Source: Bacteroidota bacterium (GTDB taxonomy: Bacteria; Bacteroidota; Bacteroidia; Bacteroidales; F082). Taken from it: a stretch of DNA of 64,000 bases. The stretch lies in contig WOUZ01000001.1 of assembly GCA_009773165.1 (NCBI GenBank), forward strand, positions 310,001-374,000, written 5' to 3'. A program made the translations under genes and the position numbers. Below the pieces are notes generated by a model. It had not been told where the DNA came from and searched no databases. It saw only the letters and a program-made list of their open reading frames with translations. Of the stretch, positions 1 to 64,000 are shown piece by piece (positions within the stretch are counted from its first letter, which is position 1; every line of letters starts with the position of its first letter).

Positions 1-135
1 CAAAAAGCTATTTCGGAAAAACTGAAAGAAAGTACAGATTTTGCCGAGCAAATGGGCTTGATGATTCAGAAAAAGAAATATGATGACCTTCGGCGTATGA
101 TCAACCAGCAACTTGGTATCGTTATCATAAAGTAA
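1..135 (+). CDS. C-terminal fragment of an unidentified CDS (…QKAISEKLKESTDFAEQMGLMIQKKKYDDLRRMINQQLGIVIIK*)
   Basis: Open from the window edge to TAA at 133-135 in frame 1. Confidence 0.6.
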   Translation, partial: QKAISEKLKESTDFAEQMGLMIQKKKYDDLRRMINQQLGIVIIK

Positions 136-189
136 TTAACCTCTGTCGGTTTTCCAACCTTTTTCACTCATTTTTGTTAAATTAGAAAA

Positions 190-894
190 ATGAAAATGAA
201 AAACTATTTGATTGTTGGAGCCTCTTCAGGAATAGGGCGTGCAATTGCCGAAAAACTCCATGCTGAAGGACACCGCCTGTATGTAATTACACGTAATCCT
301 GAAAAACTACATCACCTTTCTGAAATTACTTTTTTAGAGCCTGATTTTTTTTCTGATGACTGGCATGCAAACGAACTCCCGGAGCAGCTTGATGGATTAG
401 TTTACGCACCGGGCACAATCAATTTAAAACCTTTCAGAGGATTGAGACCAGACGATTTCAGGAAAGATTTCGAAGTAAATGTAATAGGTGCAGTAAAGAT
501 TCTTCAAGCATCTCTTAAAGCATTAAAAAACGTCCAAAACTCTTCTGTTGTGCTGTTTAGTACAGTAGCCGTTGGTCAGGGGATGCCCTACCACAGCTCA
601 ATTGCAGCTTCAAAAGGAGCTGTTGAAGGACTTACGAGATCGTTGGCAGCCGAATTAGCTCCAGGGATTCGTGTAAATGCCATCGCACCTTCACTAACCA
701 ACACCCCGTTAGCAGAACGACTGCTCTCTACACCCGAAAAGATGGAAACAGCTGCAAAACGTCACCCACTTCAAAGAGTTGGCGAAGCCAGCGATATTGC
801 TAACTTAGCCTGCTTTTTACTCAGTGAGAAGTCTTCCTGGATTAGTGGTCAGGTGATTGGAGCAGACGGAGGTTTATCAACATTAAGGGTTTGA
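190..894 (+). CDS. SDR family oxidoreductase
   Basis: GASSGIGRAIA Rossmann motif, YHSSIAASKGA (YxxxK-type) catalytic region, C-terminal WISGQVIGADGGLSTL typical of SDRs. Confidence 0.9.
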   Translation: MKMKNYLIVGASSGIGRAIAEKLHAEGHRLYVITRNPEKLHHLSEITFLEPDFFSDDWHANELPEQLDGLVYAPGTINLKPFRGLRPDDFRKDFEVNVIGAVKILQASLKALKNVQNSSVVLFSTVAVGQGMPYHSSIAASKGAVEGLTRSLAAELAPGIRVNAIAPSLTNTPLAERLLSTPEKMETAAKRHPLQRVGEASDIANLACFLLSEKSSWISGQVIGADGGLSTLRV

Positions 895-896
895 AA

Positions 897-1079
897 ATGC
901 ATCCGGAATTGATTTTGGAGCACGTTTTGTACGGCTATTTGTTTTGACTAAGGAAATCGATTAAAGATTTTTCAAACCACAAAAAAAATGCTGATGCTTT
1001 TTGCCGATTGACTTTAAAAAATCTCAACCCTCAATCGTTAGAAAGCGCAGCCGGCAATACAAAAGAGGGTCGTTATTAA
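897..1079 (+). pseudogene. Small ORF with one in-frame TGA (945-947): MHPELILEHVLYGYLF*LRKSIKDFSNHKKNADAFCRLTLKNLNPQSLESAAGNTKEGRY*
   Basis: Frame stays open with protein-like composition on both sides of a single TGA; starts 3 nt after the SDR stop codon. Confidence 0.45.
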
Positions 1080-1096
1080 CTTTTTGAAATTTGGTA

Positions 1097-1561
1097 TTAG
1101 TCCTTACTCTTAAGCACCTTAAAACCAACTGATTCAACACCTGGCAAGTCAAATTTTGTCATTTTACTTTCAATACGAATTCGATGTACTCCCTTTTCAG
1201 GAAACTTCAAGCTCGAAATCAAAGGCAAAACGTGATGATAGCCTTCACCAATAGGTTTCCCTGTCCATTGCTGTTTTATATCCTTCAATTTAAACTCATA
1301 ATCGCGTGAGCGCATTCCACCTGAAGAAAAATAAACAGTGAAATTAATAGCTATATGGTCCGACGGATATTCCTGCGTATGTATAAAATCAATTGCAAGA
1401 TCATAAAGTGCCTCTTCATCCCTGATAGGGACTTCAAGCTCAATAAGATCGAAACGATTCCAAATATGATTCGTAAATTGTTCATTGTATGAATATATTT
1501 CGGGTGAACTACAACCTGAGAACACAATAATAATCAGTAGAAAAGATAGAAAGCGACGCAT
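1097..1561 (-). CDS. gldH: Gliding motility lipoprotein GldH-like
   Basis: Lipoprotein signal (FLLIIIVFSGCSS) and GldH-like body (YSYNEQFTNHIWNRFD…YDLAIDFIHTQEYPSDHIAINFTVYF). Confidence 0.75.
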   Translation of the reverse strand: MRRFLSFLLIIIVFSGCSSPEIYSYNEQFTNHIWNRFDLIELEVPIRDEEALYDLAIDFIHTQEYPSDHIAINFTVYFSSGGMRSRDYEFKLKDIKQQWTGKPIGEGYHHVLPLISSLKFPEKGVHRIRIESKMTKFDLPGVESVGFKVLKSKD

Positions 1562-1575
1562 TTATTCTTTTTTTG

Positions 1576-1583
1576 CAAAAATA
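1576..1583 (-). promoter_or_regulatory. Candidate Bacteroidota -7 element (TATTTTTG on minus strand) upstream of gldH
   Basis: CAAAAATA on + strand = TAnnTTTG on minus strand, 15 nt before the gldH ATG. Confidence 0.35.
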
Positions 1584-1671
1584 TTACTTTTTGTATACAA
1601 TACAGTTTTTGTCCTAAATAATTGTTTTTTAACATTTTATGATTATGCAGCTAACTTAAACAAAAGCAACT

Positions 1672-1703
1672 TTGTTAACGCAATTGAAAAAAACATAGAT
1701 TTG
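1672..1703 (+). promoter_or_regulatory. Candidate promoter TTG-N21-TAGATTTG
   Basis: Matches Bacteroidota sigma consensus TTG-N19-21-TAnnTTTG; ~50 nt upstream of ATG 1755. Confidence 0.5.
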
Positions 1704-1754
1704 CACGTAATTTTTAACAAGAACTACCTTCTTATTAAAACACACCACCACCAT

Positions 1755-2150
1755 ATGAAATTACAAGATTTACGATTCTTGCGATTTTCGGCATGTTTAG
1801 TGATTGTAAGCATGTTGTTGTTTTCTTGTTTACTTCAAAAAAAGATAATGTACTTACAGGGAACAAGTAATTCTGATACGGCCCGCCAGTTTATTAACGA
1901 ACGAAAACTTACCTACCTCATTCAGCCGGGTGACAACTTGTATATCAAGGTTGTGAGCCTTGACGAGAAAACAGCAATTCTCTTCAACCTATTGGAAAGC
2001 ACTTCGGGAGCACAAAACGCTAACGATCAAGGAATTTACCTCAACAGTTATACAGTAAGTGATGAAGGTTTTATTGAATTTCCGCTAACTGTAAAAATCA
2101 TTGTTCAAAATCTAAATAAGGTGGCAAGATGGATGCAACGGCCTTGCTGA
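1755..2150 (+). pseudogene. Truncated polysaccharide export (Wza/BexD-like) lipoprotein
   Basis: From the internal ATG: MKLQDLRFLRFSACLVIVSMLLFSC lipoprotein signal, YLIQPGDNLYIKV and SDEGFIEFPLTVKIIVQNL (SLBB-exporter N-terminal motifs), then diverges and stops before the SLBB domains. Confidence 0.65.
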
Positions 2151-2644
2151 GACTAAACTTCGGAGGACTGCAAGTCTTGCGAAATGAAAGTGGCATTTTG
2201 ATATCTTTCTCCTTAATTTATAATATAATAAGGGATATTAACTTTGAAGATTCATGTTTTAAAAAGAATTGCTTCGTGTCACAAGAAATTTACAATTCCT
2301 CCTTATTTATTCTGAATTTTGATAATTCACAATCAGTGATTATTCTGAACACCTTTAATCTATTGGACAGAAACTACTTTATTGAGAAAGATAAAGGCAG
2401 AAATATTTCACTGTTTAACTTCAGGGCTTCAAATCATTCGGATTTCAATATTACAAAAATGAATCGGAACGGCTCTATTAGTTATGTAGATTGGTTTCGT
2501 AACGCCTTCAATCGTTACTGTATCCTATTGTTTGATAATCTATACTTAAAAAAGGTCCTAAAAGGATATGGTTTTACGCAAAGATTACCAACCGTTGCTT
2601 AGTGTCAAACGCATAATGCATAAGATTTAATTGGTGTTTTCGAA

Positions 2645-3172
2645 ATGAAATTGGTCACTGGTGAAAAACAATGGTATGCTATATATACCCGGGCAAGAGC
2701 TGAAAAAAAAGTTCACACCTCCTTGTTAAAAGAAGGTTTCGAAGCTTATCTGCCTTTAATCAAGCGTTTACGGCAATGGAGCGATCGAAAAAAACTCGTA
2801 GAAGAACCTTTATTCCGTTCTTATATTTTTGTCAGAGTGGATGAAAAAAATCTTTTTAATGCCTTGAATGTTTTCGGAGCTTTGAAATATATTAAATTTG
2901 AAAACAAAGCTGTTCCTATTCCTGACAAACAAATCGAAGCCATTCGCATCTACCTTGAAGATCCTGAACCAGATGAAGAAATCGATGAGGCGTTGTCGGC
3001 AGGACAATTGGTGCGTGTAAAAAGCGGGCCGATGGAAGGTCTTATAGGTAAACTGGTTAGTTACAAAAATAAATTTCGCCTTGTCATTATGATTGATGCA
3101 ATTGGTCAGGTTATTCGACTGAATATTCCAAGATCACGCGTTGAATTGGTGAAAGAATTTGAACAAAAATAG
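2645..3172 (+). CDS. UpxY-family NusG-like transcription antiterminator
   Basis: [29 protein letters not shown]…[11 protein letters not shown] and C-terminal KOW-like [15 protein letters not shown]. Confidence 0.88.
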
Positions 3173-3192
3173 TCATCAGTAAATTAAATGCC

Positions 3193-4173
3193 ATGATGGA
3201 TTTTAAGAACAAAAGAGTACTTGTAACAGGTGGTGCTGGTTTCATAGGTTCTAATCTGGTTGAAAAACTTTTATCTTTAGGTGCTAATGTTAGCTGCCTG
3301 GATAATTTTGCCACCGGACACCGGCATAATATTGCTCCATTCATGCAAGATTCCAATTTTCGGTTGATTGAAGCTGATATTCGTGAGCTCAAAGCCTGTT
3401 TGCTGGCTTGCGAAAATCAGGATATTGTTTTCCATCAGGCTGCTTTGGGGTCTGTTCCACGTTCGATTCACGATCCTATAACCAGTAATGATGTAAATGT
3501 ATCAGGTTTTCTAAACATGATCATATCGGCTCGTGATGCCGGCGTCGGACGCTTTGTTTATGCTGCAAGTTCAAGCACTTATGGCGACTCCGAACATTTA
3601 CCAAAGGTTGAAGAAATCATAGGAAAACCTTTGTCTCCTTATGCTATCACCAAGTATGTAAATGAATTATATGCTGATGTTTTTGCCAGAACCTATGGTT
3701 TTCAATCGATTGGACTTAGGTATTTCAATGTTTTTGGAAAAAAACAAGATCCTGAAGGTGCATATGCTGCCGTGATTCCTAAATGGGTAAAACAGTTTAT
3801 TAGACACGAAAATCCAATAATAAATGGCGATGGCAATTATAGCCGTGATTTTACCTATATCGAAAATGTTGTACAGGCAAACCTTTTAGCAGCCTCAACC
3901 GATGATCCTGCTGCACTTAATCAGGTATATAATGTTGCCTTTGGTGATCGTACAACCCTCAACCAGCTAGCTGGCTGGCTTCGCGAGATTCTTGCCGTTT
4001 ACGATCCAGCTATTGCTGATGTCGAAATTATTCATGGAGATTTTAGAAAAGGTGATATTCCTCATTCACTGGCTTCTGTTGATAAGGCAAAAAAATTGTT
4101 GGGATATAATCCTCAATACAACCTGAGGGCAGGCCTGGAAGAAGCCTGTAAGTGGTATTTCCACAACCTTTGA
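3193..4173 (+). CDS. NAD-dependent sugar epimerase, WbpP/TviC-type (UDP-HexNAc 4-epimerase-like)
   Basis: [26 protein letters not shown]…YAITKYVNE (YxxxK), [25 protein letters not shown]. Confidence 0.88.
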
Positions 4174-4218
4174 GGAGTGGAATCTATCCCTGACCATATT
4201 GTATAGGTTAGGATTGTT

Positions 4219-4248
4219 TTGCAATCTCTTATTTTTGAATTACCTTTG
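4219..4248 (+). promoter_or_regulatory. Candidate promoter TTG-N19-TACCTTTG
   Basis: Exact match to the Bacteroidota -33/-7 consensus with 19-nt spacing, 26 nt before ATG 4275. Confidence 0.6.
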
Positions 4249-4274
4249 TAGCCTGAAGAAAAAGCTTGTAAATC

Positions 4275-5198
4275 ATGGACAATTCACATTCAGTTAAACC
4301 TATCCCATCACCCAACTCTTCGCGCTGGTTGTATATCATCCTTGCAATTTTCGCGATGATCATTATAGCCCTGTCGATATGGCTAATATCAGCCAAATCC
4401 AGCCTTAGGGTGCTGCAGGAAGAAAAAGATAATCAACGACAATTTCTTCAACGCGAAGTCGATAGTTTGATTGAAGAACATAACCGCACAAAAGCCGCTT
4501 ACGGTCAACTTGCTGATTCAATGATGATTAAAGATAGTATAATCATTGCGAATGCGAACGAAATAAAAACACTACTTAATGATCAATGGGAGTATTATAA
4601 AGTAAAAAAGAAACTGGAACGTCTTCAGGTAATTTCACAAACCTATGTGCGGCAAATGGATTCTCTTTATACTGTTAACAGGGATCTTACAGAAGAAAAC
4701 GAACGTATTCGCGAAGAAGTTGTTTCAGAAAGAAAGCGGTACAAAGAGCTAACAAAAAGCAAAGAAGAACTTTCAGGAAAGGTGGAACAAGCTGCAGTTT
4801 TCCGCACATTCAACGTTGATGTAAAAGGGATTCGCCAAAGAGGAAGCAAAAGTGAAACGGATACAGATAAAGCCAAAAAGGTTGAGCGAATTAAGATTTG
4901 TTTTACACTGGCTCAGAACAGTTTGATTCAGCCGGGAAATAAAAACATATACATTCGTATAGCTGCACCCGATTCGAAGATTCTTGTTAAAAGCCGCGAC
5001 GATGCTTATTCCTTTATGTTTAAGGGAGAACGACTGCAGTATACCATCATGGAAGTTGTTGACTACAACAACAGTGATCATTCTGCTTGCGTATACTGGG
5101 ACAAAAGAGATACACAGGATTTAACACCCGGCCTTTATTATGTCGACATTTATGAAGGCGACAACCAAATCGGAGAGGCTAACTTACTTCTCAAATAA
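4275..5198 (+). CDS. Hypothetical membrane-anchored coiled-coil protein
   Basis: Single N-terminal TM helix, long Glu/Lys/Arg-rich coiled coil, C-terminal beta-rich domain. Confidence 0.75.
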   Translation: MDNSHSVKPIPSPNSSRWLYIILAIFAMIIIALSIWLISAKSSLRVLQEEKDNQRQFLQREVDSLIEEHNRTKAAYGQLADSMMIKDSIIIANANEIKTLLNDQWEYYKVKKKLERLQVISQTYVRQMDSLYTVNRDLTEENERIREEVVSERKRYKELTKSKEELSGKVEQAAVFRTFNVDVKGIRQRGSKSETDTDKAKKVERIKICFTLAQNSLIQPGNKNIYIRIAAPDSKILVKSRDDAYSFMFKGERLQYTIMEVVDYNNSDHSACVYWDKRDTQDLTPGLYYVDIYEGDNQIGEANLLLK

Positions 5199-5211
5199 AT
5201 AATTTAGTAGT

Positions 5212-5249
5212 AAAAAAGGCCTTTGAGTTCCACTCAAAGGCCTTTTTTT
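5212..5249. terminator. Bidirectional intrinsic terminator
   Basis: AAAAAAGGCCTTTGAG-TTCCA-CTCAAAGGCCTTTTTT between convergent genes. Confidence 0.9.
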
Positions 5250-7602
5250 ATGTTAATCCGTGTGCTGTCCGATTGATAATTTCCTCCTGAAGATCATCTC
5301 CAAGATCGTTGAAATAATCGGAGTATCCGGCTACCCTGACAATCAAATCACGGTAATGCTCAGGGTGTTTTTGTGCTTTACGCAAAGTATCAGCATTCAC
5401 AACGTTGAATTGGATGTGATGGCCATTCATTTTAAAATAGGTCCTAATCAAAGCAGTCAGGTTATCAAGAGCTGTTTCTGAACGAAAGAAATCAGGTGTA
5501 AATTTTTGATTCAGCAATGTGCCGCCTGTTCGCAGATGATCAATTTTTGCCGCTGACTGCAAAACTGCTACCGGGCCATTGGTATCAGCGCCCTGCACCG
5601 GACTAATGCCTTCGCTTAATGGCTTCCCTGCTGAACGGCCATCAGGCATAGCACCTGTCACACTTCCAAAATATACATGAGAAGTTGTCGGCAAGAGATT
5701 AATTCTAAAAACCCCTCCTCTGAATGTTGGTCGTCCGTTAACTGCTTTATAGAAACTTTCGAAAACTCGCACAGCATGATGATCAGCAGTATCGTCGTTG
5801 TTTCCCCATTTTGGCGATTCAAAAATAAAGCGCTGTTGCCAATCCAGCTGATCGTTAAAATTTAATTCCAAAATCCGTATCAATGCATTGAAATCCAACT
5901 CTTTCTCATCAAATACCCATTTTTTAACTGAGGCAAGGTTATCCGTTATGCTACCCAATCCTACACCTTGAACATAACTGGTATTATAACGGGCACCTCC
6001 AGCATTATAATCTTTTGCGTTATCAATACAATCGCTAATAAGTAACGACATAAAAGGAACAGGCATGTGTTCCGCAAAGCATTCTTCAATCCAATTATTT
6101 CCCTCTATCTTAATATCAACAAAGTGCTGAAGTTGTTGCTCAAAGGCTTTATAAAACGCTTCAAAACTTTTGAAATCAGCTACTTCTCCTGTTTTGGGTC
6201 CAATTTGACGTGCTGTTCTTGAATCATATCCGTTAAACAACGTTAGCTCCAACACCTTGTTTAAATTGAAATAACCCGACAATGTATAAGCCTCAGTACC
6301 AAAAGCACCTGTTTCAACACACCCACTTGCACCGCCATTCCGCGCATCAGTAAGGCTTTTACCCTGACTGATAAGTTGTTGAATGATCGCATCGGTGTTG
6401 AAAAAAGAAGGCTGTCCAAAACCTGTTCCAGCAATTTTCAATGCTCTGCGTACAAAGGCATCCGGATTACTTTTGCTAATCTGCACCATCGAACTCGGTT
6501 GCAAAAGTCGCATTTCCTGTATAATATCAAGAATTAAGAAAGTTAAATCATTAACCGCATCTTCACCGATCTCGGTTAATCCACCAAGATTGATCAATGA
6601 AAAATCAGTGTATGTATTACTTTCAAGCGCAGTAACACCAACTTTTGGAGGTGCAGGATGATTGTTAAACTTAATCCAGAATGCCTGAAGTAATTCTGAG
6701 GCTTTATCTCTTGTTAAAGTGCCATCCTCAAGCCCCATCTTGTAAAAAGGATATAAATGCTGGTCGAGTCTCCCGGGATTGAAAGAATCCCAGGGATTAA
6801 GCTCCGTTATAACCCCAACATGAATAAACCAATAATGCTGCAACGCTTCATGAAATGTTTCCGGAGCATGTGACGGAACACGCTCACAAACACGAATCAT
6901 ATCGATGAGTTCATTCCTGCGCTGATCAGTCTGAGCTTCTACCAACATGGTTTTCAGCACTTCAACATGTCTTTTTGAAAAATCAATTAAGGCTTGAGCC
7001 GTAATACTCATGGCCTGAAGCTGATGCATTTTTGACTTTTCATCAGCTGAAAGTGTTGATTTCGTTTTATCTATCTTTTCCAGAAGATCTAACATTCCAT
7101 TACTGAACACGTCCTTACCTGCAACGGTATGACCAGGAGCACGTTGTTCCTGAAATTCGGTAAAAACTCCTGCTGCATACGCATTCTTCCATGTGTCGGA
7201 CAGATTTCCAAAGACTCTGTCGCGTTGTGTTTTACCACTCCAAAAAGGGATAATTGTTTGTTTATAAACCTCCTTTGTAGTCTCATCCACTTTGTATGAA
7301 ACCTTTTTTCGGGTATCAAGCATTTCCAGATCGGCAAGTGTATGCAATGATATCTCAGGATAAGTTGGTGTTGCTTTTGGTGCAGGACCACGTTCACCTA
7401 CAATGAGTTCGTCATTCCCTATGTGGATGCTTTTGTTTTGCATCAAATATCGAAAAGAAGCCGCCCGCTGAATTACAATTGGTAAGTCATTCGTATCCGG
7501 CTTCGCATAAAATTCAGTTAAAAGAATCGCTCGTTCCGGAGAAATTCGGTTTACGGCTTCAAGACTCTCTTGTCTTAATCTTTGGATGCGTTTATTAATC
7601 AT
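5248..7602 (-). CDS. hypD: Glycyl radical enzyme, trans-4-hydroxy-L-proline dehydratase (HypD)-like
   Basis: Glycyl radical motif RVAGYSDYF; thiyl Cys region GGASGCVETGAFGTEAYTLSGY retains the C-x-E…Y pattern recalled for C. difficile HypD (C434/E436/Y450); TEFQEQRAPGHTV; similar along its length to HypD as recalled. Confidence 0.78.
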   Translation of the reverse strand: MINKRIQRLRQESLEAVNRISPERAILLTEFYAKPDTNDLPIVIQRAASFRYLMQNKSIHIGNDELIVGERGPAPKATPTYPEISLHTLADLEMLDTRKKVSYKVDETTKEVYKQTIIPFWSGKTQRDRVFGNLSDTWKNAYAAGVFTEFQEQRAPGHTVAGKDVFSNGMLDLLEKIDKTKSTLSADEKSKMHQLQAMSITAQALIDFSKRHVEVLKTMLVEAQTDQRRNELIDMIRVCERVPSHAPETFHEALQHYWFIHVGVITELNPWDSFNPGRLDQHLYPFYKMGLEDGTLTRDKASELLQAFWIKFNNHPAPPKVGVTALESNTYTDFSLINLGGLTEIGEDAVNDLTFLILDIIQEMRLLQPSSMVQISKSNPDAFVRRALKIAGTGFGQPSFFNTDAIIQQLISQGKSLTDARNGGASGCVETGAFGTEAYTLSGYFNLNKVLELTLFNGYDSRTARQIGPKTGEVADFKSFEAFYKAFEQQLQHFVDIKIEGNNWIEECFAEHMPVPFMSLLISDCIDNAKDYNAGGARYNTSYVQGVGLGSITDNLASVKKWVFDEKELDFNALIRILELNFNDQLDWQQRFIFESPKWGNNDDTADHHAVRVFESFYKAVNGRPTFRGGVFRINLLPTTSHVYFGSVTGAMPDGRSAGKPLSEGISPVQGADTNGPVAVLQSAAKIDHLRTGGTLLNQKFTPDFFRSETALDNLTALIRTYFKMNGHHIQFNVVNADTLRKAQKHPEHYRDLIVRVAGYSDYFNDLGDDLQEEIINRTAHGLT

Positions 7603-7640
7603 TTGTACCTGTTTGCAAAAGTTAAAATTTACGTAACGTA

Positions 7641-8435
7641 TTAACCTCCAATGCTAACTGTTTTAGCTAATGGAAGAAAAAATGATTTTATCTGCTCACT
7701 TTTTGCAGAATTATACGGGCCCATTTGCTGAAAATCAAAAATTTTTCCCATTCGTTCATACTTTGTTTTTCCAAGATGATGAAAAGGTAAAATATCTATT
7801 CTCTCAACTTCATTCAGTTCTTCAATAATTTCATAAAGCCCTTCCAGATTTTTCTGTGTATCAGTGACATCCGGTATAAGTGGGATTCTAATAAAAAAGC
7901 GTTTTTGAATACTTTTCAAATAGCGCAGATTTTCAAGTATAAGTTGATTACTTTGACCTGTATAATGCTGATGCTGATAGTCATCTGCAAGTTTGAGATC
8001 ATATAAAACCAGATCAGCAGCTTGAATTATATTCTTAAATATTTCGGTGCTTGCATAGCCTGATGTGTCGATTGCCGTGTGAATTCCCAGTTCTTTACTG
8101 GCTTTCAAAAGAAAAAGTGTAAAAGCCGGCTGAAGTAATGGCTCACCACCCGAGAGGGTGATTCCACCGTTTGATTCTTCAAAAAATGGCCGGTCAGCTT
8201 CAAAACGTTTTAATATTGCTGACGCTTCTAAAAACGTACCCAACGTCTCCGTTGTTTCAGAAACTTCAGTGCCAAATCTCCTGAACTTTCGTGCTGTTTC
8301 AACCATGCATCGCTGACTTTCCGGATTATGACACCAGCTGCAGCGTAAGGCACATCCTTTTAAAAAAACCGTAGTTCGGATGCCCGGTCCGTCATGTACT
8401 GAAAAACTTCGAATATCAAAAACAAGCCCTTTCAT
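7641..8435 (-). CDS. Glycyl-radical enzyme activating protein (radical SAM), short form without ferredoxin-like insert
   Basis: MKGLVFDIRSFSVHDGPGIRTTVFLKGCALRCSWCHNPESQ (CxxxCxxC) and GGITLSGGEPLLQ; adjacent to its GRE; only 4 Cys in total. Confidence 0.9.
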   Translation of the reverse strand: MKGLVFDIRSFSVHDGPGIRTTVFLKGCALRCSWCHNPESQRCMVETARKFRRFGTEVSETTETLGTFLEASAILKRFEADRPFFEESNGGITLSGGEPLLQPAFTLFLLKASKELGIHTAIDTSGYASTEIFKNIIQAADLVLYDLKLADDYQHQHYTGQSNQLILENLRYLKSIQKRFFIRIPLIPDVTDTQKNLEGLYEIIEELNEVERIDILPFHHLGKTKYERMGKIFDFQQMGPYNSAKSEQIKSFFLPLAKTVSIGG

Positions 8436-8504
8436 GGCTACATATTATTATGAATAAAACGGGAACAACACGATGAATTGAGCTTATTTTCAACACATCC
8501 AACA

Positions 8505-8522
8505 GGCAAAGAGGCCTTTGCC
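8505..8522. promoter_or_regulatory. Leader hairpin upstream of the GRE activase
   Basis: GGCAAAG-AGGC-CTTTGCC perfect 7-bp stem, no U-tract on the minus strand. Confidence 0.4.
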
Positions 8523-8579
8523 ATTGAAGTGATAGAGCGTTGAAATGAGGTAAGTGCGCATTTTTCGTATTTTGTCGTA

Positions 8580-8587
8580 CAAAAGTA
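8580..8587 (-). promoter_or_regulatory. Candidate -7 element TACTTTTG for the activase/GRE operon
   Basis: CAAAAGTA on + strand; overlaps inverted repeat TTTTGT-CGT-ACAAAA (8570-8584). Confidence 0.4.
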
Positions 8588-8596
8588 AAAATTAAT

Positions 8597-9310
8597 CTAT
8601 TGTAAGGGTGGTTGGCTGGCATTATCAATAAAAAAAATACTTCCCACATCTATTGGAGGGCCATCATACAAATTGATTACACGCATATTCAGCCTTTCCA
8701 TCAAAAGATATATTGATCGGGCTTCAGCAAGATTATCAATCGACCCACAAAAAACCAATATATCGTTCCATATACCGCAACACCCTCCAAAAAATCCATG
8801 TTTTTGATCTGGAAGCCGAATCGGCAAGGGGTCAATCATCAGCACTTCCATTCCCTTCTTTGTGAGTGTTGAAAAAATACCGGCATCGCTGGTAACAAAT
8901 GTTTTATCATTGATTGCAAGCAGATTACATCGTGTATAGCCTTGATTCACATGAAAAAATTCAGTCACTATTTCAGATTGAAGTAATTTAGGATCTGAAA
9001 TATTCAAATTATGTATTAACGTTTTACCCGAAAAAACGGCATTGTAATGTGCGGTTTGCGGGTATTTCGATCCCAATTCAGAAGTGCCTTTTATGAGTTG
9101 TATCCCAAACTCACAGATTTTATTCTCCCATCGAGGTGGAATTTGTGGGCTTGCAAACAGGTGGTTGTTCATTTGACAAAAAAAGATATCCGGATGAGCT
9201 GCAATACTTTCATAAACCACCTTTTGAGGTTCAAGCCAAAGAACTTCACCTATGTTTTCGAGGCGCATTTTGGCCTTTTTTGGCATGCGGTCATCAGCAA
9301 TAATCAACAT
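8597..9310 (-). CDS. GME-fold (amidinotransferase-like) uncharacterised protein, DUF6873-like
   Basis: VNQGYTRCN…TSDAGIF…GFFGGCCGIWNDILVFCGSIDN…GSIFFID pattern as in clostridial DUF6873 proteins; starts directly after the stop of the upstream gene. Confidence 0.6.
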   Translation of the reverse strand: MLIIADDRMPKKAKMRLENIGEVLWLEPQKVVYESIAAHPDIFFCQMNNHLFASPQIPPRWENKICEFGIQLIKGTSELGSKYPQTAHYNAVFSGKTLIHNLNISDPKLLQSEIVTEFFHVNQGYTRCNLLAINDKTFVTSDAGIFSTLTKKGMEVLMIDPLPIRLPDQKHGFFGGCCGIWNDILVFCGSIDNLAEARSIYLLMERLNMRVINLYDGPPIDVGSIFFIDNASQPPLQ

Positions 9311-10315
9311 TTAGCAGGAAGTTATATAGTAATTTCTTTCTTTGAGCTCTTTATCCCCAACAAAAGTGGCATACAATCCATTACCAGTCAGCCATTTTCT
9401 GTTTGTAGCCATATACCCTACGGCAAAGTTGATCTCTTTTGGATTTACATGAATCTTCATTTTCCTGGTTTTGGGCCAATTGCTTTCTTTTTCAAAAAGT
9501 TTACGCCATAAACTAGTCATAACCAATTCCTTGAACGAAGGATGATAAGGACCGGCAATCAGACCGCTTCCATTAAGTTCTTCTGAAGGATGCAAGCCAA
9601 TCCTGATAACTCGTACGCCCCCTAATTCAAAGAGATTTAACAGCTCCGATGTCCACTCAACAGCTTGATTCAGTGATAAAGCCGTATATGAGCCCTGTTG
9701 GTAAAGCTTTTCAAGTTGTGTATCTTTTATTACCAAACAAGGATAGATTCTGGTTTCATGAGCGCCGGCTGCAATAATTTTGTTAGCTGTTGCCCTTGCT
9801 TTTTCAAAAGCATCTCCAGGTAAACCAATCATCATTTGAAGACCAAGACGAAACCCATGATTCAAAATTAATCCGGCAGCATCAAAAACATCCTGTGAAG
9901 TATGTCCTCTGCCACTGAGTGACAATACTTCATCATCCAACGACTGTGCTCCAAGTTCAATTGTTTTAACCGAGTACTTTTTTAAAAGCTCAAGTTTCGA
10001 AACATCGATATAATCAGGCCGTGTGCTCAAACGTATTCCCTGAACTAAGCCCTTTTGAACAAATTCTTCAGCAATATCTAAATATGATATCTGCGTTTTT
10101 GCCGGTAGTCCAGTAAAATTACCTCCAAAAAATGCAATCTCAACTTTCCGTTCAATTTGCGGGAAAGTTTGTATATTGCGCTCAATCAACGACTTTATTT
10201 CATCAACCTGTGGAAGGCACAGCTGACCAGAAATTTTTGACTGATTACAATAGCTGCATTGAAAAGGGCAAGCAAGTTCGGGAAGAAAAATAGGGATGTT
10301 ATAATGCTTCATCAT
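9311..10315 (-). CDS. Elp3-like radical SAM protein
   Basis: CPFQCSYCNQ (CxxxCxxC), AFFGGNFTGLP, GIRLSTRPDYI, TIELGAQSLDDEVL. Confidence 0.85.
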   Translation of the reverse strand: MMKHYNIPIFLPELACPFQCSYCNQSKISGQLCLPQVDEIKSLIERNIQTFPQIERKVEIAFFGGNFTGLPAKTQISYLDIAEEFVQKGLVQGIRLSTRPDYIDVSKLELLKKYSVKTIELGAQSLDDEVLSLSGRGHTSQDVFDAAGLILNHGFRLGLQMMIGLPGDAFEKARATANKIIAAGAHETRIYPCLVIKDTQLEKLYQQGSYTALSLNQAVEWTSELLNLFELGGVRVIRIGLHPSEELNGSGLIAGPYHPSFKELVMTSLWRKLFEKESNWPKTRKMKIHVNPKEINFAVGYMATNRKWLTGNGLYATFVGDKELKERNYYITSC

Positions 10316-10401
10316 TCTGCAAATTTGACAATAAATTATAAAATTCCTTAAATATTCAATAATTTTGCTGCTTTAGAGTTAATAGTCTTGAATTACAAAA
10401 C

Positions 10402-11082
10402 ATGGAGACAAAGATGAAAATAGAAAATGTAATGCGCATTGCACCACGTTATTTGCTTGTAATGCTGATGATTGTAGTTGCACTAGGTGGAACTACAAGT
10501 TGCAAGAGTAAGAAAAAGATTGCCCGTGAACAAGCTGCAGCCGAATATGCTGCACGTGTTGATCAGGCAAAAAAAGACCTTACTGCTATATTAAATGATG
10601 CTACCGATTGGTCATTGAAAGAAAAAGAAGAGCGTTTTTCAACAATAAAATCCTGGAATATTCAGGATGAAGAAGTGTTAAAACTCATCGATTTGGTTGA
10701 AGACAAGCTCGCCAGAGAACGTGCTGAAGCTGATCGAAAAAATGAGGAAGAGCGGTTGAAGAAAGTTGAAGATGACCGTGGCAAAGCAAAAGCGTCGAAA
10801 TACGCTTCCATCGAAAATCAACTGCTTTCAATTGCTGCTGCACCTGATGCCGCAACTGCTAACGCAAAAATTAATCAGGCCTTGCAATTATTTGCCACTC
10901 CTGACGCTCCGGTTCTAATAATTATCAGTCAGGCTGGTGGTTTTAACGATTATGATCGTCCAACAACCATCAAAAGATATCTCGAATACCTGAAGGATCA
11001 GAAAGTGTATAATAATGCTATCGAGCAGGTTAAATATGATGCCAGCGGAAAGATCACCGAACTTGAATTGATAAAAAAGTAG
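10402..11082 (+). CDS. Hypothetical secreted/lipoprotein, Lys/Glu-rich
   Basis: Hydrophobic segment followed by TTSCKSKKK; long intact ORF. Confidence 0.65.
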   Translation: METKMKIENVMRIAPRYLLVMLMIVVALGGTTSCKSKKKIAREQAAAEYAARVDQAKKDLTAILNDATDWSLKEKEERFSTIKSWNIQDEEVLKLIDLVEDKLARERAEADRKNEEERLKKVEDDRGKAKASKYASIENQLLSIAAAPDAATANAKINQALQLFATPDAPVLIIISQAGGFNDYDRPTTIKRYLEYLKDQKVYNNAIEQVKYDASGKITELELIKK

Positions 11083-11083
11083 A

Positions 11084-11662
11084 ATGATGAGAAAAATAAC
11101 AATTTTATTGGCTGTTTTGATCAGCCTTATGGCGGGAAATGTAATCAAAGCACAAGATATTAGTCCGGAAAGAAAACAAGCTATTGACAGTTTGGCTTTG
11201 GAGAAAGTGCGTGATTTGAGTAAATATGTAAGTATTATCGGCAGTAAATCAACACCCTGGAGTGAGGCCAATCGTGTGATTGACCGTGCTGAAGAGCTTT
11301 TTATGCAAGGTGCTGAAATGGGCGTATCATCTTTATATCAATCTGATATTCTCTATTTTAAAGTTCGTCAGTATTTCGAAAGATTGATGCGGCTTAACTA
11401 TGACAGGGTTGAGATAGAATGGTATAAAATTGAATATGTAAGCGACCTGCAAGCACAACCTGATGGAACTTATGTAGGTGTAATCACCATTTTCCAAAGG
11501 TTTAAAGGATTTGATGCTGAAGGGAATCTTGTGTATGAAGATACTACCAAAAAAGACATTACTATTTATGTAAAACGTAAAGAAACTCAGATTGGCGGAA
11601 GACTAATTGGTTTTTGGGATGTGTTGCTGGGTGATGTACGCGTAAAAGAAACAAGGAAATAA
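11084..11662 (+). CDS. Hypothetical secreted protein
   Basis: N-terminal signal peptide (ILLAVLISLMAGNVIKAQ); 1-nt gap to the preceding gene. Confidence 0.65.
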   Translation: MMRKITILLAVLISLMAGNVIKAQDISPERKQAIDSLALEKVRDLSKYVSIIGSKSTPWSEANRVIDRAEELFMQGAEMGVSSLYQSDILYFKVRQYFERLMRLNYDRVEIEWYKIEYVSDLQAQPDGTYVGVITIFQRFKGFDAEGNLVYEDTTKKDITIYVKRKETQIGGRLIGFWDVLLGDVRVKETRK

Positions 11663-11688
11663 ACTTTTCTGCATTTACAGAATGAACT

Positions 11689-11719
11689 AAACCCTGTAAG
11701 CTAATCCCTTACAGGGTTT
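11689..11719 (+). terminator. Candidate hairpin terminator
   Basis: AAACCCTGTAAG-N7-CTTACAGGGTTT; weak U tract. Confidence 0.55.
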
Positions 11720-11847
11720 ATTGGTGTAAGAAAGCTGGTCACAACCTTTCATTTTTTATTAATCAGGAGATTAGGTTTACTATAATATGTTATTAACTAA
11801 ATGGTTAGATCAAATAGAATGCATATAAGAGAAGCTCACAGATTGTT

Positions 11848-11855
11848 TATCTTTG
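11848..11855 (+). promoter_or_regulatory. Candidate -7 element TATCTTTG
   Basis: TAnnTTTG consensus 17 nt before ATG 11873, supporting the internal start. Confidence 0.45.
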
Positions 11856-11872
11856 CACCGCTAAATTTAGCT

Positions 11873-12718
11873 ATGCGCGAAAAAAAATACCTTCTCTTAA
11901 GTTTATTTTTTCTTTTTTGTACCCTATCAATTGTGAAGGGTCAGAGTAGAAATATTGGCGCATTCGAAATGGATGAAACTGAACTCTATGCTATGACCAA
12001 GCAAATGAGCCAGTTCATCAGCCGTTTCAATTATGAAGAAGATCAGTTTGGTAAAAAACTTCTTCTATCATCACCTGATTACCGCAACAGCTCAAAACGA
12101 AATGCGTTTCTTCCATTGCTATTCGATGGTGAAAATCTTCGAACGAGCAGTGCACTGAAAGATTTTTTTATCGATGATCTCACCAAAAATACCGACAGTA
12201 GCTATTTACAATTTCTTGGAGGAAGGTGGTATGCTGAAACAGAAGCCAGCTTTGATTATCAGGGAAAACAGGTTTCAGTGATTATGATTTTGATGATCGA
12301 AAAAGAAAGATTAGGTTCAAAATGGGTTTTAACCAATGTTTATTTTCCAGCCTTTAACAAGCTCTTCCCTGAAGGAGAATTGGCTGAAAAGGAGAAACAT
12401 TTTCTCCATCCCATGAGTCATGAGCTTGATTTCATGAATATTCACAAAGCATTTAATCAACCGGAAGTGATCGAATACTATGCTTCAAAGAGTTTTAGTC
12501 CTGATTTTCTCACACTATTTTTTTACGAAGTAAAAATGGGAAGATTGAAATTTAAACAGGTTAACACCTTGAAATTTCATATTTTTCAAATGAAAGACTG
12601 GTATTTTGAGGTTTCATATTTTAACCGTCCGGGTATGAATTCCGGCTGGCTTATTTCAAACCTTATGTATATTAAAGAAGCTGAAAAACAAACCATTATG
12701 AAGTTTTATCAACCATGA
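11873..12718 (+). CDS. Hypothetical secreted protein
   Basis: MREKKYLLLSLFFLFCTLSIVKGQ signal peptide; ORF track starts at 11801 but the signal peptide and promoter favour 11873. Confidence 0.7.
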   Translation: MREKKYLLLSLFFLFCTLSIVKGQSRNIGAFEMDETELYAMTKQMSQFISRFNYEEDQFGKKLLLSSPDYRNSSKRNAFLPLLFDGENLRTSSALKDFFIDDLTKNTDSSYLQFLGGRWYAETEASFDYQGKQVSVIMILMIEKERLGSKWVLTNVYFPAFNKLFPEGELAEKEKHFLHPMSHELDFMNIHKAFNQPEVIEYYASKSFSPDFLTLFFYEVKMGRLKFKQVNTLKFHIFQMKDWYFEVSYFNRPGMNSGWLISNLMYIKEAEKQTIMKFYQP

Positions 12719-15384
12719 AACTTATGATTAAACATCTACTCGCAGCACTACTGCTATTAACAATCATTTCAAGTTCATCTGCTCAACAAGAGGAGAAATG
12801 GACACTTACTGCAGAAGAAGTTGAGCAATACAAATCGCAATCGCGCGCGCTTGTGGCTTATTTCGAAGGCACACTCAACTTTCTGGGAGATGAGCGCTCC
12901 ACTGCTCAGGAAAAAGAAATAATTATTGAGGAAAGCTATGCAAAGATCTTTGTAAACGAAGATGTTCAGATTGAAGATGACCTCGATGAAAACCGCGAAG
13001 TGCCGATTAACAAGAACGTACAAGCCTATCTTAAGGATGTTGACTTCTTTTTTCAATCTGCGGTATTTAGTTTTGATGTTCAGTCTGTTGAACCAATGGT
13101 TGGCGAAAATGGCATGATTTTTTTTAAAGTAACATTTATGCGCCGGCTCGATGCTGTATTAGTAAACAATGACAGCATTAAAAGCAACCGGATTCGCTAT
13201 ATGGAAATCAACCTTGATCCATTCAAAAAAGATTTGAAAATTGCCAGTTATTATACCTCTAAAATTAACGAACAAGAGGAATTGAGACAATGGTGGAACG
13301 CGATGCCTCTCTACTGGAAAGATATTTTTGGAAGAGATGCAGTTGTTTTCGACACTTTGTTAATGGCTGATATTGAAGCGATTGGAAACGACACCATCGT
13401 AATTAAACGCAACGAATGGATACATCGTAAAGGTATTTTTTATGTGGCCGGGACCGACACAATTCCTGAAGCTGCTGCTGAACAATTGCATAACCGTCCC
13501 CCTGATACAGTTTTAACGCTTGATGATCATATCGCACAAATGAAATATGATAGTCTAGCTGTAAATCTTTCTGCAATTGACAACCGTTTGAAACAGATAT
13601 CAAGTATGAAAACCCTTGATATTTCGTTTAATTTTCAGGTTGTTTCACTCGAACCAGTGAGTCAATTAAATGAGCTTGAAGAAATAAATTTCTCAAACAC
13701 TCCAGTGAACGATGTTTCACCCTTGCGAAATCTTAGCAAACTCAAAACTCTTTTTATGTCATCGAGTTTAGTAAGGGATTTAACACCGCTTCAATACGCA
13801 ACCAATATTGAAGAAGTTTATATACATGATACAGATGTTGAGGATATTACAACATTGGAACATTTTAGAAACCTAAAAAAGATTTATTGCTTCAACACTG
13901 GAATTCGCAATCTCAGTCCTGTTGCCACACTCACACAACTAACAATTTTAAAAGCCGGAAACACCCTTGTTGAGGACTTACAACCTCTCAGCAAGCTCGT
14001 AAATATTCGCATTCTTGACCTGAGTCAGACGCTCATCACTGACATTCAGGCCCTTGAACCGCTTGTCAATCTTCAACAGTTAAATATTGACAAAACGCTC
14101 GTTAAAGATCTTTCTCCCTTGCGTAAAATGAGTCAGCTAAATCTTTTACAATGCAGCGAAACAAAGGTTTCTGATCTTTCTCCTTTGGAAGGTCTTGAAA
14201 GCCTGACGCGGGTTTACACAAACAAAAATGAAGTAAAACCATCTCAAGCCACCAATCTCATGCGAATTAAACCAGGACTTTTAGTCGTTTTTGATTCCGA
14301 AGAACTGGAACAATGGTGGAACAATCTTCCTATTTACTGGCGCGCTTTATTAACCGAACAAGCTGGAATCGGATCAAATCCAACAACTGAAGACCTCCAT
14401 CAGGTTATAAATATTTCGAAACTTGACTTAAGTGGCAACTCCTATTTGCAGCACATGGAACCTGTAAATCGTTTGGCTAATTTACAGGAACTATCTATTT
14501 CAAGAACCGAAATAACTGAACTTGATCCACTTAAAGGACTACATAACCTTCAGAAAATCAATATTTCTCAAACCAGAATAAGTCAGATTGAAGCGTTAAG
14601 AGGGCTATTTCAGTTGGAAGAATTGAATATTGAATCAACACGGGTTGATAATCTTGATGCGCTGCATGCTATTGGCACTTTACAGCTTCTCAAAGCAGAT
14701 AAAAGCAGGATAACACATGAAGTAGCACTGAAACTAAAACAGGCCCAACCAAAAGTGTTGATAATTTATCAAACTGAAAAGCTCCAATTCTGGTGGAACA
14801 ATCTGGATGAAGAGTGGAAAAAAATCCTGATGCAGGATCTTATCGTTCAACCTTCGCCAGATCCGGTTCAACTACAAACCATTGCAGACCGCACTGAACT
14901 TCTGATCGAAAACAATCTTGTTATCTCAAACCTTGAACCATTAATGCCTCTGCTGATGCTTGAAAAACTGGTCTTAAAGGGAAGTCAGATAAGCGATTTT
15001 AATCCGTTAAAAACGCTTTCACACTTGAAATATCTTGATCTTTCAGGCAATCCCCTTTCCGATCTCAGTCCGGTTGCGCAATTATCGCATCTTGAGTTTC
15101 TAAGTATTGAAAGCACTCCGGTAATCGATTTGAGCGCACTTTCAAAACTCGGCAGTCTACAACACCTCAATATCTCGGGTACACAAATCAAATCGTTAAA
15201 ATCCCTGGCTAACCTTCTACAATTGAGCGAATTGTCAGTATACAACACGCGCATTCGTAGCCTGAGTCCGGCTGATAAGTTACCTGCTTTGAAACATGTC
15301 AAGTGCTACAATACCAAAATCAGCAAAAAAACAATAGAAAAACTCAAACAAGCACGTCCGGAAATTAACATTCTTTACTACTAA
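12715..15384 (+). CDS. Secreted leucine-rich-repeat protein with repeated WWN-linker modules
   Basis: Signal peptide; ~22-residue SDS22/internalin-like LRRs (LQELSISRTEITELDPLKGLHN); ATGA overlap with upstream ORF. Confidence 0.85.
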   Translation: MKLMIKHLLAALLLLTIISSSSAQQEEKWTLTAEEVEQYKSQSRALVAYFEGTLNFLGDERSTAQEKEIIIEESYAKIFVNEDVQIEDDLDENREVPINKNVQAYLKDVDFFFQSAVFSFDVQSVEPMVGENGMIFFKVTFMRRLDAVLVNNDSIKSNRIRYMEINLDPFKKDLKIASYYTSKINEQEELRQWWNAMPLYWKDIFGRDAVVFDTLLMADIEAIGNDTIVIKRNEWIHRKGIFYVAGTDTIPEAAAEQLHNRPPDTVLTLDDHIAQMKYDSLAVNLSAIDNRLKQISSMKTLDISFNFQVVSLEPVSQLNELEEINFSNTPVNDVSPLRNLSKLKTLFMSSSLVRDLTPLQYATNIEEVYIHDTDVEDITTLEHFRNLKKIYCFNTGIRNLSPVATLTQLTILKAGNTLVEDLQPLSKLVNIRILDLSQTLITDIQALEPLVNLQQLNIDKTLVKDLSPLRKMSQLNLLQCSETKVSDLSPLEGLESLTRVYTNKNEVKPSQATNLMRIKPGLLVVFDSEELEQWWNNLPIYWRALLTEQAGIGSNPTTEDLHQVINISKLDLSGNSYLQHMEPVNRLANLQELSISRTEITELDPLKGLHNLQKINISQTRISQIEALRGLFQLEELNIESTRVDNLDALHAIGTLQLLKADKSRITHEVALKLKQAQPKVLIIYQTEKLQFWWNNLDEEWKKILMQDLIVQPSPDPVQLQTIADRTELLIENNLVISNLEPLMPLLMLEKLVLKGSQISDFNPLKTLSHLKYLDLSGNPLSDLSPVAQLSHLEFLSIESTPVIDLSALSKLGSLQHLNISGTQIKSLKSLANLLQLSELSVYNTRIRSLSPADKLPALKHVKCYNTKISKKTIEKLKQARPEINILYY

Positions 15385-15409
15385 CGGTCAGACAGAACAA
15401 GTTTGTCAA

Positions 15410-15441
15410 TTGCCAGAAAAGTGTAACTGGCGATAATTTTT
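15410..15441 (+). terminator. Weak candidate terminator between convergent genes
   Basis: TTGCCAG-N10-CTGGCGA (one wobble) followed by TAATTTTT. Confidence 0.35.
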
Positions 15442-15498
15442 CATTTCTTAATCTCAATAAATGCATTACACAATGTTGGAAGTGGAATTAAATGGATT

Positions 15499-16968
15499 CT
15501 ACTTTCGCCAGAAGTGAGGTGAAAACAACATAAGTACTGTAAAAAGCTCCAGCCGTCCCAACATCATCATAGCAGAAAGAACCCATTTAGCTGCATCTGG
15601 CATAAATGCATAATTATCAATTGGTCCAACAAGGCCAATTCCTGGCCCGATATTACCAAGACTCGCTATTGAAGCTCCAACAGATGTTTCAAAGTTTAAA
15701 CCCAGCGCTGATAAAGCGAGCACTCCAAAAGCAAAGATGAGAATATACATTAAAAAGAAGGCCATCACCTTATAAATGATATCCTGAGGTACACTCTTAT
15801 TGTTGAACTTAACAGGTAATACTGCATTAAGATGAATGGAACGTTTTAGCTCCATCCACGAATTTTTTATCAATAGCATTTGCCGAACCACTTTCATCCC
15901 ACCTCCTGTTGACCCGGCACTTCCTCCAACAAACATGAGCAAAAATATAATCATATATAAAAATACAGGCCAATTCAGATAATTTACTGTCACAAAACCA
16001 GTTGTGGTTAGTATGGACACAACAGTGAATAAAGCTTCCCTGAAATGTAATTCCCATGAGCCGTTGTCAGCTAAAATCAGACCAATTGTAATAATGATAG
16101 TTGAAAGAAATATTAGCAACAGATACCCTCTATACTCTTCATCTTTAAACACTTGCTTCAATCGACCATGTAAAGCAAAATAATGGAGTGTGAAATTTGT
16201 TCCGGCCAAAATCATAAAGACAATCATCACATACTGACTGTATGAACCAAAAGCAGCAACACTACTATTTCGGGTTGAAAACCCTCCTGTTGCCATGGTT
16301 GCAAAGCTATGATTGATAGCATCAAACCAATCCATTTCGCCCGCCCAAAGAAATAAAAACTGTAATAGGGTCAAAAGAACATAAATCCCCCAAAGCCTTT
16401 TGGCTGTTGATGTAATGCGCGGATGCAGCTTATCGTATGTTATACCAGGCATTTCAGCCATAAAAAGCTGCATTCCTCCAATCCCTAACATAGGTAAAAT
16501 AGCTACTGATAATACAATGATTCCCATACCACCTAGCCAATGAGTAAGACTTCTCCAAAATAAAAGATCTTTTGGAAATGACTCAATATCTGTCAGAATA
16601 CTACTCCCTGTAGTTGTAAATCCTGACATTGTTTCAAAAAAGGCATCTGTAAAAGAAGGTATATCACCCGCCAGATAAAAGGGCAACGCTCCATAAAAAG
16701 AAGTGATTATCCACGACAATGTAACGATAATATAGCCTTCCCTTTTCCCTAAAATATTTGTGGTTTTACGATTGAACAGAAACATCAACAAACCCGAAAC
16801 AAGCGTAGTAACAGCAGCAATGAGCATTGCATATGATTGATATCCATGATAATACCAACCAACGGGCACAACAGATAACATGAAAACAGCCTCAATTATC
16901 AACAAAAAGCCAATAATTCTTGCAATTAGGGTGAAGTTTATTTCTCTAAAAAAACTTTTCATGGTCAT
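15499..16968 (-). CDS. trkH: Trk-type potassium transporter membrane subunit TrkH
   Basis: SGFTTTGSSI, ATGGFSTRNSS, TTTGF, GGSAGSTGGGMKVVR, SLGNIGPG motifs. Confidence 0.92.
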   Translation of the reverse strand: MTMKSFFREINFTLIARIIGFLLIIEAVFMLSVVPVGWYYHGYQSYAMLIAAVTTLVSGLLMFLFNRKTTNILGKREGYIIVTLSWIITSFYGALPFYLAGDIPSFTDAFFETMSGFTTTGSSILTDIESFPKDLLFWRSLTHWLGGMGIIVLSVAILPMLGIGGMQLFMAEMPGITYDKLHPRITSTAKRLWGIYVLLTLLQFLFLWAGEMDWFDAINHSFATMATGGFSTRNSSVAAFGSYSQYVMIVFMILAGTNFTLHYFALHGRLKQVFKDEEYRGYLLLIFLSTIIITIGLILADNGSWELHFREALFTVVSILTTTGFVTVNYLNWPVFLYMIIFLLMFVGGSAGSTGGGMKVVRQMLLIKNSWMELKRSIHLNAVLPVKFNNKSVPQDIIYKVMAFFLMYILIFAFGVLALSALGLNFETSVGASIASLGNIGPGIGLVGPIDNYAFMPDAAKWVLSAMMMLGRLELFTVLMLFSPHFWRK

Positions 16969-16984
16969 CCGGGATGCAAAACTT

Positions 16985-18325
16985 TTAATGAAACAGTTTT
17001 TCTACCTTGTGAACTGCATAAGGAAGCACAAAAACTACCACTTTGTCATTTTCCTGAACCTGAAAATCACCTAGAGCAATGTAGGCCTTCTCATCCCGAA
17101 CTACTCCTCCGATAATTACCCCTTCCGGAATATTAAGTTTATTGATGGGTTTTTTAGTAATTGGCGAACCTGGACGCGCAATCATTTCCATGGCGTCAGC
17201 ATCAATACCACTTAAGCACTTAAGTGTCAAAACTTCCGTACCCATAGTATAACGCACCATATAGCTTGCGGCGATCAATTTTTTATTTATAATTGTATCT
17301 ATTCCAATGTTTTGTGAAATATCAATATAATCAATATTCTCTACAAGTGCGATTGTTTTCTTAACACCGCTCATGCGGGCATGCAAACAAGTGAGAATGT
17401 TTGTCTCCGTATTATTGGTTACAGCAATAAAGGCGTCCATACTTGTGATATCCTCGTCTTCAAGTAATTGAATATTTCGGGCATCCCCATTTATAATAAG
17501 TGTATCTTCAAGATAATCGGTAAGAACCATGCAACGGTCTTTATCCTTTTCTATCATCTTGATATTCATCTCTTTTTCAAGGCGTTTAGCGGTAATACGT
17601 CCAACCCGTCCTCCGCCAATGATCATCACATTGTGAATTTCATGCTCAACTTTTCCACCCAGCTCAAGTAGCTGATCAATAGCATCAGGTTTAGTAATGA
17701 CATAAGCAAGGTCATTGGCCTGAAATTGATCATCACCTCTTGGAATGAACGTGGAACGTTTTCTATGAATAGCTACTGCCCTGAAATTAAGATTCTTATA
17801 TTCATTAGCTATTTGATTCAACGACATATTTATCACCGGAGCTGTAGCTTCAAGCTTGATCATAAAAAGCTGAAGTTTACCATCAGAAAATTCAAAAACC
17901 TCTGTAGCAGCGGTTTGCTTAAGTAGTGATATGATTTCCTGAGCCGCTATATCTTCAGGTGAAATAAGCGCATCAATTCCCAGCTCCTGATAAATTTGCC
18001 TGTTTTGAAGGCTCAGGTTCTCCATTGTATTTACGCGGGCAATTACTTTCTTAGCTCCAAGTTTTTTTGCCAGGATACAGGTCATAAGATTCACATGTTC
18101 CTGATGAACAACTGAAATTAACAAATCAGCCTTTTTTACATTTGCCCGCTGCAAAACACTGATTGAGGTAGCATCACCATTGATTGTCATAAGATCCGAA
18201 TGAGATTCAACCATCTTTAGCAAATCTTCATGTGGATCGACAATAGTAATATTATGATTACTGTTTACAAGCGATTCGGCAAGATGCAATCCCACCTCAC
18301 CATCACCGGCTATAATTATATTCAT
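16985..18325 (-). CDS. trkA: Trk system potassium transporter NAD-binding subunit TrkA (two RCK modules)
   Basis: MNIIIAGDGEVGLHLAESL and internal VMIIGGGRVGRITAKRLE. Confidence 0.93.
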   Translation of the reverse strand: MNIIIAGDGEVGLHLAESLVNSNHNITIVDPHEDLLKMVESHSDLMTINGDATSISVLQRANVKKADLLISVVHQEHVNLMTCILAKKLGAKKVIARVNTMENLSLQNRQIYQELGIDALISPEDIAAQEIISLLKQTAATEVFEFSDGKLQLFMIKLEATAPVINMSLNQIANEYKNLNFRAVAIHRKRSTFIPRGDDQFQANDLAYVITKPDAIDQLLELGGKVEHEIHNVMIIGGGRVGRITAKRLEKEMNIKMIEKDKDRCMVLTDYLEDTLIINGDARNIQLLEDEDITSMDAFIAVTNNTETNILTCLHARMSGVKKTIALVENIDYIDISQNIGIDTIINKKLIAASYMVRYTMGTEVLTLKCLSGIDADAMEMIARPGSPITKKPINKLNIPEGVIIGGVVRDEKAYIALGDFQVQENDKVVVFVLPYAVHKVEKLFH

Positions 18326-18340
18326 TGAAAAAGATTAAAA

Positions 18341-19144
18341 TTAAGAAGACAAATGTAGGATATTAAACCGATCCCAATCAAGGGCTACATTAAATTTCTC
18401 TCTGAAAATCAGTAGCTCAGCATAGTTTAAGCTTACCTCAACGAGCATCTCCTTTTCTGCAACCGCTTGCGAAACCATAAATCCTTTAGCATCCAGCACA
18501 CATGAGTCGCCAGTGTAGTTGAAGTTTAATCCATCAACTCCTACACGATTTACGCCAATAACATACGACTGGTTTTCGATTGCTCTTGCAATAAGCAATT
18601 GCATCCAAGGCCATGATCTTACTGAGGGCCAGTTAGCTACAAACAAAAGTAAATCATAGGCAAACACCCCATCCAGAGAAGCATTTCTGCACCAAACCGG
18701 GAATCGGAGATCATAGCATATCATTGGCCTGATTTTCCATCCATGGAGTTCCACTGTTAGTAACTGATTTCCGGGTGTTATTTGTTCATGTTCGCCACCC
18801 ATCCTGAAAACATGTCCCTTGGCATAGGTTTCGTAGCTTCCATCAGGACGCATCCATATGAAGCAATTAAAAAAGTTTCCGCAATCCCTGAGCAGTATGC
18901 TTCCACATACGACTGCATTATACTGTTGGGCCCTAGCACTCATCCATGTCATTGCCGGGCCATTTATTTCCTCTGCAAAAACATGAGGATCAACAGGAAA
19001 TCCGGTAGTAAAAGTTTCGGGAAGGATAATAAGGTCGTTGGATTGCGTTTGCTGTTGCATTAAGTTATCAAACAACCTCAGATTCGCCTGAGGGTTTTCC
19101 CAAATCAGGTTGGCCTGCAAATAGGCTATTCTTAAATCCTGCAT
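18341..19144 (-). CDS. Nitrilase-superfamily amidohydrolase, omega-amidase (YafV)-like
   Basis: ILPETFTTGF (Glu), YAKGHVFRMGGE (Lys), RPMICYDLRFPVW (Cys); overlaps the upstream aminotransferase. Confidence 0.85.
   Translation of the reverse strand: MQDLRIAYLQANLIWENPQANLRLFDNLMQQQTQSNDLIILPETFTTGFPVDPHVFAEEINGPAMTWMSARAQQYNAVVCGSILLRDCGNFFNCFIWMRPDGSYETYAKGHVFRMGGEHEQITPGNQLLTVELHGWKIRPMICYDLRFPVWCRNASLDGVFAYDLLLFVANWPSVRSWPWMQLLIARAIENQSYVIGVNRVGVDGLNFNYTGDSCVLDAKGFMVSQAVAEKEMLVEVSLNYAELLIFREKFNVALDWDRFNILHLSS
18350..18381 (-). promoter_or_regulatory. Candidate trkA promoter (minus strand TTG-N21-TACATTTG)
   Basis: CAAATGTA at 18350 and CAA at 18379 on the + strand. Confidence 0.4.
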
Positions 19145-20289
19145 AGGATTTCAGCAGCTTTGGAAAGTGTTTCTTCTTTTTTTGCAAAACAAACACGCAT
19201 CAGTTGCTGGCTTTGGTTCTGCTGATAAAAAGGTGCTAAAGGTATTAAAGCAATGCGATGCTCTTTTACAAGACGTTCGGCAAACACCATTTCCGGTTCA
19301 TCCGAAATGGCTTTATAACTCAATAATTGAAAATAGGTGCCATGACAAGGTATCAATTCAAAGCGGGAAGATTTCAGTTTTTCAGCAAAAAAGTCGCGTT
19401 TACTCTGATAAAATGCCGGAAGATGTGTGTAATTCGCATCGTCTTCCAGAAAATCGGCAATAGCATATTGAATGGGTGTATTGGATGCAAAAACTGTAAA
19501 CTGATGTAATTTTCTGAATTCAGCCGTTAAATCTGCAGGGGCCATAACAAAGCCTGTTTTCCAGCCCGTTGCATGAAATGTTTTTCCAAATGAACCAATA
19601 ACCATGCTTCTGTTTACCAAACCGGGAAAACAACAAGCACTTTGGTGTTTTTGGTTGTTAAAAATCAAGTGTTCATACACTTCATCACTTAACACTATAA
19701 TATCCGTATTGCGTGTAATAACATCCAACTGCATCATATCACTTTCGTCGAGCAGGCTACCGGTGGGGTTGTGTGGACTGTTAATGATGATCATCCGTGT
19801 TCGGTTTGAAATCATCCGCTTAACGTCATTCCAGTTTATTTTGAATAAGGGTGCTGTAAGCTCAACATATTTGACCAATCCTCCGTTAATCTTTACCGCC
19901 GGAGCATAGCTATCGTAAGCAGGTTCAAAAATGATGACTTCATTACCCTCTTTGATAAAAGCACTTATAGCGGTATAGATTGCCTGAGTAGCACCAGCTG
20001 TGATTGTAATTTCATTCTCTGGGTCGTATGAAACACCGTATGTTTTTTCAGCCTTCTGAGCTATAGCTTTTCGCAAAGGGAGCACCCCCGGCATAGGGGC
20101 ATACTGGTTGAAGCCCTTTTTCATATAATGATTTACCCTGGCAATAAGCTTTTCGGAAATGGGAAAATCTGGAAATCCTTGCGATAGGTTAATTGCTTGA
20201 TGATCAATAGCCATTTTCGACATTATAGCGAAAATAGATGTGCCTGATTGAGGTAGCTTCGAGAAAATCTGTCCGTCAAATGTTAGCAT
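19132..20289 (-). CDS. PLP-dependent aminotransferase class I, methionine/kynurenine (YbdL)-like
   Basis: NLSQGFPDFP, NSPHNPTG, SDEVYEHLIF, GSFGKTFHATGWKTGF (PLP Lys). Confidence 0.9.
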   Translation of the reverse strand: MLTFDGQIFSKLPQSGTSIFAIMSKMAIDHQAINLSQGFPDFPISEKLIARVNHYMKKGFNQYAPMPGVLPLRKAIAQKAEKTYGVSYDPENEITITAGATQAIYTAISAFIKEGNEVIIFEPAYDSYAPAVKINGGLVKYVELTAPLFKINWNDVKRMISNRTRMIIINSPHNPTGSLLDESDMMQLDVITRNTDIIVLSDEVYEHLIFNNQKHQSACCFPGLVNRSMVIGSFGKTFHATGWKTGFVMAPADLTAEFRKLHQFTVFASNTPIQYAIADFLEDDANYTHLPAFYQSKRDFFAEKLKSSRFELIPCHGTYFQLLSYKAISDEPEMVFAERLVKEHRIALIPLAPFYQQNQSQQLMRVCFAKKEETLSKAAEILCRI

Positions 20290-20613
20290 GTTGGATGCAA
20301 TTTGTACTAATAGCTTTCTACAAAAATAAAATCTTTTTATCCCAAAAGAAATAATAAAGTTTTAGAAACGATCTAAATTGTATCAGAATAATGATAAGAT
20401 TCAGTGCGTGAAAGGATTAGCTTCGTTAAAAAAAAGTAATAAAAAGTTTTTGTTAAGAATTTGTGCAAGAAAACTACTAAAACGACATTTTATTCTTACA
20501 AAAACATTACAAATCATCAACAGTCGATTGTTGATAATTAATTTACGCCTTCACATTGAAGTAATTTTGGCAGCCTAACTTTACAGTCATAATTTTTCAA
20601 AAAAGTCGTTTAT

Positions 20614-21951
20614 ATGCCTGCAATAAAAGAAAAAGTCAAAAAGATTTTTGTCCTTGACACCTCAGTTATCATTTATAACCACAACGCAATCAACACTTTT
20701 GAAGAAAACGATGTGGCAATTCCAATCACTGTTTTTGAAGAGTTGGACAATTTCAAAAAAGGTAACGACACCAAAAATTTTGAAGCAAGGGAGTTTATTC
20801 GCTTCATGGATAAAGTATCGGGAAAGACCAGCATGAAAAACTGGAAGCGTTTGAATGGCCCGAGCAAAGGACGTTTTAAGGTTTTGATGGATGAAAAAAG
20901 CAGTCCTGATGCCTGTGAAATATTTGGAAGCGACAAACCCGATCATCGTATTTTGAACGCTGCACTGAAACTGGCAGAAGAAAACACAGATAAAAAAGTT
21001 ATTCTGGTTTCTAAGGATGTAAATCTGCGATTGAAAGCCAAGTCATTAAGTTTGCAGGCAGAAGATTATGAAACCGGTAAAATTAAAGATGTTGAATCGC
21101 TCTATACCGGCAAAACGAATATGGATGATATATCATCCGAGGTCATTGACAAGCTGTATCAGCAAGGGTTTTGCTCAATCGAAGAAATTGGGCTTACAAA
21201 GGCAGTACCTAATCATTACTTTGTTTTAAAAAGTCCCAAAAACTCAACCCTTGCTTATTACAATCCAATTACACAGCGTATCGAACGTATTGAAAAACAA
21301 GCTATTTCACATATCATGCCACGCAATGCAGAACAAGTTTTCGCGTTGCATGCACTTCTTAATCCTGAGGTGAAATTGGTTTCTATCCAAGGCATTGCAG
21401 GAACGGGGAAAACACTTTTGGCCCTTGCTGCTGCCTGGGAGCAACGCAGAAACTACAAACAAGTTTATCTTGCTCGCCCAATTGTTCCGCTAAGCAACAA
21501 AGACATCGGATTTCTGCCCGGCGACATCAAGTCAAAACTCAATCCCTATATGGAACCTTTGTGGGATAATCTGAAATTCATTCAAAATCAATACGGTGAA
21601 GAAGATAAAGAGTATAAAAGAATTACAGAAGCTATTGAAAAAGAAAAACTTGTAATCACTCCTCTTGCCTACATCCGAGGCAGAAGTATTTCTAATGTAA
21701 TTTTTATTGTTGACGAAGCCCAAAACCTGACTCCTCATGAAGTAAAAACAATCATTACCCGTGCAGGAGAAAACACAAAAATTATTTTTACAGGTGATAT
21801 ATTTCAAATTGACACCCCTTATCTGGATGCTCACTCCAATGGACTTTCTTATCTCATTGATAAAATAAAGCATCACAGCATTTATGCCCATATCCGGTTA
21901 GAAAAAGGCGAACGGTCGGAGTTGGCTAATCTTGCAAACGACCTGCTGTAA
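20614..21951 (+). CDS. PIN domain + PhoH-like ATPase (YlaK type)
   Basis: N-terminal PIN (KIFVLDTSVIIYNHNAI), C-terminal PhoH GIAGTGKTLLALAAA and VDEAQNLTPHEVKTIITRAGE. Confidence 0.93.
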   Translation: MPAIKEKVKKIFVLDTSVIIYNHNAINTFEENDVAIPITVFEELDNFKKGNDTKNFEAREFIRFMDKVSGKTSMKNWKRLNGPSKGRFKVLMDEKSSPDACEIFGSDKPDHRILNAALKLAEENTDKKVILVSKDVNLRLKAKSLSLQAEDYETGKIKDVESLYTGKTNMDDISSEVIDKLYQQGFCSIEEIGLTKAVPNHYFVLKSPKNSTLAYYNPITQRIERIEKQAISHIMPRNAEQVFALHALLNPEVKLVSIQGIAGTGKTLLALAAAWEQRRNYKQVYLARPIVPLSNKDIGFLPGDIKSKLNPYMEPLWDNLKFIQNQYGEEDKEYKRITEAIEKEKLVITPLAYIRGRSISNVIFIVDEAQNLTPHEVKTIITRAGENTKIIFTGDIFQIDTPYLDAHSNGLSYLIDKIKHHSIYAHIRLEKGERSELANLANDLL

Positions 21952-22146
21952 ATAGTATCAGCAAGGTTTTAAAAATGTTTGGTACTATCTGATTGATACC
22001 GATAAAAATTTCATTTTTAAGTTTTTGGACTTATGGAATGATCGGTCAATAGTAAGACCGAGGACATTATCATCTTTACGGAAGATTCCGGCATATGCCA
22101 AACTCCGCTGCAAATGCTTATTTTTACCCAATAATTCTGTAACAAC

Positions 22147-24948
22147 ATGTCTGATACAAAACCAAAACTTTTTCTTCTTGATGCTATGGCATTGATTTAT
22201 AGGGCCTTCTTCGCTCTTAACAAAAATCCGCGCATCAATTCAAAAGGACTAAACACTTCAGCAATTTTAGGTTTTGCAAATACCTTATACGAAGTAATAA
22301 AGAAGGAAAAACCTACACATATCGGAGTTGCTTTCGACACAATGGTCCCAACGCAACGCCATACCGATTTTCCGGCATATAAAGCCAACAGGGAAAAAAT
22401 GCCTGACGACCTGGCTGCATCTATCCCATATATTATTGATCTGATCAAAGCATTCAATATCCCCATTTTAGTGGTTGAAGGTTATGAGGCGGATGATGTG
22501 ATTGGTACTTTAGCAAAATCTGCTGAAAAAGAAGGGTTTATCACTTATATGATGACTCCTGACAAAGATTTTGGTCAATTACTTTCGGATAATATTTTCA
22601 TGTACAAACCTGCTCGTGCAGGCGAAGATCCTGTCATATGGGGCGTTCCTGAGATTTGTGAAAGATATGGGATCAAACGACCAGAGCAACTTATTGATAT
22701 TTTAGGTTTGATGGGTGATGCTTCCGACAATATCCCCGGAGTTCCAGGCGTTGGCGAAAAAACAGCATCAAAACTCATTGCAGATTACTATTCTATTGAC
22801 AATCTCCTTCTTAACCTGCACGAACTTAAGGGAAAACTGAAAGAAAATATCGAAAACAATATAGCTTCAGCAATTCAGTCGCGTCAATTGGCAACTATCA
22901 TTACTAATGTACCTATTGTATTTGATCCTGAGGCACTTATAATGGATCAACCGGATATGGAACGATTGAAAATACTGTTCGAGGAATTGGAATTCAGGAC
23001 ATTCGCTAAAAGAATGACAGATGATGCTATGCGTCAATCACGGGAATCAGGCTTTTCTACCACTAAATCTGGAGGAAATGATTTATTCAGTGGAATGGAA
23101 GAATCCACCGTGTCCGATTTTCAATCCACCACAAAAAAAACAATTTTCGACACCCCTCATGCGTATATTAGTGTTACGAATGAAGTTGAAATTCAGGAAT
23201 TGCTTCAAGAACTTTTAAGCACTTCATCAGTTTGTTTCGATACCGAAACAACTGCCATAGATGCACATACCGCTGAGCTTGTCGGAATGTCATTTGCAAT
23301 AACTCCACACAAGGCATGGTTTGTGCATCTGCCTGAAAACTACCACAATTGCCAGCAAATTCTATCTGTCTTTAAACCATTTTTTGAATCTCCTTCCATT
23401 CAAAAAATTGGTCAAAATCTTAAATATGACATTTCGGTGCTCAGTTGGTATGATATTGAGGTCAAAGGGCCGCTTTTTGATACGATGATCGCTCATTACC
23501 TTCTTGAACCCGATCAACGGCATAATATGGATGTTTTGGCCGAAACATATTTGAATTATTCACCGGTTTCGATCGAAACACTCATCGGTAAAAAAGGCAA
23601 AAACCAAGGCAGTATGCGCAATACAGATGCTGAAGCACTGAAGGAATATGCTGCTGAGGATGCCGACATAACGTTACAACTCAAACTTATTTTTGAGCCA
23701 CTGCTTCAAGAACTACAATTAACTGAATTGTTTGAAAAAATTGAGATGCCCCTTGTGCCTGTTTTGGCCTCGATGGAAGCCGAAGGTGTAAGAATCGATG
23801 CTGATACCCTCAAACAAATCGGTCAGGGTTTGGAGGAAGAAATCAAACAACTTGAGCAGGATATTTATAAGCTGGCAGGAACAACATTTAATATCGCTTC
23901 GCCTAAACAGCTTGGAGAGATCTTGTTTGAAAAACTTGGACTTACAACCAACGCGAAAAAGACCAAAACCGGACAATACCCTACAGGAGAGGAGGTCCTT
24001 AGTAAAATGATTCACTCACATCCGATAGTTCAATTGATTCTCGATTACCGATCACTTACCAAACTAAAATCAACATATGTGGATACCTTGTCCGATTTGG
24101 CGAATCCGCGCGACGGAAGAATACATACTTCTTATAATCAAGCTGTTGCTTCAACCGGAAGGTTGAGTTCAAACAATCCAAACCTGCAAAATATCCCTAT
24201 TCGCACCGAACGCGGTCGTGAAATCAGAAAAGCATTTGTTCCCCGAAATAATCAATACACCTTACTGGCAGCCGACTATTCACAGATCGAATTGCGTATA
24301 ATAGCTCATTTAAGTGGTGACACCGGAATGATTGAAGCATTCAATCAGGGTCTCGATATTCATACAGCTACTGCATCAAAAGTTTATAATGTTGATTTAA
24401 AAGATGTTACAAAAGAAATGCGAAGAAATGCAAAAATGGTCAATTTTGGGATCATTTATGGTATTTCTGCATTTGGACTTTCCGAACGTCTGGGTATCAG
24501 CAGAAGTGAAGCAGCTCAGATCATTCAAAGTTACTTCAGAGAATATCCGGGAATCAAAGCTTATATGAATACTCAAATCGAACTTGCCCGTAAACAAGGT
24601 TTTGTAGAAACAATGCTGGGCCGCCGGCGAATGTTGCGCGACATCAATAATTCGAACAGTGTTGTCAGAGGTTTTGCTGAACGAAATGCTATCAATGCAC
24701 CTATTCAAGGCACTTCGGCTGATATGATCAAAATTGCTATGATTCAAATACACAACGAAATGGCACTGCGTAAAATGCAATCAAAAATGATTTTACAGGT
24801 TCATGATGAGCTTGTATTTGATGCTTTTAAGCCCGAAATACCTGTTTTGAAGGAAATCGTAGCTGAAAAAATGAGGAATGCACTCCCACTTTCTGTTGCT
24901 GTTGAAACCGAAATGAATACAGGTGAAAACTGGCTGGAAGCTCATTAA
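22147..24948 (+). CDS. polA: DNA polymerase I
   Basis: 5'-3' exonuclease (GYEADDVIGTLA), 3'-5' exonuclease (FDTETT…YAAEDADIT), polymerase motifs (DYSQIELRIIAHLSGD; RRNAKMVNFGIIYGISAFGL; QVHDELVFD). Confidence 0.98.
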   Translation: MSDTKPKLFLLDAMALIYRAFFALNKNPRINSKGLNTSAILGFANTLYEVIKKEKPTHIGVAFDTMVPTQRHTDFPAYKANREKMPDDLAASIPYIIDLIKAFNIPILVVEGYEADDVIGTLAKSAEKEGFITYMMTPDKDFGQLLSDNIFMYKPARAGEDPVIWGVPEICERYGIKRPEQLIDILGLMGDASDNIPGVPGVGEKTASKLIADYYSIDNLLLNLHELKGKLKENIENNIASAIQSRQLATIITNVPIVFDPEALIMDQPDMERLKILFEELEFRTFAKRMTDDAMRQSRESGFSTTKSGGNDLFSGMEESTVSDFQSTTKKTIFDTPHAYISVTNEVEIQELLQELLSTSSVCFDTETTAIDAHTAELVGMSFAITPHKAWFVHLPENYHNCQQILSVFKPFFESPSIQKIGQNLKYDISVLSWYDIEVKGPLFDTMIAHYLLEPDQRHNMDVLAETYLNYSPVSIETLIGKKGKNQGSMRNTDAEALKEYAAEDADITLQLKLIFEPLLQELQLTELFEKIEMPLVPVLASMEAEGVRIDADTLKQIGQGLEEEIKQLEQDIYKLAGTTFNIASPKQLGEILFEKLGLTTNAKKTKTGQYPTGEEVLSKMIHSHPIVQLILDYRSLTKLKSTYVDTLSDLANPRDGRIHTSYNQAVASTGRLSSNNPNLQNIPIRTERGREIRKAFVPRNNQYTLLAADYSQIELRIIAHLSGDTGMIEAFNQGLDIHTATASKVYNVDLKDVTKEMRRNAKMVNFGIIYGISAFGLSERLGISRSEAAQIIQSYFREYPGIKAYMNTQIELARKQGFVETMLGRRRMLRDINNSNSVVRGFAERNAINAPIQGTSADMIKIAMIQIHNEMALRKMQSKMILQVHDELVFDAFKPEIPVLKEIVAEKMRNALPLSVAVETEMNTGENWLEAH

Positions 24949-25013
24949 TTTACATTTCTTGTTCCAAACTGACTATTTAACAGCAAACATCATTTCATCA
25001 ATACTGAAACAAA

Positions 25014-25021
25014 TACCTTTG
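25014..25021 (+). promoter_or_regulatory. Candidate -7 element TACCTTTG
   Basis: TAnnTTTG consensus 18 nt before ATG 25040. Confidence 0.4.
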
Positions 25022-25039
25022 TATCAAATATTTCAATCT

Positions 25040-27763
25040 ATGTCTATTCAAAAAATTGTCGTCTTCATTTCATTATTCCTTGCAACAGGGATAGCGGTGC
25101 TCGTGTTTTTCAACTTTGAAACGCAGGTTGATAAACGTATTACTTATGAAGACTTTCTTCATAAGTCGTTCCAAAGCATCCCTGATCCACACGTAAACAT
25201 CAAAGAAATTCCTAAGGCCGACCGCCCTGATGTAGCTGCTATCCAGAATTATTTTCAGACACTAGATCCTCAATTGGGGTATGTTCCTCTGAAACGACAA
25301 TACGCTGCTTATCAGGAAACAAAAAAAATAGCTGCCTCCGGATTAAAAAATTCCGGCATTCAATGGAATGGAACACGTGCTGAAATGGGTGGCAGAACTA
25401 GAGCTATCATGTTTGATCCCAATGACATACAAAACAAAAGCGTTTTTGCTGCAGGAGTAACAGGTGGATTATGGTATACATATGACATTACGAACCCTGC
25501 TTCTGACTGGGAGTCTATTGCTGATTTTTGGCCCAATATGGCCATCAGTTCCCTGACTTACGATCCCAATAATCCGATGATCATGTATGCAGGTACAGGT
25601 GAGGCACAAACGGCGCGAGTCATCTATCGTGAATCAACAGGCCTTGGAATGGGAATTATGAAAAGCGAAGATGGTGGTTTTTCATGGTCAGTACTTCCTT
25701 CGACAATGGATTTTGCATATGTGACCGATGTAAAAGTCAGAAATGAAAATGGGCTGAGTGTGATCTATGCTGCCGTTGTTTCAGGTGATTACCAGGGAAC
25801 ACTGCATCAAAGCATGCCATCCGACGGATTGTACCGGTCAACCGATGCGGGAGAAAGCTGGGATCAGGTTTTACCCGAAATTCCTGGTCAGAGTGGCAAA
25901 CACTATGCTCCGGCACAAATTGAAATTACAGCCAGCAACCGCATCTTTGTTGGAACAATGGAAAATCTTGATCTCAAAGGCGGAGCTGTTATTTTATGGT
26001 CGGATCTTGGAACAGCAGATAGCTGGACCTCATACACTTATTACAACACCTTGATTCAAGGACAAAGTACTTACAAAATACCTGCACGAACTCTGATAGC
26101 TTCAGCTCCTTCGAACCCAAATATTTTGTATGCACAGTTTGCTGCCGGTTATAATGATGGATTTAACTATTACAGAGGCAGGTATATGGCTAAATCAACC
26201 AACGGTGGTCAAACCTGGTCTCCGCTTTCGATTCCTGCCAATGACTGGAGCACCTTAGCCTGGCACGCCTTTGTATTAAAGGTTGATCCTACAAATCCAA
26301 ACTCTGTATTTACCGGTGGACTTGACCTGTGGAAAACTTACAATGGAGGCCAGAACTGGACAAAAATATCCGATTGGTCGCTCATGTATTATGGTGGTGG
26401 CGATGAATATGTACATGCTGATCAGCACGCCATACAATTCAGGCCTGGTAATGCCCAACAGGCAATTTTCGCAAGCGATGGGGGCGTTTTCTATTCAGAA
26501 AATGCACATCTGTCTATTCCTACCTTTATTGAACGCAATCAAAACTTTAACACACTGCAATTCTATGCTTGTGCTTTACACCCCGATGCCGGTAACGAAC
26601 AATATATCGGTGGTCTACAAGATAACGGAAGTTTAAAAAACACATCTAATACACTCACCATTAATGATATGATAAGCGGAGGAGATGGTGCATATTGCTT
26701 CTGGGATCAAAACGAACCTAATCTTTACATCACTTCCGTCTATTACAATAGCTATTACATATTCAAAAACAACAGTAATTTTGATTATGTGGATGCTGGC
26801 AACGGCACTTTCATATCACCAGCTGATTATGATTACCGAACCAACACCCTGTATGCCAATGCAGTAAGTTTTGCCGGATCAAATGCCGGTAAGTTGATTC
26901 GCATCAGCGGAATAGGAAGTGAATCAGGATTATCCGAAATCAACCTTGGTACGGCTAACACTGTTCCCTTTTCGCATGTGAGTTTTTCAAAACATTCACC
27001 TGCAGGAACAACAACATTATTTGTTGGGACACAATCAGGCAGATTGTATAAAGTAAACAATGCCAATGCATTACCTATAGTAAATGACATCGGATCTCCT
27101 AACTTTCCAACTGCAAATATTTCATCAGTTGCCATTGGTGGCTCTGAAGACAGTTTGCTTGTCACTTTTTCGAACTATGGTGTATCTTCTATATGGCAAA
27201 CCTGGGATGGTGGCCAAAGTTGGCAGGAGCGGGAAGGAAATCTTCCTGATATGCCTGTTCGCTGGGCACTTTATCACCCTCAAAACTCTGGTCAGGCGAT
27301 GATTGCCACCGAAACTGGAATCTGGACAACAAATACCTTACTTGAGTCAACAACACTTTGGCAACCAGCATCAGAAGGCATGGGAAATGTCCGTACGGAT
27401 ATGTTGCGACTTCGGGAAAACGACCTTACTGTTATTGCTGCATCCCATGGACGAGGAATATTCACAGCTCATTGGAATGTAGATATTTATACCGGTGTAA
27501 CCGAAAAACCACTTCCAATGGATTTAACAATTTCGCCAAATCCTGTTTCTGATTTCATCACCATTACAATTCCTGATTTAAATATCGGACGATTTGAATA
27601 CACAATTCTTAGTATGGATGGTCGCAACGTGCAATCTGGCAACCTGACAATTACTGAAGCTGGAAAAACAATGCTTTCTTTGAGCAATCTCAAATCCGGA
27701 TCATACATCCTTCACTTGAGTGATGGAAATTCAACCCGACAACATAAGTTTATTAAGAAATAA
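25040..27763 (+). CDS. Secreted BNR/sortilin-like beta-propeller protein with T9SS type A sorting domain
   Basis: Repeated S-x-D-x-G-x-x-W blades (SEDGGFSWS, STDAGESWD, STNGGQTWS, TYNGGQNWT, TWDGGQSWQ); C-terminal LTISPNPVSDFITITI…LKSGSYILHLSDGNSTRQHKFIKK. Confidence 0.88.
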   Translation: MSIQKIVVFISLFLATGIAVLVFFNFETQVDKRITYEDFLHKSFQSIPDPHVNIKEIPKADRPDVAAIQNYFQTLDPQLGYVPLKRQYAAYQETKKIAASGLKNSGIQWNGTRAEMGGRTRAIMFDPNDIQNKSVFAAGVTGGLWYTYDITNPASDWESIADFWPNMAISSLTYDPNNPMIMYAGTGEAQTARVIYRESTGLGMGIMKSEDGGFSWSVLPSTMDFAYVTDVKVRNENGLSVIYAAVVSGDYQGTLHQSMPSDGLYRSTDAGESWDQVLPEIPGQSGKHYAPAQIEITASNRIFVGTMENLDLKGGAVILWSDLGTADSWTSYTYYNTLIQGQSTYKIPARTLIASAPSNPNILYAQFAAGYNDGFNYYRGRYMAKSTNGGQTWSPLSIPANDWSTLAWHAFVLKVDPTNPNSVFTGGLDLWKTYNGGQNWTKISDWSLMYYGGGDEYVHADQHAIQFRPGNAQQAIFASDGGVFYSENAHLSIPTFIERNQNFNTLQFYACALHPDAGNEQYIGGLQDNGSLKNTSNTLTINDMISGGDGAYCFWDQNEPNLYITSVYYNSYYIFKNNSNFDYVDAGNGTFISPADYDYRTNTLYANAVSFAGSNAGKLIRISGIGSESGLSEINLGTANTVPFSHVSFSKHSPAGTTTLFVGTQSGRLYKVNNANALPIVNDIGSPNFPTANISSVAIGGSEDSLLVTFSNYGVSSIWQTWDGGQSWQEREGNLPDMPVRWALYHPQNSGQAMIATETGIWTTNTLLESTTLWQPASEGMGNVRTDMLRLRENDLTVIAASHGRGIFTAHWNVDIYTGVTEKPLPMDLTISPNPVSDFITITIPDLNIGRFEYTILSMDGRNVQSGNLTITEAGKTMLSLSNLKSGSYILHLSDGNSTRQHKFIKK

Positions 27764-27827
27764 AGAACTTAAGCGCTTATATTGTTAATATCCATTAAGT
27801 TAACACATTATATCTTGTTTCAACGCT

Positions 27828-28277
27828 ATGATTCTTTCCGTTTTCTCTGATGAATTTTTCATGAAAGAAGCCCTTAAGGAGGCGAAACAGTCAGCCCTTG
27901 AGGATGAAGTTCCTGTGGGGGCAGTAGTTGTATGTGACAATCGAATCATAGCCCGTGCTCATAATCTTATTGAAAAACTCAATGATGTAACTGCCCATGC
28001 CGAGATGCTGGCTATAACTGCTGCCGCAAATTATTTGGGAGGTAAGTACTTGGAAAACTGTTCGATATATATAACTTTGGAGCCTTGTGTGATGTGTGCA
28101 GGAGCATTAAATCATGCACATATAGGGAAAATTATCTGGGCTGCCGATGATCCAAAAAAAGGTTTTACAATCATTGGGAAAAACCTTTTACATCCAAAAA
28201 CTGAAATATCAAAAGGGGTTTGTTCACATGAAAGTGAACAGTTGCTAAAAACATTTTTTGCCAAAAAAAGGAGTTAG
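27828..28277 (+). CDS. tadA: tRNA adenosine(34) deaminase / nucleoside deaminase
   Basis: AHAEMLAI and PCVMCAGALNHAHI zinc motifs, EVPVGAVVV. Confidence 0.92.
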   Translation: MILSVFSDEFFMKEALKEAKQSALEDEVPVGAVVVCDNRIIARAHNLIEKLNDVTAHAEMLAITAAANYLGGKYLENCSIYITLEPCVMCAGALNHAHIGKIIWAADDPKKGFTIIGKNLLHPKTEISKGVCSHESEQLLKTFFAKKRS

Positions 28278-28286
28278 TCCGCTGAT

Positions 28287-29000
28287 TCAAAGAGTTATAA
28301 ACCCTTCTGAACGTAACTGTGGCAAGCAGTCGTACACATGTGTTTGAAGACAATAATCAACATCTGCATTGTAACCAATTGATTGAAGATAATTCAGATG
28401 TGTACAGTTCCTGAGTTTCTCCGGAATGCTACCTTCCTGACAATAAAACGATCTGACGATTTGACCAAGATCATTGGTTTTGACCTCAGTATGCTTTCCA
28501 ATTTCATCAATTAACATACCCGCACACAAAGCATCGTCAAGGGAAAAATTCCCATTTGTTCCAGAGCATACAATAACCAAACCATTCACTTTTGCTGCCA
28601 ATAAACGCGATGCAAAGATGAGGTTAAGAAAACAAACTAAATATAACGAATTGGATTTATGGCTGTTACGTATAGCCTTAGTCCCGTTTGTAGTAGAAAT
28701 AATAATAGATTTACCACCTACAACATCCGGGATATAGCTCAATGGCGAATTTCCGAGTTCGAATCCTGCGATTTTTTTTCCGGCTCTTTCACCTCCTCTT
28801 AAGGCAGTACCAGATTCAAATTTTTTAAACAGTTTCTCCGCTTCCTCAATGGTTTCGACAGGATAAACAGGGCCCGAACCATTCATTAAAGCAGTAGTGA
28901 TGACAGAAGTTGCACGTAACACATCTATCACCACTACCGATTTGCCTTCAGTTAACTTTTCAGATACCTGTTGAGCTGTAGCCACTACTTCAATTTTCAT
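28287..29000 (-). CDS. comB: 2-phosphosulfolactate phosphatase family
   Basis: VVIDVLRATSVITTAL, LRGGERAGKKIAGFELGNSPL, STTNGTKAI, DDALCAGM. Confidence 0.88.
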   Translation of the reverse strand: MKIEVVATAQQVSEKLTEGKSVVVIDVLRATSVITTALMNGSGPVYPVETIEEAEKLFKKFESGTALRGGERAGKKIAGFELGNSPLSYIPDVVGGKSIIISTTNGTKAIRNSHKSNSLYLVCFLNLIFASRLLAAKVNGLVIVCSGTNGNFSLDDALCAGMLIDEIGKHTEVKTNDLGQIVRSFYCQEGSIPEKLRNCTHLNYLQSIGYNADVDYCLQTHVYDCLPQLRSEGFITL

Positions 29001-29011
29001 GGCTGTAAATA

Positions 29012-30121
29012 TTAAGGATTATTGAGATCAATACCCAATGAAATACCAAGTCCTGTTGCTGTTTTAACCAAAGCATTGTCTAAAGTCACAAAATTTGGCT
29101 TTAAAATAGCATCTTTCAATGGAACAGAAACGAAATAAGGATGACGGTAAGAAACCATTTTACCAAAATCCCCTTTCATGGCCATTTCGAAAGCTTTAAC
29201 TCCGAACTGTGCCGACAAAACACGGTCATAGGCAATTGGCACACCACCACGCTGAAGGTGACCAAGTACTGTTTCTCTCATATCGGGTTGGAATCCAGCT
29301 TCTTTCAGTTCCCTAATTAACTGACGACCGATACCTCCGAGTTTAAGATTTTCATATCCAACCTCATCATTTTTTTCATACACCATTTCCCCGTTCTTGT
29401 TTCGGGCACCTTCGGAGGCAACAACAACAGCAAAACCGCGCCCGCGTGTGAAACGCGCTTCAAGTTTTTCTTTAACCAAATTTATGTCATAGGGGAATTC
29501 GGGAATAAGACATACTTCTGCACCACCTGCAACAGCAGCATTGAGTGCAATCCATCCGGCATAACGACCCATTACCTCAACAACGAAAACACGGTTGTGG
29601 CTGGCAGCAGTTGTCACCAATTTATCAACAGCTTCTGTAGCAATTTCAACAGCTGTCTGAAATCCAAATGTTGAATCAGTTGAAGATAAATCGTTGTCGA
29701 TTGTTTTTGGCACACCAATTACAGGCAAACCTTTCTCGAACAACATTTGTGAAATTCTTTGAGATCCATCTCCTCCAATATTGATAACGGCATCAATACC
29801 CATATATTGAATTTTGCGAATCATCTCATCGGAGCGGTCAACAGCTCCCCAGGTTCCGTCAGGATTCTTAACAGGCCAGGCAAATGGGCCTCCTTTATTG
29901 GTGGTTTCTATAATAGTACCGCCCTGAAAATGGATACCTTTCACAACCTCAGGTGTTAACACCTTTATTTCGGTAGGTTCCCACAACACTCCATTGAATG
30001 CCTGTATACTACCTAACACTTCCCAGTCTTTTTCCTGAGAGGCACGCTTCACCACTGCTCTTATCACGGCATTTAATCCAGGACAATCGCCACCTCCCGT
30101 TACAATAAGTATTCTTTTCAT
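29012..30121 (-). CDS. pfkA: 6-phosphofructokinase family (GGDGS / PKTIDND type)
   Basis: TGGGDCPGLNAVIR, NIGGDGSQ, GVPKTIDNDL, VEVMGRYAGWIAL, LGHLQRGG. Confidence 0.93.
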   Translation of the reverse strand: MKRILIVTGGGDCPGLNAVIRAVVKRASQEKDWEVLGSIQAFNGVLWEPTEIKVLTPEVVKGIHFQGGTIIETTNKGGPFAWPVKNPDGTWGAVDRSDEMIRKIQYMGIDAVINIGGDGSQRISQMLFEKGLPVIGVPKTIDNDLSSTDSTFGFQTAVEIATEAVDKLVTTAASHNRVFVVEVMGRYAGWIALNAAVAGGAEVCLIPEFPYDINLVKEKLEARFTRGRGFAVVVASEGARNKNGEMVYEKNDEVGYENLKLGGIGRQLIRELKEAGFQPDMRETVLGHLQRGGVPIAYDRVLSAQFGVKAFEMAMKGDFGKMVSYRHPYFVSVPLKDAILKPNFVTLDNALVKTATGLGISLGIDLNNP

Positions 30122-30228
30122 GAAAAATATTTAGTTAAAATCTTTACTTTATTGATTTTTAATACTATAGATGAAATTGATTTTTGTGATTTATGCTTAA
30201 ATGTCAAAAAAAAATAGTTTCACCTCTA

Positions 30229-30260
30229 CAAAGATAGTGTTACTTCCTGCTTACATACAA
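30229..30260 (-). promoter_or_regulatory. Candidate pfkA promoter (TTG-N21-TATCTTTG on minus strand)
   Basis: CAAAGATA at 30229-30236 and CAA at 30258-30260 on the + strand. Confidence 0.5.
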
Positions 30261-30345
30261 CATCAGTGCATCGATGAAACAAAACTTCATGCGCAATCGG
30301 TTGTAATTGGAATGATTCAAAAAAGGAAAGGCACAAAATTAAAAC

Positions 30346-30374
30346 AAAAAAGCCCTCAATAAGGAGGGCTTTTT
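30346..30374 (-). terminator. Intrinsic terminator of the tRNA-Phe transcript
   Basis: AAAAAAGCCCTC-AATAAG-GAGGGCTTTTT adjacent to the tRNA 3' end. Confidence 0.85.
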
Positions 30375-30377
30375 GTG

Positions 30378-30450
<73 letters not shown>

Positions 30451-30559
30451 GCTCATTTGGGGCTGCAAATATATAACTTTTCTGTAAAATGGAAAATACT
30501 TTGAAAAAAAACCAATGACACCTTCATTGTGAGTAAATTTGCTGCTTTCAAAAAATTAA

Positions 30560-31297
30560 TTGAGATTCATGCAACTGGCTGTAGATATTGGTAATAGCTA
30601 TTCAAAAGCAGCTCTTTATAAAGAAGAGCAGTTGGTCGAATTCGTATATTTCAACGAGCAACAGCCTGAGGCTTTATCAGCCATATTTGAAAAATACGGC
30701 AATCCTTCACAGGGAATGATAGCTTCGGTAAGGAATATCTCACCAGAGTTTCTCACATTTCTTCATTCAGTTTGCCCTATTAAAATACTGGATCATACAA
30801 CTTCTTTACCTTTCAAAATCACTTATTCCACCCCTCAAACACTTGGTCGTGACCGTATAGCTGCGGTTGCAGCCGCATTTGGCAGATATCCCGGAAAGAA
30901 TGTTTTGGTAATCGACATGGGCACATGTATCACCTATGACATTCTTCAGGCAGATAGACTTTATCCCGGTGGAAGTATTAGTCCGGGAATTACCATGCGA
31001 CTTAAGGCAATGCACCATTTTACCGATAAGTTACCTTTAGCTGAAGTTGATGGTTCGGCAAGCCTTACTGGCAGAGACACTCTCTCAGCTCTGCAATCGG
31101 GTGCAGTTTGGGGAGTGCAGAAAGAAATAGAAGGGATAATCGATGCATATTCTTCTATTTACGAAGAATTAACAGTACTAATTGGAGGAGGAGACAATAA
31201 ATATTTTGATAAAAAGTTTAGAATTAGCATCTTTGCAGCCTCAAATCTTGTCATAGAGGGCTTGAAAATCATAATGGATTATAATGAGATTGGATAA
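30560..31297 (+). CDS. coaX: Type III pantothenate kinase
   Basis: LAVDIGNSYSKAALY, LGRDRIAAVAAAF, VIDMGTCITYD, GGSISPGITMRLKAMH. Confidence 0.94.
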   Translation: MRFMQLAVDIGNSYSKAALYKEEQLVEFVYFNEQQPEALSAIFEKYGNPSQGMIASVRNISPEFLTFLHSVCPIKILDHTTSLPFKITYSTPQTLGRDRIAAVAAAFGRYPGKNVLVIDMGTCITYDILQADRLYPGGSISPGITMRLKAMHHFTDKLPLAEVDGSASLTGRDTLSALQSGAVWGVQKEIEGIIDAYSSIYEELTVLIGGGDNKYFDKKFRISIFAASNLVIEGLKIIMDYNEIG

Positions 31298-32573
31298 ATT
31301 GAGAAAAGTCACCCTGTTTTTTATCGCATTAATTTTCGGATTTGGAGCTATGGCTCAAACGGGAATTGATTCCCCTTATTCCAGATTTGGAATCGGAAAT
31401 ATTTCAACACGCACTCCTAATGCACGCCAGCAAGCCATGGGGGGAATAGGAAACGCTATTGCAACCAATCGTTTTGTAAACCCTGCAAATCCCGCCTCAT
31501 ATGCGCGTTTTGATTCCCTTTCATTTCTGTTCAATGTAGGTTTCAACGGCACTTCTGTTACTTATACCACAACACAACAAACTGAAGAAGGAACTTACGC
31601 AGGCTTAGCCTATTTTTCTGCTGGTTTTCCCATAACAAAATGGTGGCACGTTGGCCTTGGGCTGCTTCCTGCCAGCCGGATTGGTTTCAACGTAATCGTT
31701 CCCGGAGTTTCCGATCAGGGCGTTAATTTCAATAAAATTTACGAAGGAAAGGGTGGCCTCAATCAGCTGTATTTTGGCAATGCCTTTAGCCTTACAAAAA
31801 ACCTTTCTTTAGGAGTTAATCTCAACTATACCTTTGGTAAAACAACCACAGCATCATTACTTTCATTTCCAGACTCTTCCTTTATGGCAACTACCAAAGT
31901 TGAAAGCAGGGTAATGGCAAATGACTTCTCTCTCGACTATGGTGTTTTTTACACAACAAAGCTTTCTGATAAAGACTTCATTCATTTTGGCGCCACTTTT
32001 GGTCAAAAGATGAACTTGAATGTCACACGTGAATACCTTATTCAGTCGCAATTTGGCGGATTAAATGGAGATGTTGAATATGTACTCGATACCATTTTTT
32101 ACGCACCAAAGCAAAAAGGAACCCTATTGTTGCCCCCTAAAGCAGGTTTAGGTATCTCTTATGAAAAATCAAACAAATGGCTCGCCGGCATTGATTTTAA
32201 TTGGCAGAATTGGGAAAAATACGAACTGTTCAACGAAAGAGATTCCCTTATTAACAGCTGGAACATTGCTGCCGGCGGACAGTATATTCCTAACCATTCA
32301 TCAATATCCGGCTACTGGAAGCGTGTAACCTATCGTGCAGGAGCACGATATAATCAAACCTACCTGAAATTCAACGGGCAACCTATCAATGAGTTTGGCA
32401 TAAGTTTTGGAATGGGATTACCATTACCCCGTTCATTGACTACTGTTGATCTAAGTTTGGAGGTTGGCAGAAGAGGTACCATGGCAGAGAATCTGATTCG
32501 GGAAACTTTTGTTAATGTGACCGTTGGGATTTCCATTTACGAGCGATGGTTTGTGAAGAACAGGTACAATTAA
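31284..32573 (+). CDS. Putative outer-membrane beta-barrel protein
   Basis: Signal peptide ending GFGAMAQ, SPYSRFGIGNISTRTPNARQQAMGG, alternating aromatic barrel pattern; 14-nt overlap with coaX. Confidence 0.7.
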   Translation: MRLDKLRKVTLFFIALIFGFGAMAQTGIDSPYSRFGIGNISTRTPNARQQAMGGIGNAIATNRFVNPANPASYARFDSLSFLFNVGFNGTSVTYTTTQQTEEGTYAGLAYFSAGFPITKWWHVGLGLLPASRIGFNVIVPGVSDQGVNFNKIYEGKGGLNQLYFGNAFSLTKNLSLGVNLNYTFGKTTTASLLSFPDSSFMATTKVESRVMANDFSLDYGVFYTTKLSDKDFIHFGATFGQKMNLNVTREYLIQSQFGGLNGDVEYVLDTIFYAPKQKGTLLLPPKAGLGISYEKSNKWLAGIDFNWQNWEKYELFNERDSLINSWNIAAGGQYIPNHSSISGYWKRVTYRAGARYNQTYLKFNGQPINEFGISFGMGLPLPRSLTTVDLSLEVGRRGTMAENLIRETFVNVTVGISIYERWFVKNRYN

Positions 32574-32600
32574 TTTGGTTTAACTTTTATTTTTAAAAAT

Positions 32601-34010
32601 ATGAACTCAAAAGCCCTAACAAAAATTCTACTGTCACTATTTGCAGTGATTTTTTCTTTGCAGTTAACAGTAAAAGCAGATGGCTTCAGCACTTTGCTTC
32701 CACAGGACAAAATACAAAAATACGGAGAGGATAGTGTAAGCTGCGTTATCAACATTTCGTTGTACCGTGAGTTTTTGAAACAATGGAAAGCAAGCGACTA
32801 CAATTCTCCAGTTATCAAGGATATCATTTCACCTTGGAGATGGGTTTTTCAAAACTGTCCTTTGGCAAGTGAAAACACTTATGTTGATGGTGTGAAAATA
32901 ATGCAGTATCGTATTGAAAATGAAAAAGATGACGTTAACAAAGCGAAGCTTATCGATACCTTAATGAAGGTTTATGACCAGCGTATTCAATATTTTCCAA
33001 ATCATTTTAAAAGTGGTAAACCACAACAGGGAGCTATCTTAGGAAGAAAAGGTGTTGATCTTTCTACCTATGATCAGGAGCGTTATGTTGATGCTTATGA
33101 GATTCTCAAGCAATCTGTTGAAATTGATGGTGATGATTCAGACGGAACTGTTCTGATTTATTATTTCCGCTCGGTTATTAAAATGGCACGCAAGTCAAAG
33201 CTCGACAGTGCAATGATTGTTGATGTTTATGACCAGGTAATCGATATATTGGATCACAACATTGTTAAACTCAACAAAGCCGGGGATACCAAATGGGTTG
33301 AAAACTATAAAAATTTTAAAGGAAACATCGATGCTACTTTTGAACCTTTTGCATCTTGTCCAGATTTAGTTCGCATCTATGGTAACAAAATGAACAAACA
33401 TCCTGAAGATACCGACCTTCTAAAAAAGATCACAAACTTATTGGATCGCCGGAGCTGTCAGGAAGACCCACTGTATCTCAAAGCCAGCGTTCAGCTGCAT
33501 AAACTTGAACCAAGTCCTGAATCAGCCTACAACATTGGAAGACTGTTATTAAAAGAAGAGAAATACAGTGAAGCTATTAACTATTTTGAGGAGGCAACAA
33601 AATCTGAGGATATTGACAAATCACATAATGCTTACAAGTATCTTGCTGAATCGCTCCGCGCTGTGAAAAACTACCCAAGAGCAAGGCAGATGGCACTAAA
33701 AGCTATTGAGATCAAACCAAATGATGGAGCACCTTATATAACCATTGGAGATATGTATGCTGCAAGTGCCAAAGATTGTGGAAACAATGAATTTACCAGC
33801 CGTGTAGCCTATTGGGCTGCAGTTGATAAGTATAATCAGGCAAAAAGAGTTGATGAATCTCAGACCGAATCAGCAAATAAACGCATTGCGACCTATTCTG
33901 TTTATTTCCCATCTTTGGAAACGATCTTCTTCCATGGTTTTGAAGAAGGCAAAAGCTACACCATTGATTGCTGGTTTAAAGAAGAAACTACTGTAAGAGC
34001 TTCTAAATAA
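32601..34010 (+). CDS. Tetratricopeptide-repeat protein, secreted
   Basis: Signal peptide; C-terminal TPRs (ESAYNIGRLLLKEEKYSEAINYFEEA…NAYKYLAESLRAVKNYPRARQMALKAIEIKP). Confidence 0.8.
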   Translation: MNSKALTKILLSLFAVIFSLQLTVKADGFSTLLPQDKIQKYGEDSVSCVINISLYREFLKQWKASDYNSPVIKDIISPWRWVFQNCPLASENTYVDGVKIMQYRIENEKDDVNKAKLIDTLMKVYDQRIQYFPNHFKSGKPQQGAILGRKGVDLSTYDQERYVDAYEILKQSVEIDGDDSDGTVLIYYFRSVIKMARKSKLDSAMIVDVYDQVIDILDHNIVKLNKAGDTKWVENYKNFKGNIDATFEPFASCPDLVRIYGNKMNKHPEDTDLLKKITNLLDRRSCQEDPLYLKASVQLHKLEPSPESAYNIGRLLLKEEKYSEAINYFEEATKSEDIDKSHNAYKYLAESLRAVKNYPRARQMALKAIEIKPNDGAPYITIGDMYAASAKDCGNNEFTSRVAYWAAVDKYNQAKRVDESQTESANKRIATYSVYFPSLETIFFHGFEEGKSYTIDCWFKEETTVRASK

Positions 34011-34051
34011 TGTGTTTGCAAACAGGCAGATACTTTCGTTTTAAATTAACA

Positions 34052-34594
34052 TACAACATCATGCTGATTTTTTTCAGCATGATGTTTTTTTCTTGTGAGA
34101 ACTCCCTCACCATTGTAAAGGAAATCACTGCAGAAGATACACTTGCAGCTGTTACAGCAAACGACATCATTTATTACAGGAGTGATTCAGGTATGGTATT
34201 CATGAAACTTGAGGCGCCACTAATGCTTCGCGTCGAAGGTAATGATCCTACGATTGAATTTCCTTTAGGTTTTGAAGCTAACTTTTATGATTCGGTGCAA
34301 CAACCAGCTTCACTCATCAGAGCTAAGTATGGGATCACTCATGAGAACACACAAATAATGATTGCAAGAGATTCGGTTGAGGTTGAAAATTTTCAAACCC
34401 TTGAGAAACTTCAATCGTCCACCCTATTCTGGAATCAGAAAACCAAACGAATTTATACACAGGCACTTGTAAAAATTACTTCGCCCGATAAAGTTGTTTA
34501 TGGAGATAGTTTGGAAGCTGCAGAAGATTTTTCAACCCGTACAATTTACAATATCCGGGCGACTATAGAGGTAGAAGAAAGTGAAGACTATTGA
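34052..34594 (+). CDS. lptC: LPS export ABC transporter periplasmic protein LptC
   Basis: Lipoprotein signal FFSMMFFSC; YRSDSGMVFMKLEAPLM…LRAKYG-like OstA/LptC fold pattern; internal start favoured over 34010. Confidence 0.75.
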   Translation, partial: YNIMLIFFSMMFFSCENSLTIVKEITAEDTLAAVTANDIIYYRSDSGMVFMKLEAPLMLRVEGNDPTIEFPLGFEANFYDSVQQPASLIRAKYGITHENTQIMIARDSVEVENFQTLEKLQSSTLFWNQKTKRIYTQALVKITSPDKVVYGDSLEAAEDFSTRTIYNIRATIEVEESEDY

Positions 34595-34707
34595 TTAATA
34601 AGCGTTTAATTGTAGTCCGTTTTGAATGCAATTAGAAAATGAAAGAAAAATATTGTGTACATTCAATTATCTTTGCAGGCTAAAAACGCTTTTTTTCTAT
34701 TTGACTT

Positions 34708-35973
34708 ATGACAGATTGGCAACTCATTTCTATTACTTTGCTTTTTTCAGCTTTCTTTTCAGGAATGGAAATTGCATTTGTAAGTGCCAACAGACTTAAA
34801 GTTGAGCTTGAAATAAAGAAGAAAAGCACCCATTCACATTTCTTAAGCCTGTTTTTTAAAAACCCTTCGAGATTCATTGGTGCAATGCTTTTGGGTAACA
34901 ATATTGCACTTGTAATCTACGGTATAGCAATGGCAAAAGTGCTGGAGCCCAAAATAATAGAGCTCTTGCCTTCATTAGCCCACATCGGGTTGTCAATTGT
35001 GCTTTCACAAACAATAATTTCTACCTTACTTATTTTAATTGTCGCAGAGTTTTTACCAAAAATGATTTTCAGAATCAATCCAAATGGCATTTTAAATACA
35101 TTTTGGTTTCCAACAGGATTGCTTTACTTCCTTTTATTCCCATTGATAATTATTTATATAGGTCTTTCAGAATTTATTCTCAAACGATTTTTTCGGCTGG
35201 AGCTTGAGCATGATGCCTACAAGTTTAGTTCCATCGACTTAAATGAATACATTAGAGATTACTCAACAAATGAGATTAATACAGAAGAAATAAACCACGA
35301 CATTCAGATACTGCAAAATGCAATGGAATTCAGACATATCAAGCTCCGTGAATGCATGATTCCACGCACCGAGATTGAAGCCATTAACGTTGATACTGCT
35401 ATTGAAACGCTGCTGGAAAAATTTTCGGAAACAAAACACTCCAAAATACTCATTTATCAGGAAAGCATCGACAATATCATTGGTTATGTGCACTCTTACG
35501 ATATGTTTAAACGCCCTTCAACGATTAATGAGGTGTTGCGAACGATCGATATTTTTCCTGAAACATTCCCTGCAAACAGGCTTTTGAGTAGATTCATTCA
35601 GTCGCGTCAAGGGATTGCTGTTGTGGTTGATGAGTTTGGAGGTACTTCCGGAATCGTTTCAATGGAAGATGTTATGGAAGAAATTTTCGGCGAGATAGAA
35701 GATGAATACGATGAAGAAGAAACCATTGAACAGCAACTGGGAGTAAATGAATATTTGTTTTCAACCCGTTTGGAAATAGATTATCTTAATGGCGAATATG
35801 ATCTAAACCTCCCGGAATCGGAAGATTACGAAACGCTTGCAGGTTTCATACTACATCATCACGAAAGTATTCCGGCACGTGGTGAAGAAATCAATATCGA
35901 TCCCTATCGGTTTACTATCGTTAAAGCAGCAGGCAATAAACTTCTTGAAGTTAAACTATCAATACCGGAATAA
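34708..35973 (+). CDS. CNNM/HlyC-CorC family transporter (hemolysin-like, CBS pair)
   Basis: DUF21 TM region (FSAFFSGMEIAFVSANRLKVE), CBS (RECMIPRTEIEAINVD), VVVDEFGGTSGIVSMEDVMEEIFGEIEDE. Confidence 0.92.
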   Translation: MTDWQLISITLLFSAFFSGMEIAFVSANRLKVELEIKKKSTHSHFLSLFFKNPSRFIGAMLLGNNIALVIYGIAMAKVLEPKIIELLPSLAHIGLSIVLSQTIISTLLILIVAEFLPKMIFRINPNGILNTFWFPTGLLYFLLFPLIIIYIGLSEFILKRFFRLELEHDAYKFSSIDLNEYIRDYSTNEINTEEINHDIQILQNAMEFRHIKLRECMIPRTEIEAINVDTAIETLLEKFSETKHSKILIYQESIDNIIGYVHSYDMFKRPSTINEVLRTIDIFPETFPANRLLSRFIQSRQGIAVVVDEFGGTSGIVSMEDVMEEIFGEIEDEYDEEETIEQQLGVNEYLFSTRLEIDYLNGEYDLNLPESEDYETLAGFILHHHESIPARGEEINIDPYRFTIVKAAGNKLLEVKLSIPE

Positions 35974-36116
35974 TTTTCCAACCCGCCCTGTTATCAACTC
36001 TACTTATTCCCTATAAAACTTATCAACACCGATGATGCTTTCATTCAATTGATTAGTTTCGTTATTAACAATCGTAATTAATGCATGTTTTATTTTCATA
36101 GATAAATTTTCTGTTG

Positions 36117-36124
36117 TACCTTTG
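36117..36124 (+). promoter_or_regulatory. Candidate -7 element TACCTTTG
   Basis: TAnnTTTG consensus 27 nt before ATG 36152. Confidence 0.4.
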
Positions 36125-36151
36125 CACCCTGTTTTTAAAAAGTGCAAAATT

Positions 36152-38254
36152 ATGGCCGTAATTGGAAAAATCAGACAACGCTCAGGATTATTGATAGTGG
36201 TGATAGGTTTAGCGCTGGCTGCCTTCATTCTGGGTGACTTCGCTAAAGGTAATAAACGCCAGACTATTAACATTGGTGTTATTAACGGAGAGAATATCAA
36301 CATACAGGACTTCAACCGTAAGTTTGAAGAAAACGCCGAAGCAACAAGGCAACAGCGACAGACGGAACGTCTGCCGCAGGATGAGTTGTTTCGAATTCGT
36401 GAAACTACCTGGAATCAAATGGTTCAGGATTTAGTTATGCAGGAAGAATACGATCAGTTAGGACTTATCGTAACAACAGAAGAACTCTTTGATCAAATTC
36501 AAGGTTCAAACCCTCATCCTGCTGTTGTAAGCAACTTCCAGAATCAGGAAACAGGAGCTTTCGACCGAAGTCTGGTAATGAATTACCTTCAAAATCTCGA
36601 TAATATGCAGCAAGCTGCTAAAGATCAATGGTTGGTTTTTGAACGTTACATCAAAGAAGACAGACTTCGCACCAAATACCAAAACCTCATCACAAAGAGT
36701 TATCACATGCCAAAAGCGCTTGCTGAACTTACCTATCACGATAAAAATGACAAGGCTCAGCTTTCGTTAACCGGTGTTCGCTATGCAACAATAGCTGATT
36801 CTTTGGTCAAATTAACTGATGATGACTTTAAAGTTTTTTATAACGAAAACAAAAAGAGTTTTGAGCGTGAAGCTACCCGTGATATAGACTACATCGTTTT
36901 TGATATAGTTGCCTCACCCGAAGACAATCGTCAGGCACAGGCAACCGTTCAAAGTTTAGCGAATGAATTCCGCACAACAACAAATGTTGCCGGTTTTGTA
37001 AACGCAAATTCTGAAACAAGGTACGATAGCACCTGGTTAACGAGAGATGCCGTTCCGGCAAGTATCGAATCTGTTGTTTTTGATCAGGAGCCTGGTTTTG
37101 TTTATGGCCCTTACTTTGAAGAAGGATCTTTTAAACTATCCCGTGTTGTTGAAGTAGGTATGCGTTCAGATTCACTCAAAGCTTCACATATTCTTATCGC
37201 TTATGCCGGTGCTATGAGAAGTGAGCAAAAACGCACTAAAGAACAAGCCAAATCTATGGCTGACAGCCTTTTAGCCGAGGTTAATAAACGTCCTGCAAAA
37301 ATGCTTGAGTTGGCGTCAGCCCTTAGTGATGATGCAAGCGCAAAAACAAACAACGGTGATCTTGGATGGTTCAAAGATGGTCAGATGGTTCCTTCATTTA
37401 ATCAGTTTGCCCTTGACAACAAAGTTGGCACTGTGGGTCTTGTTGAAACAGATTTCGGTTATCATATCATCGAAGTTACCGGTAAAAAAGATCCTGTAAA
37501 GAATATCCGTCTTGCGACTATTACCTATGAAGTTGCTCCAAGTACAAAAACATACCAGGATATTTTTGCAAAAGCAAGCAAATTTGCAACTGAGAACAAA
37601 ACTGCTGAACAATTCAACAAAGCAGTTGAACAAGAAGGTTTGAATAAACGTGTTGCTCCAGCTCTGCGCGAAATGAGTAACCGTATTGCCGGTATTGAAA
37701 ACCCACGTCAGGTTGTTCGCTGGGCGTTTGAAGAAAATACAGCAGTTGGCGATGTTTCAACAATCTTCGATCTTGACAATATGTTTGTTGTAGCATTGTT
37801 AACAAAGCAAACAGACAAAGGAATTCCTGAATTAGCTGACATTAAGGAGACTATTCAACCTCAGGTTCTTAACAAGAAAAAGGGAGAATATGTAATCGAA
37901 AAAATGAAAGCAGCCGGTGAAGACCTTAATAAAATTGCTGCTGATTTAAGATCACAAGTTGAAACAACAGATCTAGCATTTGATAGCCGTATGTTGCTTA
38001 ACTTCGGACAAGAGAGCAAGGTAATTGGTAAAATTTTCACACTACAGACTGGTGGTTTTGCAACGATTGCAGGATCAACTGCTGCCTTTGCTGTCAAAGT
38101 TAACAACTTCAGCATTTCCGCATTACCTTCTCAATTGGATCAGGTTATTAACGAGGGTCGCACCAGTTTCGAATCTTCAGTACGTAACAATGCTCCATTT
38201 AATGCTTTGGAAAAGGTTGTAAAAATTGAAGATAACAGAAAATTGTTTTACTAG
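36152..38254 (+). CDS. SurA/PpiD-like periplasmic peptidylprolyl isomerase
   Basis: N-terminal TM, SurA_N domain, parvulin region (KASHILIAY…NGDLGWFKDGQMVPSFNQFAL…TDFGYHIIEVTGK). Confidence 0.9.
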   Translation: MAVIGKIRQRSGLLIVVIGLALAAFILGDFAKGNKRQTINIGVINGENINIQDFNRKFEENAEATRQQRQTERLPQDELFRIRETTWNQMVQDLVMQEEYDQLGLIVTTEELFDQIQGSNPHPAVVSNFQNQETGAFDRSLVMNYLQNLDNMQQAAKDQWLVFERYIKEDRLRTKYQNLITKSYHMPKALAELTYHDKNDKAQLSLTGVRYATIADSLVKLTDDDFKVFYNENKKSFEREATRDIDYIVFDIVASPEDNRQAQATVQSLANEFRTTTNVAGFVNANSETRYDSTWLTRDAVPASIESVVFDQEPGFVYGPYFEEGSFKLSRVVEVGMRSDSLKASHILIAYAGAMRSEQKRTKEQAKSMADSLLAEVNKRPAKMLELASALSDDASAKTNNGDLGWFKDGQMVPSFNQFALDNKVGTVGLVETDFGYHIIEVTGKKDPVKNIRLATITYEVAPSTKTYQDIFAKASKFATENKTAEQFNKAVEQEGLNKRVAPALREMSNRIAGIENPRQVVRWAFEENTAVGDVSTIFDLDNMFVVALLTKQTDKGIPELADIKETIQPQVLNKKKGEYVIEKMKAAGEDLNKIAADLRSQVETTDLAFDSRMLLNFGQESKVIGKIFTLQTGGFATIAGSTAAFAVKVNNFSISALPSQLDQVINEGRTSFESSVRNNAPFNALEKVVKIEDNRKLFY

Positions 38255-38272
38255 AAACAGTTCATACATGAC

Positions 38273-38307
38273 AAAAAAAACCACGCTCAATCAGGCGTGG
38301 TTTTTTT
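38273..38307. terminator. Bidirectional intrinsic terminator (end of hydrogenase operon on minus strand)
   Basis: AAAAAAAACCACGC-TCAATCAG-GCGTGGTTTTTTT. Confidence 0.9.
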
Positions 38308-38328
38308 GTTTCAGGAAGATTGCTTCAC

Positions 38329-39423
38329 TTAAAATAATCCAGTTCTCTTTAAGTAATGCAATGAATTACCCGATTCATGAAGACAAATAGTTTCCCCAAT
38401 TGAAGAAACCACCTCATTAAGGGTTTTTGTACTTAACGAAGCATCTTTATCCAGATTTGGCTTATTGTCGTATAGTTGATAATTACGACGGTTGCTAACG
38501 GGGGTCAGATTAGGCATAACGACATTAGCTCCAGCCAGAATACCTTTCTGGCGTCCAAGAGGATCAAGGGTCTCGAGTGCAGTAGAGGCAGCTATATTGA
38601 TCCATGGCATGTTTATTCGCAAGAGTGCAATCATGATTAATCCCATTCGAAAACGTTCAGATGGTGACCACAATAAATGAGCTGAACTGAAAAGTGGTGT
38701 GTCGGCATGCTCGATGTAAGGTCCCATTCCAACCATGTCAACATCCAAAGATCGAAAAAACAACAAATCATCCGCCAAATCAGCTATTGTTTGATTGGGC
38801 AAGCCAATCATTACTCCTGTACCAACTTGAAATCCAGCATGTTTTAAATCAGCCAGGGCATTCATGCGCTGATCGAAATCATGATTTTTATCATGCGGAT
38901 GAATCTGATAAAAAAGCTCCTTATTGGTAGTTTCAATGCGCAACAGATACCTATCGGCCCCTGCTTGTCTCCATTCTTTATATGTTTCCTGCGACTGCTC
39001 TCCACAAGAAAGTGTTATAGTTAGTTCGTTATTAGTGTGTTTATGAATCTCCTGCAATAATGATGAAATCTGGCTTGTAAACCGCGTGCTTTTTTGTTCG
39101 CCTGTTTGAATGACAAGCGATCCAAATCCTTGCTGCCAGGAAAAATGAGCCGCATTCAAAACTTCTTCGGTGCTAAGCGTATAACGCTCAACCTTTATGT
39201 TGACAGCACGAATGCCACAATAATAACAGTTTTTGCTGCACACATTCGAAAGCTCGATTAAGCCTCGCAAATAAACCTTGCGTCCGGGATGAGCTGCTTT
39301 TACTTCCAGCCCTTTGTCCAAAACAAGCTGGGTTTCATGCGCTGACTGAACAGAAAGCAACCTGATCAGTTCATCTTTTGTGTGTTGGGTTTTTTGTAAT
39401 AATGATTCTATCTGTTCGCTCAT
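38329..39423 (-). CDS. hydE: [FeFe]-hydrogenase H-cluster radical SAM maturase HydE
   Basis: LIELSNVCSKNCYYCGIRAVN (CxxxCxxC), BioB-like body, neighbours hydF/hydG. Confidence 0.95.
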   Translation of the reverse strand: MSEQIESLLQKTQHTKDELIRLLSVQSAHETQLVLDKGLEVKAAHPGRKVYLRGLIELSNVCSKNCYYCGIRAVNIKVERYTLSTEEVLNAAHFSWQQGFGSLVIQTGEQKSTRFTSQISSLLQEIHKHTNNELTITLSCGEQSQETYKEWRQAGADRYLLRIETTNKELFYQIHPHDKNHDFDQRMNALADLKHAGFQVGTGVMIGLPNQTIADLADDLLFFRSLDVDMVGMGPYIEHADTPLFSSAHLLWSPSERFRMGLIMIALLRINMPWINIAASTALETLDPLGRQKGILAGANVVMPNLTPVSNRRNYQLYDNKPNLDKDASLSTKTLNEVVSSIGETICLHESGNSLHYLKRTGLF

Positions 39424-40628
39424 TGCAGGAGTTTAGCAAAGGGTTCCATAACGCGGTCGAAAATTCCGTTCAGGTAAGCAATGGTCATTCCATAATTACT
39501 TACAGCAATTTGAGCATCAACTGCAGGTTTCAGGCGGTTGAGCAACTGTTTGCGGGTTACAACACAGCCCCCGCATTGAATTACCATTTTGTACTTGCTG
39601 ATATCGGCTACAGTATTTAATCCTGAAACAATTTCAAAGTTGAGTTCTTTTCCTGAAAACTCCTTAATCCACCTTGGGAGCTTATGCCTTCCGATATCTT
39701 CGCAACTAACCTGATGTGTGCACGATTCAAGGATGAGGATACTATCTCCGTTTTGAAGCTTTCCTAAAGCAGGAGTTCCAGCTATATAGTGTTCAAAATC
39801 ACCCCGTAGGCGTGCAAAAACGATGCTAAAGCTCGTGAGAGGAATATCTGAGGGCACAATAGAGTTGACAAAAGCAAATGCCTGACTGTCAGTAACAACT
39901 AATTGTGGCCTAGGCATCTGCTGATCAAAATATTGTTTCAGATGCGTTTCTTTTAAAACTATACATATATTATCATTATCAAGCACATCGCGGATTGCCA
40001 TGATCTGAGGCAAAATCATTCTCCCGTCAGGGGCTTCAGAATCGATCGGTGTTACTAAAAGTACAACGCCATCAGGCTCAACAATCCCGCCCAACAACGA
40101 TGGTTTTTGATAGGTTGTTTCCGGAATAATACGCTTTAGTTCATCGGTGAGTTTTTCCAGACCCTGATTATTAATTGTTGTAAAATCAATCACCGTTGCC
40201 TTGCTAAACTCCCTTATTTTGTCAAGAGTAATTGGTTCAACCCCTTGAATATCACTTTTGTTATGAAGAATTAAGTAAGGTATGCCGAATTCTCTGAATT
40301 GTTTTATAAGCTCTTTTTCATAAAAGCCAAACTCATTGGAAGCAATCACGAGGATGGCACAATCGATAGTTTTTAAGGCTTCATAGGTTTTTTTAACCCT
40401 CTTCTCGCCTAATTCACCAGTGTCATCAATCCCTGCTGTATCAACAATGATAGCCGGTCCAATGCCAAATATCTCTATTGATTTTTTTACCGGGTCGGTC
40501 GTTGTTCCGGGTTCAGGCGAAACAATGGCTACATCCTGATTCACCATCAGGTTGATAATGGAACTTTTTCCATTATTTCGTCGGCCAAAGATGCCAATAT
40601 GTGGTTTTAAATCTTTTCCTTTTGCCAT
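39420..40628 (-). CDS. hydF: [FeFe]-hydrogenase H-cluster maturation GTPase HydF
   Basis: GRRNNGKSSIINL P-loop, DTAGIDDTGELG, C-terminal ESCTHQVSCEDIGR and CGGCVVTRKQL cluster ligands. Confidence 0.96.
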   Translation of the reverse strand: MAKGKDLKPHIGIFGRRNNGKSSIINLMVNQDVAIVSPEPGTTTDPVKKSIEIFGIGPAIIVDTAGIDDTGELGEKRVKKTYEALKTIDCAILVIASNEFGFYEKELIKQFREFGIPYLILHNKSDIQGVEPITLDKIREFSKATVIDFTTINNQGLEKLTDELKRIIPETTYQKPSLLGGIVEPDGVVLLVTPIDSEAPDGRMILPQIMAIRDVLDNDNICIVLKETHLKQYFDQQMPRPQLVVTDSQAFAFVNSIVPSDIPLTSFSIVFARLRGDFEHYIAGTPALGKLQNGDSILILESCTHQVSCEDIGRHKLPRWIKEFSGKELNFEIVSGLNTVADISKYKMVIQCGGCVVTRKQLLNRLKPAVDAQIAVSNYGMTIAYLNGIFDRVMEPFAKLLQ

Positions 40629-40640
40629 TTTTATAATCCA

Positions 40641-42068
40641 TTAAAAGTACAGATCTCTTTCTCCTTTGCGGATACGTTCGATACGCTCCTTCACTTGAGT
40701 TTTATAAGAATCATCATCCATTTCCTCAATGCTGCGTTCGATGAGCGCCCATCCCTTTACTGCCGTTGTTTCAGTCGCATAATCAGTGATGTATTCGGCG
40801 AGCGTTAGTAAAGCATTTGGGGTGCAGAATTTTTTTATGAAGCCTGGAACACTAAATTCCATAAAATGTTGACCAGTTCTGCCTTTCCGATAACATGCAG
40901 TGCAGAAAGAAGGTATATAGTCACTATCTATAAGTTCATCAATTACAGCGTTTAATGTTCTGTCATCATTGATTTTAAACTGTTCCTTGGTGAGATTCTG
41001 ATCCACATCTGGATTATCAGCATAAGCGCCGATTTCAAGTTTTGTACCAGCATCAATTTGGGAGCAACCAAAAGCAAGCACCTCTTTTCGAATGCGTTCA
41101 GGCTCACGAGCTGTTAAAATTAAGCCAGTGTATGGAACAGCCAGACGCAGTATTGCTACCAAACGAGTAAACTCATCATCTGAAACCTGATGTTTATCAT
41201 CGAGATCGTATTCCAGGGAATCCTGAATGCGAGGAAATGAAATGGTATGAGGACCAACATTGTAACATGCTTCGAGATGGTTAACATGGCGTAAAAGTGC
41301 TAACACTTCAAAACGCCAGTCATATAGTCCAAACAAAGCACCAATACCCACATCATCGATACCAACCTCCATTGCTCTGTCGAGTGCAGTAAGACGGTAA
41401 TCATATTCAGCTTTTTTTCCTGAAGGGTGGCACACTGCATAGGTTGGATGGTGATAGGTTTCCTGAAAAACCTGATAAGTCCCAATACCAGACTCATGAA
41501 TGGTTTTAAATCCTTCGATGTCAAAAGGTGCTGCATTGATGTTTACCCTTCGGATTTCGCCATGATCTTTTTTTACCTGATACACTTCCCTTACCGTATC
41601 GGCAATAAACTGAGCCGAATAGGTACGATGCTCACCAAAAACCAGAATAAGCCGTTTCTGACCATGTTCTTCAAGGGCTTTCACATTCTCAATCAGCTCT
41701 TCTTTGGTAAGTGTTTTTCTGATTGCGGTCGTATTGGAAGCTTTGAAACCACAATAACGGCAATTATTGGAGCAGTAATTGCCAACATACAACGGGGCAA
41801 AGAGCACAATGCGCTTGCCATATACTGTTTCTTTTAACGAACGTGCACCTTGTTTGATCCATTCAATCATTTCAGGATCAGTAGTGTTTAGCAAAACAGC
41901 TGTTTCGGCCAGAGTTAGCCGGTTTTTATTCAATGATTTGTTAATAATCGACCTTACTAATTCACGCTCAGGTTTTGCTGTTTCAATAAACTCCCAGATT
42001 TCATTGTCATCCAGAAAAGGCTGCATTGAAACATCAGGTATTTTGTATTGTTGTGGATAAAATTTCAC
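40641..42068 (-). CDS. hydG: [FeFe]-hydrogenase H-cluster radical SAM maturase HydG
   Basis: NYCSNNCRYCGFKASN (CxxxCxxC), C-terminal FCTACYRKGRTG cluster site. Confidence 0.97.
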   Translation of the reverse strand: MKFYPQQYKIPDVSMQPFLDDNEIWEFIETAKPERELVRSIINKSLNKNRLTLAETAVLLNTTDPEMIEWIKQGARSLKETVYGKRIVLFAPLYVGNYCSNNCRYCGFKASNTTAIRKTLTKEELIENVKALEEHGQKRLILVFGEHRTYSAQFIADTVREVYQVKKDHGEIRRVNINAAPFDIEGFKTIHESGIGTYQVFQETYHHPTYAVCHPSGKKAEYDYRLTALDRAMEVGIDDVGIGALFGLYDWRFEVLALLRHVNHLEACYNVGPHTISFPRIQDSLEYDLDDKHQVSDDEFTRLVAILRLAVPYTGLILTAREPERIRKEVLAFGCSQIDAGTKLEIGAYADNPDVDQNLTKEQFKINDDRTLNAVIDELIDSDYIPSFCTACYRKGRTGQHFMEFSVPGFIKKFCTPNALLTLAEYITDYATETTAVKGWALIERSIEEMDDDSYKTQVKERIERIRKGERDLYF

Positions 42069-42190
42069 GTTTTATGCTTTTAATAATTTAATCAAATGTG
42101 GATTTAAGTTCCTCATTACCTATTCATTTTTCTGATCATAATGAAATGATTTTGAAAAGTTTATCTTCTATTATTTATTAATGATTCTGG

Positions 42191-43312
42191 TTAATTTCGT
42201 GGCAAAGATACAATGAAAGTTGTGCCTTTATCAGGAACACTCTTTACTTGAATTGTGCCATTGTATTGTTCAACCATTTTTTTTGTGATCGACAAGCCCA
42301 ATCCGCTACCAGTGATTTCTTTCGTTTTAGAGTTTTTAATACGTACAAAATCCTGGAATATTTTATCCAAATCTTCCTCACTCATGCCAATACCGGTATC
42401 AGCAACAGACATTACGATTTCTTTTTCGTGGTCTTCGATCAGTATCTCCACTTTTCCGTTATCGCTATTGTACTTTACTGCATTGGAAACGAGATTATTA
42501 AAAACAATTTCCATTTCATCGGCATCAGCAAGAAAATAGGTGTTACCTTTTACTTTTAGCGACATTTTCACGTTTTTTTGAATTGAATAAGGCTCCATTG
42601 TGTCCATAGCTGTTCGGGCAATAGCTCCCAGATCAATTTCACGTAGTTTACGTTCTTTCTTACCCGATTCAATTTTTGTGAGATCGAGTAAGTCCATGAT
42701 CAGGTTTCGCATTCCTTTGAGGCGGGCAAGCGAACGGTCGATCATTTTTTCATAATCTTCAATTTTATCTCCTAACTGCTTCTCTTGCATCATTTTAAGA
42801 TAGCCTTCAACGGCATTTAGAGGAGATTTTAATTCATGTGACAAAACAGACAAGAATTGAAAACGGATTTGCTTTCCTTCTGCCTGCATTTTTTTTGTCA
42901 TCCGTTTTAGATACAAATGCTTCGCCACATTTTCAATACTTGCCCGAAGTTCCTGTGGCGTAAACGGCTTTGGCATGAAATTGAAAGCTCCATTCTTGGT
43001 TGCTTTTATTGCGAGGTCGAGAGAAGCATAAGAGGTAATCATCATGACGGCAAGATCGAAACCTTGTTTTTTAATGTACTCAAGCACCTCGATGCCATCC
43101 ATTCCGGGCAGCTTATTGTCAAGCAACACCACATCTACCTTTTGTTGATTCAGAATCTCGATGGCTTCTTCGCCTGTTCCGGCATCGATGAGGTTAAAAT
43201 CAAAATCCTCATCCATAAAGGCATAGCCAACCGAATAATTACCAAGAATTCGCCGTATTCCTGACCGTATTCCAGGTTCGTCATCTACAATCAATACATG
43301 AAGTGTTGCCAT
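42191..43312 (-). CDS. REC-histidine kinase hybrid (receiver N-terminal, HisKA-HATPase C-terminal)
   Basis: REC (VLIVDDEPG…VVLLDNKLPGMDG…PKPF), H-box LSVLSHELKSPLNAVEGYL, HATPase NAVKYNSDNG…DTGIGMSEEDLDKIF…GSGLGLSITKKM. Confidence 0.93.
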   Translation of the reverse strand: MATLHVLIVDDEPGIRSGIRRILGNYSVGYAFMDEDFDFNLIDAGTGEEAIEILNQQKVDVVLLDNKLPGMDGIEVLEYIKKQGFDLAVMMITSYASLDLAIKATKNGAFNFMPKPFTPQELRASIENVAKHLYLKRMTKKMQAEGKQIRFQFLSVLSHELKSPLNAVEGYLKMMQEKQLGDKIEDYEKMIDRSLARLKGMRNLIMDLLDLTKIESGKKERKLREIDLGAIARTAMDTMEPYSIQKNVKMSLKVKGNTYFLADADEMEIVFNNLVSNAVKYNSDNGKVEILIEDHEKEIVMSVADTGIGMSEEDLDKIFQDFVRIKNSKTKEITGSGLGLSITKKMVEQYNGTIQVKSVPDKGTTFIVSLPRN

Positions 43313-43336
43313 TACAATTACATTTTAAGAATAAAC

Positions 43337-43732
43337 CTACAGTTTCAGAAGTTTGTTAATTTCACGATGCAATTGATCGCTGCGAATACCCTTTTCGAGG
43401 TATAAATCGGCTTTAATCCAGCCTTTATTGTTATCGCTATACAAGTCGAAGCTATAGCCTGTTTCGGCTGTTGCTGCTGAAGCCATTATAATTGGCATTT
43501 CAGGATATTTACGTCGTGCTTTGTAACTGAGGATAAATCCACTATCTTCATTTTCCATCATCAAATCAAAGATGGCCAGATCAGGTTTGGTAGTCTCTAG
43601 AACTTTTTCGGCTTCAGCCTGACTTTCAGCAGTTTTGACCCTGAAACCTAAGTTTTTAACCATTGCCTCCATTTGGAATAAATAGTCGGCATCATCGTCA
43701 ACAATCAGAATCAGTTTTTTCTCGTTGCTCAT
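43337..43732 (-). CDS. Stand-alone receiver-domain protein, atypical
   Basis: LILIVDDDADYL, LAIFDLMMENEDSG; insertion before the last strand (DLYSDNNKGWIKADLYLEKG). Confidence 0.88.
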   Translation of the reverse strand: MSNEKKLILIVDDDADYLFQMEAMVKNLGFRVKTAESQAEAEKVLETTKPDLAIFDLMMENEDSGFILSYKARRKYPEMPIIMASAATAETGYSFDLYSDNNKGWIKADLYLEKGIRSDQLHREINKLLKL

Positions 43733-43757
43733 TTTATTTTATTATTTAAAGTAATTT

Positions 43758-45746
43758 TTAATCGTTAGGGTTTCTCGGTAAGGTAATAATGAAACTCGTT
43801 CCCAAAGGTCCTTTTGTGGAAATGGTATTGGAAACGACGTTTATTTTTCCTTTATGCATTTTTACAATTCCGTAACAGAGTGGTAGTCCAAGACCGGTTC
43901 CTTTTCCTACTTCCTTCGTTGTAAAGAAAGGAGTGAAAATCTTATCCATATTTTCCTGCGAAATACCTGTTCCTGTGTCACGTATTGTGATATGAATATC
44001 GTCATTTTTATCGTTAAGAATGACCGTTAGTTCGCCTCCATCTGGCATTGCTTCGATGGCGTTTTTCTCAAGATTGGTAAGTACCTGCATCATTTGATCT
44101 GCATCAATAAACAGGTAAGGATCCTGAAGTTCAACTTCCAGTTTTACTGTAACAGATTGAGGTACAACAATTGATTGCAAGCTTCGGGTAGCAAACTTCT
44201 CGAGATGTGTTTCAGTTAGACGTACTTGATTCTTGCGTGCAAAATTCAATAATCCGCCCACAATTTTTCTACAGCGATCAGCTTGCTCAACAATCAGTTG
44301 CAGATCATCACGTAATGATGCATCTGTAGTATCATCGAGTATGAGGTTGCTATACATGGTTATTACACCAAGCGGGTTGTTAAGTTCATGAGCAATTCCG
44401 GCTGAAAGCTGACCCATATGTGCCAGTTTTTCGGATTGCTTAAGTGCTTCGCGTGCTGAATTGAGTTCGATATTTGAAAAGTTCAGCTTTTCGATTGATT
44501 GGTGAAGTTTTTCGATTGCATAAGGCAGGCACATTTCGTTTTCTGCCAAACCCTGAACAATTGCAATAGCATGTTCCACACACGTATCGTAACCGCAAGC
44601 TCCACAATCGAGATAGTCGGAAGCGTCGTTCTTACCCATGTTGAATAACACCTCAGCTATGCGTTCGGATGAAGGTTTATCCATTCTGCGATCCATTGCC
44701 TGGAAGCTGTTGGAAAGATCGATACCCTCAGCAATACTCATTTGCTGATTCCACTCATCTTTATCAAGTTTTTTCATTTTGTTTTCAACAAACTGAGAAA
44801 CAAGAGCGCGCCGTTGGTACTTATTTCCAATTTTTGTCATTCCTGGTCCCATGATGCATCCTTCGCAACACAAAAGTTCGAGATGGCGCACCTTTAATGT
44901 TCCTTTGCCAAACTCATTGATGGCATCCATGAAATTGCGTCGTCCTTCAGCTACAATGATGTCACCTTTGGTGAGATCAGGTTCGACATCCATGTTCTGT
45001 AAAAGACCATGACTTATTGGAAACACAGCACCTTTACCCGCGTGAGGAGGATCAAATTCACGAGGTTCGACGGCTTCAGGCCGAATGTTTTTTATTTCAA
45101 AAAGTTCTCTTAATTCGCTGAATGTCAGAGAATAATGAATGTCATCCGATTCAGCTTTTTTTGCAATACAAGGACCGATAAAAACGATTTGAAGGTCATC
45201 GCCATGCTTCTTCTTTAAAAAACGCGAAGCAGCAACCATTGGTGAAACCAAAGGTGCAAGATTAGAAACCAGCTCTGGCTGAAAATGTTCAACATAATAA
45301 ACGATTGCGGGACAATCGGATGAAATGATACCCGTACCATTGTTTTTCTCATAGATATCGCGATAAGCAACAGCCACCATATCAGCACCAAAAGCAACTT
45401 CAGTAACCAAATCGAAGCCAAGAGCCTTCACCATTCCAACTAAAATCTGGTAATCCTCTATTTCGGTGAACTCAGCCGGAAAACTTGGGGCAAGGCAAGC
45501 AGCGGTTCTTTGACCTGAGTCAAGTAATGCGATCACTTCATCAGTAAGTTTTAAGAACACTTTTGCATCCTGACTGCAAACACGAACACAATTACCACAA
45601 CCAATGCAGCGCTCACTGATGACTTCGGCTTGCCCGTTAACGATTTTTATTGCTTTCACTGGACATTCGCGCACGCAGGTGAAACATACGCGACAACGGT
45701 CTTTAACAGTGAATACCAATTGCTTATGTTTGCTGTTATGTGCCAT
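43758..45746 (-). CDS. Sensory [FeFe]-hydrogenase-like histidine kinase (HydS / group C-like): 2[4Fe-4S]-H-cluster domain-[4Fe-4S]-HisKA-HATPase
   Basis: CxxCxxxCP ferredoxin motifs; L1 ISSDCPAIVYY, L2 IGPCIAKKAES, L3 ELLCCEGCIMGPGM; CGACGYDTCVEHA; H-box MGQLSAGIAHELNNPLGVI; NLEKNAIEAMPDGG. Confidence 0.93.
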   Translation of the reverse strand: MAHNSKHKQLVFTVKDRCRVCFTCVRECPVKAIKIVNGQAEVISERCIGCGNCVRVCSQDAKVFLKLTDEVIALLDSGQRTAACLAPSFPAEFTEIEDYQILVGMVKALGFDLVTEVAFGADMVAVAYRDIYEKNNGTGIISSDCPAIVYYVEHFQPELVSNLAPLVSPMVAASRFLKKKHGDDLQIVFIGPCIAKKAESDDIHYSLTFSELRELFEIKNIRPEAVEPREFDPPHAGKGAVFPISHGLLQNMDVEPDLTKGDIIVAEGRRNFMDAINEFGKGTLKVRHLELLCCEGCIMGPGMTKIGNKYQRRALVSQFVENKMKKLDKDEWNQQMSIAEGIDLSNSFQAMDRRMDKPSSERIAEVLFNMGKNDASDYLDCGACGYDTCVEHAIAIVQGLAENEMCLPYAIEKLHQSIEKLNFSNIELNSAREALKQSEKLAHMGQLSAGIAHELNNPLGVITMYSNLILDDTTDASLRDDLQLIVEQADRCRKIVGGLLNFARKNQVRLTETHLEKFATRSLQSIVVPQSVTVKLEVELQDPYLFIDADQMMQVLTNLEKNAIEAMPDGGELTVILNDKNDDIHITIRDTGTGISQENMDKIFTPFFTTKEVGKGTGLGLPLCYGIVKMHKGKINVVSNTISTKGPLGTSFIITLPRNPND

Positions 45747-45799
45747 TATTGAGCTGGTAAAGAGCAGAAACCCTAAGGTTCCTGCTCACTTGTAATAAT

Positions 45800-47521
45800 T
45801 TAAAAAATATCTCTTTTTTGATAATGAGTATGTAAAAGGTGGTGGCTCTTATGTCCAAGAGGTTTCCCAAGGAATTTATCATATAATTCAACAATGTAAG
45901 GATTTTTATGAGAAACCTTGATGGCATCTTTTTCGTCGATGTCGTACAATGTCCTCATTCGCGCTCTTATGGCATCTTCATCAGCACCAATTGGCTGTCC
46001 TCCACCATTGATACACCCTCCTGGGCAAGCCATTACTTCGATAAAATGAATATCGCTGCGTCCATTACGAACTTCTTCGATTATGTCGGCAGCATTTTTC
46101 AATCCACTTACCACAGCAACACCCACTCGCAGGTCGCCCATCTGTACAAAAGCCTCTTTACGTCCTTCCAAACCCCTTACACCTTTCACCTGAAACTTAA
46201 CCATTTCCTTTCCTGTCACAAAATAATGCGCTGTTCTGATGGCAGCTTCCATGACACCGCCTGATGATCCGAAAAGTTTACCTGCCGAGGAACGTGTTCC
46301 CAGTGGCGAATCGGCCAATTCAGGCTCAAGTTTATTGATATCAATTCCATGCATGCGAATGAGTCGGGCAAGTTCGCGGGTGGTAAGCACAGCATCCACA
46401 TCAGAAATGCCATTTTGTGTCATTTCTTCCCTTTGCTGCTCAAACTTTTTAGCTGTGCAAGGCATCACTGAAACCGAGTAGATATTTTCGGGTGCCAGGC
46501 CTTCTGTTTCAGCAAAATAACTCTTAATGATGGCTCCCATCATTTGTTGAGGAGATTTGCATGAAGAAAGATGAGGCAACATATCATGACTAAACTCTTC
46601 TGCATACTTGACCCATCCCGGGCAACAACTTGTGATCATCGGCAGCACACCCTGATTGGTAATGCGATGCACCAATTCGGAAGCTTCCTCCATAATCGTA
46701 AGGTCGGCTGAGAATGAGGTGTCAAAAACAAAATCGAAACCGATTCGGCGAAGCGCAGCATTCATCAAGCCAATTATATTATGCCCGGGTTGAAATCCAA
46801 ACTCTTCTGCCAATGAAACAGAAATGGAAGGAGCGTATTGAATAACGACAGTTTTTGAAGGATCGCTCAGGTTGTTTTTTATTTCAGAAATATGTGGTTT
46901 TTCTTTTAAAGCGCCTGTAGGGCAAACCATTATACACTGACCGCAGTTAATACATGTAGATAGGTTTAATCCATGATTAAAAGAAGTGTCGATAAATGTT
47001 TTACTACCTCTGCCTACAAACTCAATAGCAGATACACCTTCTATTTCATCGCACACGCGCACACATCTTCCACAAAGGATGCACTTTGCGGGATCGCGAA
47101 CGATACTTGCACTCGAAACATCTAACTTGTAATTGTTTTTTGTGCCGCTAATTCTTCTTTCTCTTACGTTGAGATCCTCAGATAATTTCTGAAGCTCGCA
47201 GTTACCGTTACGTTCGCAATATAAACAGTCATCCGGGTGGTTTGAAAGCAGTAATTCAACGATTGTTTTACGTGATTCAATAACCCTCGATGAGTGGGTC
47301 TTTATTTTCATTCCGGGCATGACAGGTTCTGAGCAGGCTGTCACCAGATTGCGACGTCCTTCAACTTCTACCACACACATGCGGCATGAGCCTGTTGGGA
47401 ATAGCCCTTTCATGTGGCATAAAGTTGGCACACTCATACCATGGCGATTCAGCACGTCGAGAATAGTCTCGCCCTGTTTGGCCTCTATTGTATTATTATT
47501 TACTTCTATCGTGAGATTCAT
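45800..47521 (-). CDS. hydA: [FeFe]-hydrogenase catalytic subunit, HydA of NAD(H)-linked HydABC type
   Basis: N-terminal 2Fe-2S, His-ligated cluster (HPDDCLYCERNGNCELQ), two 4Fe-4S, H-cluster ITSCCPGWVKYAEEF / MPCTAKKFEQ / EVMACPGGCINGGGQP. Confidence 0.96.
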   Translation of the reverse strand: MNLTIEVNNNTIEAKQGETILDVLNRHGMSVPTLCHMKGLFPTGSCRMCVVEVEGRRNLVTACSEPVMPGMKIKTHSSRVIESRKTIVELLLSNHPDDCLYCERNGNCELQKLSEDLNVRERRISGTKNNYKLDVSSASIVRDPAKCILCGRCVRVCDEIEGVSAIEFVGRGSKTFIDTSFNHGLNLSTCINCGQCIMVCPTGALKEKPHISEIKNNLSDPSKTVVIQYAPSISVSLAEEFGFQPGHNIIGLMNAALRRIGFDFVFDTSFSADLTIMEEASELVHRITNQGVLPMITSCCPGWVKYAEEFSHDMLPHLSSCKSPQQMMGAIIKSYFAETEGLAPENIYSVSVMPCTAKKFEQQREEMTQNGISDVDAVLTTRELARLIRMHGIDINKLEPELADSPLGTRSSAGKLFGSSGGVMEAAIRTAHYFVTGKEMVKFQVKGVRGLEGRKEAFVQMGDLRVGVAVVSGLKNAADIIEEVRNGRSDIHFIEVMACPGGCINGGGQPIGADEDAIRARMRTLYDIDEKDAIKVSHKNPYIVELYDKFLGKPLGHKSHHLLHTHYQKRDIF

Positions 47522-47553
47522 AATGATCGTGATTTTAGATTTGATGCGTTGAA

Positions 47554-49490
<1,937 letters not shown>

Positions 49491-49494
<4 letters not shown>

Positions 49495-49961
49495 GATTGA
49501 GTCTCCTTGTTTCTGTAAACTTCAAGAATGGATTTTATGGATTCGCTTGTTACCTTGGCATGAAACTCGCCATTAACACTGATAACTGGAGCTAATCCAC
49601 ATGCTCCGATACACGCAACCACTTCGAGACTGAAGAGTTTGTCGCGTGTTGTTAGTCCTGCTTTTACCTTCAATTGTTTTTCCATCTCTTCAAGCACTGT
49701 GGCCGAACCCAGTACGTGACAGGCAGTGCCTCTACAAACCTGAACATGATATTTTCCAGGCTGGGTGAAGCGAAACTGATTGTAAAAGGTAGCCACACCA
49801 AATATTTTACTGGCGGGCATTTTAAGATACTTTCCAACTTCAATCACAGCCTCTTCTGAAAGGAAGCCTAATTTTTCCTGAACCTGTTGGAGGATTGGGA
49901 TAAGGCTATCGTGGCCTGCGTTTGGATAATGTGTTAAAATTTCTTGAACTGTACTTTTCAT
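49491..49961 (-). CDS. hydC: NuoE/HydC-like 2Fe-2S hydrogenase subunit
   Basis: VQVCRGTACHVLGS…EVVACIGACGLAPVISVNGEFH. Confidence 0.95.
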
Positions 49962-50065
49962 TTTTCTTTATGTTGAACAGGAAGATGAGCCTTAAGGAAT
50001 AATGTTGCTGATTAGCACATCTTTGCCTGCTTATTATTCTGCGCTTTATGAAATTAAGCTTTAAA

Positions 50066-50584
50066 TCAGGCTTTGATTTGTTCTGATTTTTTGGCCAAAA
50101 TACGCTGTACTTCCGGTAGTACTCTGCTTTTGTCAACAGGTTTGCGGATAAAACCATCAACAGGCACCCACACTGAGCGTCCGTCTTCGGCACGGTAATC
50201 GATACCAGAATTGCCAGTAACGATGTCACGAATAAGAATCACCTGTAATTCTTTGTAATTAGGATCATTTCTGAACTCACGAGCCATGGCCTGAACACTT
50301 GGCTTTGTTGTCATGAGTACCTCAATAGAGGTTTCCATAAGAGTGGGTATGTGTTGAAGAGCAGGATTATCAACAAATTCTTTGGCCATTTCAAAACCTT
50401 CATAATGAGTTGTCATCATTACATCGAGGATTGCGAGATCAGGTTTCTGATTGATAGCCAGATCAATACCTTCTTGCTTATTAAAGGCTGAAATAACTTC
50501 ATATCCTTCACTGGTGAGTATTTGTTCTAATACAGTGATCACATCCATGTCGTCATCAACCACTAAAATTTTTGCTTTTTCCAT
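50066..50584 (-). CDS. Stand-alone receiver protein with large insertion
   Basis: ILVVDDDMDVITVLEQIL, LAILDVMM, C-terminal GFIRKPVD; 172 aa rather than ~120. Confidence 0.88.
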   Translation of the reverse strand: MEKAKILVVDDDMDVITVLEQILTSEGYEVISAFNKQEGIDLAINQKPDLAILDVMMTTHYEGFEMAKEFVDNPALQHIPTLMETSIEVLMTTKPSVQAMAREFRNDPNYKELQVILIRDIVTGNSGIDYRAEDGRSVWVPVDGFIRKPVDKSRVLPEVQRILAKKSEQIKA

Positions 50585-50637
50585 TGTATTTGATTTTTGA
50601 GGGTTTTTAGTCTGTTATTTAATTAACAATATTGGAG

Positions 50638-50645
50638 CAAAAGTA
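50638..50645 (-). promoter_or_regulatory. Candidate -7 element TACTTTTG of the hydrogenase operon
   Basis: CAAAAGTA on + strand, ~54 nt upstream of the first gene; no clear -33 element. Confidence 0.4.
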
Positions 50646-50745
50646 CAATGAAACATTGATTGAAAACAGGTTGGTTGTTACTGATTTCACAATGAAGTAA
50701 TAGGAAGAAAGGAGAAGAATAACCAGTAATTTCAGGCAAAAAGAA

Positions 50746-50761
50746 TTGCGTAATTACGCAA
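50746..50761. promoter_or_regulatory. Perfect 16-bp palindrome TTGCGTAATTACGCAA
   Basis: Read directly; in the intergenic region between the NarL-type regulator stop and the hydrogenase operon. Confidence 0.6.
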
Positions 50762-50772
50762 AAATATACTAT

Positions 50773-51417
50773 TTACATACTAATCAATCCATTACGTATA
50801 GCATAAGCAAGCAAAGCAACTGTATTTTTAGCTGCAGTTTTGGCCATTAAATTTGATTTATGTCCAACGATTGTGCGCTCACTTACAAACAGACGGTCGG
50901 CAATTTCCTTATTACTAAGACCTTCACCGAGTAATTGGAGCACTTCAATTTCACGTTTAGTCAGGACCAGCTCATTTTCGTGTTTTTCTTCTTTAACGAA
51001 ACTTTTGGTAAAATAATCCCAAAGCTCTTCGCTGTAATAGGTTTTACCGTTATAAACAGCTTGTAAAGCTCTGTCGAGCACTTCTTTACGGATATTTTTT
51101 ATCAGGAATCCTTTAACCCCGGCTTCCATCATGCTTTGTATGTAAGCATCGTCCTTGTACATTGTCAAGGCAATCACTTTCAGGGAAGGGTATTTTTCAA
51201 TTGCTTTTTTTGTTGCTTCGATGCCATTCATGACAGGCATTTCGATATCCATTAAAACGAGATCCGTTTCCTCATGCTCAAGTATCCCAAGAAACTCAAC
51301 TCCATCAGTGGCTTCACCTACAACCTTTGCATAACCAAGCTTGTTGATTACCATTTTTAAGCCACTACGAAAAATTTCATGATCATCTACAATGATAACC
51401 CGGATGAGTGATTCCAT
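50773..51417 (-). CDS. NarL/FixJ-family response regulator (REC + LuxR HTH)
   Basis: VIIVDDHEIFRSGLKMVI, LMDIEMPVMNG, LTKREIEVLQLLGEGLSNKEIADRLFVSERTIVGHKSNLMAK. Confidence 0.95.
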   Translation of the reverse strand: MESLIRVIIVDDHEIFRSGLKMVINKLGYAKVVGEATDGVEFLGILEHEETDLVLMDIEMPVMNGIEATKKAIEKYPSLKVIALTMYKDDAYIQSMMEAGVKGFLIKNIRKEVLDRALQAVYNGKTYYSEELWDYFTKSFVKEEKHENELVLTKREIEVLQLLGEGLSNKEIADRLFVSERTIVGHKSNLMAKTAAKNTVALLAYAIRNGLISM

Positions 51418-51518
51418 GGTTTATTGTTTATTATTTCACAGCAAAAATAGGGAAAAAGAATGAGTAAGCGCTCATATTTCTTTCCCAACAACGGTTATCC
51501 TAAGTCATATGCAAACGC

Positions 51519-52112
51519 TTAAATACTGTCTTTTGTCAGTTCTTGCAACGGATTTCCAAGTTCGCTTTGGCGAAAACAGCAGGTAAGGTGATCGTTAACC
51601 ATACCTGCGGCCTGCATAAAAGCGTAGCAAATAGTACTGCCCACAAACTTAAAACCTTCTTTTACAAGTGCTTTGCTCATTGCATCCGACTCATTAGATC
51701 GTGCCGGTATTTCTTTCAAAGAGGTTGGGTGATTTATTAAAGTTCTACCTTTTGTAAATTGCCATATAAACGCATCAAACGATCCATCCCTTTGTTGGAT
51801 TTTTAAAAAAGCCTTTGCATTGGAAATGGTAGCATAAATCTTCAAACGGTTGCGAATAATTCCGGCATCATTTAATAAAGCATCAATTTTAGCAGCATCA
51901 TACAGTGCTATTTTTTGCGCATCGAAGTTATCAAATGCTATTCGAAAATTCTCCCTTTTGTTAATGATAGTTTGCCAGCTTAATCCAGCCTGAAATGCAT
52001 CCAGAACCAAAAATTCAAATAATTTCTGATCATCATGAAGAGGCACACCCCACTCCTTGTCGTGATATTCAATCATTAAAGCATTATTGCCCGGCCAATT
52101 ACATCGATCCAT
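51519..52112 (-). CDS. tag: DNA-3-methyladenine glycosylase I
   Basis: RCNW, YHDKEWGVPLHDDQKLFEFLVLDAFQAGLSWQTIINKR, FVGSTICYAFMQAAGMVNDHLTCC. Confidence 0.94.
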   Translation of the reverse strand: MDRCNWPGNNALMIEYHDKEWGVPLHDDQKLFEFLVLDAFQAGLSWQTIINKRENFRIAFDNFDAQKIALYDAAKIDALLNDAGIIRNRLKIYATISNAKAFLKIQQRDGSFDAFIWQFTKGRTLINHPTSLKEIPARSNESDAMSKALVKEGFKFVGSTICYAFMQAAGMVNDHLTCCFRQSELGNPLQELTKDSI

Positions 52113-52294
52113 ATTACTATTTTAAACTGTTAATGCCTTTTATCATATACTTTCGGTCTGGTTAAATCGCGGCAAAAAGTATCAAAGCACGAAAATAGCA
52201 AAAACCATTCATTGAAAACAAAACCATTTACTTTATGCTTAAGACCAATAACTTGAAGCACTGCTTCTTATAATGGTCACTGTCATTTTTTTTA

Positions 52295-52302
52295 TAGTTT
52301 TG
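52295..52302 (+). promoter_or_regulatory. Candidate -7 element TAGTTTTG
   Basis: TAnnTTTG consensus ~40 nt before the S46 peptidase start. Confidence 0.3.
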
Positions 52303-52336
52303 TTACTTATTCTCAAAATCGTCAATCATTAATTAC

Positions 52337-54556
52337 GTGTACATGAAAAAAGTTATCCTTCTTCTCTTGATCTTCGGATCATTTTTACGAATGAATCTTA
52401 GAGCCGATGAAGGCATGTGGATTCCAATGCTGGTTGAAAAACTCAACTATGCTGACATGAAAAAATTAGGACTTCAGCTTTCTCCGGAGGAGATATACAG
52501 CATCAATAGTGGAAGTTTGAAAGATGCTATTGTAATTTTTGGACGTGGTTGTACAGGAGAAATTATTTCCGATCAAGGTTTAGTGCTTACCAACCATCAC
52601 TGCGGATATGGTTCTATACAATCGGTAAGTTCGGTCGAAAACAATTATCTGAAAGACGGTTTCTGGGCTAAAAATCATGGCGAAGAGATTCCTGTCAGCG
52701 GTCTTACAGTTCAGTTTTTGGTAAGCATGGAAGATGTAACAGCCAAAATATTGGATGGCTTAAATGCATCAACACCCGAAAAAGAACGTGGTGAGAAAAT
52801 AAGTGAGCGATCAAAGGAAATTGTTAAATCAATTACCGAAGGCACACATTACAATGCAATCGTAAAAGATTATTACGAAGGAAATGAGTTCTACGTGCTT
52901 GTTTATGAAACATTTAAAGATATTCGCCTTGTTGGAACTCCACCTGAAAGTATTGGAAAATTTGGATCAGATACTGACAATTGGATGTGGCCACGTCATA
53001 CTGGTGACTTCAGCATGTTTCGTGTTTATGCAGGAGCTGACAATAAACCAGCTGAATACAGCGCTGATAACAAGCCTTTCAAACCACGTCACTTCCTCCC
53101 CATTTCAATTGATGGAGTAAAGAAGGATGATTTTGCGATGATTATGGGAAACCCCGGAAGTACCGATCGCTACCTCACATCTTACGGAGTTTCAATGGCA
53201 GTTAATGAAACCAATCCCACACGTGTAAAAATCCGCGCTGAAAAACTTCGTATCATGGACGAGGGAATGGAAAAAAGTAGTGCTGTACGGTTGAAATATG
53301 CCAGTAAATACGCTGGTGTTGCTAACTATTGGAAATATTTTATCGGACAAACACGTGGTCTCAAACGATTAGACGTTGTTGAAAAGAAACAACGAATCGA
53401 AAAAGATTTCACTGCACGAATTGAAACAGATGCCAATCTGATGAAAAAATACGGAAACGCACTACCTATGATCGAGGGAGCATACAAAACACTCGCTGAT
53501 TACAACGTTTCGCGCTGGTATATGTCCGAAGCTATTATGCAAGGCAGCGAGCTTTTAGGTAATGCAAACAGGTTCAATAAATTGGAAGAATTGTTGGTGG
53601 CAAAACCAGCATATAAAGAAGCCGTCAATAAGGAGACAGACCGTCTTAAAAAGAACATCGAATCCACCTTTAAAAATTACGACGAATCGATTGATGAAGC
53701 ACTTTTGGCTCGAATGCTACAGATGTTTTACACAGATGTGCCAGCAAAACAACAACCCGCATTACTGCGTACGATGGCAGCTGATTACAAAAATGATTTC
53801 AATGCATTAGCACGTGATGTATTTGCCAAATCTAATTTCACCAGCGCTGAAAAAACAGCAGCATTTTTGAATAATCCAAAAGCCAAAACACTTTCGAATG
53901 ATCCTGCATATAAGCTTATCAGAGCTTTTATGAAGGCCAATCAACAATTGCAGGAAGCAACCCAAAAAGCTGGTGAAGAACTCAAACAAGGTAATCGTCT
54001 GTTCATTGCAGGGTTGCGCGAAATGCAACCAGAACGTACGTTTTACCCAAATGCCAACTTTAGCTTGCGCCTGACCTATGGCACTGTTCAGGATTACTAT
54101 CCGGCTGACGCTATTCATTATGATTACACAACAACTACCAAAGGTATTCTTGAAAAAGAAGATCCTTCGGTGTGGGAATTTGAAGTGCCCACCAAACTCA
54201 AAAAGATGATCGAAACAGGTGATTATGGCCAATATGGCAACCCCGACGGAAGTATGACAGTGAATTTCCTCACTAACCACGACATCACAGGTGGTAATTC
54301 GGGTAGTCCGGTGATTGATGGCAAAGGTCAGCTGATTGGATTGGCTTTCGATGGGAACTGGGAAGCAATGAGTGGTGACATCGCCTTTGAACCTTCACTT
54401 CAGCGTACCATCAGTGTTGATATCCGCTATGTGCTATTAATTGTAGATAAGTTTGCTGGCGCAACCAATCTCATAAAAGAGATGAACATTGTTAAAGACA
54501 CACAAAAGAAAAAAGAAATAAGCATGCCTGTACAGGAGCTTAAATCAGTTGAATAA
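52337..54556 (+). CDS. S46 family dipeptidyl-peptidase, DPP7-like
   Basis: GCTGEIISDQGLVLTNHHCGYGSIQ, DTDNWMWPRHTGDFSMFRVYA, TGGNSGSPVIDGKGQLIGLAFDGNWEAMSGD. Confidence 0.95.
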   Translation: MYMKKVILLLLIFGSFLRMNLRADEGMWIPMLVEKLNYADMKKLGLQLSPEEIYSINSGSLKDAIVIFGRGCTGEIISDQGLVLTNHHCGYGSIQSVSSVENNYLKDGFWAKNHGEEIPVSGLTVQFLVSMEDVTAKILDGLNASTPEKERGEKISERSKEIVKSITEGTHYNAIVKDYYEGNEFYVLVYETFKDIRLVGTPPESIGKFGSDTDNWMWPRHTGDFSMFRVYAGADNKPAEYSADNKPFKPRHFLPISIDGVKKDDFAMIMGNPGSTDRYLTSYGVSMAVNETNPTRVKIRAEKLRIMDEGMEKSSAVRLKYASKYAGVANYWKYFIGQTRGLKRLDVVEKKQRIEKDFTARIETDANLMKKYGNALPMIEGAYKTLADYNVSRWYMSEAIMQGSELLGNANRFNKLEELLVAKPAYKEAVNKETDRLKKNIESTFKNYDESIDEALLARMLQMFYTDVPAKQQPALLRTMAADYKNDFNALARDVFAKSNFTSAEKTAAFLNNPKAKTLSNDPAYKLIRAFMKANQQLQEATQKAGEELKQGNRLFIAGLREMQPERTFYPNANFSLRLTYGTVQDYYPADAIHYDYTTTTKGILEKEDPSVWEFEVPTKLKKMIETGDYGQYGNPDGSMTVNFLTNHDITGGNSGSPVIDGKGQLIGLAFDGNWEAMSGDIAFEPSLQRTISVDIRYVLLIVDKFAGATNLIKEMNIVKDTQKKKEISMPVQELKSVE

Positions 54557-54692
54557 CACATTTTTCATTCAGGAATAAGACCATTTATTGACAAAGTCCA
54601 ATTGGATGTTTATCAAGTAGTAAATGGTATTGATTTTTGCAAAATTATTAACAGCTTGAAAACCTGTATCATTTTGCTGATTTAAAGAATAA

Positions 54693-54721
54693 ATAAGCCG
54701 GCCGAAACAGTCGGCTTTTTT
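54693..54721 (+). terminator. Intrinsic terminator downstream of the S46 peptidase
   Basis: AAGCCG-GCCGAAACAGT-CGGCTTTTTT. Confidence 0.65.
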
Positions 54722-54794
54722 ATTCTTTTACAGCAAGTTACATCAAACACGGCCCTACAGCAAATCGTGTACACCTAACTTCACCCCTTTTTTC

Positions 54795-54802
54795 TATCTT
54801 TG
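54795..54802 (+). promoter_or_regulatory. Candidate -7 element TATCTTTG of the glycan operon
   Basis: TAnnTTTG consensus 21 nt before ATG 54824. Confidence 0.45.
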
Positions 54803-54823
54803 CATACTTCAAAATGCTTTGGA

Positions 54824-55693
54824 ATGGAAAACTGCCGTATCAGCATCGTTGTACCGGCCTACAATGAAGAGAATGCCATCAGGCATAGCCTCGACCGTAT
54901 CATCGAAATGAATTATCACAACCTTTATGAAGTAATTTATATTGACGATGGATCGACTGATGCAACATTTAAAATCATCAGCGAGTACCCGGTTAAATGC
55001 TACCAACATTATGTCAACAAGGGTTATGGTGCAGCTCTAAAAACAGGAATCAGGAAAGCGAAAGGTGAAAAAATTGTGATTCTCGACAGCGACGGGCAGC
55101 ATGATCCTTCCTATATTAATCAGTTAATTTCGATGCTTGACAGCCACGATATGGTAATTGGAGAACGCAGTGATGATTCGTTTCAGGTGAAAAGACGCCA
55201 ACGCGGAAAACGATTCATTCGTTTCATTGGCGAAACCCTAGTCGAGCAAAAACTACCAGATTATAATTCCGGCTTCAGAGGTTTCGATCGCAAACTTATT
55301 GCCGAAATGCTCCATATTATGCCTAACGGATTCTCGTTCTCAACCACATCAACTCTGGCATTTTTGAAAGAAGGCTACACCATCGGCACTTTCCCTATTA
55401 AAGTTGAAGAACGTATTGGGCGCAGCAGCAATGTAAAATTTATGAAAGACGGGTCAAAAACCATCTTGCTTCTTTTGCGTATCATCATGCTTTTCAACCC
55501 ATTAAAGATTTTCTTCCCTTCGAGTATCCTTATTTTTACTCTTGGCATTAGCTGGGGCATCATCGGGTATTTTACTGTTGGAAGATTTCCCAACAGCGCT
55601 ACACTCATAAGTGTAATGGGGATGCTGGTGTTTTTTATTGGGTTGCTTGCCGATCAAATTGCTATGCTTAACCGAACAAAGCAGAGCCAATGA
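54824..55693 (+). CDS. Family 2 glycosyltransferase (polyprenyl-phosphate sugar synthase-like)
   Basis: ISIVVPAYNEENAIRHSL, YIDDGSTD, VILDSDGQHDP, two C-terminal TM helices. Confidence 0.9.
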   Translation: MENCRISIVVPAYNEENAIRHSLDRIIEMNYHNLYEVIYIDDGSTDATFKIISEYPVKCYQHYVNKGYGAALKTGIRKAKGEKIVILDSDGQHDPSYINQLISMLDSHDMVIGERSDDSFQVKRRQRGKRFIRFIGETLVEQKLPDYNSGFRGFDRKLIAEMLHIMPNGFSFSTTSTLAFLKEGYTIGTFPIKVEERIGRSSNVKFMKDGSKTILLLLRIIMLFNPLKIFFPSSILIFTLGISWGIIGYFTVGRFPNSATLISVMGMLVFFIGLLADQIAMLNRTKQSQ

Positions 55694-56427
55694 GAAACTA
55701 TCAATTTTCAGATCATAAAAACCACTGGAAAGACAGTGATGTAGAAGCACATTGGGATCGTGTTGCGGGGATATATGTGGCCGAAAACAATAAAGTCAAG
55801 GCTGCTCACGATCAGCGTTTTCACGAGAGCATGTTACATCTCAGGCTTTCTGGCGCACATAACATCCTCAATATCACGAGTCGCGATGCAGAGGCTGAAG
55901 ACTACATAAAAAAACAATATCCCAACGTGAGTATCACACATGCTGAGATCTCAGCAGGGTTAATGGCAGAGGCTTTACGATTACGTCCTGGAATTCAGCA
56001 GCAGAAAATCCAAAGCTACAGCAACCTGCCGTTCGAAGACAATAGTTTTGATCGCATATTAAGCCTCGAAACGCTTGAACATGTTGCTGATCCTATGGCT
56101 TTTTTAAACGAATTACAACGTATCAGCAAGCCTGAAGCACTGCTTGTTTTAAGTTGTCCGCCTGCAACAAGCGAGATACCTTATCAACTATATACCTCGC
56201 TTTTTGGAGGGCACGGCGAAGGACCTCACCGGTTTTTAGCTTCGGCTGAGGTGAAAGTTATGTTCAGCAAGAGCAGATGGAAACTCCTGTTTCACAAAGG
56301 AACAGTACTTTTTCCTGTGGGACCTCCTGCTTTTCAACAACTTGGTGAGCGCATCATAAACGCATTTCAGGGAAGCCTGCTGGCCGAATTAGGAATCAGA
56401 CAATTTTTTGTGTGTGAAAAGTACTGA
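55690..56427 (+). CDS. Class I SAM-dependent methyltransferase
   Basis: ILNITSRDAEAEDYI, LPFEDNSFDRILSLETLEHVADPMAFLNEL; ATGA overlap with the GT2 gene. Confidence 0.85.
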   Translation: MRNYQFSDHKNHWKDSDVEAHWDRVAGIYVAENNKVKAAHDQRFHESMLHLRLSGAHNILNITSRDAEAEDYIKKQYPNVSITHAEISAGLMAEALRLRPGIQQQKIQSYSNLPFEDNSFDRILSLETLEHVADPMAFLNELQRISKPEALLVLSCPPATSEIPYQLYTSLFGGHGEGPHRFLASAEVKVMFSKSRWKLLFHKGTVLFPVGPPAFQQLGERIINAFQGSLLAELGIRQFFVCEKY

Positions 56428-57730
56428 TCAATTGCAGAAAATTATCCGTGGCGGCTTGTGTAACCGTTGCGGCAGTTGCGTAGGCCTTTCTGATGGTAAG
56501 ATTGTCTTTGACAATAAAGAAGGACGTTACCTTCCGCAAATCATTGCAGAGCCTGATGAACCAACAATGCAGCTAATTTTGAAAGCATGCAGCGGAAAGA
56601 GCTTCGATTTCCCAGCCTACCGCGAACATATCTATGGTAACGATACCGCATTTCATAGTTACACAGGCTCATACAAAAGTATCAGCATTGGTTTTGCCCC
56701 CGATACAGATATCAGGCTCAATGCAGCAAGTGGAGGTATCATCAGCGCCATTTTGATTTATCTGTTGGAGAAAACTCTGATTCAGGGAGCTGTAGTTTTA
56801 GGCATGTCAAAAACCAACCCATGGCTTACCCAACCCTTTATCGCTACAACAAGGGAGCAAATTATGGAAGCTTCCCAAAGCAAATATATTCTTTCGTCAG
56901 TGAATGAAATTCTCCCTGAAATCGGAGCTTTCGATGGTCGATTGGCTTATGTAGGTTTACCCGGACAGGTTCAATCACTACGTGTGTTGCAAAAAGAGAG
57001 ACATCCCTGGGTACAAAATATCGACTATATTTTTGGGCCGTTTTATGGTAACACATTGCATTTCAGTTCGATAAAAAGCTTCCTGAGGTCTTATGGTGAG
57101 AAAGATTACCATAAAATTCAAAAACTCTATTTCAGGTACGGTGAATGGCCTGGAAATATGCGGGTGGAGTTAAACGATGGTAAGGTGTTTCAATTGAAAA
57201 AATTCTATGCCAACTATCTCATCCCCTTTCATATCGTAAAAAATAGTCTGATTTGTACCGATCTAACCAATGAATTTACAGATGTTTCTGGCGGAGATGC
57301 ATGGGCTCCTGTATACGAAGAGCGTGGAAAAGGTTTTTCGATGGTGCTGGCACGTTCCTCCAAAGGTCAGCAACTTGTTGAAGCTATGACGAATGAAGGT
57401 TGGCTAAGCACGACACCTCTTGATTTGGAAACGTCCATTGCAATGCATTCACATGGGTATGACCTTAAAAAACGAGGGGCTTTTATCCGAATGAAATTCA
57501 TGCGACTGCTTGGAAAACCAACGCCTGATTACGGTTATTCTATTACTGGATTTGGTTTTTCCCGCTATCTGATGGAAATTGTGATTGATAGCCTTTTTGT
57601 TGTACTCGGGACCTCTTTTGCCCGCCGCATCGTGGAGCTGTTACCTCCCACCTTTGTTGGAAATCTTTTTGAAAAGAGCCGTGATATCTGGAAGAAATCC
57701 ACAAAAAACATCAAAAGACAAGATCTGTGA
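56408..57730 (+). CDS. FrhB-family (coenzyme F420 hydrogenase/dehydrogenase beta-like) protein of glycan loci
   Basis: GLCNRCGSCVGL, DTDIRLNAASGGIISAILIYLLE, AYVGLPGQVQSLRVL, DVSGGDAWAP; exact start uncertain. Confidence 0.82.
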   Translation: MCVKSTDQLQKIIRGGLCNRCGSCVGLSDGKIVFDNKEGRYLPQIIAEPDEPTMQLILKACSGKSFDFPAYREHIYGNDTAFHSYTGSYKSISIGFAPDTDIRLNAASGGIISAILIYLLEKTLIQGAVVLGMSKTNPWLTQPFIATTREQIMEASQSKYILSSVNEILPEIGAFDGRLAYVGLPGQVQSLRVLQKERHPWVQNIDYIFGPFYGNTLHFSSIKSFLRSYGEKDYHKIQKLYFRYGEWPGNMRVELNDGKVFQLKKFYANYLIPFHIVKNSLICTDLTNEFTDVSGGDAWAPVYEERGKGFSMVLARSSKGQQLVEAMTNEGWLSTTPLDLETSIAMHSHGYDLKKRGAFIRMKFMRLLGKPTPDYGYSITGFGFSRYLMEIVIDSLFVVLGTSFARRIVELLPPTFVGNLFEKSRDIWKKSTKNIKRQDL

Positions 57731-58698
57731 CACCCGAAATCATGCCATCAGAAATAAAAACCCGGCCAGGTCTTTTAAAACGACTGTTTTGGCTGATGCG
57801 ACTGTTTGGTATTATTTTATTTGTTGTCATTCTTTTGAAAGTTGATTTGAAAGATGTTGCTAAACAGCTGTCACTTACCGATGGATGGTTGCTTGCAGCA
57901 GGCTTATCGTTTCAGCTTATAGTATTGGCAGCCAAAGGAATAAGGTGGCATTTGATGAATGCTGGTAAAAACGAATGGATTTACTGGAAACAAAGTCTTG
58001 GCCGATTTTACGAGAGCTATGCAATTGGCGTTGTTACTCCTGCCCGAATGGGCGAGCTACTCAAAGCCGGTCACGAAAAAGGTTCAGGCAGCATTTTCAC
58101 CTCTGTGATAAGGGTAGTGGCCGAAAGGGGATTGGATATTGGTGTTTTTGTAATTTTATCCGGGTTATCGGTACTATCAGGCGCGTATTTAAAGTGGCCG
58201 GTAATTTACAGTAGCATGATCATTTTCAGCGGACTGGCTTTTCTTATCATATCCATGTTATTGTTAGCTTCTTCCAAATTTAATGTGCTGGTAAACAAAC
58301 TGGTACATTTACTTCCTGGAAAAATGAAAACGCTGCATTTCGCTCATAAGAGTTTTTCGGGTTCAACCTCAGCGCTCATTATCACCTTGAGTCTTCTATC
58401 AAACATCAGCTATTTCATTTCGTGTTATTTTCTCGCACTTTCTACAGGCCTCGAAGCAGGATTTATCTGGACATCGGGTGCAGTAGCAGTTTCAGGTTTA
58501 TTGAACATGTTACCTGTTACTATTATGGGTGTTGGAACACGTGAACTGACTTTTCTTTACATTTTCAGTAGTTACCCGCAATCAATCGTTCTCTCATTTT
58601 CATTTTTAGTAGTGCTGATAGCTCAAATTGGCGGCGGACTGATTTCTTTAGCAGCCGGCCAACTCTTCCTTCATTCAAATACACGCAAAAAATCATGA
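57727..58698 (+). CDS. LPG-synthase-TM / UPF0104-like multi-pass membrane protein
   Basis: YAIGVVTPARMGELLKAGHEK, RVVAERGLDIGVFV, multiple TM helices; GTG start overlapping the upstream stop. Confidence 0.85.
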   Translation: MTPEIMPSEIKTRPGLLKRLFWLMRLFGIILFVVILLKVDLKDVAKQLSLTDGWLLAAGLSFQLIVLAAKGIRWHLMNAGKNEWIYWKQSLGRFYESYAIGVVTPARMGELLKAGHEKGSGSIFTSVIRVVAERGLDIGVFVILSGLSVLSGAYLKWPVIYSSMIIFSGLAFLIISMLLLASSKFNVLVNKLVHLLPGKMKTLHFAHKSFSGSTSALIITLSLLSNISYFISCYFLALSTGLEAGFIWTSGAVAVSGLLNMLPVTIMGVGTRELTFLYIFSSYPQSIVLSFSFLVVLIAQIGGGLISLAAGQLFLHSNTRKKS

Positions 58699-59666
58699 AA
58701 AACAACCTCATAATCACAGGAGCTAATGGCTATCTGGGACATTACATCGTTCAAGAAGCTGTGCGTCAAGGATATGGTGTTATCGCATGTTATTTTCCAC
58801 ATTTCGCATCTGTACGGATTGATCATCCGTCAGTTCAATATGTTGAAATGGATATTACACAACAGGAACAAAAAAATCTTTCTGAAAGCATTAATGGGAA
58901 AACAGTTTCAGCCATTATAAATGCAGCTGCCTTGCTTGGGAGTTCCGATTTTCAGGCCAATGAAAAAGTAAACACTTTTGGCGTTCAGAATATGATGGAT
59001 TTTGCAAGAGCACATGGAATTGAGCGTTTCATTCAAATCAGCAGTGTTGTAGTGATGAAACAGATAAAAGGCCCTTATGGCATCACAAAACTGAAAGGAC
59101 AGGAACTATTAACAGCATCTGGACTTAGTTATACTGTATTTATTCCAGCATTGATCATGGGACCTGAAAGTCTTGGGCTGAACAGGGTTTTGAAGAACGT
59201 TTTTCGATTTCCCTTGTTTGTTCCGCTCATTGGAAGAGGAAAAGAAACTCAACATCCGGTTTATGTGAAAGACTTCGCATGGGCAATTTTATCAGCCGTT
59301 GCTTCAGAAAACACCAAAAGAAAAACCTATCAGATTGCAGGCGACCGTGTTATATCTTTTAAGGATTTTATACAGTTAATCCTCAAACATTATCATAAGC
59401 GGCGTATTTTTGTACCCGTACCGGTTGTTGTTGCCAAAGCATTGGGTATGTTGTTTCAAAAAATTCAGAAAGTCCCATTGTTTACGGCGGAACATGTAAA
59501 AGGAATCCTTCAGGATTCTAATTTAGATACTGAGGCCTTGAGAAAAGATTTGGGCTATGTGCCAACTCCTTTTGAAAAAGCCTTAAATGATTCATTGAAA
59601 GTAATTGGTAATCAATGGAATCAGATGCTGAAACCCAGAGATGAGAAAACAATCCGTATGAAGTAG
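58695..59666 (+). CDS. NAD(P)-dependent epimerase/dehydratase
   Basis: IITGANGYLGHYIV, IQISSVVVMK…YGITKLKGQELL; ATGA overlap. Confidence 0.87.
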   Translation: MKNNLIITGANGYLGHYIVQEAVRQGYGVIACYFPHFASVRIDHPSVQYVEMDITQQEQKNLSESINGKTVSAIINAAALLGSSDFQANEKVNTFGVQNMMDFARAHGIERFIQISSVVVMKQIKGPYGITKLKGQELLTASGLSYTVFIPALIMGPESLGLNRVLKNVFRFPLFVPLIGRGKETQHPVYVKDFAWAILSAVASENTKRKTYQIAGDRVISFKDFIQLILKHYHKRRIFVPVPVVVAKALGMLFQKIQKVPLFTAEHVKGILQDSNLDTEALRKDLGYVPTPFEKALNDSLKVIGNQWNQMLKPRDEKTIRMK

Positions 59667-59689
59667 ATGATGAAGAATTCCATTTTAAT

Positions 59690-61570
59690 ATGAGCAAATT
59701 AATCGCGTTGTATAAAACCCTTCACGGCAGGATGTGCTTTTTACAAAGTCGTATTACGCCTTCTATAGCAGTCATCATCCTTTTGGGTATTGCAACAATA
59801 TGGACAAATTTCAACAACCATCTGTGGAAAGAAAAACACGGTGTTGTGATTCATGACGTGGTAGGTTATTACAGCTATCTGCCTGCAGCAGTGATTCATC
59901 AGGATATGAAATTTGATTTTGTCATCTCACAACCAGAGTATTATTATGGGCATGTGATGCGTTTACGCACTCCCGATGGTGGTATTTATCAAAAAATGAC
60001 GATGGGTCTTGCGATGCTTTATCTGCCATTTTTCCTCATTGGTCATGTACAGGCACTCCTTACGGGTGCTCCGGCAACAGGTGTTAGCGAACCTTATTTT
60101 TTCTGGCTGGTTTTCAGCTCCATGACTTATGCTTTTATAGGCTTACTGCTTCTTCGAAAAATCATGCTGCGTTTTTTCAACGAAAAACTAATAGCATTCA
60201 TTTTGATGATCATCGTTGCCGGAACAAATCTCTTCTACTACATCACTCTTGAGGCTGCCATGTCGCATGCTTACAACTTTTTTCTTTTCATACTTTTTGT
60301 ATGGCTTACCATGCGATGGCACGAAAAGCCAACACTTTCAACTAGTATTTATGCAGGTCTGACTTATGGCCTTATCGGACTCATACGGCCAACCAACGGG
60401 CTGATTGCCGTCTTTTTTCTGTTGTATAACGTCACCACTTTCCAACAGCTAACCCCTCGGTTACACCTATTTATCCGTGAGTGGAAAATGATTCTGGCCA
60501 TTATTTTTTCTGCATTTATTGTTGTGCTTCCACAATTGGTATTTTGGAAAGTAAACACCGGTAGTTGGTTTTTTTACACCTATGGTGAAGAAGGGTTTTT
60601 CTTTAACAATCCTCAGATTTGGCGTGGACTGTTCAGCTATCGCAAAGGATGGTTGCTCTACACTCCTGTAATGATTTTTGCTTTAGCCGGAATTTTCACC
60701 TTACGTAAACGAGTCCCTTCTTTTTTTGTACCTGTGCTCGTTTTTGTGATTTTGAACACTTATGTTGTTTTCAGCTGGTGGGATTGGTCGTATGGAGGAA
60801 GTTTTGGTTCGCGCCCTATGATTGATTCCTACGGATTGATGGCGGTTTCTCTCGCATCTTTTACTCAAACAGTACTGAATCGAAAACGCTTAGCGGGTAT
60901 TCTGCTTCAGCTGATTATGGTGTTGATGATGGCATTTAGTATTTTTCAAATCCTTCAGTATAAATACGCAACCTTGCATTATGCCTTCATGACCAAAGAA
61001 GCCTATTGGCATGGCTTTGGCAAATTGAAAGCTGATGCTGAGTTATACGATCTTCTCGAATCGATGGATTATCCAATGCTTAAAAAAGGGATCTATAAAA
61101 CAAGGCCAACTCTGCGCCACACTATTGGTCCCGATGTAATAAATGATTTTGAATCACTTAGCCCTGACAGCAATCATTTCATGTCACCCGATCAGCATTA
61201 TAAGTTTGTAAGTTTTGGTAATCAAAGCAACCTTGAAGCCCGAAGTGGTACTCATTCAGCACTTTTAACCGGTGAAAAAGCATTTTCGTCAGGCATTAAC
61301 TTTCCGGTTAAGCCGGGACAGAAATATTTTGTAAGTGCCTGGAAAAAACCTGCAGACAGCGATGGATCACTTGTTTTTTCAACGGCAGATGCCAAATTGA
61401 TCTATTTACCAAAAAGCGAAATCGACTCTACCGACAATCATGGCTGGGGTAGAATCAGCTTGGAAGTTACTATCCCAGACGATTTTAATAACTGGTGCAA
61501 GGTATATGTTTGGAATAAATCACAAGATTCACTGTATTTTGATGATCTTCAAATAATTAAGCTTAAATAG
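59690..61570 (+). CDS. Multi-pass membrane protein, GT-C/PMT-like, with C-terminal extracytoplasmic beta domain
   Basis: ~10 predicted TM helices, periplasmic loop, C-terminal jelly-roll-like region (SALLTGEKAFSSGINFPVKPGQKYFVSAWKK…SLYFDDLQIIKLK). Confidence 0.7.
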   Translation: MSKLIALYKTLHGRMCFLQSRITPSIAVIILLGIATIWTNFNNHLWKEKHGVVIHDVVGYYSYLPAAVIHQDMKFDFVISQPEYYYGHVMRLRTPDGGIYQKMTMGLAMLYLPFFLIGHVQALLTGAPATGVSEPYFFWLVFSSMTYAFIGLLLLRKIMLRFFNEKLIAFILMIIVAGTNLFYYITLEAAMSHAYNFFLFILFVWLTMRWHEKPTLSTSIYAGLTYGLIGLIRPTNGLIAVFFLLYNVTTFQQLTPRLHLFIREWKMILAIIFSAFIVVLPQLVFWKVNTGSWFFYTYGEEGFFFNNPQIWRGLFSYRKGWLLYTPVMIFALAGIFTLRKRVPSFFVPVLVFVILNTYVVFSWWDWSYGGSFGSRPMIDSYGLMAVSLASFTQTVLNRKRLAGILLQLIMVLMMAFSIFQILQYKYATLHYAFMTKEAYWHGFGKLKADAELYDLLESMDYPMLKKGIYKTRPTLRHTIGPDVINDFESLSPDSNHFMSPDQHYKFVSFGNQSNLEARSGTHSALLTGEKAFSSGINFPVKPGQKYFVSAWKKPADSDGSLVFSTADAKLIYLPKSEIDSTDNHGWGRISLEVTIPDDFNNWCKVYVWNKSQDSLYFDDLQIIKLK

Positions 61571-61900
61571 CAAATCCATAAGATTGTTTTATTGCAGCTT
61601 TTAATCTTGCTTTTTTTACTATAAAGACACAATTGAGGCTTCGATATAATATCTTTTTCTCTAACGAAACTTTCGCTCGGGATTTTCCCATTATATCCAT
61701 TTGTTTACCAACAAACGCAAGAAACAGAAGAAACCACGCATGTTTCTTAATAAATCCATCTTATCTAAGAATTAAAAGAAAAACCTACAGCTTTTTGTTT
61801 AATTTAGTGCCAAGTTTCATTGATTTGCAATTGGTTTTTCTGACTGATTTTCTGCAAATGAATGATAAACAGCAGATTTTAAACCAAAAAACAAAAGGTT

Positions 61901-63508
61901 TTGTACACACTTAAAACAAAAATTGACGTTACCTCAGCTGAGTTTAAAAAGAATACTGACACCTTTCTCGCGCTGCTGAAAGAGGTAAAAACCTTGCAGA
62001 ATATTGCAACCAAGGGTGGTAACGAATTGTCTATCAATAAACATAAGGAGAGAGGGAAGCTTCTTGCACGTGAACGAATCAATCTGCTTCTCGACCGAAA
62101 TACCCCTTTTCTGGAGCTGTCGCCTTTAGCAGCACACGGGCTCTACGACAATGGCTTCCCTTCGGCTGGAATTGTAACAGGCATTGGGTTGATTCATGGA
62201 CGTGAAACCGTAATAATCGCAAACGATGCGACAGTTAAAGGCGGTACCTACATGCAATATACCATCAAAAAACACCTTCGGGCACAAGAGGTAGCGATGG
62301 AGAACAAATTGCCTTGTGTTTATATTGTTGATTCGGGAGGGGCGTTTTTACCTGAACAGGACACGGTTTTTCCTGATAAAGAACATTTTGGACGTTTCTT
62401 TTTTAATCAGGCACGGATGTCGGCTGCAGGAATCCCGCAAATAGCAATGGTAATGGGTTCCTGCACGGCAGGTGGTGCTTATGTACCGGCCATGAGCGAT
62501 GAGACAATTATCGTCAAAAACCAGGGTACAATTTTTTTGGGAGGTCCTCCTCTTGTGAAAGCTGCTACAGGTGAAGAAGTTACAGCAGAAGAACTTGGCG
62601 GGGCAGATGTTCATACCGCCATCTCGGGCGTTGCAGATCATTTTGCTGAAAACGAAATGCATGCCATTGCAATCTGTCGTAATATCTTCGAAACATTGAA
62701 GCCTGCTACAAAACAGCAGCTTGAACTTCGCAGTCCCGAAGAGCCTCTCTACGATCCAATTGAATTATATGGCTTAGCCCCTGTCGATCTTCGAAAACTT
62801 GTCGACCCACGCGAAATCATTATGCGCATGGTGGATGGTAGTCGTTTTCAGGAATTTAAAGCCCGTTATGCAACTACCGTGGTAACAGGCTTTGCATATA
62901 TTATGGGTTTCCCGGTTGGTATTATAGCCAATTTCGGTGTCTTGTTTTCTGAGTCAGCACTTAAAGTAACGCACTTCATCGAGTTGTGCACTGCACGAAA
63001 CATACCGCTGGTATTTTTACAGAACATCACCGGCTTCATGGTTGGTAAGGATTTTGAAAGAGGCGGTATTGCCAAAGATGGAGCAAAAATGGTTCATGCT
63101 GTTTCAAACGCCAACGTTCCTAAGTTTACGATCATTTTTGGAGGATCATTTGGAGCAGGCAATTACGGAATGGCAGGCAGAGCCTTTAGTCCACGATTAT
63201 TGTTTATGTGGCCCAATGCAAAAATCTCTGTTATGGGAGGTGAGCAAGCCGCCAACGTGCTCGTTACCGTGAAACAAGATCAATATGCTGAGAAAGGACA
63301 AACTATGCCAGATGATGAAAGACTGAAATTATATGCTTCTATTCTTTCAAAATATGAGCGTGAAGGTGCAGCTCTTTATTCAACAGCGCGCTTATGGGAC
63401 GATGGTATCATCGACCCAGTTGACACACGAAAGATACTGGCAATGGGGATAGCCTCTGCAATCAATCAGCCTTTCCCACCACAACAATATGGTGTTTTCA
63501 GAATGTAG
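61901..63508 (+). CDS. Acyl-CoA carboxylase carboxyltransferase subunit (methylcrotonyl-CoA carboxylase beta-like)
   Basis: [92 protein letters not shown] start likely. Confidence 0.92.
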
Positions 63509-63510
63509 CC

Positions 63511-64000
63511 ATGGAAAAATTTCAAACAATATTGTACGAAATTCAGGGAGTTGTGGCACAAATCAAACTTCACCGACCTGATAAACACAATGCGCTCAAT
63601 CAGTTGATGATTCAAGAATTGACTGCAGCATTTACCACTGCTTCGGCAAATGATGACATTCGGGTTATCGTTTTAAGTGGTTCAGGGAGATCTTTTTGCG
63701 CTGGAGCCGATCTTCATTATATGCAGGAAATTGCTCATTTTGGATTGGAAGAAAACAATGCCGATGGCCTGCTCCTGGCAACCCTTTTTGATACAATTTA
63801 TAACGCACCAAAACCTGTAATAGCCTGTGTGCATGGCTCTGTTATAGGAGGTGGCAACGGACTTGCCGCTGCGGCTGATATTGTTATAGCCGAAAAAGAA
63901 ACCGTTTTTGCATTCAGTGAGGTAAAACTCGGTATCACTCCTGCAACCATTTCACCCTATATTATCCGTCGCTGCGGTGCAACAGCCGCAAGAGAACTGA
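63511..64000 (+). CDS. Enoyl-CoA hydratase/isomerase family (methylglutaconyl-CoA hydratase-like), truncated by window end
   Basis: MEKFQTILYEIQGVVAQIKLHRPDKHNALNQLM…VIVLSGSGRSFCAGADLHYM…GSVIGGGNGLAAAADIVIAEKETVFAFSEVKLGITPATISPYI. Confidence 0.93.
   Translation, partial: MEKFQTILYEIQGVVAQIKLHRPDKHNALNQLMIQELTAAFTTASANDDIRVIVLSGSGRSFCAGADLHYMQEIAHFGLEENNADGLLLATLFDTIYNAPKPVIACVHGSVIGGGNGLAAAADIVIAEKETVFAFSEVKLGITPATISPYIIRRCGATAAREL

Follow-up and report, generated by a model that had tools for sequence, protein, structure and literature searches.

Histidine kinase-linked group C [FeFe]-hydrogenases are listed in HydDB as subgroup C1, and BfuT, a C3 hydrogenase of the Hydrogenedentota that likewise includes a histidine kinase domain, is found beside the A3 hydrogenase BfuABC (PMC11406978). 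Since both kinase-fused types have already been described, the architecture of an H-cluster domain linked to a kinase is not new. How sensory [FeFe]-hydrogenases convert H2 into a signal is an open question, and the pKa of the proton donor has so far been probed only by mutation. Site-saturation of C298 in CaHydA revealed that only Asp sustains high activity at this position, kcat going down about two-fold (PMC3485046). In the crystal structure of CpI C299D the carboxylate is hydrogen-bonded to the ADT amine and to a conserved water; no accumulation of Hhyd is seen in this variant (PMC6226526). The exchange of Cys for Asp moved the bias toward H2 evolution and allowed more Hox to be retained under H2. 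In sensory enzymes the C299 site is occupied by Cys (17%), Ala (about 43%), Pro (about 10%) or Ser (about 10%) (PMC10055695), and in TmHydS the exchange A131C lowered the activity. Our search of freely available main texts for an enzyme that naturally has Asp here returned only engineered variants, which does not prove that none has been described. Work on the Cys to Asp swap has hitherto dealt chiefly with mutants made in the laboratory.

In the window (the whole stretch of 64,000 nucleotides that was analysed) the gene at 43758..45746, which like all features of the window given below lies on the minus strand, encodes from an ATG start a protein of 662 amino acids, here named HydS-HK. Pfam and an AlphaFold2 model revealed an H-cluster domain fused to a histidine kinase (order Fer4x2, Fe_hyd_lg_C, FeS, HisKA, HATPase_c), as an earlier note on this DNA had claimed. 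The N-terminal 2x[4Fe-4S] part (residues 14-61, 45564..45707, Pfam Fer4 pair) contains the cysteines C18, C21, C24 and C28 and C47, C50, C53 and C57. The H-cluster domain (residues 81-301, 44844..45506, Fe_hyd_lg_C PF02906, 1.7e-42) is followed by a third [4Fe-4S] site (residues 379-408, 44523..44612, FeS PF04060) with C381, C384, C389 and C406 in the spacing Cx2Cx4Cx16C; it includes the extra cluster motif CGACGYDTC (residues 381-389) that had been noticed between sensor and kinase. A helical linker (residues 407-442, 44421..44528, AlphaFold2 helices) leads from the FeS domain to the HisKA dimerisation and phosphoacceptor domain (residues 444-506, 44229..44417, PF00512), which harbors the predicted phosphoacceptor His453 (44388..44390) in the motif AHELNNP, and to HATPase_c (residues 548-659, 43770..44105, PF02518). 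The H, N, G1, F and G2 boxes of the kinase are all intact and largely invariant across 45 aligned orthologues, among which His453 and the 12 cysteines of the three accessory clusters are invariant.

The earlier note had seen no obvious PAS domain between the hydrogenase part and the kinase, and indeed none was detected by Pfam in HydS-HK at E<=0.001; C406, the last cluster cysteine, is separated from the phospho-histidine H453 by just 46 residues. A hidden PAS domain was considered and rejected because this gap is too short. Structure prediction, proposed in the same note, yielded a model with a mean pLDDT of 77 (mostly above 90 in the H-domain), in which the first half matches the hydrogenases CbA5H, HydABC and CpI and the second, kinase half matches ZraS. 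The modelled helices span residues 407-432 and 443-472, and the helix from the third cluster domain appears to head toward the HisKA helix, a geometry of low confidence because pLDDT is below 50 between residues 417 and 458.

The H-cluster ligands are Cys145 in SSDCP (residues 142-146; 45312..45314; CpI C300) and Cys193 in GPCIAKK (residues 191-197; 45168..45170; CpI C355), both assigned from motif and orthologue conservation, and Cys294 and Cys297 in LELLCCEGC (residues 289-297; 44856..44867; CpI C499 and C503), assigned from motif, conservation and hhalign. The cysteines expected from the motifs DCP, GPCIAKK and CCEGC are therefore all present, with the refinement that the ligands of CCEGC are C294 and C297. 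These form a CxxC pair, one residue shorter than the CxxxC of the HydA encoded in the window. CCEGC as a source of three ligands was rejected because some orthologues have G, S or A instead of C293.

Asp144 (codon GAT, 45315..45317) is the equivalent of CpI Cys299, the proton-relay cysteine, in two independent alignments, and the position given to it from the letters alone held. In phmmer D144 pairs with CpI position 299, and among CpI sequences 6glz, confirmed to be the solved C299D variant, scores best against HydS-HK (52.4 bits versus 48.2 for the wild type); by hhalign profile comparison D144 is in the same register as C299 of TSCCP in the window HydA. Further replacements relative to CpI are M353 by G191, M497 by L292 and S319 by A164, and no clear acidic counterpart of E279 or E282 was recognised in the alignments, including hhalign against the window HydA. 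With S319 replaced and E279/E282 without counterpart, the group A proton chain (C299-E279-S319-E282) is missing in HydS-HK. L248 aligns in hhalign against the window HydA with CpI V423, the presumed equivalent of TamHydS E252.

The loss of the cysteine could be taken to imply a blocked relay or weakened proton transfer. This reading needs revision, since the engineered Asp keeps high turnover (PMC3485046, PMC6226526); Asp is not a dead substitution because CaHydA C298D remains active and CpI C299D bonds the ADT amine. A prediction of low turnover is better based on G191, L292, A164 and the lack of a recognisable E279/E282. Because the canonical chain beyond Asp144 is not recognisable, the residue may be no proton relay and may act instead on redox tuning or on the placement of the amine. 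As the group A chain is missing, we favor a tuning role, in which Asp144 would accept a proton or fix the amine and would set the H2 level at which the H-cluster domain switches.

The Asp is fixed across a Bacteroidales clade and is not a one-off of the source genome, as judged from sequence comparison: position 144 is Asp in 102 of 104 distinct Bacteroidales HydS-HK orthologues and Asn in two, and C145, C193, C294 and C297 are kept in all 104. Orthologues of the sensor domain are common in the order at about 49-62% identity and in the family at 57-86%; a profile search with a 7-sequence alignment added 80 orthologues from a named genome collection, nearly all of them Bacteroidales MAGs. Less closely related families of the phylum contributed 21 kinase-fused homologues, in which the C299 site is Pro (12), Ala (6) or Ser (3), and in 13 PAS-type homologues resembling the second copy of the genome it is Ala (8), Ser (4) or Thr (1). 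A quick tree was calculated with the column of this site removed; its alpha clade is moderately supported (87) and the position of its root is not known. On it the Asp state requires two changes, and again two when L104 and L108, beta-labelled copies of alpha proteins, were left out. One contig titled Alphaproteobacteria (L204) carries a typical Bacteroidales operon of layout II (see below) and is probably a mislabelled bin. The hydrogenase-domain protein at L080:6422-10468, 1348 aa long and with the motif IAQPCP, groups in the tree with the MCP-linked type.

Alternatively, Asp144 would have no special role: the site would tolerate various residues in sensory hydrogenases, and Asp would have become fixed in the clade by chance. 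The wide variation of the C299 site in sensory enzymes (PMC10055695) would fit, as would the lower activity of TmHydS A131C, which indicates that Cys is not needed there. Against it stands the retention of Asp in 102 of 104 orthologues over identities of about 49-86%; in the 45-sequence alignment D144 is invariant and its neighbors S142, S143, A147 and V149 are only nearly so. We regard chance fixation of Asp as unlikely. For the features of HydS-HK as such, chance is excluded by their conservation over more than 100 orthologues.

HydS-HK is encoded in an operon of the order REC1-HydC-HydB-HydA-HydS-REC2-REC/HK-HydG-HydF-HydE, which is common to homologues in other families of the phylum; in the window the spacing between successive genes ranges from -4 to 122 bp. 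REC1 (50066..50584, PF00072), a stand-alone receiver conserved in layout I, is the first gene of the directon. It is followed by HydC (49491..49961, NuoE-like, PF01257), HydB (47554..49494, NuoF-like with C-terminal 2x[4Fe-4S], Pfam) and HydA (45800..47521), the catalytic subunit of a hydrogenase of the NADH-linked bifurcating type (NF040763, group A6, above cut-off), in which C299, E279, E282, S319, M353 and M497 (CpI-like numbering) are all intact. Downstream of HydS-HK lie REC2 (43337..43732, PF00072), a stand-alone receiver and probable phosphoacceptor partner, and a REC-HisKA-HATPase protein (42191..43312, Pfam), which would be the second kinase of the proposed relay. The maturases HydG (40641..42068, TIGR03955), HydF (39420..40628, TIGR03918) and HydE (38329..39423, TIGR03956), all above cut-off, complete the directon.

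Among loci with enough contig, HydA is directly upstream of HydS-HK in 93 of 95 and the REC2-REC/HK pair directly downstream in 86 of 86; this pair is the most promising recipient of phosphoryl groups from HydS-HK. No DNA-binding output domain is encoded within the window operon. The sole DNA-binding regulator adjoining it, a response regulator of LuxR/NarL type (50773..51417), lies upstream, and a LuxR-type regulator was found in 14 of 27 layout I loci with enough flank, a partial association. The close company of HydA in 93 of 95 loci could also mean that HydS-HK is mainly a slow catalytic hydrogenase or a subunit docking to HydABC, with a kinase for the control of assembly or activity rather than for H2 sensing, and Asp at the C299 site does permit high turnover in engineered enzymes. 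The intact kinase boxes and the unfailing REC pair, however, point to signalling, and the changes at M353 and M497 together with the lost proton chain predict low turnover, which leaves a mainly catalytic or docking function quite improbable.

The loci fall into two layouts that do not mix. Layout I, to which the window belongs, comprises 37 loci and layout II 59 loci, eight loci being too short to assign. In layout II the hydrogenase HydS-beta, which is of PAS type, and a SpoIIE-like protein are encoded divergently, and REC/HK is followed by Rex, RibF and an MBL protein. A Rex gene is present in 47 of 49 loci of layout II, whereas no layout I locus has one. In the window a palindrome resembling a Rex operator, TTGTGAAATCAGTAACAA, is located at 50675-50692, at a distance of 90 bp from REC1 on its upstream side, and is conserved in near relatives. 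The consensus published for Rex is TTGTGAANNNNTTCACAA, and the half-site variant of TTGTGAAATCAGTAACAA occurs once in the 4.38-Mb genome. With at most one mismatch, 9 of 34 promoters of layout I have a Rex-like site (0.16 expected from shuffles), most of these nine being from close relatives of the window, as do 15 of 51 promoters of layout II (0.42 expected). The source genome contains three Rex genes and, at two loci, four hydrogenase-domain proteins. The second locus (G000, contig C9, L076:4275-14684) encodes HydB, a 695-aa HydA, a SpoIIE-like phosphatase and a PAS-type sensory hydrogenase with CTACP, and is flanked by two Rex genes. One layout I locus (L121) has after HydE, at the end of the operon, a second HydS homologue of 592 aa with 38% identity.

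HydA of layout II keeps the four ligand cysteines in 57 of 57 proteins, but just 13 of these have E279 and just 36 have C299. The commonest replacement at C299 is Asp (8 proteins, motif SSDCP or TSDCP), besides Ser, Phe, His and others; altered HydA proteins are encoded, for example, at L132:7956-9680, L134:10916-12640, L135:7867-9591 and L119:4408-6132. E279 or C299 is altered in 45 of 57 layout II versus 0 of 36 layout I proteins, a contrast inflated by kinship; a test on independent tree pairs had two pairs, on starred branches (p 0.5), and because this test is underpowered the link between layout and HydA decay relies on counts of related sequences. HydS-beta has lost at least one H-cluster cysteine in 17 of 43 proteins and kept nearly all accessory-cluster cysteines; the cysteine-deficient forms (L140:3228-5174, L141:3548-5464, L124:3455-5320 and 14 others) are possibly pseudo-hydrogenase sensors. 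We tentatively entertain the idea that in Bacteroidales Asp144, as an acidic group at the bridging amine, sets an H2 threshold without the usual proton chain, in the manner of C299D in engineered enzymes, and that HydABC of layout II, with all its H-cluster ligands but without the proton pathway, has become a low-turnover signalling complex working with a PAS (pseudo-)hydrogenase and Rex, although we rather doubt it.

That 17 of 43 HydS-beta proteins lack the full set of H-cluster cysteines makes signalling without an H-cluster plausible in this family. HydS-HK, with its 12 invariant accessory-cluster cysteines, could accordingly read the redox poise of the ferredoxin pool via its [4Fe-4S] clusters, the H-cluster being an electron sink or poise point and not an H2 receptor. 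It would then be hard to explain why the H-cluster cysteines are conserved in 104 and Asp144 in 102 of 104 orthologues, and the maturases are encoded in the same directon. A sensor of ferredoxin poise alone is thus in our opinion not likely.

We consider it probable that HydS-HK is an H2- or redox-responsive autokinase, tuned by Asp144 and feeding REC partners, that is co-encoded with a bifurcating hydrogenase and HydEFG. The reasons are the intact domains and kinase boxes, the conservation of the ligand cysteines and of Asp144, the constant neighborhood of HydA and the REC pair, the maturases in the directon, the Rex-like site and the published behavior of the engineered Asp variants; expression data on the group C enzyme of R. 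albus fit H2 sensing. The proposal is weakened because the operon lacks a DNA-binding output and its LuxR-type neighbor is inconsistently linked, and direct physiological evidence on group C enzymes is thin. In the proposed sequence of events HydEFG from the same directon would load the H-cluster held by C145, C193, C294 and C297 of the cytoplasmic HydS-HK. Binding of H2 or reduction at the H-cluster would change the state of the H-domain, with Asp144 as protonatable group beside the bridging amine. The change would be passed to the Cx2Cx4Cx16C cluster domain and via the direct helix to HisKA, without a PAS relay. The data on TamHydS speak against a reduction of its C-terminal cluster by H2, and a conformational route is therefore likelier than electron flow to the cluster. 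The change in HisKA would alter autophosphorylation of His453, from which the phosphoryl group would be transferred to REC2 and/or to the receiver of the REC-HK protein; between them the two would adjust the amount or the use of the co-encoded HydABC. Transcription of the operon is probably under separate control by Rex, which responds to NADH/NAD+.

The clade with fixed Asp and its sister groups, in which the residue is Asn, Pro, Ala or Ser, offer a natural series for the proton-donor site. The kinase output of HydS-HK would give a direct readout, and REC2 and REC-HK are a defined partner set for reconstitution. Layout II adds natural group A-like HydA proteins with Asp at a site described as strictly Cys in functional enzymes.

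By its features HydS-HK is filed as a PAS-less, kinase-fused variant of group C and not as a typical M2f enzyme. It has the four ligand cysteines, the N-terminal 2x[4Fe-4S], the C-terminal Cx2Cx4Cx16C and substitutions at C299, M353 and M497 that characterize group C, and lacks the PAS domain used in several papers as a hallmark of this group (M2f); it was kept in group C because HydDB describes C1 by kinase linkage. Group D (M2e) has Ala at C299 and a hydroxyl residue at M353, where HydS-HK has Asp144 and Gly191. Compared by description, HydDB C1 shares with HydS-HK the H-cluster domain, the N-terminal 2x[4Fe-4S], the C-terminal [4Fe-4S], the kinase link and the altered C299, M353 and M497; the clade-fixed Asp, the lack of PAS and the direct HisKA fusion set HydS-HK apart. 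BfuT, also compared by description, is likewise a sensory hydrogenase-kinase fusion encoded beside a bifurcating hydrogenase, and the accessible part of its report mentions neither Asp nor a REC/REC-HK pair (PMC11406978). The literature searched held no description of a fixed Asp, of the strict REC2-REC/HK companionship or of two exclusive layouts, which is not proof of novelty.

In the published numbering, TmHydS from Thermotoga maritima (group C) has G177 at the M353 site, as HydS-HK has G191, and also a C-terminal [4Fe-4S]; it differs by Ala131, Ser267 and PAS, where HydS-HK has Asp144, Leu292 and a kinase. TamHydS from Thermoanaerobacter mathranii (group D) has in common with HydS-HK the Cx2Cx4Cx16C, the absence of PAS, Leu at M497 and the largely lost group A proton pathway, and differs by Ala137 at the C299 site, the proposed relay E252 and the absence of a fused kinase. 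CpI C299D and CaHydA C298D carry Asp at the same aligned position as HydS-HK; they are engineered catalytic enzymes in which the rest of the proton pathway is intact.
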